Origin: a virus
Virus record (IMG/VR): IMGVR_UViG_3300031957_003344
Coordinates: 1-29,196 of that record
Strand: one strand, 5' to 3'
DNA length: 29,196 bases
Part shown: positions 1 through 29,196 of the stretch, piece by piece
How positions within the stretch are numbered: the first letter of the stretch is position 1
Layout: the number at the start of each line of letters is the position of its first letter
The notes under the pieces: generated by a model
What the model was told of the DNA's origin: nothing
Databases searched by the model: none
What the model saw: only the letters and a program-made list of their open reading frames with translations
Translations under genes and position numbers: made by a program

Positions 1-834
1 AGATTGTACACTGAAACACTTGGAGCTTCTCAAACTATTTCAATTCAATCTGTCATAGTCCAACAACTTGACCCGAATGGTTATTGGAATACAAACCCTA
101 ATTGGTTAATAGAACAAGGTCAGGCGGTAAGTGACGGAACAAATTTAGGAAGCCTTAACCAAGCAGGAATAACCACACTTGGAAAGACCTACATAGCTAA
201 ATATGATATTCTTTCTTATACTTCGGGGGATGGTTTTCAACAACGGGTAGGTAGTGGTTCGGCTTATTCTGATGCAGAAACTTCTATTGCTACGCATAGC
301 ATAACCCAAATAGCTACGGGGAACGATTATATTTATATTAGTCCTCAAAACACGATTGGTTCTATAACTAACGTATCGGTCAAACTTTTAGGCACTTATT
401 CAGACCAAAGCATTTACGTCACGGCTGCCGATGTTCAAACTATTCCACAAGCGAGTGTGTATTACTTAGTAGAATTAACTTCTATGGCTTCGAAGAATAG
501 CATATACTTCCTTCCATCTTCGGTAGTACCCAATAATGGACGTTATACTAAATTGAATTTCACGGTAATAAGTAAAGACGCAACACCTACCCCTGCAAGT
601 GGGATTATTTCTTTCTATGATTCCGTTGGTGGGTTCGATACCTATCCGATGGGGTTTTACGAATTTAAAATATATGAACAAACGAGTTCTACCAATTTAA
701 ACCCTACCTTAGCCACAAACCTTTTAGAAAAAGGAATTGCTTATGTTCGTGATTTTAACGGAAATATGGAGGAATTAGACGCCCCATTTAATGAGTACAC
801 TCCTTCCACGAATCAATATGTTTACCGATCATGA
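1..834 (+). CDS. Tail fibre / adhesin protein, C-terminal part (5' truncated)
   Basis: The frame is open from the first base (the TTG at base 4 is not a convincing start), so this is the end of a longer gene. The first 25 residues end in a strand resembling the last strand of a carbohydrate-binding-type jelly roll. A second such domain follows at about residues 25-130, ending in NVSVKLLG, the usual closing strand of these folds. The remainder is a beta-rich domain with no family I recognise. Its style matches the open-ended fibre gene at 28373-29196, which also ends a jelly roll in NVSIKELG; the two are probably parts of one gene. The stop overlaps the portal start as ATGA, so the two are translationally coupled. 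Role in host-surface binding is inferred from the fold. Confidence 0.6.
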   Translation, partial: RLYTETLGASQTISIQSVIVQQLDPNGYWNTNPNWLIEQGQAVSDGTNLGSLNQAGITTLGKTYIAKYDILSYTSGDGFQQRVGSGSAYSDAETSIATHSITQIATGNDYIYISPQNTIGSITNVSVKLLGTYSDQSIYVTAADVQTIPQASVYYLVELTSMASKNSIYFLPSSVVPNNGRYTKLNFTVISKDATPTPASGIISFYDSVGGFDTYPMGFYEFKIYEQTSSTNLNPTLATNLLEKGIAYVRDFNGNMEELDAPFNEYTPSTNQYVYRS

Positions 835-2591
835 AGAAACAAAATTTTTCCTTTTTAAACTATGACACCTCGGAAATTCCTTTATTCAAGGAGAAACAGG
901 GACAAAAATGGGTGAATTATGGCGTAGATAACCTCTATGGTGATTATTTGAGGGATTTATTTTTAGCGAGTTCCACCCACGGCGCTATTGTTAATGGGGT
1001 TGCAGATATGATTTATGGCGGTGGATTGGATGCCACCGATCGGGAGGAAAATGATGAAAAAAAGGAACAATGGATTAGGTTACAGGATTTGCTTAATAAT
1101 AGCGACCATGAACTATTGCAAAAAATATCCTTCGATATTAAATTGTATGGTATGACCTACCTAAATGTTATTTGGAACGCCTCAAGAACAAGGATAGCAG
1201 AATTAAAACATTTACCCGTCCACACGATAAGATGCGGTGTGGCGGATTCTGAGGGGGTAATAAGCGAGTTTTATTATAAATATGATTGGCATGACAGGAG
1301 GAGCCATGAAAAGGTCATACAAGCCTTTGAAATGGATAACAGGACAGAAGCCTCAACTTGTTTACAAATAAAAAGGTACTCAGTCGCTCAACATTACTAT
1401 TCCGTGCCTGATTATGTAGGTTCTACCAATTACATAGAACTTGATCGGGAGGTTTCTCAATTCCATCTTTCTAATATAAAACGTGGCTTTTTCCCTTCAA
1501 TGCTTCTAAGCTTTAAAAATGGAGTTCCTACACAGGAGGAAAGGATACAAATTGAGAGGAAGGTAATGGATAAATTTACGGGGGCAGACCAAGCAGGTAG
1601 GATTTTAATTACATTTAATGATGGTGAGGAAACAGCGCCAACTTTTACACCCATAGATACTAATAATGCCGATGGAATGTACGAATACCTCTCTAAAACC
1701 GTTAGTGAGAAGATTTTAACGGGACACAGGGTGGTAAGTCCGCTTATTTTTGGTGTTCGCACCGAGGGAGGAGGATTTGGAAGCAATGCCGAGGAATTAA
1801 GGGATTCTTATTCTTTATTCAATAACACGGTAATAGAACCATTTCAAAATATTCTTTTAAAGGCTTTAGGAAATTTATTCGCTATTAATGACATTGAATT
1901 AGATATTTACTTTATCACGGCAAAACCTGCCGATTTCTTAGATTTAGACACTATTGATGCATTGGATGAGGGAGAACAAGAAAAGGAAGGCGTTGATGTG
2001 GAGGAACTCAAACAAGTCCAATTAAAAGTTGCGAATGTCCTTATTGAATTAGGCGAGGATGAAAGTGAAATATTAAAAGGATATGAGAAAATTGATGAAC
2101 GCAAAGTGGAGGAAAATACTGAACCGATCATGGATGCTTTATTTAATTTCGCTTCTGTTATTCCAAGCACAGGCAACGATGGAAAGGGTAAAAGCAAACA
2201 AGATAACGAATTAATAAAGGTGCGTTACAGATATGCCCCTGACCGCAATACGCATAAACCACAGCGCGATTTTTGTTCTGATATGATTACGGCGGGGAAG
2301 GTGTACACACGAGAAAACATCTTAGCAGGGTTTGGGGCAAATCCGGGATTTGGAATTGATGGTGCGCCTACTTATGATATTTGGTTTTATAAGGGCGGTC
2401 CAAATTGCTACCATTGGTGGGAACGGGTGACATATTTACAAAAAAACAACCAAAAGATTACCGTTAATGAGGCTCGTAGGCTGATAACCTCTTTACCACC
2501 AAACGAGCGCGATGCGGTTAGAATTCCAACTAATCCAAAAGAGGTCGCTAAACGTCCTATAGATATGCCTAATCGTGGATACTATAATTAA
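831..2591 (+). CDS. Portal protein with C-terminal MuF-like extension
   Basis: 586 residues. Residues 1-370 have the look of a siphovirus portal: an N-terminal segment with a GVDNLYGDYL-like start, a central beta region, and the helical region near 290-345 (VSEKILTGHRVVSP, then a GGGFGSNAEE loop). The portal forms the dodecameric DNA channel at one capsid vertex and docks the terminase. Residues 375-445 are acidic and probably coiled coil. Residues 464-540 form a separate domain with RDFCSDM, YTREN and WFYKGGPNCYHWW; in my recollection this Cys/His pattern occurs in Bacteroidetes phage head-morphogenesis or XkdF-type proteins, and here it is joined to the portal. The start overlaps the fibre stop by four bases and the connector gene follows after six bases. 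Portal assignment is fairly firm; the C-terminal domain's role is unknown. Confidence 0.75.
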   Translation: MKKQNFSFLNYDTSEIPLFKEKQGQKWVNYGVDNLYGDYLRDLFLASSTHGAIVNGVADMIYGGGLDATDREENDEKKEQWIRLQDLLNNSDHELLQKISFDIKLYGMTYLNVIWNASRTRIAELKHLPVHTIRCGVADSEGVISEFYYKYDWHDRRSHEKVIQAFEMDNRTEASTCLQIKRYSVAQHYYSVPDYVGSTNYIELDREVSQFHLSNIKRGFFPSMLLSFKNGVPTQEERIQIERKVMDKFTGADQAGRILITFNDGEETAPTFTPIDTNNADGMYEYLSKTVSEKILTGHRVVSPLIFGVRTEGGGFGSNAEELRDSYSLFNNTVIEPFQNILLKALGNLFAINDIELDIYFITAKPADFLDLDTIDALDEGEQEKEGVDVEELKQVQLKVANVLIELGEDESEILKGYEKIDERKVEENTEPIMDALFNFASVIPSTGNDGKGKSKQDNELIKVRYRYAPDRNTHKPQRDFCSDMITAGKVYTRENILAGFGANPGFGIDGAPTYDIWFYKGGPNCYHWWERVTYLQKNNQKITVNEARRLITSLPPNERDAVRIPTNPKEVAKRPIDMPNRGYYN

Positions 2592-2597
2592 AAAATA

Positions 2598-3164
2598 ATG
2601 AGCCAAGCACTTTTCGTTTCAGCAAATAGATTAAAACGCGACACAGCCATAGGGGGTAGTGTTGATGACGATTTAATTCGTCCATATGTTTATATGGCAC
2701 AGCAAAGATGGATATTACCCGTCCTCGGAACTAAATTATATGATAAGCTTTGCGCCGAGGTGGATGCAGGAACGGTGTCGGGCGTCTATGAAACACTTTT
2801 AAACGATTATATTATTCCATCTACCGTTCAATATGCCTTTGTCCAATTAGTTCCATTTTTGCGCCTTAGGTTTGTAAATAACGCCGTGGTGATTATGAAC
2901 TCAGAGCAAAGTCAGGCGGCCACATACGATGATTTAAAGCCTTTAATGGACCAAGCCTTGGATATGGCAACATTTTACAGGGAAAGACTAATTGATTTTA
3001 TCAATAACAACACTTCGGATTATCCTGAATATTCGAGCAATACGGGAGCAGATTTATCCCCAACCACTTCCAACTATACTCAGGGTTTAAATTTAGAATA
3101 CACTTATACTGATTTGAGGTATAAGGCTTTTTTATCAGCAATTGGCGCTAATAACCTATGTTAA
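2598..3164 (+). CDS. Head-tail connector (neck) protein
   Basis: 188 residues, mainly helical. It starts with a short segment leading into a four-helix pattern: DDDLIRPYVYMAQQRWILPVLG, then IIPSTVQYAFVQLVPFLRLRF, then a long helix containing MDQALDMATFYRERLIDF. This resembles the adaptor family that in Bacteroidetes phages often lies next to the portal (the family I know as DUF6712). Such proteins sit under the portal and join head to tail. The Ser/Thr/Asn-rich C-terminus (residues 150-170) looks like a flexible tail. Position directly after the portal supports the call; the match is from memory of the family, not a search. Confidence 0.6.
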   Translation: MSQALFVSANRLKRDTAIGGSVDDDLIRPYVYMAQQRWILPVLGTKLYDKLCAEVDAGTVSGVYETLLNDYIIPSTVQYAFVQLVPFLRLRFVNNAVVIMNSEQSQAATYDDLKPLMDQALDMATFYRERLIDFINNNTSDYPEYSSNTGADLSPTTSNYTQGLNLEYTYTDLRYKAFLSAIGANNLC

Positions 3165-3221
3165 AGAAAAATAAGTATAAACCACGGTTAAAAAATGAGC
3201 ACAAATTGAAAATTTATCTAA

Positions 3222-3773
3222 ATGGCAAACAAAAAAATATCCGAACTAACAGCATTAACCACAGCGGCTTCAGACGATGTTCTGGCAATTGTGGATGTCT
3301 CGGGAACTGCGGAAACAAAGAAAATAACCGTAGCTAATCTTACGGCAGGTGCAGGTGGTGGAATTCTTACACAGGTGGAAACCACGGTAAACAATGCGGC
3401 AGTATTAGCCATGAAATATGACAACGCACCAATTACCTTAGTGGCGGCGGAGGCAGGGAAAATCCATGTGCCTGTTAATGTGACTTTGGTGGCAACATGG
3501 GGAACACCTAATGAAAATTCTTCGGATGATTTGCGAATTGGTTGGGATGCGGCTACCTCAACCTCGGCAGACTATTTTGTTGGTATTCGGGATTTTATGA
3601 ATGGATTAACTAGTGGGACGCATACGGCTTGCGTTTCTCCTTTTGCCAATGGATTCGGAAATGTTTACCCTTCTACGCCCGTAAATAAACCTCTGCAGGT
3701 TTGGTGTTCGGATAATTTTACGGGTGGATGGTCTATGACCATTTATACCACTTACTATTCAATTACTGTCTAA
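3222..3773 (+). CDS. Small virion protein (head fibre / decoration-like)
   Basis: 183 residues. The N-terminal 40 residues (KISELTALTTAASDDVLAIVDVS... ETKKITVANL) are a leader commonly found on phage fibre, head-fibre or decoration proteins, probably a capsid- or tail-docking strand. The rest is beta-rich, low in charge and rich in Thr, Gly and Asn, as expected for an exposed trimeric or jelly-roll domain. It lies between the connector and the lysis genes and its stop overlaps the next start as TAATG. The 57 bases upstream contain no gene that I can see. Where it sits on the virion cannot be read from the sequence. Confidence 0.5.
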   Translation: MANKKISELTALTTAASDDVLAIVDVSGTAETKKITVANLTAGAGGGILTQVETTVNNAAVLAMKYDNAPITLVAAEAGKIHVPVNVTLVATWGTPNENSSDDLRIGWDAATSTSADYFVGIRDFMNGLTSGTHTACVSPFANGFGNVYPSTPVNKPLQVWCSDNFTGGWSMTIYTTYYSITV

Positions 3774-3973
3774 TGGAAATAATAGCGATAGGCGCATCTT
3801 GTTTCGTAGGAATACTTGGAACTTGGATTAGGATGACTAATGACGTTACTAAAATAAAAAGCAGATTATATTCCCTTGAAAAGCAGGAGGGTGAGGTCAA
3901 AAACCTACTTAAAGAATTGTGTGTTGGTATGCAGGAAATAAAATTGCTTTTGGCAGAAAAAGGTATTAAATGA
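3773..3973 (+). CDS. Small membrane-anchored coiled-coil protein
   Basis: 66 residues. The ATG overlaps the preceding stop (TAATG), which decides against longer starts in the same frame. Residues 1-17 form a hydrophobic helix (MEIIAIGASCFVGILG), followed by a Lys/Glu-rich coiled coil (about residues 22-60: VTKIKSRLYSLEKQEGEVKN and onward). It is directly upstream of, and overlaps (ATGA), the amidase. A membrane helix plus coiled coil beside an endolysin recalls XhlA-type or spanin-like lysis accessories, but the orientation (membrane helix first) fits neither perfectly. Function is inferred from context only. Confidence 0.5.
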   Translation: MEIIAIGASCFVGILGTWIRMTNDVTKIKSRLYSLEKQEGEVKNLLKELCVGMQEIKLLLAEKGIK

Positions 3974-4413
3974 GAACTATTAATCAAGTAATTTTACATT
4001 GTACAGCGACTACACTTGAACGGGAACTTTCGGTGCAGGAAATTCGCGGTTGGCATGTCATAGATAGAGGATGGGCGGACATCGGATACCATTTCCTTAT
4101 TCACCAAGATGGGACGATAGAAAAAGGCAGGCCTATTCATAAAATGGGCGCTCATACCTTCGGAAATAATTTTGGTAGTGTCGGCGTGGCATATTGTGGT
4201 GGTGTCATAGAGAAAAAAACCAAAACCACAAAAAAATATGTGCCTAAAGACACCATGACCAAAGAACAGGAAAGTTCGTTTAGGGAATTATTTAAAATCC
4301 TTTCGGTTATTTTTGGTGAATTGAAATTGAGGGGACATAACGATTACTCGGAAAAAAAAGCGTGTCCAAGTTTTAAGGTAAACGAAAAATTTGGGGACAT
4401 AAAAACAATATAA
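3970..4413 (+). CDS. N-acetylmuramoyl-L-alanine amidase (T7 lysozyme-type endolysin)
   Basis: 147 residues, the length of T7 lysozyme and other single-domain Amidase_2 enzymes, which cut the bond between muramic acid and L-alanine in peptidoglycan. Visible motifs: ILHCTAT with zinc ligand H10; GYHFLIHQDG with Y40 and H41; GAHTFGNN; and GHNDYSEKKACPSF with zinc ligands H123 and C132 and a probable catalytic lysine at 129 or 130. There is no signal peptide, so release to the periplasm should need a holin; two holin-like genes follow. It overlaps the upstream gene by four bases. Confidence 0.9.
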   Translation: MRTINQVILHCTATTLERELSVQEIRGWHVIDRGWADIGYHFLIHQDGTIEKGRPIHKMGAHTFGNNFGSVGVAYCGGVIEKKTKTTKKYVPKDTMTKEQESSFRELFKILSVIFGELKLRGHNDYSEKKACPSFKVNEKFGDIKTI

Positions 4414-4414
4414 T

Positions 4415-4570
4415 ATGGAATTTTTTTTAGCAAATTGGAAAGAATTAGCGTTAGCGTTGATTACATTAGCGGGAACTTACACCGCATTAACCGAAACCAA
4501 AAAAGATGACAGGATATTGGATATTATTCGACGAATATTCAATGCTGTTATTCTTGGAAAGAATAGATGA
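4415..4570 (+). CDS. Small holin-like membrane protein (51 aa)
   Basis: 51 residues. One hydrophobic helix at about residues 6-25 (ANWKELALALITLAGTYTAL) is followed by a charged tail (TETKKDDRILDIIRR) and a short amphipathic segment ending LGKNR. Small single-span proteins with this layout beside an amidase are frequent in Bacteroidetes phages and are thought to be holins. It starts two bases after the amidase stop and its stop overlaps the next gene as ATGA. A TTAGCG triplet repeat (4435-4475) encodes part of the helix. Confidence 0.6.
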   Translation: MEFFLANWKELALALITLAGTYTALTETKKDDRILDIIRRIFNAVILGKNR

Positions 4571-4782
4571 AAGCGGTCTTAGCACTTTTATCGAAATTGA
4601 ATTTTACGGAGGTATTTCGTGAAAAAGGAAACCTTAGAAAGTGGTCAGCTAAAAGAACCATCGGAGGTTTAATCGTTGCCTATGCATTAACGTCAATGGA
4701 CGGTGAGATAGAATGGAAGGGGGTGGTGTTATGTGTCGTGGGTATTGTTCCACTATGCTTATCTTTTTTTGAAAGACGTTAG
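4567..4782 (+). CDS. Two-span membrane protein, possible holin/antiholin
   Basis: 71 residues. A basic N-terminal segment (REKGNLRKWSAKRT) precedes a hydrophobic helix (IGGLIVAYALTS), a short acidic turn (MDGEIEW) and a second helix (GVVLCVVGIVPLCLSFF) ending in ERR. The two-span hairpin with charged ends suits a class II-type holin or antiholin. It is coupled to the 51-residue protein upstream by an ATGA overlap and completes the lysis cassette. Which of the two is the pore former cannot be told from sequence. Confidence 0.5.
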   Translation: MKAVLALLSKLNFTEVFREKGNLRKWSAKRTIGGLIVAYALTSMDGEIEWKGVVLCVVGIVPLCLSFFERR

Positions 4783-5512
4783 ACCAAGACTAAAAGGGAA
4801 CAAGCTAAAAGCTTTCCAACACCTGACCAAACAGGAAAGGCGTATTCTTGTCGTTGGTGATTTGCATGAGCCGTTTTGTTTAGAGGGATATTTACAATTT
4901 TGTAAGGACATCTATGCCAAATGGAATTGCAATCAGGTGGTTTTTATTGGGGATATTATAGATAACCATTATGCGAGTTATCATGAATCAGACCCCAATG
5001 GATTAAGCGGAGGGGATGAATTGTCTTTGGCGATTAAACGAATAAAAAAATGGTACAAGGCGTTTCCTGTTGCCGATGTTTGTATTGGTAACCATGACCG
5101 CATCATAATGCGTAAGGCTTTTAGTTCGGCGATTCCTCAGGAATGGATTAAATCTTACAATGAGGTTTTAGGAACTAATTGGAATTGGGTTGAACGTGTG
5201 GTATATGATCAAGTCCAATATGTTCATGGTGAAGGAGGGACGGCAAGGACTAAGGCTAAAAATGACATGCAAAGCACTGTACAAGGGCATATCCATACAC
5301 AAGCTTACACCGAATGGATGGTAGGTAGGAATTTCAGGGTATTTGGGATGCAGGTCGGGTGCGGAATAGATTGGGAAAGTTTTGCGATGGCGTATGCAAG
5401 AAATTATAAGAAACAAGCAATAGGATGCGGTGTTGTATTGGGAGGGCATACAGCAATTAATTGCCTAATGCCTTTAGGAAAACCTAAATCATCCCCAGGG
5501 CGTGTCTTATAA
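4733..5512 (+). CDS. Calcineurin-like metallophosphoesterase
   Basis: Contains the full metal-binding set of the calcineurin-like fold: GDLHE (D43, H45 counted from the GTG), GDIIDN (D74), GNHD (N120, H121), a lone histidine in VHGEGG (H165) and GHIH (H186, H188). These coordinate two metal ions and hydrolyse phosphoesters; phage members include lambda protein phosphatase, but the substrate here (protein, nucleotide or nucleic acid) is not evident. There is no ATG: GTG at 4733 gives 259 residues, TTG at 4769 gives 247 and starts nearer the domain. Either way it overlaps the preceding membrane-protein gene, so translation is probably coupled. It is the last rightward gene before the convergent gap. 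Confidence 0.8.
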   Translation: MSWVLFHYAYLFLKDVRPRLKGNKLKAFQHLTKQERRILVVGDLHEPFCLEGYLQFCKDIYAKWNCNQVVFIGDIIDNHYASYHESDPNGLSGGDELSLAIKRIKKWYKAFPVADVCIGNHDRIIMRKAFSSAIPQEWIKSYNEVLGTNWNWVERVVYDQVQYVHGEGGTARTKAKNDMQSTVQGHIHTQAYTEWMVGRNFRVFGMQVGCGIDWESFAMAYARNYKKQAIGCGVVLGGHTAINCLMPLGKPKSSPGRVL

Positions 5513-5548
5513 AGTTCGAGAACTGTCCCGTTGTGTACCCTACCGGGA
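5513..5548. other. Two short inverted repeats just after the metallophosphoesterase stop
   Basis: AGTTC-GA-GAACT (5513-5524) and TCCCG-N13-CGGGA (5526-5548) lie one base apart immediately after the stop codon. They are the first two of four inverted repeats filling this convergent gap. Neither is followed by a T-run, so they are not simple terminators. The minus strand here has a stretch, GGTCGATTCCCGG, that resembles a tRNA T-arm, but no cloverleaf can be built around it. Confidence 0.4.
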
Positions 5549-5571
5549 ATCGACCTTTTATGATATGGAAA

Positions 5572-5603
5572 CCCCCCACCAAAAATGAAAAAAAGGTGAG
5601 GGG
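5572..5603. terminator. Hairpin in convergent gap, possible bidirectional terminator
   Basis: CCCCCCACC (5572-5580) and GGTGAGGGG (5595-5603) pair over nine positions with one C-A mismatch around an A-rich 14-base loop. It lies between the end of the rightward metallophosphoesterase gene and the end of the leftward methyltransferase gene, where a shared terminator is expected. On the minus strand the loop is T-rich and three T's follow the stem; on the plus strand there is no T-run, so efficiency is uncertain. Confidence 0.45.
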
Positions 5604-5607
5604 CTGA

Positions 5608-5639
5608 CCGTGGCGTTAGGGGTATCCTATTTACCACGG
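5608..5639. other. Two-part hairpin next to the methyltransferase stop
   Basis: CCGTGG (5608-5613) pairs with CCACGG (5634-5639), and inside it TAGG (5617-5620) pairs with CCTA (5626-5629) around a five-base loop, giving a nested stem with a small internal loop. It is only four bases from the preceding hairpin. No T-run flanks it. It could be part of a termination region, a structured RNA or a protein-binding site. Confidence 0.4.
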
Positions 5640-5660
5640 ACTATTGCATATGTCAATACG

Positions 5661-6302
5661 TTACAAATTTACATTTTTTTCGGTTGCTATTATAATTTCC
5701 AAGCACAATTTATCCGGGATTATGCTTCTTTCGTAATTGTCTTTTAACCCTTGTGTTCCTGTTGGGGAACCTCTCGGCGCATCCTCATGATGGCATTTGA
5801 TATTTCCATTAAAACAAATTGGAATCGGTTGCCAACCCATTGGATGAAACATGTCATGGAAATTATTTGACCAAATATCGGTAGGTTTCATGCGTATATC
5901 CCCATAAGAGCAATAGGTAACGGTTTTTCGGTTTATACCTTTGACCTTTCGCCTCATTTTTCCCCTTGGATTTTCCATGTAAAAAATTGAATTAGGAAAC
6001 CATGTAAATATTTCCAACGTTTTTTCTAATATTTTCAAACCTAACAAAGCTTCCTTGGTTTTTGGTTCATGGTTTTCATACCAATGCACACCAATACTTG
6101 CAACGGAAAAATAGGTGCAAGGAGGGGATGCCCATATCATATCGGGAATAAAAGGGATGTCCTCAATGGTTAAATCCAAAATGTCCTTCACTAAGGATAT
6201 TCCCTCAAAATTATTAATATCCACGCTATAAACAAAGTGTCCCCTTGCCTCGCAAATTTTTCCTATTGATCGGGAACCTGCGAAAAGTTCCAAAACCTTC
6301 AC
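5661..6302 (-). CDS. Compact cytosine-C5 DNA methyltransferase
   Basis: 213 residues. Motif I (LELFAGSRSIGK, residues 4-15) binds S-adenosylmethionine, YSVDIN (25-30) fits motif II, and WASPPCTYFS (57-66) is motif IV with the catalytic cysteine C62. Motif VI appears as ENP (110-112) in place of the usual ENV. Further on are CSYGDIRMKPTDIW (131-144) and a Cys/His segment KCHHEDAPRGS (169-179) common to a small phage-borne family. It is much shorter than ordinary Dcm-type enzymes and has no large target-recognition domain. No restriction partner is nearby, so protection against host restriction, or supplying 5-methylcytosine for further modification, is more likely than a restriction-modification pair. 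It is the last gene of the leftward operon and overlaps the upstream gene by four bases. Confidence 0.8.
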   Translation of the reverse strand: MKVLELFAGSRSIGKICEARGHFVYSVDINNFEGISLVKDILDLTIEDIPFIPDMIWASPPCTYFSVASIGVHWYENHEPKTKEALLGLKILEKTLEIFTWFPNSIFYMENPRGKMRRKVKGINRKTVTYCSYGDIRMKPTDIWSNNFHDMFHPMGWQPIPICFNGNIKCHHEDAPRGSPTGTQGLKDNYERSIIPDKLCLEIIIATEKNVNL

Positions 6303-6526
6303 CCTTGCTTAATTGCAAGGGAATATTCTGCCACTTTTGTAGTGCCTCCATATCGGTTTTTCACCTCCACCATTTTGGTGTCAATATTGTATCCGTTTTC
6401 TTTCAAATCAAATATCCGTGCTGATAATCGATAGCACCCTAAATCCCGCATGGCTTGTAAAGGGGTAATAGTGCAATAATCATTTAGATAATTTATTATT
6501 CTATCTTGTTGGGTTATCTTTTTCAT
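6299..6526 (-). CDS. Winged helix-turn-helix protein
   Basis: 75 residues. The pattern QQDRIINYLNDY-C-TITPLQAMRDLGCYRLSARIFDLKENGYNI is a compact winged helix of the kind frequent in phage early regions (helix 1, TITPLQA second helix, RLSARIFDL recognition helix, then a beta wing around VKNRYGGTTKVAEYSL). It probably binds DNA. It overlaps the methyltransferase downstream (ATGA) and the 54-residue gene upstream, so all three are likely co-translated. Confidence 0.7.
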   Translation of the reverse strand: MKKITQQDRIINYLNDYCTITPLQAMRDLGCYRLSARIFDLKENGYNIDTKMVEVKNRYGGTTKVAEYSLAIKQG

Positions 6527-6665
6527 TTTGTTCTTTATTTATATTAATACATTCCTCTTGAACCACAGGATGCCAACAGGCATCTATGTTGTCATATGGT
6601 ACATAATTTTGCCTTGCCCATCCTCGGAAAAGTTCTTTTTCGTCATCACTTAATTTTTTAAACAT
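6501..6665 (-). CDS. Small conserved-looking phage protein (54 aa)
   Basis: 54 residues, with an ATG at 6665 and a TAG at 6501-6503, overlapping the downstream winged-helix gene by 26 bases. It begins with a helical acidic/basic segment (FKKLSDDEKELFRGWARQ) and contains YDNIDACWHPVVQEEC, a Trp/His/Cys-containing stretch that looks constrained and that I recall from other Bacteroidetes phage small proteins. No function can be assigned. The translated sequence and tight fit between neighbours make it a credible gene despite its size. Confidence 0.55.
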   Translation of the reverse strand: MFKKLSDDEKELFRGWARQNYVPYDNIDACWHPVVQEECININKEQNEKDNPTR

Positions 6666-6667
6666 TT

Positions 6668-7111
6668 TTAATATTTTATTTTGAATCCTTTTTTATCATA
6701 TAAACTCTTAAATTTAACTTCCATAGGCTCTGACCTTAAAACTTCCTCGCCTCTATAACGGGTATAATATTTATAGTCATTTTCCGTCCAATCAAAAGGG
6801 ATAGGTTGTTGTAAGGCAAAAAGCAACATTTGATGCCATTTGCAAAATTCAGCCGTAACATGAGGATGCCAAAATGTAACTTCACTAATATCTATTTCCT
6901 TTTCTTTGTGAAATTTATACCTACAAAACGCCATGGGCGAACCCCATCCTACATATTTATCACCTACTTTGGCGGTGATTGTTTTGTGGTATTTTTCGGC
7001 TAATTCTAAAGCTCCAACACCATCAGAGGTGAATACGGGTGAATTGGTTTTAATAGTGTGTCCTGTTAGAACAACTTCGCCCGATAGGGGACTTATGCGA
7101 TATTTACTCAT
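6668..7111 (-). CDS. Hypothetical protein of the leftward early operon
   Basis: 147 residues, not recognised. It begins MSKYRISPLSGEVVLTGHTI and has a mixed alpha/beta pattern, a central FWHPHVTAEFCKWHQMLLFA segment rich in aromatic residues, His and Cys, and a basic C-terminus. It starts four bases after the gene upstream ends and ends two bases before the 54-residue gene starts, so it is part of the same transcript. No signal peptide or membrane helix is visible. Confidence 0.6.
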   Translation of the reverse strand: MSKYRISPLSGEVVLTGHTIKTNSPVFTSDGVGALELAEKYHKTITAKVGDKYVGWGSPMAFCRYKFHKEKEIDISEVTFWHPHVTAEFCKWHQMLLFALQQPIPFDWTENDYKYYTRYRGEEVLRSEPMEVKFKSLYDKKGFKIKY

Positions 7112-7115
7112 TTTT

Positions 7116-7478
7116 TTAAAGTTCTGCGGTTATATGGCAATCCATTTTGTTTTCTACAATATAATCACGGATTTGTTTTCCCAATTCATAATTTGCATAG
7201 TGTTTTAAATCAATTTGAGTAACACCATATTCCTTTAAAATTTCATCATTCCATCCTAATTCGGCTAAAAACATATCTTTAACCCTTTGTATTCCTTCGC
7301 CATGTTCTTTGATCATTTTTTTTAATTGGGATTTTACAAAGGGTAATTTATCCCTCTCAACCCAATATTCTACATAATTTGAATCTAAAACCTCTGCGCC
7401 AAATATCTCAGGTGCGTTGCTTGGTTGTATGGCAAACATAAATTTTCCTTCTATGTCGCCTGTATAATATCTACCCAT
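7116..7478 (-). CDS. Hypothetical protein (MGRYYTGDIEGKF type)
   Basis: 120 residues. The opening MGRYYTGDIEGKFMFAIQPS is a start I recall in phage and bacterial hypothetical proteins, but no function is known to me. The rest is helical and charged (KLPFVKSQLKKMIKEHGEG, LGKQIRDYIVENK). It has one base between it and the upstream gene. The DNA opposite contains an open frame on the plus strand (6933-7208) that I regard as a shadow. Confidence 0.6.
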   Translation of the reverse strand: MGRYYTGDIEGKFMFAIQPSNAPEIFGAEVLDSNYVEYWVERDKLPFVKSQLKKMIKEHGEGIQRVKDMFLAELGWNDEILKEYGVTQIDLKHYANYELGKQIRDYIVENKMDCHITAEL

Positions 7479-7479
7479 T

Positions 7480-7713
7480 TTATTTTAGTTTAGTTATTTG
7501 TACTTCACACCATCCTTTTTCGCTATGTGAGGGTTGCGCCTTTATCTTTTCCGTTGTCAGTAACGTTGCTAATGCACAGGTCGCCTTCCAAAGCGCAGGT
7601 TCGGGGATTTCATCATGTTCATCGTCATACATAATCATTCCCCTACATTCATACATTTCGGCGCATTCGTCATATTTAAACGAATAACCATTAATTCTGA
7701 TTCTACTTTCCAT
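7480..7713 (-). CDS. Hypothetical small protein (77 aa)
   Basis: 77 residues, not recognised. A beta-rich N-terminal half (RIRINGYSFKYDECAEMYECRG) contains two cysteines and an acidic stretch (YDDEHDEIPEP) and is followed by a helix (ALWKATCALATLLTTEKI). It overlaps the 48-residue gene upstream by 11 bases. Nothing indicates membrane location. Confidence 0.55.
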   Translation of the reverse strand: MESRIRINGYSFKYDECAEMYECRGMIMYDDEHDEIPEPALWKATCALATLLTTEKIKAQPSHSEKGWCEVQITKLK

Positions 7714-7849
7714 TTTTTTTTGGTTTTTTTTCTATTGGCATTGATAGTTTAGAACACAGGTCACGCCAAAATTTAACCCTTGTCCTTAATTCTATTATTT
7801 CCTCTTGTTGTTTTTTTAGGAGGTATGTATTTAAAACGTCATTAGTCAT
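7703..7849 (-). CDS. Tiny coiled-coil-like protein (48 aa)
   Basis: 48 residues; ATG at 7849 overlapping the upstream stop as ATGA, stop TAG at 7703-7705. Residues 10-30 (LLKKQQEEIIELRTRVKFW) form a strongly amphipathic helix, and the C-terminus is lysine-rich (IEKKPKKNGK). The exact four-base coupling to its upstream neighbour, seen throughout this operon, is the main argument that it is a real gene. The long A-runs near its end (minus strand) make this region sensitive to sequencing indels. Confidence 0.45.
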   Translation of the reverse strand: MTNDVLNTYLLKKQQEEIIELRTRVKFWRDLCSKLSMPIEKKPKKNGK

Positions 7850-8205
7850 GATGCGGTTATTTGATTATTATCTTCACACCATATTTCCTCCTCATATTCC
7901 CATAATAATTCCCCTCCATAACAATACACCAACATATTTACCAAAGATTCGGCGTTGTCATAACATTTGGTTTCCCCTATGTGCATTTTTTCCCAATCAT
8001 GGACATCCCTGACAGCTTCAAAAACCGACAAGCCATGGTCTTCAAGCCATCGCTCGGCTTGATAGTATCCTATAATGTAATAATCTTGGTTAAATAATTC
8101 ATGGTGCAAATCGGATACGTCATTTGTTAATTCCCCATAACGTTTCTTTTCCTTCACCATTTCCTTGATGTAGGTTTTTAATTCATTTTTAATCGTGCTT
8201 CTCAT
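7846..8205 (-). CDS. Conserved phage hypothetical protein (DUF7222-like)
   Basis: 119 residues. The segment LHHELFNQDYYIIGYYQAERWLEDHG followed by a later AESLVNMLVYCYGGELLW matches my memory of a small family widespread in phages and plasmids of Bacteroidetes (called DUF7222). Function is unknown. It is acidic in its second half, helical, and shows no membrane segment. Both ends overlap neighbours by four bases (ATGA), so it lies in the middle of a translationally coupled string. Confidence 0.6.
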   Translation of the reverse strand: MRSTIKNELKTYIKEMVKEKKRYGELTNDVSDLHHELFNQDYYIIGYYQAERWLEDHGLSVFEAVRDVHDWEKMHIGETKCYDNAESLVNMLVYCYGGELLWEYEEEIWCEDNNQITAS

Positions 8206-8375
8206 TTTTTCTTGGTTTGAGCATTAATAATATCATTTTTGTAATTGTTCCAAATTCGTAGGAAATTGGCCTCAAATTTTTCTTCGGGGGTTAAATCTTG
8301 TCCATTTAACCATTTCATCCAATCGCCATAATTCTTGAATTGGCGGTCAGGCAGGGTGGTTTTTCCTATATTCAT
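8202..8375 (-). CDS. Hypothetical small protein (57 aa)
   Basis: 57 residues, start ATG at 8375 and stop TGA at 8202-8204, both in ATGA overlaps. It contains a Trp-rich helical core (FKNYGDWMKWLNGQDLTPEE, then FLRIWNNYKNDII). Not recognised. The regular ATGA couplings on both sides strongly support that it is translated. Confidence 0.5.
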   Translation of the reverse strand: MNIGKTTLPDRQFKNYGDWMKWLNGQDLTPEEKFEANFLRIWNNYKNDIINAQTKKK

Positions 8376-8533
8376 TTTGGGTAGGCGGGTGTTGGTTTTT
8401 CATCTGAGTATGGATTGTCCGCTTTGCAATCCCTTGCACAAATATAAGCGTCTAATTTCGCCGTCCACTCGGCGACTTGTTTCTCATGCCACTCCACATG
8501 TTCGGCGGCTTCTTTAATTAATTTATCTAACAT
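8372..8533 (-). CDS. Hypothetical small protein (53 aa)
   Basis: 53 residues, from an ATG at 8533 to a TGA at 8372-8374 that overlaps the next start. The N-terminal 30 residues form an amphipathic helix (LDKLIKEAAEHVEWHEKQVA), followed by YICARDCKADNPYSDEKPTP, with two cysteines and a Pro-rich end. Not recognised. A plus-strand open frame opposite (8335-8517) is a shadow. Confidence 0.5.
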   Translation of the reverse strand: MLDKLIKEAAEHVEWHEKQVAEWTAKLDAYICARDCKADNPYSDEKPTPAYPK

Positions 8534-8535
8534 TT

Positions 8536-8970
8536 TTAAAAGTATTTATTTATAGTTTCTTTAGCAATTTTTATCGCCTCTTCGGACGTTTCAATATTTT
8601 CTCCGACATATTCTAATCCCTTTTCATATATTTCCATAGACACGGAATAAGTGCCAATATCTTCAAAATTCGGATTGTGTTTTGGGTGATTGGGCAACCA
8701 AATTTGGACATATCCGATAACTTCACAACCATCACCCACAAATTCCGCCATCACACTCGGGCATAAATCATTATGCCAAGAAGAATCCTCCCATGCATGT
8801 CGGGATTTATTTTTCAATTTTTTCAAAATGTCCACCACTAATTGACATTGGTAGGCATTTATAAAATCCTGTCCGTAATGTTCAACAGGTTCTACGGCGA
8901 ATCGTCCCGATTCATCCGTGGTGGCATCAGTAATTTCCGTGCCATTAAATTCAAAAGGTAAATGTTTCAT
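8536..8970 (-). CDS. Acidic hypothetical protein (144 aa)
   Basis: 144 residues, clearly acidic, mixed alpha/beta, not recognised. Notable stretches are FNGTEITDATTDESGRFAV near the start, a middle beta segment (CEVIGYVQIWLPNHPKHNP) and a C-terminal helix (EEAIKIAKETINKYF). It is the second gene from the leftward promoter, so should be among the first products after infection. Small acidic early proteins of phages often mimic DNA or bind host proteins, but nothing here proves that. Confidence 0.55.
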   Translation of the reverse strand: MKHLPFEFNGTEITDATTDESGRFAVEPVEHYGQDFINAYQCQLVVDILKKLKNKSRHAWEDSSWHNDLCPSVMAEFVGDGCEVIGYVQIWLPNHPKHNPNFEDIGTYSVSMEIYEKGLEYVGENIETSEEAIKIAKETINKYF

Positions 8971-8987
8971 TTTTTTATTTGATTTTT

Positions 8988-9131
8988 TTATTTGTTTAAT
9001 AATTCATTTAATTCTTGTTGTACCCATTTGGCTTTTTCAATTTCATCCCTGTTATAGAAATCATTCCGTAAATTGATCAAATAATTAATGTATTCCTTAT
9101 CTGTGCTTAATATAGAATTGTGAATATTCAT
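8988..9131 (-). CDS. First leftward early gene, tiny protein (47 aa)
   Basis: 47 residues; ATG at 9131, TAA at 8988-8990. A helical protein (TDKEYINYLINLRNDFYNRD, then EKAKWVQQELNELLNK). It is the promoter-proximal gene of the leftward operon, with about 60 bases of leader from the predicted promoter. Not recognised. Below usual gene-calling size, but the position and the regular codon pattern favour a real gene. Confidence 0.45.
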   Translation of the reverse strand: MNIHNSILSTDKEYINYLINLRNDFYNRDEIEKAKWVQQELNELLNK

Positions 9132-9190
9132 TTTGTTTGTTTTTAATGTTATTGCAATATACAAGTTTCTTTATAAAGTCCAATGCAGAA

Positions 9191-9208
9191 ATACAAATTT
9201 ATTTGTAT
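9191..9208. promoter_or_regulatory. Operator-like 18-bp palindrome, left copy
   Basis: ATACAAAT-TT-ATTTGTAT is a perfect inverted repeat with two central bases. It covers the predicted -7 element of the leftward promoter, so a dimeric protein bound here should block leftward transcription. The small HTH protein encoded at 9786-9998 is the obvious local candidate for binding, by inference only. Confidence 0.6.
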
Positions 9209-9225
9209 CATTAATTAACTTCAAA
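9194..9225 (-). promoter_or_regulatory. Leftward early promoter (Bacteroidetes type)
   Basis: On the minus strand, TTTG (plus 9222-9225) is followed after 20 bases by TAAATTTG (plus 9194-9201). This fits the Bacteroidetes TTTG / TAnnTTTG promoter pattern with its usual spacing of about 17-23 bases. Transcription would begin a few bases to the left and read the twelve-gene leftward operon. I could not find an equally good match for the rightward direction. Confidence 0.6.
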
Positions 9226-9245
9226 ATGTTGATTAGTAGGTTAAT

Positions 9246-9263
9246 ATAAAAATGTATTTTTAT
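9246..9263. promoter_or_regulatory. Operator-like 18-bp palindrome, right copy
   Basis: ATAAAAAT-GT-ATTTTTAT is a perfect inverted repeat with the same 8-2-8 design as the left copy and half-sites that differ at one position (C to A). The two centres are 55 bp apart, close to five helical turns. It lies about 60 bases before the first rightward gene, where the rightward promoter should be. Confidence 0.55.
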
Positions 9264-9290
9264 TTGTCATAGTAATTTATTTCTATTACA

Positions 9291-9313
9291 TTTAAGGATT
9301 ATTAACCCTTAAA
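9291..9313 (+). promoter_or_regulatory. Leader hairpin before the first rightward gene
   Basis: TTTAAGG (9291-9297) and CCTTAAA (9307-9313) pair around a nine-base loop, ending eight bases before the ATG at 9322. In RNA the stem would lie next to the start codon and could affect ribosome access; as DNA it could be a protein site. Confidence 0.4.
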
Positions 9314-9321
9314 ATTTAACA

Positions 9322-9786
9322 ATGGGACTATCTAAAATTAAATCAGTACAAGCCAACGGTTCTTACGAATCAAAATTTGATGGCTCTACTATGTTCACCT
9401 TTGAAATTGCTTTGGAGGATGGAACATTGGGCGAGGTGTCAGCCAAAACCCAAGATCGGTGGAAAATCGGTGATGAGGTCGAATATTCTTTAACCGAAAC
9501 TCAATACGGAAAAAAATTGAAATTGAGCCGACCACAACAGGATTTTTCCAACGCCTCATTTGGTGGAGGAGGAAATTATCAATCACCCGACCATCGCCAA
9601 CATCTAATTATGAATCAATGGGCAATACGCATGGCAATGGAATGGGAAATGAATCAATGCCCTCCCGATAAGATTAGAATTAGACAAGCTATAGCCTTGG
9701 CAAAACAATTGAAGGAATTTGCTATGGATTTGGATAACGTTGATGTTTCACTACAAGCGGAAACTGTGACAGAAAATATTTTTTGA
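9322..9786 (+). CDS. OB-fold-like, possible single-stranded DNA-binding protein
   Basis: 154 residues. Residues 1-68 show five alternating beta strands with a Gly-containing turn pattern (SKIKSVQANGSYESK, MFTFEIALEDGTLGEVSAKT, GDEVEYSLTETQYGKKLKLS) as in an OB fold. A Gly-rich linker (FGGGGN) leads to a helical C-terminal domain (HRQHLIMNQWAIRMAMEW, DKIRIRQAIALAKQLKEF). The first gene of the rightward early operon, followed by replication genes, it is plausibly a phage ssDNA-binding protein, but it lacks the typical acidic SSB tail, so this is tentative. The stop overlaps the next ATG as TGATG. Confidence 0.5.
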   Translation: MGLSKIKSVQANGSYESKFDGSTMFTFEIALEDGTLGEVSAKTQDRWKIGDEVEYSLTETQYGKKLKLSRPQQDFSNASFGGGGNYQSPDHRQHLIMNQWAIRMAMEWEMNQCPPDKIRIRQAIALAKQLKEFAMDLDNVDVSLQAETVTENIF

Positions 9787-9998
9787 TGAAAGAATTTATC
9801 CAAAAACATTTTGGTAGCAATGTGAACATGGCAAAGGAATTAGGTATCACTAATCAAACCGTTACCAATTGGTTGAAATCTAATCCAAGAGGTATGCTTA
9901 AATATTTACCCGAAATTGTAGAAAAATCTAACATCACGGAACGCCAAATAGTTTGGGAAGTAATGTTTCATGAGGAAATGATCAAAACCAAAAATTAA
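9786..9998 (+). CDS. Small helix-turn-helix regulator (Cro/YdaS-like)
   Basis: 70 residues. The segment SNVNMAKELGITNQTVTNWLKS is a clear helix-turn-helix (NMAKELGI helix 2, TNQTVTNWL recognition helix), and the remaining residues form a helical tail with a probable dimerisation part. Size and layout resemble Cro, CII or YdaS-type regulators. It is the second gene rightward of the operator pair, and a natural candidate to bind it. The ATG at 9786 shares its A with the upstream stop; the TTG three bases earlier is less likely. No integrase or CI-like repressor accompanies it, so lysogeny is not implied. Confidence 0.7.
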   Translation: MKEFIQKHFGSNVNMAKELGITNQTVTNWLKSNPRGMLKYLPEIVEKSNITERQIVWEVMFHEEMIKTKN

Positions 9999-10738
9999 TG
10001 TTTACCCAATTTTCCTTTAATGTTCATGCAGGGAAAAAACATGGTGTGGAGGGTGCGGTATTGCTCTCCCACCTTGTTTATTGGGTTTATAGGAATGAAT
10101 TGAATAAACAAAATTTCCATGATGGAAACTATTGGACTTATAATACGGCAGAATCCTTTACCGAATTATTTCCTTTTTGGAACTCCCAAAAAATTAGGCG
10201 ATTATTGACTAAATTAGAAAAGGAAAATGCTATCATAATAGGTTGCCATAACAAAGCACGATATGATAGAACAAAATGGTTTACTATCACAAAACAAACC
10301 AAAAGCCTTTATTCCAATGATTTTTCAAAATTGAAAGATGGAACTATCAAAAATGAAAAATGCAATTTTCAAAATGAAAAAATGCAACCTTCAAAAGTGA
10401 AAGAACAATACCAAATAACTAAACAAATAACATCACAAATAACTACACAAAAAAAGGAAATCATTTTGCCCTTTGTGAGTGATGTATTTAATTTGGCATG
10501 GACAACATGGAAGGAATACAAAAAAATAGAAAAGGGATTTAAATTCAAATCCGAAATATCAGAACAAACAGCTTTAAATAATTTACAAAAAATCTCAGCA
10601 AATGACGAAAAAGAAGCCATTGAAATCATCCAACATGCCATCGCTCAAGGATGGTCAGGATTATTTGCTCGAAAAAAGAATAAAGGAACAAAAACTTTCG
10701 ATACACAAGAGTATAAAAATTATCTCGAATCGCTTTGA
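9998..10738 (+). CDS. Replisome organizer-like replication protein
   Basis: 246 residues. The N-terminal part (about 1-100) has the layout of phage replication initiators with a winged helix: GVEGAVLLSHLVYWVYRNEL, a WTYNTAESFTELFPFW segment, then QKIRRLLTKLEKENAIII, a typical recognition helix plus wing. A polar, Lys/Gln-rich linker (110-150) joins it to a C-terminal domain (about 158-225) with W..WKEYKK and FKFKSEISEQTALNNLQKIS, ending IAQGWSGLFA; similar C-termini are common in phage proteins that load helicase. Start ATG overlaps the preceding stop (TAATG). Specific biochemical role is inferred from family resemblance. Confidence 0.65.
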   Translation: MFTQFSFNVHAGKKHGVEGAVLLSHLVYWVYRNELNKQNFHDGNYWTYNTAESFTELFPFWNSQKIRRLLTKLEKENAIIIGCHNKARYDRTKWFTITKQTKSLYSNDFSKLKDGTIKNEKCNFQNEKMQPSKVKEQYQITKQITSQITTQKKEIILPFVSDVFNLAWTTWKEYKKIEKGFKFKSEISEQTALNNLQKISANDEKEAIEIIQHAIAQGWSGLFARKKNKGTKTFDTQEYKNYLESL

Positions 10739-11330
10739 CCTTAGTCCTGATCAGGCATGGAAATATGGAACTAATATAAGGTCGGCATTTAAACAAGAGC
10801 CACAATTAACGCATGTTTCTTTAATGGCGATTTTAAAGGATGCGGTTGAATATTTAGATTTTAACAAAAGTTTTAGACACGAAGGTGATTATATTGAAGC
10901 AATAGATTATTTGATTAAAGAATTCCCTGTCATGAAAATGGAGGAATGGAAAATAATTTGCATACGATTAAAGGCAGGAAAATATGGCAAAATGTATGAA
11001 CGACTAAAATTACCTGAATTAGTGGAAATATTCCAACAATTTGAAGGCGAAAGAGCTGAAATGATGGAAAAAAATATAAAACGGGAAAAAGATGTACCAC
11101 CACCTTTGCAAAACATTGATGCTGAACTATTTAAAAAAATAGGTAAATCATTAGACCTTCCCGAATTGGACACGGATAACAGGGGAAGGTGGAAATTTAT
11201 AGAACATCCCAATACAACAAATGAAAAAAATCAATTACCTTTTAGTGATTGTTGCGGAGCGGAAACAACGGAAACGGAAATGGGAATATGTCCTGACTGT
11301 TTAGAACATTGCGAATTTAGTACCGAATGA
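10602..11330 (+). CDS. Helical early protein with Cys-rich tail, possible helicase-loading partner
   Basis: Up to 242 residues from the ATG at 10602; the alternative starts ATG 10635 and TTG 10665 also lie inside the preceding gene, and the first convincing protein-like sequence begins near LSPDQAWKYGTNIRSAF (10737 onward), so the true start is unsure. The body is helical (LTHVSLMAILKDAVEYLDF, MKMEEWKIICIRLKAGKYG, LPELVEIFQQFEGERAEM). The C-terminus has CCGAETTETEMGICPDCLEHC, two pairs of cysteines spaced like a small zinc ribbon. It follows the replication protein and ends 47 bases before a terminator. Similar proteins beside phage initiators are often helicase loaders, but I do not recognise this one. 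Confidence 0.6.
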   Translation: MTKKKPLKSSNMPSLKDGQDYLLEKRIKEQKLSIHKSIKIISNRFDLSPDQAWKYGTNIRSAFKQEPQLTHVSLMAILKDAVEYLDFNKSFRHEGDYIEAIDYLIKEFPVMKMEEWKIICIRLKAGKYGKMYERLKLPELVEIFQQFEGERAEMMEKNIKREKDVPPPLQNIDAELFKKIGKSLDLPELDTDNRGRWKFIEHPNTTNEKNQLPFSDCCGAETTETEMGICPDCLEHCEFSTE

Positions 11331-11377
11331 AAAAAAAGGAATAAAAATTTGGTTTCTTAGTTTTTTTTTCGTAAAGT

Positions 11378-11403
11378 AGCCGCCTAATGAGTGCGGCTTT
11401 TTT
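11378..11403 (+). terminator. Rho-independent terminator after the replication genes
   Basis: AGCCGC (11378-11383) pairs perfectly with GCGGCT (11393-11398) around a nine-base loop, and the stem runs into six T's (11398-11403). It lies 47 bases after the stop of the Cys-tailed protein and should end the rightward early transcript. Confidence 0.85.
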
Positions 11404-11468
11404 CATATCCATTATTTGCATAGCGTTTACCGATGTAGGCGTGGAATATTATTTGAGGTCCGAAATAC

Positions 11469-11513
11469 GGATAAATACCATAATAATAATAATTTTATCC
11501 TTTTTTGGTATTT
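11469..11513 (+). promoter_or_regulatory. Mutually exclusive hairpins upstream of the NinG-like gene
   Basis: GGATAAA (11469-11475) can pair with TTTATCC (11494-11500), which is followed by six T's like a weak terminator. The overlapping AAATACCA (11473-11480) can instead pair with TGGTATTT (11506-11513). The two left arms share three bases, so only one stem can form at a time, the design of an attenuator. The ATG of the next gene is four bases after the second stem. All stems are AT-rich and short. Confidence 0.35.
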
Positions 11514-11517
11514 TTCT

Positions 11518-11892
11518 ATGAAAAGGTCCACCCTCATAAAAAAATTAGACAAAGTATTTTCTTTATGGGTAAGGATGAAAGATGCCGACCACACCGGGCA
11601 GGTTGATTGTTTTACTTGCGGAGTTTCTAAGAATTGGAAATATGAGATGGATGCGGGGCATTTTCAGAGCCGAGGAAAATATGCCACCCGTTGGCATGAG
11701 GACAACGTAAAACCACAATGCAAAAGGTGTAATGGATTCCGTGGCGGGGAACAATATCAATTCGCACTAAATTTAGGGAAGGATTTAGCTGATGATTTGG
11801 TTTTTTTGAGCAATCAATCGGTAAGATTTACCAACGATGAATTGTTGGAAAAAATAAAATATTATACCCATTTAGTTGATTTGATGAAATAA
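11518..11892 (+). CDS. ninG: NinG-like recombination nuclease (Rap family)
   Basis: 124 residues from the ATG at 11518; a longer in-frame start at 11416 would translate the hairpin region and is rejected. Features of the lambda NinG/Rap family are clear: CFTCG (C31, C34), DAGHFQSRGKYATRWHEDNVKPQC (H48, C68) and CKRCNGFRGG (C68, C71). These zinc and HNH-like motifs belong to a structure-specific endonuclease that cuts recombination junctions. It is the first gene after the early terminator, heading the module that runs to the terminase. Confidence 0.85.
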   Translation: MKRSTLIKKLDKVFSLWVRMKDADHTGQVDCFTCGVSKNWKYEMDAGHFQSRGKYATRWHEDNVKPQCKRCNGFRGGEQYQFALNLGKDLADDLVFLSNQSVRFTNDELLEKIKYYTHLVDLMK

Positions 11893-11918
11893 ATTCCTGA
11901 AAAACCCCTTTTATAGTA

Positions 11919-12461
11919 GTGATACATAAGTATGTAAAAGAGAATTATGGTTCTATCCTTGAAATATCCAAGGTTATAACCCGTGGCAATAAAGAAGATT
12001 ATGAGGACTTAGCTCATGAGATAATGGTTTTGCTTTTGACAAGTAACAGGGAAAAAATGAATTTATTGGTGGAAAGGGGGGAAATAAAATGGTATATTTT
12101 AAGAGTTACCATCAATGAATATAGAGGAAAAAAAGGTGTTTATTATAAAAAATATAAAAGGCATAAAAGGATGCTTTATGATGAGCAAATGATCAAGGAA
12201 CACAATTCCTTCCTCAATAATTTGAATGAAGTGGAAATAAAAAATAAAGAGGAAAAGGTTCTTAAATTTATTGACGAAAGGATAAATGAGATGCCTTGGT
12301 TTGAAAAAAATTGCTTTTCAATTTATTATAATGAAGGAATGTCTTTAAACATCATGAGCGAATTAACAGGAATAAATAGGAACACTTTATACAGGGCAAT
12401 TAGAAAAGTTAGAAATTTTTTACAAGATGAAATTAAAAAAGAGCCGTGGTATAGGCGATGA
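11919..12461 (+). CDS. Phage sigma-70-like (ECF-type) factor
   Basis: 180 residues starting at GTG. The N-terminal half has region 2-like helices (EDYEDLAHEIMVLLL, KWYILRVTINEYRGKKG, in the style of core-binding and -10 recognition). A Lys/Tyr-rich linker follows, then a region 4-like HTH: MPWFEKNCFSIYYNEGMSLNIMSELTGINRNTLYRAIRKVRNFL. This matches the two-domain layout of ECF sigma factors, and proteins of this type are common in Bacteroidetes phages. It probably redirects host RNA polymerase to middle or late promoters. Its end overlaps the next gene by 35 bases. It could also be a sigma-like DNA-binding protein without true sigma activity. Confidence 0.7.
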   Translation: MIHKYVKENYGSILEISKVITRGNKEDYEDLAHEIMVLLLTSNREKMNLLVERGEIKWYILRVTINEYRGKKGVYYKKYKRHKRMLYDEQMIKEHNSFLNNLNEVEIKNKEEKVLKFIDERINEMPWFEKNCFSIYYNEGMSLNIMSELTGINRNTLYRAIRKVRNFLQDEIKKEPWYRR

Positions 12462-12798
12462 CCTCGAAAAAATCAGCAAAGCGACAGGCGTGGAAAAAGT
12501 GGTAAAAGCTATTTTCGGCGAGGATTGTGGGTGTGATAAAAGGCGGGATAGGTTAAATAAAATGTTCCCGCATCAGGAAATAAAAATGATGGACGCCGAA
12601 CAAAAAAAATATTTTGATGAGGTTATCCAAAAAGCTTACAAAAGTGGACAAAATTTAGGAAAACACCATGCAGAAGAGTTTTATGCCTTATTTGAAAACC
12701 TGACAGGACAAAAGGCACAAAAAACTAATTGTGCATCATGCAATAGGAAAACCTATCAAAAATTATTAAAAATATATGAGGCAAGTTGCGAGGTATAA
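12427..12798 (+). CDS. Cys-rich small protein (GIGDDLEKI...DCGCDKRR type)
   Basis: 123 residues. The N-terminal motif GIGDDLEKISKATGVEKVVK followed by EDCGCDKRRDRLNKMFP is one I recall in many Bacteroidetes phages and prophages; no function is established to my knowledge. A second Cys pair (NCASCNRKTY) lies near the C-terminus, so the protein may bind one zinc through CGC and CASC. It overlaps the sigma-like gene upstream and the DnaA-like gene downstream. Confidence 0.6.
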   Translation: MKLKKSRGIGDDLEKISKATGVEKVVKAIFGEDCGCDKRRDRLNKMFPHQEIKMMDAEQKKYFDEVIQKAYKSGQNLGKHHAEEFYALFENLTGQKAQKTNCASCNRKTYQKLLKIYEASCEV

Positions 12799-13129
12799 TA
12801 CGGAAAAATTATTGTTGGATATTGGCGCTGTTATGATGGAAAAAGACAACCTACACCATAATTTGGCATTGGAAAGGTGTAAAAGGGCATCTATAAAATT
12901 AGGATTTACTTGGGAACAGGTGGTTTCCAAAAGACGCCATGACAAATTAGTGGATGTCAGAACTTGTTTGTGCAAATTTTTAAGGGAAAGGGATTGGACT
13001 TTAACCTCAATAGGGGAAACATTGAATATCCACCATGCCACGGTTTTACATCACAACAAAAAATTTGACGATTTATTTCCGATAGATAATAATATTCAAA
13101 AAGTATGGTACATTATAAAAACAAGTTGA
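12776..13129 (+). CDS. Stand-alone DnaA domain IV-like DNA-binding protein
   Basis: 117 residues. Residues 47-95 read WEQVVSKRRHDKLVDVRTCL, then FLRERDWTLTSIGETLNIHHATVLHH. This follows the C-terminal DNA-binding domain of the replication initiator DnaA: the basic SKRR loop, the long helix, SIGETLN as the first HTH helix and HHATVLHH in place of the RDHTTVLHA signature that reads DnaA boxes. There is no AAA+ ATPase part, so it cannot act as an initiator by itself. It might mark the phage origin or compete with host DnaA. I did not find a perfect DnaA box by eye. Confidence 0.7.
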   Translation: MRQVARYNTEKLLLDIGAVMMEKDNLHHNLALERCKRASIKLGFTWEQVVSKRRHDKLVDVRTCLCKFLRERDWTLTSIGETLNIHHATVLHHNKKFDDLFPIDNNIQKVWYIIKTS

Positions 13130-13130
13130 A

Positions 13131-13337
13131 ATGACAGCACGAAAAGCCAAGAGGCATATGAATGAAGCCGAGGACTTTTTAGTCATCAGCAAAGTAAAAG
13201 GCATTATTTATGTGGACACTAAAGATAACGATTCCGTAAATATCATTGGTGATTTGGCGGTAGCCAATAAAGACTTTAGAAAATATTTAAAAGAAATCCT
13301 TAAAGCCATAGAATCCTATGAAAAAGAAACCGATTAA
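13131..13337 (+). CDS. Hypothetical small protein (68 aa)
   Basis: 68 residues, not recognised. It has a basic start (TARKAKRHMNEAEDFL), a beta hairpin-like middle (KGIIYVDTKDNDSVNIIGDL) and an amphipathic C-terminal helix (DFRKYLKEILKAIESYEKE). It begins two bases after the DnaA-like gene stops and overlaps the ParB-like gene by 20 bases, so it is within the same operon. Confidence 0.5.
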   Translation: MTARKAKRHMNEAEDFLVISKVKGIIYVDTKDNDSVNIIGDLAVANKDFRKYLKEILKAIESYEKETD

Positions 13338-13866
13338 AAAAATACAATATCGTCCTATTTCGCAAGTGCAATTGAATCCGAACAATCCGAGGACAATGGA
13401 TAAAAATGATTTCCAAAATTTAAAGAAATCAATTGAAGAATTTCCTCAAATGTTGCAGGTCAGACCATTGGGTGTGGCAGACGGAATTGTAATAGGCGGA
13501 AATATGAGGTTATTGGCGATGAAGGATTTAGGATTTAAAGAAGTACCCTGCATAGATATTTCCGATTTTACACCCGAACAATTGCAGGAATTTCTTATCA
13601 AGGACAATCTCAGTTATGGGAAATGGGATTGGGACGCCCTTGCAAATGAGTGGGACACGGAATTATTAAATGATTGGGGGTTCGAAATTATGGCATTAGA
13701 GGAAATGTTCGATGAGGGAGCAATTGATGAAAGGATGGAATTATCAGAAAAAGAGGAGGTGGTGATTACCCTTACCATGCCATATTATGAGTATCAAAAG
13801 GCGGAAAAGGAAATCAATAATTTAACCAACAACTATCCAAATATGACATGCAGAATCCAAAATTAA
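13318..13866 (+). CDS. ParB/Srx-fold protein
   Basis: 182 residues. The N-terminal 95 residues form a ParB-like domain: VQLNPNNPRTMDKNDFQNLK, then a GIVIGGNMRLLAMKDLGFKEVPCI block that carries the GGNxR nucleotide-binding loop. ParB-fold proteins bind CTP or ATP and act in DNA segregation, nicking or kinase roles; phage copies often accompany or are fused to DNA methylases. Here the methylase part is absent and a short tail (EEVVITLTMPYYEYQKAEKE) remains. It is placed just before a glycosyltransferase and the terminase genes. Catalytic type cannot be decided from sequence. Confidence 0.75.
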   Translation: MKKKPIKKIQYRPISQVQLNPNNPRTMDKNDFQNLKKSIEEFPQMLQVRPLGVADGIVIGGNMRLLAMKDLGFKEVPCIDISDFTPEQLQEFLIKDNLSYGKWDWDALANEWDTELLNDWGFEIMALEEMFDEGAIDERMELSEKEEVVITLTMPYYEYQKAEKEINNLTNNYPNMTCRIQN

Positions 13867-15197
13867 ATGTCTTAATTTATCCGATGCTCTCGGTGGATAC
13901 CTTAAACGCCGACAGCAACTATATTATCATTAAGCAATTATGTAATGAATTAATAAAAACGGGTAGGTATAATTTTTTCCTGTTATTGGATTCTAATAGG
14001 AAATTAGTTAAGGATGATTTAAGCGCCTTGGTAAAAATCATAAAAATACCTATGCCAAAAGCCAAAAAACACCAAGTCATCCATCTAAACAGCAATATAT
14101 TTAGGCAAATATTTAAAAAATATGCTTTTGATATTATTTGGAATAATGTTGTGGAACAGGGACATCACTTAAGATATTTCCAAGACACGATAGTAGAGGA
14201 TTTTCGGCCCAAGGTATTCAATTATCACCATTATGTTATTCACAGGTCTTTGGACAAGGTAACAAGTTACAACCCTTGCCGCCATATAATGTATGACCAA
14301 TTGATCGGTTCGTTAGGCGCAGACATGAACTTTTTCCATACCAATTATTGTTATGAGATGCTAGAGGAGGAGGCAAAGGATATTTTATTGCCGAAAAGGG
14401 TAAAAGAGATAAAAAGTAAAAGTGTAATTTCCTTAGGAGGGTATATTGATGAAATAAAAAGCAAGGAAAAATATGACATATTTACTTTTATCTTCAATCA
14501 TAGATTGGACGGGTATAAAAATTGGAAACAAACCTTCGAGGTTTTTGACCAATTATGGACTGAGGGGTTAAAATTTCAGGTAGTTCTCACCGCCGGGGAT
14601 AAAGACAATATCAATACAATAAATAAGAAGCCTTATACCGTAGTCAAATCATTTACTAAACACCAAGACTATATTAAGGAACTTTCCAAATGTCATGCTA
14701 ATACCCTAAATTCAAAACACGAAACTTATTGCATATCGGTTGCGGAAAGTATAATGAATAACCAAATAGTAATTTTACCCAACCGATGCACCTTTCCTGA
14801 ATTGGTTGACCAAAATTATCCCTACCTATTTAATGATATGGACCAGCAAATTAAAATGCTGAGAGGTTTGATTAAGGATGGAATAAAAGAATATAAATAT
14901 AAGGAGAGTGGTAAATTAAAATTAACGAACCATGCCATCAATATTCACAAATATTTCTTAGGATTGGGTAAAGGGAATAAATCAGACATTTTTAACAGCA
15001 TAAAAAAAGATGCCTCAAAGAAAAAAATAATCGAATATTTTGAGCATAATGATCAAATCCAAATAGAGGTGTTTAAAAATTTCGTCTTTAAATTAGGATA
15101 TGCTTCACAAAGTTTTCCTAACGGGAAGTTAAAAAGGATATTAAATGAATTTGGTTACGATTACAACATATCATTAGACAAATATGTAAAAACATGA
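13848..15197 (+). CDS. GT-B glycosyltransferase (GT4-like)
   Basis: 449 residues. The N-terminal domain (1-195) has an LNVLIYPML start and a Rossmann-like pattern. The second Rossmann domain begins near KYDIFTFIFNHRLDGYKNWK (208-227), typical of the region that opens the sugar-nucleotide-binding half. FQVVLTAG (243-250), a KELSKCHANTLNS segment and HETYCISVAE (291-300) follow; E292 and E300 form the E-x7-E motif of retaining GT4 enzymes. Residues 380-449 are an extra helical domain. Its targets could be phage DNA, virion proteins or host surface sugar. It overlaps the ParB-like gene by 19 bases and the small terminase gene by four, so it belongs to the terminase transcript rather than a separate cargo insert. 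Confidence 0.75.
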   Translation: MQNPKLNVLIYPMLSVDTLNADSNYIIIKQLCNELIKTGRYNFFLLLDSNRKLVKDDLSALVKIIKIPMPKAKKHQVIHLNSNIFRQIFKKYAFDIIWNNVVEQGHHLRYFQDTIVEDFRPKVFNYHHYVIHRSLDKVTSYNPCRHIMYDQLIGSLGADMNFFHTNYCYEMLEEEAKDILLPKRVKEIKSKSVISLGGYIDEIKSKEKYDIFTFIFNHRLDGYKNWKQTFEVFDQLWTEGLKFQVVLTAGDKDNINTINKKPYTVVKSFTKHQDYIKELSKCHANTLNSKHETYCISVAESIMNNQIVILPNRCTFPELVDQNYPYLFNDMDQQIKMLRGLIKDGIKEYKYKESGKLKLTNHAINIHKYFLGLGKGNKSDIFNSIKKDASKKKIIEYFEHNDQIQIEVFKNFVFKLGYASQSFPNGKLKRILNEFGYDYNISLDKYVKT

Positions 15198-15541
15198 CAC
15201 AAAAAACCAACAAAATCCGACAGACTAAGGAATCTCTAATACAAGCATTAGAAAAAACCTTAGGCGTGGTTACACCTGCATGTAAACAAGTGGGCATACA
15301 TAGGTCCACCTTTTATGAATATTATAAAACTGACGATGAATTTAAACAAAGGGTAGATGATATGATAAACCTACAATTAGATTTTTCGGAGAGTAAATTG
15401 TTTAAATTGATAGAGGATAACCACCCACCTTCGGTACATTTTCATTTAAAATATAAAGGGCAATCCCGTGGGTATGCTGAAAGGCAGGAGGTAACGGTAA
15501 CGGAGAAAAAACCGCTTTCGTGGTTTGATGAAAAGGATTGA
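15194..15541 (+). CDS. Terminase small subunit
   Basis: 115 residues. The N-terminal 50 residues contain a helix-turn-helix (ESLIQALEKTLGVVTPACKQVGIHRSTFYEYYKT), followed by a helical oligomerisation part (FKQRVDDMINLQLDFSESKL) and a short C-terminal end (GYAERQEVTVTEKKPLSWF). This is the layout of small terminases that recognise the packaging site and form a ring. It overlaps the glycosyltransferase gene upstream and the large terminase downstream, which confirms the call. HTH and length are as expected for the family. Confidence 0.8.
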   Translation: MTQKTNKIRQTKESLIQALEKTLGVVTPACKQVGIHRSTFYEYYKTDDEFKQRVDDMINLQLDFSESKLFKLIEDNHPPSVHFHLKYKGQSRGYAERQEVTVTEKKPLSWFDEKD

Positions 15542-16692
15542 AACAACCTGCTACATACTATCAGGCTAAATCCTGCCATCAAAAAATACAGGTACACCAA
15601 GGCGGAACTAGATCGGGCAAGACATGGAGTTTATTAAATGTCCTAATAGAATTATGTTTTAACCATGATGGCGCAGGTATGGTAATTACGATAGCAAGGA
15701 AAACCTTCCCCGCTTTAAGGGCATCGGTCATGCGTGATTTTTTTACCATCTTAAATAACGAGGACATTTATGAACCTAAGAACCATAACAAATCAGAATC
15801 TACCTACACCCTTTATGGCAATCTAATCGAATTTATTAGCGTGGACCAACCGCAAAAGGTAAGGGGAAGGAAACGGGATGTCTTATTTATAAATGAGGCA
15901 AACGAAATATCGTTAGAGGATTGGAGGCAATTGTTATTACGAACCACCTTTAAAACAATAATAGATTATAACCCATCGGACGAGTACCATTGGATTTACG
16001 ATGATGTATTGGAACGGGATGATGTGGAATTCTTTAAGACAACTTATTTAGACAATCCGTTTTTAGAACAAAGCGTAATAGACGAAATTGAAAGATTTAG
16101 GTACACGGACGAAAATTATTGGCGAGTGTATGGGTTGGGTGAGCGTGGTGTAAATATGGCGGCGGTGTTTACCAATTGGCAAGAGGTTGATGAAGTGCCT
16201 GAAAGGGCAAAATTGGTGGCATTTGGAATAGATTGGGGTTTTACTAATGACCCCACGGCAATAGTTTCCGTTTATAGAGAGAATTATAATTTGTATATTC
16301 GGGAACACCTTTACAAAACAGGGTTAACCAACAGGGATATTAGCATTGAATTAGACAAATTGAATTTAGAAAGGACACCAATTATTTGTGATAGCGCAGA
16401 GCCTAAATCAATAGAGGAATTATTTCGTTTAGGTCATAATGTCAAACCTTCCAAAAAAGGTCCTGATAGCGTAAGGTTGGGAATCGATATTATGAAACGG
16501 CACAAATTACATATATTATCCGATTCATTAAATGCTCAAAAGGAATTTAGAAATTATAGGTGGGAAACCGATAAAAATGGACACAATATAAATCGCCCAC
16601 GGGATAGCCATAACCATATTATCGATGCGGTTAGGTATATTTGCATAAATAGAATTGGAACACCGTACTCAGGAAAATATTACATTTCGTGA
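15538..16692 (+). CDS. Terminase large subunit
   Basis: 384 residues. The ATPase part shows Walker A QGGTRSGKT (21-29), Walker B LFINEA (116-121) and a coupling segment near IIDYNPSDEYHWIY. The RNase H-like nuclease part has FGIDWGFTNDPTA with D232, IICDSAEPKS with D285 and DSHNHIIDAVRY with D356/D363, the three acidic positions that hold metals. The enzyme packages and cuts phage DNA. The TTG at 15538 (in TTGA overlap with the small subunit stop) is the only start that keeps Walker A in the protein, because a stop lies three codons upstream. Family resemblance is to PBSX-type terminases. Confidence 0.92.
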   Translation: MKQPATYYQAKSCHQKIQVHQGGTRSGKTWSLLNVLIELCFNHDGAGMVITIARKTFPALRASVMRDFFTILNNEDIYEPKNHNKSESTYTLYGNLIEFISVDQPQKVRGRKRDVLFINEANEISLEDWRQLLLRTTFKTIIDYNPSDEYHWIYDDVLERDDVEFFKTTYLDNPFLEQSVIDEIERFRYTDENYWRVYGLGERGVNMAAVFTNWQEVDEVPERAKLVAFGIDWGFTNDPTAIVSVYRENYNLYIREHLYKTGLTNRDISIELDKLNLERTPIICDSAEPKSIEELFRLGHNVKPSKKGPDSVRLGIDIMKRHKLHILSDSLNAQKEFRNYRWETDKNGHNINRPRDSHNHIIDAVRYICINRIGTPYSGKYYIS

Positions 16693-16734
16693 ATGAACTC
16701 ACCTAATAGCATAACCAGAAGTGAACACGCACGT

Positions 16735-16782
16735 TTTACGTAAACACGTAAAATATCCGTACAAAACCCGTAAACCCGTAAA
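16735..16782. repeat. CGTAAA repeat cluster after the terminase
   Basis: The 109-base gap after the large terminase contains five related short units: ACGTAAA at 16738-16744 and 16746-16752, a variant CCGTACAAA at 16757-16765, and CCGTAAA at 16768-16774 and 16776-16782. Adjacent units repeat with an 8-base period. The first unit is inside a perfect palindrome TTTACGTAAA (16735-16744). The frame is open across it, but the predicted peptide is unlike the following protein, so I place the start of that gene at 16802. Confidence 0.6.
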
Positions 16783-16801
16783 TACCACCTTAAAAACCAT
16801 A

Positions 16802-17371
16802 ATGGAAAAAATTAAAATATTTGTACCTACGTCCCTTGCTGATGTTAGCGTGGCACAATACAGGAAAATAGCAAAATTAGATACCACAAAAGAACCTGAA
16901 AAATGGTTGGTTGAGGCAATCAGTATTTTTTGTAACATCACCAAAAAGCAGGTTAAAGCAATGTCATTAAAGGACATGAATTTAATAGCGGGTAAAATCT
17001 CACAATTACAGGACGCTGAGAAACATGATGAAAGGCTACAAACAAAAATTACTCATAAAAAAACAGATTATGGATTTCATCCCAATCTATCAAAATTAAC
17101 CGTAGGAGAATTCGCTGACATTGAAACATATTGTGCCAAGGGATTATTTGAAAATATAGGACAAATCCTTACCATTTTATACCGACCTATTACTTTTGAA
17201 TCGGGCGACTTTTATCAAATAGAGGACTATACAGGCGAAGGCGACCCCAAAAAATGGGACACTTTAAAAATGGATGTGGTTATGGGAGCGCTCAATTTTT
17301 TTTTATCCATAGGCGAAACACTTACGATAGATTTAGCCAATTATTCAATCAAGAAGGAGGCGGAGATTTAA
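16802..17371 (+). CDS. Tail assembly chaperone, short form (gpG-like)
   Basis: 189 residues from the ATG at 16802. The N-terminal part (KIFVPTSLADVSVAQYRKIA, then WLVEAISIFCNITKKQVKAM) and a middle KLTVGEFADIETYC fit the helical chaperones seen in Bacteroidetes siphophages. It has the role of lambda gpG, holding the tape measure during tail assembly. The stop lies about 64 bases after a strong -1 slippery sequence, and the downstream frame (to 17541) has no start of its own, so a longer gpGT-like form is expected. It is not next to the tape measure gene, which is about 6 kb downstream, unlike lambda. Confidence 0.65.
   Translation: MEKIKIFVPTSLADVSVAQYRKIAKLDTTKEPEKWLVEAISIFCNITKKQVKAMSLKDMNLIAGKISQLQDAEKHDERLQTKITHKKTDYGFHPNLSKLTVGEFADIETYCAKGLFENIGQILTILYRPITFESGDFYQIEDYTGEGDPKKWDTLKMDVVMGALNFFLSIGETLTIDLANYSIKKEAEI
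17299..17305 (+). other. -1 frameshift slippery heptamer T TTT TTA
   Basis: Within a run of nine T's (17296-17304), the 0-frame codons are AAT-TTT-TTT-TTA. The heptamer T TTT TTA at 17299-17305 has the X XXY YYZ form and equals the slippery site of HIV-1; T TTT TTT at 17296-17302 is a second possible site. A -1 slip joins the chaperone frame to the downstream frame that runs to 17541. An AGGAGG sequence at 17355-17360, just before the 0-frame stop, might act as a stimulator or mark another slip point. Confidence 0.6.
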
Positions 17372-17541
17372 TATCCGAAAAATGGGGATGGTACAATATC
17401 ATTTACTATTTAGCGGACGGTAAAGCTTTAAATATAGAAAAAGCGACACAATTAGAGATAGAATCCGTTTTTGCCCTTTTATCATATGAACAGGATAAGA
17501 ACAGGCAAAACAAATCACCTGACATAGACCAATACCGATGA
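17305..17541 (+). CDS. Tail assembly chaperone C-terminal extension (gpT-like, by -1 frameshift)
   Basis: If the ribosome slips at 17299-17305, translation enters this frame and adds 78 residues to give a protein of about 246 residues. The convincing part is downstream of the short-form stop: KWGWYNIIYYLADGKALNIEK, then IESVFALLSYEQDKN, resembling extension segments I recall in Bacteroidetes phage chaperones. The frame has no ATG between 17254 and this segment, and that ATG lies deep inside the short form, so independent initiation is unlikely. The exact slip point may be nearer the stop, since the first 20 residues after 17305 look less protein-like. It overlaps the next gene by four bases. 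Confidence 0.6.
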   Translation: MHRRNTYDRFSQLFNQEGGGDLISEKWGWYNIIYYLADGKALNIEKATQLEIESVFALLSYEQDKNRQNKSPDIDQYR

Positions 17542-17999
17542 AATCATATGTACAAATAGTAAACCTATTGGAAACGATAGCCACGGATTCAGACATGCTT
17601 CACCATTTTGCAGCAGGTCCACTTGATCAGGTGGACATAGAAAAATTAGGACAAACTAATTATCCTTTCCTTTATTGTGAAATTTTAGGGGTTACGGTAA
17701 ATAACGGTGTATTAAGTTATGATGTAGAACTTTTTGTCGCTGATATGATATTGCCCGATTTGTCAAATAGAACCCAAACCTATTCCGATACCCTCCAAAT
17801 ATTGCATGATGTCTTAAACCAATTTATTCAGGCTTTAGCTACCACTAACATTACGGTAGATGACGATTACAAAATGGAACTCCCTGCAACCCTCACACCT
17901 TTTACCGCCCGATTTGATAATGAATTAACGGGATGGAGTGGTATGTTTACAATTGAGGTGAGCAATAAAAATGACCTTTGTATAGCACCATTTAGTTAA
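17538..17999 (+). CDS. Neck or tail-completion protein
   Basis: 153 residues. A helical start (SYVQIVNLLETIATDSDMLH) precedes a beta-rich core (YPFLYCEILGVTVNNGVLSY, DVELFVADMI), a helix (TYSDTLQILHDVLNQFIQAL) and a final strand pair (FDNELTGWSGMFTIEV). In other Bacteroidetes siphophages similar proteins lie between the chaperone and a gp10-like neck protein. It could be the tail terminator or a head-completion protein. The stop and next start overlap as TAATG. Confidence 0.5.
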   Translation: MKSYVQIVNLLETIATDSDMLHHFAAGPLDQVDIEKLGQTNYPFLYCEILGVTVNNGVLSYDVELFVADMILPDLSNRTQTYSDTLQILHDVLNQFIQALATTNITVDDDYKMELPATLTPFTARFDNELTGWSGMFTIEVSNKNDLCIAPFS

Positions 18000-18592
18000 T
18001 GTCCTCGGTTTTAAAAATAAAAATAGGTAAAAACATTTATTCCATGCTTAAAACGGAAGCGGCAATGGAAAAGGTGGGGAAATTGTGGCGTAAAAATGCA
18101 AGAATTTCCTTACGCAAACAGGATAGGATAAATACGGGAGCTTTATATGATTCTATTCCTGTGGACATTTTTGAAATGGGCAATGGATTTTATGTTGATA
18201 TTACCCCCAAGGTGGACTATTGGGAATTCGTTGATAAGGGGGTACAGGGCGCTAAACGTAATATATTCCCCGACCAAGCCAAATCACCATTTAAATTCGG
18301 AAGTGGGAAAGGACCAAGAGGTTTGCGGGGTGCTATTGATAAGTGGGTATTGCAAAAGGGAATTAGTGGTACAAGGGATGAGAAGGGAAGGTTTATTGAA
18401 AGGAAATCTTTGGTGTTTATGATAAGCCGAGCAATTTATAATAGGGGATTAAAACCCGCTTTATTTATAACACGAACAGGTGAAAGGATAAAAAAACATA
18501 TAGTAAAAACCATAGCACCTGCCATATCCTTTGATTATGCTAATGCCGTGAGGAAGGAATTAAAAACCGATAAAAATTTAAATGTGAAATGA
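17999..18592 (+). CDS. HK97 gp10-like neck protein
   Basis: 197 residues. The pattern RINTGALYDSIPV followed by YWEFVDKGVQG is the hallmark of HK97 gp10-like proteins, which form part of the head-tail junction. The C-terminal part is basic (RTGERIKKHIVK). It is longer than the HK97 protein, with an insertion at about 90-145 (KFGSGKGPRGLRGAIDKWVL). It overlaps neighbours on both sides by one and four bases. It is separated from the portal and connector by more than 10 kb on the shortest circular path. Confidence 0.65.
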   Translation: MSSVLKIKIGKNIYSMLKTEAAMEKVGKLWRKNARISLRKQDRINTGALYDSIPVDIFEMGNGFYVDITPKVDYWEFVDKGVQGAKRNIFPDQAKSPFKFGSGKGPRGLRGAIDKWVLQKGISGTRDEKGRFIERKSLVFMISRAIYNRGLKPALFITRTGERIKKHIVKTIAPAISFDYANAVRKELKTDKNLNVK

Positions 18593-20106
18593 GTAATATG
18601 TCTTTGGAATATAGTCCCAATAGTGGATGGGTGCATGGCGTTTTTGAACCCATCACCTTTGTGGTGAGTTCCACCGATCAATCAGGAGGAACTTATTTTA
18701 AATTTCGTTACATAGCAGACATATATGTAAACAGCACGGCATCACCATACACGGCTCAAAAGGTGGCGAGGATAAAACTATTACCTAATGGGGCGGGAGC
18801 AGGTGTCTTTCAGGTGCAAAATATAATCCAAGATTATATGAAAATTACCCAAGCCGACACCTCAACAAACGCATCAGGACTTCATGATGATGGAATCCAT
18901 ACATTAGGTAAGAATAATGTTTCAAGGCTTTGGCAAGAGAACTCAGGTGAAAATTATAGGAAGATAAAGGTAAATTTCGGACAAGAATTTTCAACAACCG
19001 AAGATGGTGCGGCGGTGGAGGAATTAGATGAATTAATAGACAATTATGTGAGTTGTGTTATTTCGGCAGGTATGCTTTCCTCTCCTACATATGACATGGG
19101 ATTGGATTATAATGCAACAGGAAATCCCACCAATTATTTAGCAAACTTTACCCCCACCTCGGCAAGTAAGAGAATGTTGTCAGATAGACCTATAAGTTCC
19201 ACTCACATTTCCACTTTAGCTTCCACGGTTTCCGTTGTCAATCAAAAGGTAACTAAATTTGAATATAGGACATTAGCGTCCATGATGGATTCCGCTTCGC
19301 CCGTTTCCGCGACAGGGCAAAGCATTTATGTTGGTTTATTTAGTGACTCTGATGTGCTTTTAGATTCCCAACATTTTGTGGCGGGTACTGATGGCGGAAC
19401 TTTACCTGCATCTTCCGACCAGGACTTTGAGAGGCTACAATTTGTGGGAGTAGGTCCTCAAAATTTAATTAACCAAACCATAGACACGGGGTTTGCCACA
19501 CAATTCAATGCCGATGCCGTGAGTTATTATGAGGTGTTTCTAATGAAAGATGGAACAACCGTACCCGCTAATGGAGATACGGCGTTTATGGCTTCATGTT
19601 GTTATAGGTTTGAGGTTGTTGATGCAGATTGTATTTATAGAACTTTAAATGGGACGGACGCTTACAATTATGTTACCCTCGCGTGGCAAAATTCTTTAGG
19701 TGCATGGGATTACCAAGCCTTTTCCTTGAAACACCAAAGAACAACCGCCGAAATTAAAAAAACGACCTTTGATCAGGTGGAGGGAAATTGGGACACGGCG
19801 GGAGAGGCAGGAACTCCTGAATTAAATTTTGGTTATAGGGGTGATGAGGGCGGACTGACGGTGAGTAATGTTGAGGCAAGGCAAACGATGAAGGCGAGAA
19901 CAAATATTTTTAGTGAAGCCAACGTGGATTTTTTAGAAAACCTATACCTTTCGCCAAGAGTTCAATTAATGAACTATGATGGCACAGCAATACCGATAGT
20001 GGTTACTAATAAAAATTGGATAAGGAAAAATAACCTTAATGAAGGAGGAGGATTTATTTATGAGGTGGATTTCCAATATGCTAAAAAAAGACCTACGGTA
20101 AGATGA
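18589..20106 (+). CDS. Tail protein, probable distal tail / baseplate component
   Basis: 505 residues, beta-rich throughout. The N-terminal 90 residues look like an immunoglobulin- or galectin-like sandwich (VHGVFEPITFVVSS, FKFRYIADIYVNS, VARIKLLPNGAG). A middle region contains a CCYRFEVVDADCIYRTLNG segment with three cysteines, and the end (IPIVVTNKNWIRKNNLNEGG) again suggests beta structure. Such proteins just upstream of the hub are common in Bacteroidetes phages. Coupling to the hub by ATGA supports a shared assembly role. Function is inferred from position. Confidence 0.55.
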   Translation: MSNMSLEYSPNSGWVHGVFEPITFVVSSTDQSGGTYFKFRYIADIYVNSTASPYTAQKVARIKLLPNGAGAGVFQVQNIIQDYMKITQADTSTNASGLHDDGIHTLGKNNVSRLWQENSGENYRKIKVNFGQEFSTTEDGAAVEELDELIDNYVSCVISAGMLSSPTYDMGLDYNATGNPTNYLANFTPTSASKRMLSDRPISSTHISTLASTVSVVNQKVTKFEYRTLASMMDSASPVSATGQSIYVGLFSDSDVLLDSQHFVAGTDGGTLPASSDQDFERLQFVGVGPQNLINQTIDTGFATQFNADAVSYYEVFLMKDGTTVPANGDTAFMASCCYRFEVVDADCIYRTLNGTDAYNYVTLAWQNSLGAWDYQAFSLKHQRTTAEIKKTTFDQVEGNWDTAGEAGTPELNFGYRGDEGGLTVSNVEARQTMKARTNIFSEANVDFLENLYLSPRVQLMNYDGTAIPIVVTNKNWIRKNNLNEGGGFIYEVDFQYAKKRPTVR

Positions 20107-23100
20107 TTCAATTAGTAGTTTATTCACAAACATATGACGTCCAAACCACACTTGATTTATTAAATCCCGGTGCTATTTCATTAAATTTTGAGGTAGGTAA
20201 GGTGGGTGATGTGGTGGGGAGATATTCGCCTTTTAGTCAAACCTTTTCTTTGCCTTTTACAAATATCAACGACAAATTTTTTCGCCAATATTTTGATGTA
20301 AACAACCAAGGGTATAAGGTTTTAACCAATGGTATTTCAGGTTTTAATCCTGACTATGTTACTAATTGCCAAATTAAGGTTGATGGAATTCCTGTCATTA
20401 CAGGGACGCTACAAATGACTAAATGTTCTGTAAAGGACAAAACATATGAGGTGGTGGTTTATGGCGCTGAGACAGGCTTATTTCGTGCCATAGATGACAA
20501 AAAATTACTTGATGTTTTCCGAGATGAGGATACTATCACCACGGACTATAATGTGAATTTAAATGATGCAAACATAATAGATTCGTGGGATAATACTAAT
20601 GACGTAACCAATGGTAATGTTGGTGATGGTGTCATTATGTTTCCCACAGTTGATTATGGTTTTCTTGGTGATTACAATTTCCTATTTGCCGAGGATAATG
20701 GTATGTGGGAATATGGTATTTTAGCGACAAATTGGTGGCAACCTTATCATTTTAAACCTGCAATAAACTTAAGGCATCTATTTAACCGTGTTATAGAAAA
20801 GGCAGGGTACACCTTAAAAAATAATTCCTTTCTTACAAGTGATGCGTGGGATAAAATTTACATGACATTAGGTTCTGATAGAGAATCCACGGCAATAACC
20901 ACCATGCACCAAAGCCAAGTGGGTAACACCGATTCTGCTAATATATTAAATTGGGGATTGGTTGGGGGTACTAATGGCGTATGGCAAGAGGTTTTGTTTC
21001 CCACTCAATCAGGCACGGCTACAAGTCCACCCGTTTTTTATGATGTTAATGACGATTGGACTCCTGCGGGAGTTTTTACTCCGCCTTATGATGGCGCTTA
21101 CTCAGGGTTGTTGGTTATGACCTTCGATTCTGACAACGCATCTTTGGCGCAAGGAGCTTCCATAAAGATCAGGATTACCAATAATCTAGCTTTTAATACT
21201 CAGGAATTAAATACAATTGATGTAACCGGTGGCGATGGTTCAGGTACACCCATTTTAACCACAATATCCTTTCCATTTACTATTCAAGCCGTAGGAGGTA
21301 CACCTTTAACGATAGAGGCTCGAGTAAATTGCGAAACGGGATACAATGTCAATTTAGTTGCCACTAATACTTATTGTAAAATATTAAGCAGTAGTTCGGT
21401 TTCAGGCGTGGCGGATATTCCTGCTAACATGCCCAATATTTTACAAAAGGATTTTTTAACGGATATTATAGAAAGGTTTAACCTTGCTGTGGTCGCTGAA
21501 TCGGGGGACAACAACGTTTTAACGGTGATGCCATGGACAGACTATATTCAGGCAGGAGAAAGGAAGGATTGGACACAAAAATTGGATTTATCCAAAAATT
21601 TTGATTTAACTCCTACCACCAATTTTAAGAAAAAAACAATAAAGTTTAGTGATGCGGAAGATGAGGATAATAGAAACGTAGGTTTTCAAAATACTTATGG
21701 ACAGGTTTTTGGTACATACACTCAGGAAATAAAGGGCGACTATGTTAAAGGAGAGTTGACCAATAAACCTATATTCGCACCGTGGCATGTAAGTCGAGTG
21801 CCAAGGGAGGATAACACCAATACAACGGATGTACCCGATATGGTTATCCATGAAAGTTATACCTACGGCACGGAAGGTCCTTTGTCATCATGCAAACCGA
21901 AACTATTTTATTATAATGGATTAAAGGACACAGGTTCACCCGAACCGATTTGGGTTGGTTTACAACATTCTTATTCCTATCCATTATGCCTTCCTTATTA
22001 CAATGATGGCGACCAAATGGCAGAGGATTCGCCTATGTTGTATTGGCAATTCCAAACTCCTACAACTTGGGGAGGTAATATTTACGGTAGCGTACCGAGT
22101 TCAGAGGGATATTTTAAAAGGTATTGGCAAATATTTTTGCAGGACATTTATCACAAAGATGCGAGGCTATTAAATTGTTCTTTGAATTTATCACCTACTG
22201 ATATTCTTAATTTCCAATTTAATGATGAAATAGTAATTAAGGATACAGCATATCGGGTTATAAAAATATCAGGTTATCAACCTTACGCCAACGCCACCAC
22301 TAAAGTAACCTTATTAAAAAAAATATTTGGTTTAAGTTCACTTCAAATCACGGATACCACCGCTGATTGTGAGGCTAATCCAAATGCCTTTTTTGCAGAC
22401 GGAACGGTAACTTTTTGGGATTACGTCACCGATTCTCAGGTTGTGAGCGAAACATGTTGCCTCGAGTATGGCTATTATTGGGATGGAACGGATTGTTTTT
22501 GGGATTATGGTGGCGGTGGGGATGATGGTGGAGACCCCACTACGGGGCTTGGAGGGGCAGGTGTTCCTACTGACGCCACACCCGATGATGCAATAGATGG
22601 AAAAGGTTCATTAAAAGGCGTGGGTGGATTCATGTCAAGGAAAAAGGGTAATGTTCCTAATATTAACCCCGTACAAGGGGAGCATGGTACACGGGGACAA
22701 AACAGGGAAAGTTTTGCTAATACGGTTGCCAAAAATTTCGTGTATTATGCTACAAGCAAACATGATACAACAATAGCGGCAACTCCTAATGGAATAGAAG
22801 GTGAACAAAAAGGTATCCAAATACCTTATGACACCATGGCGAGGTTTACAATTCGCGCCCTAAGTGTGCAAACGCATGTCTTGACAGGAGGAACAGGTTC
22901 ATATGGTTCTTCCTCTTTCAATGTTTGGACTTTCCTTGTCAAAAATGTGGCAGGTGTTATTACCGTGGTAGGCAGTTCAGAACAAACCGATTTCCAAGAA
23001 GCTGATGCGGATGCAGGAACAAGGACGATTTCCTTGATCGGCGTAGCGGGTAAAACGGGTTTCGCGGGAAATCAAGGCGTGGAAATAAGGTGTACAGGGC

Positions 23101-23246
23101 CACAACGTTCACAATTGGCGTGGCATTTAGATGTAGAGGCTACGTATATGGATTATGGATACGCCAAAAATTTAGATGATTTAATATTAACCGAGGACAT
23201 GGCTTATTTGACTACCGAAAATGGACTTAATTTACAGCAAGAATGA
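20103..23246 (+). CDS. Large tail hub / baseplate protein
   Basis: 1047 residues. The N-terminal region (SQTYDVQTTLDLLNPGAISL, then VVGRYSPFSQTFSLPFT) looks like a tail-hub start in which the chain encircles the tail tip. The middle is a long string of beta sandwich modules. Near residue 785 lies CCLEYGYYWDGTDCFW, followed by a Gly/Asp linker (about 803-815), so the part after it (820-1047) is probably a separately folded, exposed domain with AWHLDVEATYMDYG near its end. The length and place next to the tape measure suit a hub with a receptor-facing part. The 59-residue gene starts inside its stop. Confidence 0.65.
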   Translation: MIQLVVYSQTYDVQTTLDLLNPGAISLNFEVGKVGDVVGRYSPFSQTFSLPFTNINDKFFRQYFDVNNQGYKVLTNGISGFNPDYVTNCQIKVDGIPVITGTLQMTKCSVKDKTYEVVVYGAETGLFRAIDDKKLLDVFRDEDTITTDYNVNLNDANIIDSWDNTNDVTNGNVGDGVIMFPTVDYGFLGDYNFLFAEDNGMWEYGILATNWWQPYHFKPAINLRHLFNRVIEKAGYTLKNNSFLTSDAWDKIYMTLGSDRESTAITTMHQSQVGNTDSANILNWGLVGGTNGVWQEVLFPTQSGTATSPPVFYDVNDDWTPAGVFTPPYDGAYSGLLVMTFDSDNASLAQGASIKIRITNNLAFNTQELNTIDVTGGDGSGTPILTTISFPFTIQAVGGTPLTIEARVNCETGYNVNLVATNTYCKILSSSSVSGVADIPANMPNILQKDFLTDIIERFNLAVVAESGDNNVLTVMPWTDYIQAGERKDWTQKLDLSKNFDLTPTTNFKKKTIKFSDAEDEDNRNVGFQNTYGQVFGTYTQEIKGDYVKGELTNKPIFAPWHVSRVPREDNTNTTDVPDMVIHESYTYGTEGPLSSCKPKLFYYNGLKDTGSPEPIWVGLQHSYSYPLCLPYYNDGDQMAEDSPMLYWQFQTPTTWGGNIYGSVPSSEGYFKRYWQIFLQDIYHKDARLLNCSLNLSPTDILNFQFNDEIVIKDTAYRVIKISGYQPYANATTKVTLLKKIFGLSSLQITDTTADCEANPNAFFADGTVTFWDYVTDSQVVSETCCLEYGYYWDGTDCFWDYGGGGDDGGDPTTGLGGAGVPTDATPDDAIDGKGSLKGVGGFMSRKKGNVPNINPVQGEHGTRGQNRESFANTVAKNFVYYATSKHDTTIAATPNGIEGEQKGIQIPYDTMARFTIRALSVQTHVLTGGTGSYGSSSFNVWTFLVKNVAGVITVVGSSEQTDFQEADADAGTRTISLIGVAGKTGFAGNQGVEIRCTGPQRSQLAWHLDVEATYMDYGYAKNLDDLILTEDMAYLTTENGLNLQQE

Positions 23247-23422
23247 TAGAATATATGGATGCGGTGGGTAAATCGATACCTAACACCCTAAAAATGGCAC
23301 AAGAACGTGAGGTGATAAAAGGCAAAGATACCCTTATGCTTTATGGATTTTATGAATATACAGGTTTTTCTGATTTTTTTAAAAAGGTTAGACAAGGCAT
23401 AAAAGCGAGAAAAAATGGGTGA
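23243..23422 (+). CDS. Small protein between hub and tape measure (59 aa)
   Basis: 59 residues, ATG overlapping the hub stop (ATGA); the stop at 23420-23422 overlaps the tape measure start by eight bases. The sequence (IEYMDAVGKSIPNTLKMAQE, then DTLMLYGFYEYTGFSDFFKK) has an amphipathic helix, an aromatic-rich middle and a basic end. Not recognised. Tight coupling with two tail genes suggests a tail-assembly role. Confidence 0.5.
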   Translation: MIEYMDAVGKSIPNTLKMAQEREVIKGKDTLMLYGFYEYTGFSDFFKKVRQGIKARKNG

Positions 23423-25145
23423 GGTAATTGAAGTAGGTCTAAAAATGACAGGCGCAAAAAAAGCCGCCGATGAAATCGGGAAAATGACCGATGAAACCAA
23501 AGATTTTGGCGATAGCGTGGAATTGGCGAGTGATGGTTTAGATAAAATGACGGGCGGGGCAATTTCTGCCTTTAAGGGAGTGGTAGGCGGAGTAAAAAAG
23601 GCGGTAATAGGAATGAAAACCTTAAAAGGTGCTTTGATAAGCACGGGTATTGGCGCTCTTGTAGTCGCCGTGGGTTCTCTAGTGGCATATTTTACACAAA
23701 CTGAAAGAGGAGCAAAACAATTAGAACGGGTTACGGCAGGACTTGGAATAGTTATGGCAAAACTTGGGGATACACTTGCCATAGTAGGTGAGTTTTTGGT
23801 AACATTATTTACTGAACCCGCAAAGGCACTCACCGATTTTCAGGATGCTGTTGACCCCTTAAGGGACAAAATTGTTGCTATTTTCAATGACCCTAAACAA
23901 GCCATCATAGATTTTTCCACCATGCTTAAACAGTATGTAATGGATAGGATAAAAAACCTGTTGGATGGAATTAGTTTTTTAGGTTCGGCTATTGCCAAAT
24001 TATTTAAAAGGGACTTCGCAGGTGCATTGGCTGACGCGAAACAGGGCGTGGTAAATTTAGCTATGGCAAATCCATTGATTCATGCACAGGTGGTAGTCGT
24101 GGAAACTTTAGTTGATGCAACTAAAAACCTTCGCGAAGAAATAGAAAAAGCCGTTTCAGCACAAGATGCGCTTACCCTTCGTAGTCAAAAATTACGAGAG
24201 GACCAAAGGAAATTATCTTTAGCCTTTGCCGAAGGTCGAGCGCAAATAAAAGAAAATAACCTTTTAGCTGAGGACACAACCAAAAGTTTAGATAAAAGGT
24301 TGGAAGCGGCACAAAAAGCTATTGACATTGAAAAAGGTTTAATGTCAGAGCGGCAAAGATTAGCGAAGGAGGAACGTGATATTTTTAAAGCGCAAATGGA
24401 AATGTCTGAAAGTACCGAAGCTGATAAGGAGAGATTGGTTGAACTTGAAGTCGCCTTAATCGATATTCGTACTGAATCGGCAGAAATGCAGACAACCCTT
24501 AACAATAAACTTAATACCATGCAAGCCCAAGCCGATGCAGAAGAGGAAGCAAGGTTGCAAGAGTTAAAGGATAGGCAGGATATGATGGACGCTGAGAAAA
24601 AGGCGGCTATGGATGAAATGACGGCGAAAATTGAGGAAAACGCTAACAAGAGAATTGCTTTAGCCGAAGCGGAAGCCAAAGCTATTAAGGCGGCAAGGAA
24701 ACAAGTTGTAGCGGCAGGATTTGATGCCCTCAAATCTATGGCTAAAACTGAGGAAGGGGCAAAAAGGTTGGCAATTGCTCAAATTTTAGTTAACCAAGGT
24801 ATTGCGATGTCTGAGGCAATTAGAAGCGCCCAACAATCTGCCTCGGCAACAGGGCCGGGTGCTGTATTTACTGCGCCAGGTTTTACCGCATCTATGATAG
24901 CTTTGGTATTGGGTTCATTTGCACAAATTAAAGGCATAATGAACCAAGCAGGAGCCGCCTCTGAATCCGTGGGTGGGGGAGGGGGAAATGTCAGCGCCCC
25001 CGCTATGACAGGAGGACTAATACCTGATTTAGACGAAATAAATCAAGGGGTTTTAACTGAACCTGTCCAAGCATATGTGGTGCAAACTCAATTAGAAGAT
25101 GTGGCGGCACAAACCCAAGCTATACAACAAAGGGCAAGTCTGTAA
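23415..25145 (+). CDS. Tape measure protein
   Basis: 576 residues, almost wholly helical. It has an N-terminal amphipathic region (KAADEIGKMTDETKDF), a hydrophobic segment at about residues 70-92 (LKGALISTGIGALVVAVGSL) and more near 115-135 and 440-515 (FTASMIALVLGSFAQIKGI), and a long charged coiled coil at about 250-440. This is the layout of a short tape measure, which sets tail length and enters the host membrane. At about 0.15 nm per residue it predicts a tail near 85 nm. It follows the hub and precedes the prohead protease, which is not the usual place. A Gly-rich linker (SVGGGGGNVSAP) precedes the last 50 residues. Confidence 0.8.
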   Translation: MGEVIEVGLKMTGAKKAADEIGKMTDETKDFGDSVELASDGLDKMTGGAISAFKGVVGGVKKAVIGMKTLKGALISTGIGALVVAVGSLVAYFTQTERGAKQLERVTAGLGIVMAKLGDTLAIVGEFLVTLFTEPAKALTDFQDAVDPLRDKIVAIFNDPKQAIIDFSTMLKQYVMDRIKNLLDGISFLGSAIAKLFKRDFAGALADAKQGVVNLAMANPLIHAQVVVVETLVDATKNLREEIEKAVSAQDALTLRSQKLREDQRKLSLAFAEGRAQIKENNLLAEDTTKSLDKRLEAAQKAIDIEKGLMSERQRLAKEERDIFKAQMEMSESTEADKERLVELEVALIDIRTESAEMQTTLNNKLNTMQAQADAEEEARLQELKDRQDMMDAEKKAAMDEMTAKIEENANKRIALAEAEAKAIKAARKQVVAAGFDALKSMAKTEEGAKRLAIAQILVNQGIAMSEAIRSAQQSASATGPGAVFTAPGFTASMIALVLGSFAQIKGIMNQAGAASESVGGGGGNVSAPAMTGGLIPDLDEINQGVLTEPVQAYVVQTQLEDVAAQTQAIQQRASL

Positions 25146-25178
25146 ATAAACAAATTGGAAAAAAGTATTTTTATTAAT

Positions 25179-25931
25179 ATGAGAAAACAAGTAGAGCTTT
25201 TAATAGATGAAGATGAATTAACAGGGATAGAAGCTGTTAGTTTGGTGAGATTCCCTGCAATAGAGGAAAATTTTGTGTATTTATCCGCAAATCAAACCAA
25301 GATGGCTTTCGCATTGGATGATGAAAAAAGGATGCTGATAGGTCCTGCTTTAATACCTGAGAAATTGATCATGAGGTTGGATGAAGATAATGAAGAATAT
25401 GATGTGTTCTTTTCTAAGGCAACTGTACGACAAGCTATGGAATTGTTTATGCAAGAGGCAAGAACAAATGAACACACTCTGGAACATGAATATAAATTAG
25501 ATGGTGTCACGGTGGTGGAATCATGGTTGGTGGAGGATGAAAAGGCGGACAAGAGCGCACTTTATGGTTTTAAATTGCCCATAGGAACATGGATGTTATC
25601 CGTCAAAGTAAATAATGATGCCATTTGGCAAAAGGTAAAAGATAAGGATGTGCGTGGGTTTTCTATTGAAGGGTACTTTACTGATAAATTGGTCGAGATG
25701 CAAAAAGGAAAACTTTGTAAAAATTGTCCTGAGGATCAAATGATAGTATCACAACTAAAATCCATTATGCTCGATGAATTAAAACCTGAAGCTTTTTTAA
25801 ATGACCGACCATTGTTTGGAAGTAAAAGGATGGCAGAATTATGGGGACAAATGTTCCACAATACCTCGGGATTTGAGGAAATGACCTTAAATGGACGCAC
25901 CCTATATTCTCACAAAAATAAACAAAATTAA
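25179..25931 (+). CDS. XkdF-like prohead protease
   Basis: 250 residues from the ATG at 25179; the TTG at 25155 is less likely. The start MRKQVELLIDEDELTGIEAVSLV followed by RFPAIEENFVYL and GPALIPEKLIMRLDE is the signature of the XkdF/peptidase S78_2-type family, thought to process scaffold and capsid during maturation. A histidine-containing EARTNEHTLEHEYKLDG segment and DVRGFSIEGYF follow, the second being typical of the region with the nucleophilic serine (in GFSIEG). A Cys pair (CKNCPED) lies near residue 180. It is directly upstream of the scaffold and capsid genes, as expected. Confidence 0.8.
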   Translation: MRKQVELLIDEDELTGIEAVSLVRFPAIEENFVYLSANQTKMAFALDDEKRMLIGPALIPEKLIMRLDEDNEEYDVFFSKATVRQAMELFMQEARTNEHTLEHEYKLDGVTVVESWLVEDEKADKSALYGFKLPIGTWMLSVKVNNDAIWQKVKDKDVRGFSIEGYFTDKLVEMQKGKLCKNCPEDQMIVSQLKSIMLDELKPEAFLNDRPLFGSKRMAELWGQMFHNTSGFEEMTLNGRTLYSHKNKQN

Positions 25932-25967
25932 AAAATATACTTTTAAATATAGTAAAGCTATACTCCT

Positions 25968-26666
25968 ATGAATACAATAGAAAAAATCCGAGAGATTATG
26001 GGATTACCAAAAACCAATCTCTATGCCGAAGTCAAAATAAGTGATGGACGTGTATTAGTAACTGAGGCAGAAGCCTTCGAACCTGGCGCTGAGGTCAGGA
26101 TTTTGGATGAAGGTGGAAATACCGTTGAAGTCAGCGCGGGTACTTATACCCTTGAGGATGGAAAAGAATTAGTCATTAACGAAGATTCCCGTATCGATTC
26201 CGTGGCATCAGATGAAGTTGAAGTGGAGGTGGATATGGAAACTATTCCCGAAGCTGAAGAAGAAGGATATGAGGATGGTATTGACGATGAAAAGGAGGAT
26301 GTTCGTGAGGAATTGGATTATGAGAAGGTTCGTGACGCACTAAACCAAGGTTTTCCCGATTTAGGGGAGGCGACTATTGATGCCATAGCCACGCTTGTTT
26401 CTTCTTTATATGAAGGAGCCGAGGTTGAGGTTGAGGAGGAGGAAGAAGAAAAGGTAGAGGTAGATGCCTCACAGGAATTTTCTGAGGTGATCATGGAATC
26501 CCTCCAAAAATTAAACGAAAGACTTGACACTTTAGAAAATGCACCCGCTTCAAAAGGTGTAGAGGTGTCACCAAATAACTTCTCTAAGCACGAAGAGAAA
26601 GATTTATCTAATTTAAATGGCGTGGACCGTGCTGTCCACCATATTTTACAAAATTCTCACCGATAA
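25968..26666 (+). CDS. Acidic scaffold / capsid assembly protein
   Basis: 232 residues. Glu-rich and highly acidic in the middle (EVEVEVDMETIPEAEEEGYE, EVEVEEEEEEKVEVD), with a helical C-terminal region (FSEVIMESLQKLNERLDTLE). The first 85 residues look like a small beta domain (NLYAEVKISDGRVLVTEAEA, TYTLEDGKELVINED). Gene order protease-this-capsid and the composition point to a scaffolding or assembly protein, but no family can be named. The next gene starts four bases after the stop. Confidence 0.65.
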   Translation: MNTIEKIREIMGLPKTNLYAEVKISDGRVLVTEAEAFEPGAEVRILDEGGNTVEVSAGTYTLEDGKELVINEDSRIDSVASDEVEVEVDMETIPEAEEEGYEDGIDDEKEDVREELDYEKVRDALNQGFPDLGEATIDAIATLVSSLYEGAEVEVEEEEEEKVEVDASQEFSEVIMESLQKLNERLDTLENAPASKGVEVSPNNFSKHEEKDLSNLNGVDRAVHHILQNSHR

Positions 26667-26670
26667 GGAC

Positions 26671-27657
26671 ATGAATTATCTAACTAATAAGAAGTACAAC
26701 TTCGACATAGATGCAACTGTAAACACCTACGCAGGTGAACTTGCACTACCGTATGTTACGGCTGCCCTTTTAGGTGCAGAAACAATTGCTAAAGGGCGTT
26801 GCCGCTTTTTAGAAGGTATAGTAGGAAAGACCGTTATAAGTGGTCTCGCTACAACAGACACAATTCAAGATGCAAGTTGTACTTGGAATGATGGCTCTAA
26901 CGTAGCACTTACCGAACAAGTTTTAAACCCTGCGGATTTAGCCGTGATGGAGGAAATTTGTAGAGGTACTATGTATCCAACTTGGATAGCCGCCAACGGC
27001 AGGATGGAAAGAGATGGAAATCTTCCTGTTGCTTGGTCGGACTTTTTACTTGGGGCAGTAGCCGATAGAACAGGTAACAGCCTTGAAAATCTTTTATGGC
27101 AATCAAGCGCCACCACAACATTTGGTGTTGGTTTCCTTTCGACCGACGGTGTCATCGATGATGATGCAACAGGTATAGGAGGTTCTGCTTGTAAAGACTT
27201 TATTGAGCATGATACAGGAACAGCCGCTTGGACTAACACTAATATATTAGGACACATGAGTGGTGTATTTGATGCGGCGCAAGCCATACCGGGCATCCTT
27301 CAAAAACCAGGATGTGGTTTCTATATGTCTTACGAGGCATACGCTTTTTTCTTACAAGCGATAGCAGGCCAAGCTTCAGGACCGGGCTACCAAACTGACC
27401 TTACAGGACAGGTAACTTTCTTAGGTTATCCTGTTTATGCAACAGGAGGAATTCCAAATACGGTTGATGTAATGGTATTTACTTATCCTGATAATTTAGT
27501 GGTAGGTGCTAACAGCTACACGGCTGATATTTCCGCACAACTTATTCCTGTCTATCAATATGATGGTTCTGATAATGTTAGAGCCGCGATGCGTTTCGCT
27601 GTTGGTGTCCAAACTGCGGTTGCAGGTGATGGGGTTGTAGGATTCGACTTTACTTAA
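26671..27657 (+). CDS. Major capsid protein
   Basis: 328 residues. The start MNYLTNKKYNFDIDATVNTY is placed at the ATG just after the scaffold stop, because an upstream in-frame ATG lies inside the scaffold gene. The body has the composition and strand-helix pattern of HK97-fold capsids, with a LLWQSSATTTFGVGFLS segment and the late beta-rich part (DVMVFTYPDNLVVGANS, SAQLIPVYQYDG, AMRFAVGVQ) that fits the A-domain and P-domain end. Position after protease and scaffold supports the call. The sequence itself does not show crosslinking residues that I could verify. Confidence 0.75.
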   Translation: MNYLTNKKYNFDIDATVNTYAGELALPYVTAALLGAETIAKGRCRFLEGIVGKTVISGLATTDTIQDASCTWNDGSNVALTEQVLNPADLAVMEEICRGTMYPTWIAANGRMERDGNLPVAWSDFLLGAVADRTGNSLENLLWQSSATTTFGVGFLSTDGVIDDDATGIGGSACKDFIEHDTGTAAWTNTNILGHMSGVFDAAQAIPGILQKPGCGFYMSYEAYAFFLQAIAGQASGPGYQTDLTGQVTFLGYPVYATGGIPNTVDVMVFTYPDNLVVGANSYTADISAQLIPVYQYDGSDNVRAAMRFAVGVQTAVAGDGVVGFDFT

Positions 27658-27674
27658 ATTTAAATTAAATAGAT

Positions 27675-28280
27675 ATGCCTTGTAATATAAGTGCCGCAAG
27701 AGGTATTGATTGCCGAGATGCAATAGGTGGTCTAAAAGCTGTCTATTTCACTAAGACTTTTGAACCTGAAATTTTAAAACACGCAACTATTGGTGGAACG
27801 TCATATGAAATGACTACCGCTGGATTTGCCACTTGGTCCACGGCAGACGCAGGTGTGGTAACAGTTTTTAAATATGATTTAGTTACTGATTTATCTTCAT
27901 TTACTTGCGCTGTGGAGGCTGATAAAGCCACAGGTTCAGTAATGTGGAATCAGACGCTTAATGTGGTTTTGCAAAAGGTGGTTACGGCTGACCTTTTCCA
28001 ACTTGGATTAATTTCCAAAAACCGATCACAGGTTTGGATTCAGGATTCTAATGATAATGTCTATTTAATGGGTATTAATGATGGATGCTACCTAACAGGT
28101 GGAGACTCTATCGCTTCAGGTGCAGGGCGTTCTGACATGAACGGACTTAACCTTACTTTTACAGCTAAAGAGGTTGCCCCATTGTACGCTATTCCATTAA
28201 CTTCGGGTGTTTCTACAACGGATTATCCTTTTGATGGACTTGGTGATGCTGATGCAGATTTGACTATCACGACAGCATAA
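27675..28280 (+). CDS. Probable major tail tube protein
   Basis: 201 residues. The opening CNISAARGIDCRDAIGGLKAV and the later KNRSQVWIQDSNDNVYLMGI then DMNGLNLTFTAKEVAPLY are patterns I recall in abundant structural proteins of Bacteroidetes phages, which have the look of a tail-tube fold (a beta barrel plus a helix: SVMWNQTLNVVLQKVVTADL). It follows the capsid gene by 17 bases and is followed by a strong terminator. It could instead be a decoration protein. Confidence 0.55.
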   Translation: MPCNISAARGIDCRDAIGGLKAVYFTKTFEPEILKHATIGGTSYEMTTAGFATWSTADAGVVTVFKYDLVTDLSSFTCAVEADKATGSVMWNQTLNVVLQKVVTADLFQLGLISKNRSQVWIQDSNDNVYLMGINDGCYLTGGDSIASGAGRSDMNGLNLTFTAKEVAPLYAIPLTSGVSTTDYPFDGLGDADADLTITTA

Positions 28281-28304
28281 AATTTAGATCATACTAAGGA
28301 AATG

Positions 28305-28335
28305 GGGAGGTTGCTTTTGCTTCCTCCCTTTTTTT
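28305..28335 (+). terminator. Rho-independent terminator after the tail tube gene
   Basis: GGGAGG (28305-28310) pairs with CCTCCC (28323-28328) around a 12-base loop and is followed by seven T's (28329-28335). It should end the long structural transcript after the capsid and tail tube genes, separating the fibre gene that follows. Confidence 0.85.
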
Positions 28336-28372
28336 ATTAGAAACAAAACGCCAATTTAGACTTTTATAATTG

Positions 28373-29196
28373 ATGCTACAAATAATATCTAACTCCAACG
28401 AAACTTCTACGGGTCCTGAATTGGTGCAGAATGGTGATTTTTCTGAGTTAGGTTCAGACCTTGTCACGAATGGTGACTTTGCTCAAATAGGTTCTGAGCT
28501 TGTAACGAATGGAGATTTTAGTGCTGCGGGTAGCAACCTTGTCACAAATCCAAACTTTACGGATACGGGAAGTGAGCTTGTAGTTAATGGTGATTTTGCT
28601 ACAGATAGTGATTGGACTAAAATTGGAGGTGCAACAATTAGTGGAGGTAAAGCTAATATTGATGGGGATGGTACTTCTTTTACATCAATTTCACAAGCTT
28701 CTATTTTTACAGAAGGTAATAGTTACATAGTAACTGCAGATGTAACTATTACAAGTGGGTTAGGTTTGAAATTTCAAGATGGTGCTAACAATGAAAATAT
28801 TGGTTTTGCAACAACTTCAGGTTCATATACATTTTATTTTGTTGCCACAAGCAATACAACTTTAGTTATAGGCAGAAGAACGGGAGGTACTGCTTTTGAA
28901 TCTTCAGTAGACAACGTATCTATTAAAGAACTCGGAGAGGATTGGGTAAGTGTAGATGATACAAATACATTTGGTGCGAATGGTCTTACTATGACTTCAA
29001 CCGAAGGTGCTGATGTAAAAATTTATCAGGCTAATGTAATAACAAGCGATAAGTCTTACAAAGTAACTTACACAATACATGAAAATGGATTGACTGGAAC
29101 AAATTCCATACAATACTACACGGGTTCCGCTTTAAATGGTTATGACGATTTACCTCAACAAAGTGTAGGAACACACACTTTTTATTATACTGCTCC
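28373..29196 (+). CDS. Fibre / adhesin protein with repeats and jelly-roll domains (3' truncated)
   Basis: The frame is open to the end of the window (274 whole codons). Start is ATG 28373; TTG 28370 just before it is possible, and a stop precedes both. After a short head, five tandem 13-residue repeats (residues 14-78) of the form GSELVTNGDFSxx are followed by a carbohydrate-binding-type jelly roll starting from the last repeat (SDWTKIGGATISGGKA) and ending FESSVDNVSIKELGEDW. A second such domain begins (FGANGLTMTSTEGADVKI) and is cut off at TFYYTAP. It is probably the beginning of the gene whose end lies at bases 1-834. Role is inferred as receptor or polysaccharide binding. The upstream terminator implies that it has its own promoter, not found. 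Confidence 0.65.
   Translation, partial: MLQIISNSNETSTGPELVQNGDFSELGSDLVTNGDFAQIGSELVTNGDFSAAGSNLVTNPNFTDTGSELVVNGDFATDSDWTKIGGATISGGKANIDGDGTSFTSISQASIFTEGNSYIVTADVTITSGLGLKFQDGANNENIGFATTSGSYTFYFVATSNTTLVIGRRTGGTAFESSVDNVSIKELGEDWVSVDDTNTFGANGLTMTSTEGADVKIYQANVITSDKSYKVTYTIHENGLTGTNSIQYYTGSALNGYDDLPQQSVGTHTFYYTA
28412..28606 (+). repeat. Five tandem 39-base repeats in the fibre gene
   Basis: Units at 28412-28450, 28451-28489, 28490-28528, 28529-28567 and 28568-28606 encode 13 residues each: GPELVQNGDFSEL, GSDLVTNGDFAQI, GSELVTNGDFSAA, GSNLVTNPNFTDT and GSELVVNGDFATD. The protein is better kept than the DNA, which differs at many third codon positions. The unit resembles the first strand of the carbohydrate-binding jelly roll that follows the last copy. 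Confidence 0.8.

What the first reader, a model, noticed from the sequence alone, without database searches (positions are those of the whole stretch)
13318..15197. ParB-like protein plus GT-B glycosyltransferase in the terminase operon: DNA or virion modification?
A glycosyltransferase with an E-x7-E motif (E292/E300) is coupled by overlap to a ParB-fold protein upstream and the small terminase downstream. Phage glycosyltransferases are known to modify DNA bases (T4 type) or virion proteins. A cytosine-C5 methyltransferase is encoded elsewhere in the window, but no TET/JBP-like oxygenase or hydroxymethylase is visible, so a pathway through 5-hydroxymethylcytosine would lack a step unless the host supplies it. 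Virion glycosylation is an equally good alternative.
Basis: inference. Interest (0 to 1): 0.6.

Follow-up and report, generated by a model that had tools for sequence, protein, structure and literature searches.

The report
ParB-coupled phage DNA glycosyltransferase
This uncultured virus carries a tightly linked gene pair, a ParB-like protein and a sugar-transferring enzyme, in the spot next to the DNA-packaging genes where related viruses keep DNA-modifying enzymes, so it very likely coats its own DNA with sugar to escape bacterial defences, apparently without the usual preparatory step.

Summary
Observation confirmed: ParB_N protein (13318-13866), GT4-type GT-B glycosyltransferase (13848-15197; E292/E300), then TerS and TerL. 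About 60 IMG/VR loci carry this GT. Wherever the upstream region is present a ParB gene precedes it, nearly always with the same 19-nt overlap, even where the terminase was exchanged. GT is the best-conserved protein these phages share (median 62% identity; capsid 34%; dN/dS 0.03-0.08). The decisive clue is the slot. In 76 other loci with a related ParB, 69 have a recognised DNA-base-modification family downstream: methyltransferase, Mom, TET/JBP, TAGT, ABC-GNAT, C5-MTase or DpdA/Que. Upstream control: 5 of 57. None of these families was found in the GT loci. Related GTs in isolated Arthrobacter, Stenotrophomonas (DLP3) and Agrobacterium phages also lie beside ParB; DLP3 DNA resists 15 of 15 restriction enzymes (PMC7326821). 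So DNA glycosylation is favoured over virion or surface glycosylation. The C5-methyltransferase is unlinked to the GT. No TET/JBP or thymidylate-synthase-type enzyme was found in 37 GT records, nor TGT or ThyX in 15, so the GT may act on a canonical base directly or use an unrecognised or host-made handle. Chemistry is unproven. New variant of a known kind.

The parts
13318..13866 (+). ParB/sulfiredoxin-superfamily protein (182 aa), proposed DNA-binding/targeting partner; GGNMR box (residues 60-64)
   Evidence: PF02195 over cut-off; phrog_498, a ParB+DNA methyltransferase family, E 1e-28; a ParB gene found directly upstream of the GT in every GT locus whose upstream region is present
13848..15197 (+). 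GT4-type, GT-B-fold retaining glycosyltransferase (449 aa), proposed DNA glycosyltransferase
   Evidence: PF00534 over cut-off; AlphaFold2 pLDDT 82, pTM 0.85; PDB matches to GT4 enzymes, best Z 30, over residues 2-378; invariant E292, E300, R219, K224, H127, H128
13848..13866 (+). 19-nt overlap of the ParB stop end with the GT start (GT in the -1 frame relative to ParB); conserved, suggests translational coupling
   Evidence: Identical overlap length in every scanned ParB/GT pair except L023
14997..15194 (+). C-terminal domain of the GT (residues 384-449), H-H-H-strand-strand, winged-helix-like, possible DNA-binding domain
   Evidence: Separate AlphaFold2 model pLDDT 85, pTM 0.66; best matches include many winged-helix domains but are weak (Foldseek E about 0.8, Z at most 6.5)
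15194..15541 (+). Small terminase subunit (boundary of the modification slot)
   Evidence: PF02954 HTH_8 and PHROG terminase small subunit
15538..16692 (+). Large terminase subunit (TTG start)
   Evidence: PF04466 E 6e-22, PF17288 E 2e-16
5661..6302 (-). C5-cytosine-methyltransferase-like protein (213 aa, SPPC motif); considered and excluded as a required partner of the GT
   Evidence: PF00145 E 0.003, phrog_757 E 1e-27; present in 2 of 11 long GT-bearing records

Best explanation
The ParB-like protein and the GT form a two-gene phage DNA-modification module. The GT is a retaining GT4-type enzyme that transfers a sugar from a nucleotide-sugar onto bases of the phage DNA before packaging; the co-translated ParB-like protein (and perhaps the GT's own winged-helix-like tail) brings it to phage DNA. 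The sugar protects the genome from host restriction and other DNA-targeting defences. Shown by computation: the gene pair and its conserved overlap, intact GT4 catalytic residues, purifying selection, the slot's exchangeability with other DNA-modifying enzymes, and ParB adjacency of related GTs in other phages. Inferred: that DNA is the acceptor, that ParB targets the enzyme, and the protective role. Unknown: which base, which sugar, and whether a pre-made hydroxyl handle is needed.
For: (1) Slot exchange: of 76 non-GT loci with a related ParB, 69 have a recognised DNA-modification family within 4 kb downstream (26 methyltransferase fusions, 12 Mom, 8 TET, 8 TAGT, 4 TAGT+TET, 6 ABC-GNAT, 2 C5-MTase, 3 DpdA+Que); the same test upstream gives 5 of 57 (families). 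ABC-GNAT is itself predicted to modify DNA bases (PMC7824862). (2) Exclusion: a tblastn with slot proteins of those families found none of them in the GT loci. (3) Tight coupling: exact 19-nt ParB/GT overlap, ParB also upstream of the most diverged GT (43%, L061; ParB profile E 2e-11), retained where the terminase is different or not recognisable. (4) Related GTs beside ParB in phages of other phyla: Arthrobacter BeatusComedenti gp92/gp94 (profile E 1.4e-15) and DanielleIgnace gp97/gp98; Stenotrophomonas DLP3 gp102/gp104 and Agrobacterium JP1 gp4/gp7, both just upstream of terminase; BFVD's best structural matches include the Arthrobacter GTs, E 1e-17 to 1e-19. (5) DLP3 genomic DNA resists 15 of 15 restriction enzymes, modification undetermined (PMC7326821). 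(6) Selection: dN/dS 0.03-0.08; GT median identity 62% against 28-49% for the other universally shared genes and 34% for capsid. (7) ParBc proteins often occur fused to or near phage DNA methyltransferases and CmoX (PMC12783734).
Against: No biochemistry on this GT. No closely related phage is in culture. GT4 enzymes mostly act on small molecules or glycans, and the best PDB matches are such enzymes. The winged-helix assignment is weak and such domains can bind protein. Homology to the DLP3 GT is remote (14.5 bits with the window family's own profile, 65.5 only after the Arthrobacter GTs were added) and DLP3 could be modified by something else (it has a ThyX-like gene; its authors favour an LPS role). 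No obvious acceptor handle is encoded.
Confidence: 0.78

Rival explanations
1. DNA glycosyltransferase that needs a hydroxylated base made by a host enzyme or by a phage gene not recognised or lying outside the sequenced fragments (classical two-step hypermodification). This is a sub-case of the best explanation, set apart from the one-step reading.
For: All well-characterised phage DNA glycosyltransferases known to me act on hydroxymethylated (or hydroxylated) pyrimidines; records are fragments; TET+TAGT pairs occupy the same slot in relatives.
Against: 0 of 37 GT records have TET/JBP or a thymidylate-synthase-type enzyme (positive control); no TGT and no ThyX in 15 GT records; no gene other than ParB that is not a likely virion gene is shared by all 11 long GT records.
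Confidence: 0.4
2. Glycosylation of a virion protein (capsid or tail) expressed with the late/packaging genes.
For: Position next to terminase and virion genes; phage virion glycosylation exists (general knowledge).
Against: Slot relatives are DNA-modification enzymes; coupling is to ParB, not to a structural gene; related GTs sit beside ParB in phages of other phyla; GT stays conserved while capsid and tail genes diverge to about 30%.
Confidence: 0.08
3. Host-surface (LPS/capsule) modification, as in seroconverting phages; suggested by the DLP3 authors for gp102.
For: GT4 fold matches include WaaG and PglA; DLP3 carries sugar-biosynthesis genes upstream.
Against: ParB and terminase synteny in several lineages, slot exchange with DNA-modification enzymes; the sugar genes of DLP3 could equally supply a donor for DNA glycosylation.
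Confidence: 0.06
4. ParB/GT unit acts in partition, packaging-site marking or regulation and the GT modifies a protein bound to DNA such as ParB or terminase.
For: Adjacency to ParB and TerS; ParB-superfamily proteins have varied activities.
Against: The same ParB family is paired with many different DNA-base-modifying enzymes, which is best explained by DNA as common substrate.
Confidence: 0.08

Closest known systems
T4 alpha- and beta-glucosyltransferases (AGT, BGT) acting on 5-hydroxymethylcytosine
   Same: GT-B fold enzymes that glycosylate phage DNA as anti-restriction shield (inferred here)
   Different: Different sequence family (Pfam scan gave only Glycos_transf_1), GT4-type residues, a ParB partner and terminase slot, no dCMP-hydroxymethylase-type gene found
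TET/JBP + TAGT systems (PF12851, PF20691) of phages
   Same: Occupy the same ParB-TerS slot in related phages; sugar added to DNA
   Different: TAGT is another glycosyltransferase family (no PF20691 match in the window or the ten long GT records tested); no TET/JBP oxygenase with the GT studied here
ParB-linked phage DNA methyltransferases and CmoX (PMC12783734)
   Same: ParBc protein next to or fused with a DNA-modifying enzyme; function of ParB unresolved
   Different: Enzyme here is a glycosyltransferase
Stenotrophomonas phage DLP3/DLP5 GT-ParBc-terminase locus (PMC7326821)
   Same: GT4-like GT, ParBc and terminase clustered; DLP3 DNA resists 15 restriction enzymes
   Different: Gene order GT-ParB rather than ParB-GT; remote sequence similarity; extra sugar-biosynthesis genes
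Arthrobacter phages of Kelleziovirus and DanielleIgnace, phrog_30253
   Same: Homologous GT next to ParB; best PHROG and top BFVD structural matches of the window GT
   Different: Annotated only as 'glycosyltransferase'; no chemistry found in the library searched

Membership tests
GT4 / Glycos_transf_1 glycosyltransferases | Sequence match to the family model above its curated cut-off | tested here: met
   PF00534 31.2 bits, cut-off 26.4
GT4 / Glycos_transf_1 glycosyltransferases | E-x7-E motif and conserved Arg/Lys of the donor site | tested here: met
   E292, E300, R219, K224 invariant in 28 of 28 and kept in L061 at 43% identity
GT4 / Glycos_transf_1 glycosyltransferases | GT-B fold | tested here: met
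   Predicted model, best Z 30 to GT4 structures over residues 2-378
ParB/Srx superfamily | ParB_N domain above cut-off with the conserved GG-x-x-R box | tested here: met
   PF02195 30.1 bits, cut-off 26.3; G60, G61 and R64 invariant, N62/M63 nearly so
ParB/Srx superfamily | CTP/ATP binding or clamp loading | not testable with these tools
   Biochemical property
Phage ParB-linked DNA-modification locus | ParB gene directly linked to the enzyme, next to terminase, enzyme position exchangeable with known DNA modifiers | tested here: met
   69 of 76 relatives carry a DNA modifier there; 19-nt overlap
Phage ParB-linked DNA-modification locus | Modified bases in virion DNA | not testable with these tools
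   Needs LC-MS or nanopore; DLP3 restriction resistance is indirect (PMC7326821)
T4-type DNA glucosyltransferases | Sequence membership in the AGT or BGT families | tested here: not met
   Pfam scan at E 0.1 returned only Glycos_transf_1
T4-type DNA glucosyltransferases | Thymidylate-synthase-type hydroxymethylase in the same phage | tested here: not met
   0 of 37 records, control rings in 9 genomes; records may be fragments
TET/JBP-TAGT systems | TET/JBP oxygenase and TAGT present | tested here: not met
   TET/JBP 0 of 37 GT records, rings in 11 of 25 slot relatives; TAGT absent from the window and the ten long GT records tested
LPS/O-antigen modifying (seroconversion) GTs | Change of host surface glycan; linked flippase or glycan genes | tested here: inconclusive
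   No such gene among the window proteins scanned with Pfam; not all ORFs scanned, phenotype not testable

The most novel reading that the evidence does not exclude
A minimal two-gene system in which a ParB-guided GT4 enzyme attaches a sugar directly to a canonical DNA base, with no hydroxymethyl or hydroxyl handle installed first, as Mom and methyltransferases act directly on bases in the same genomic slot.
Probability: 0.33. Interest if true: 0.85.

Novelty: new variant of a known kind. Interest (0 to 1): 0.62.

Why it matters
It points to a little-noticed, widespread DNA glycosylation route and to a genomic slot (ParB to small terminase) that, in this group of phages, acts as a docking site for exchangeable DNA-modification enzymes, which can be mined for new chemistry. 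It also gives a concrete hypothesis for the unexplained restriction-resistant DNA of cultured phage DLP3 and makes the question 'can a phage glycosylate DNA without a prior hydroxylation step?' directly testable. Not found described in the held literature; the two papers most likely to touch it (doi 10.1093/nar/gkt573, 10.1073/pnas.2026742118) were not held, so priority is not settled.

Tried and rejected
Direct homologs in INPHARED: only remote Arthrobacter GTs by tblastn. ParB single-sequence scan of viral contigs confirmed nothing; the ParB alignment worked. Two genome-contig scans found no relative, so no host or prophage link. PDB sequence search of the GT gave nothing significant. T4 AGT/BGT do not appear among the listed top PDB structure matches, which is no proof of absence. 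The idea that C5-methylcytosine from the window's methyltransferase is the precursor was dropped because that gene is rare among GT phages. DLP3's annotated 'thymidylate synthase' gp141 does not match that family (Pfam: DSP-type phosphatase), so it is no evidence for a hydroxymethylase; gp107 is ThyX-like. A programmed frameshift joining ParB and GT was considered from the overlap but no clear slippery site was seen by eye; translational coupling is simpler. The L122 GT4 in a 7-deazaguanine slot matches the window family only through the widened profile (27.5 bits) and is not claimed as an orthologue. Scans were capped, so more distant GTs may exist.

Full report
What is there. ParB-like protein 13318-13866 matches PF02195 over its cut-off and phrog_498, a family of ParB domains fused to DNA methyltransferases, at E 1e-28; the GT at 13848-15197 matches PF00534 over its cut-off; the small and large terminase subunits follow at 15194-15541 and 15538-16692. 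E292 and E300 are real. No tRNA gene. The window is an IMG/VR record of 29,196 bases, ends classed linear.

The GT family. A single-sequence scan gave 53 loci with 58-79% identical GTs, and an alignment scan widened this to 61 loci, down to 43% identity in L061 (a third scan with a broader alignment added none). In every locus whose upstream part is present a ParB gene lies directly upstream, and the overlap of the two genes is 19 nt in every case scanned except L023, where ParB has an early in-frame stop. L061's upstream ORF is not found by tblastn but is a ParB by profile (E 2e-11). The pair is kept where the terminase is different or not recognisable. Pairwise dN/dS is 0.03-0.08. Among 11 long GT-bearing records (22-32 kb, including the window) only ParB, GT and six further gene clusters, which lie in the late region downstream of TerL and look like virion genes, are universal; GT has a median identity of 62%, the other universal clusters 28-49%, and capsid and portal, present in ten of eleven, 34-36%.

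Structure. AlphaFold2 with the natural alignment gives pLDDT 82, pTM 0.85. Residues 2-378 match GT4 enzymes of the PDB (sucrose-phosphate synthase Z 30.0, MshA 29.3, BshA 29.0, PglA, WaaG). The catalytic signature of retaining GT4 enzymes (E-x7-E, Arg and Lys of the donor site, His of the acceptor side; roles from general knowledge of the family) is invariant. Residues 384-449 form a separate H-H-H-strand-strand domain with winged-helix topology; the structural matches include many winged helices but are weak, so DNA binding by this tail is only a suggestion. GT pI is about 9.

The slot. A ParB alignment brought 80 loci, a few of which carry the GT. In the rest, the genes between ParB and the small terminase, or a C-terminal extension of ParB, belong to DNA-modification families: N6/N4 methyltransferase, Mom, TET/JBP, TAGT, C5-methyltransferase, ABC-GNAT, and a 7-deazaguanine set (DpdA-like, assigned by eye, with QueC, PTPS/QueD, radical SAM/QueE and GTP cyclohydrolase by Pfam). 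Counting the 79 loci numbered L063-L141 by similarity to cluster members: 3 GT, 69 of the other 76 with a recognised DNA-modification family within 4 kb downstream, 2 with an initially unclassified pair and 5 with none, of which at least one is cut short; 5 of 57 with such a family upstream. One more slot protein is an amino acid:DNA transferase (L137, PF18724) and the unclassified pair contains a PAPS-reductase/DUF3440 protein. The GT loci gave no hit to any of these other families (two weak hits of the L122 GT4 were to GT loci). The GT therefore replaces other DNA modifiers in the same place, which is the main reason to call it one. Caveats: the 80 loci are the best-scoring ones of at least 596, not a random sample, and the families used for counting were defined from slot proteins of these same loci before the count.

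Independent lineages. The window GT's best PHROG is phrog_30253, the family of the Arthrobacter Kelleziovirus GT. Among the structural matches in BFVD the Arthrobacter GTs from BeatusComedenti and Kitkat rank first and third, far ahead of generic viral GT4s. In BeatusComedenti GT gp92 is two genes from ParB gp94; in DanielleIgnace GT gp97 and ParB gp98 overlap; terminase genes lie at the other end of these records, and the KellEzio/Kitkat genomes are described as probably circularly permuted (PMC5513430). Searching with the Arthrobacter GTs led to Stenotrophomonas DLP3 and Agrobacterium JP1, with GT, ParB and terminase in one run. Gene order differs from the window, so the association has been made or kept more than once. 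Similarity between DLP3 or JP1 GT and the window family is remote; the synteny counts regardless of strict orthology. DLP3 DNA resists all 15 restriction enzymes tried, and its authors infer modified DNA of unknown type while suggesting an LPS role for the GT (PMC7326821). That is the nearest experimental hint and remains indirect.

Where is the handle? TET/JBP 0 of 37 and thymidylate-synthase type 0 of 37 GT records, with a working TET/JBP positive control, 11 of 25 slot relatives; TGT 0 of 15 and ThyX 0 of 15 GT records; TAGT 0 in the window and ten long GT records. The window's C5-methyltransferase is shared with one of ten other long records. None of the four isolate records has TET/JBP or PF00303 (the TET/JBP control was silent in that run); DLP3 alone has a ThyX-like gene. 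So either the enzyme uses a canonical base directly, or the handle comes from the host or from an unrecognised gene. I give the one-step reading 0.33 overall and the two-step rival 0.40; the best explanation is stated so that it covers both.

Known or new. ParBc proteins near or fused to phage DNA methyltransferases and CmoX are on record, with function unresolved (PMC12783734); ABC-GNAT as a predicted DNA acyl modifier is on record (PMC7824862). I found no description of a ParB-GT4 DNA-modification pair in the held library. The two most relevant older papers were not held. Verdict: new variant of a known kind, phage DNA hypermodification.

Noticed in passing
L122:5509-10079 and L118:2428-5630: ParB-TerS slot holding an apparent 7-deazaguanine DNA-modification pathway (DpdA-like by eye, QueD/PTPS, QueE-like radical SAM, GTP cyclohydrolase; QueC in L118), in L122 with an extra GT4 glycosyltransferase (6722-7723), hinting at a glycosylated deazaguanine.
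   Followed up: partly
L102:5083-7073 and L119:5590-7580: Slot with an unclassified 265-aa protein plus a PAPS-reductase/DUF3440 protein (QueC/PP-loop-like); possible unrecognised DNA modification.
   Followed up: partly
L137:6483-7205: Amino acid:DNA transferase (PF18724) in a slot together with TET/JBP.
   Followed up: no
L067, L086, L109, L117, L121: TAGT glycosyltransferase genes in the slot without a TET/JBP match in the same (short) records; may be fragments or TET-independent.
   Followed up: partly
DLP3 gp141 (L201:17757-18533) and gp107 (L201:768-1661): gp141 is annotated thymidylate synthase but matches DSP-type phosphatases; gp107, unannotated, is ThyX-like.
   Followed up: yes
L082:2162-3067: 301-aa slot protein with no Pfam match next to a TET/JBP gene; candidate new partner.
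   Followed up: no
window 5661-6302 minus strand: Short C5-methyltransferase-like protein with an SPPC motif, the motif reported for CmoX-type carboxymethyltransferases (PMC12783734); whether it is one was not tested.
   Followed up: no
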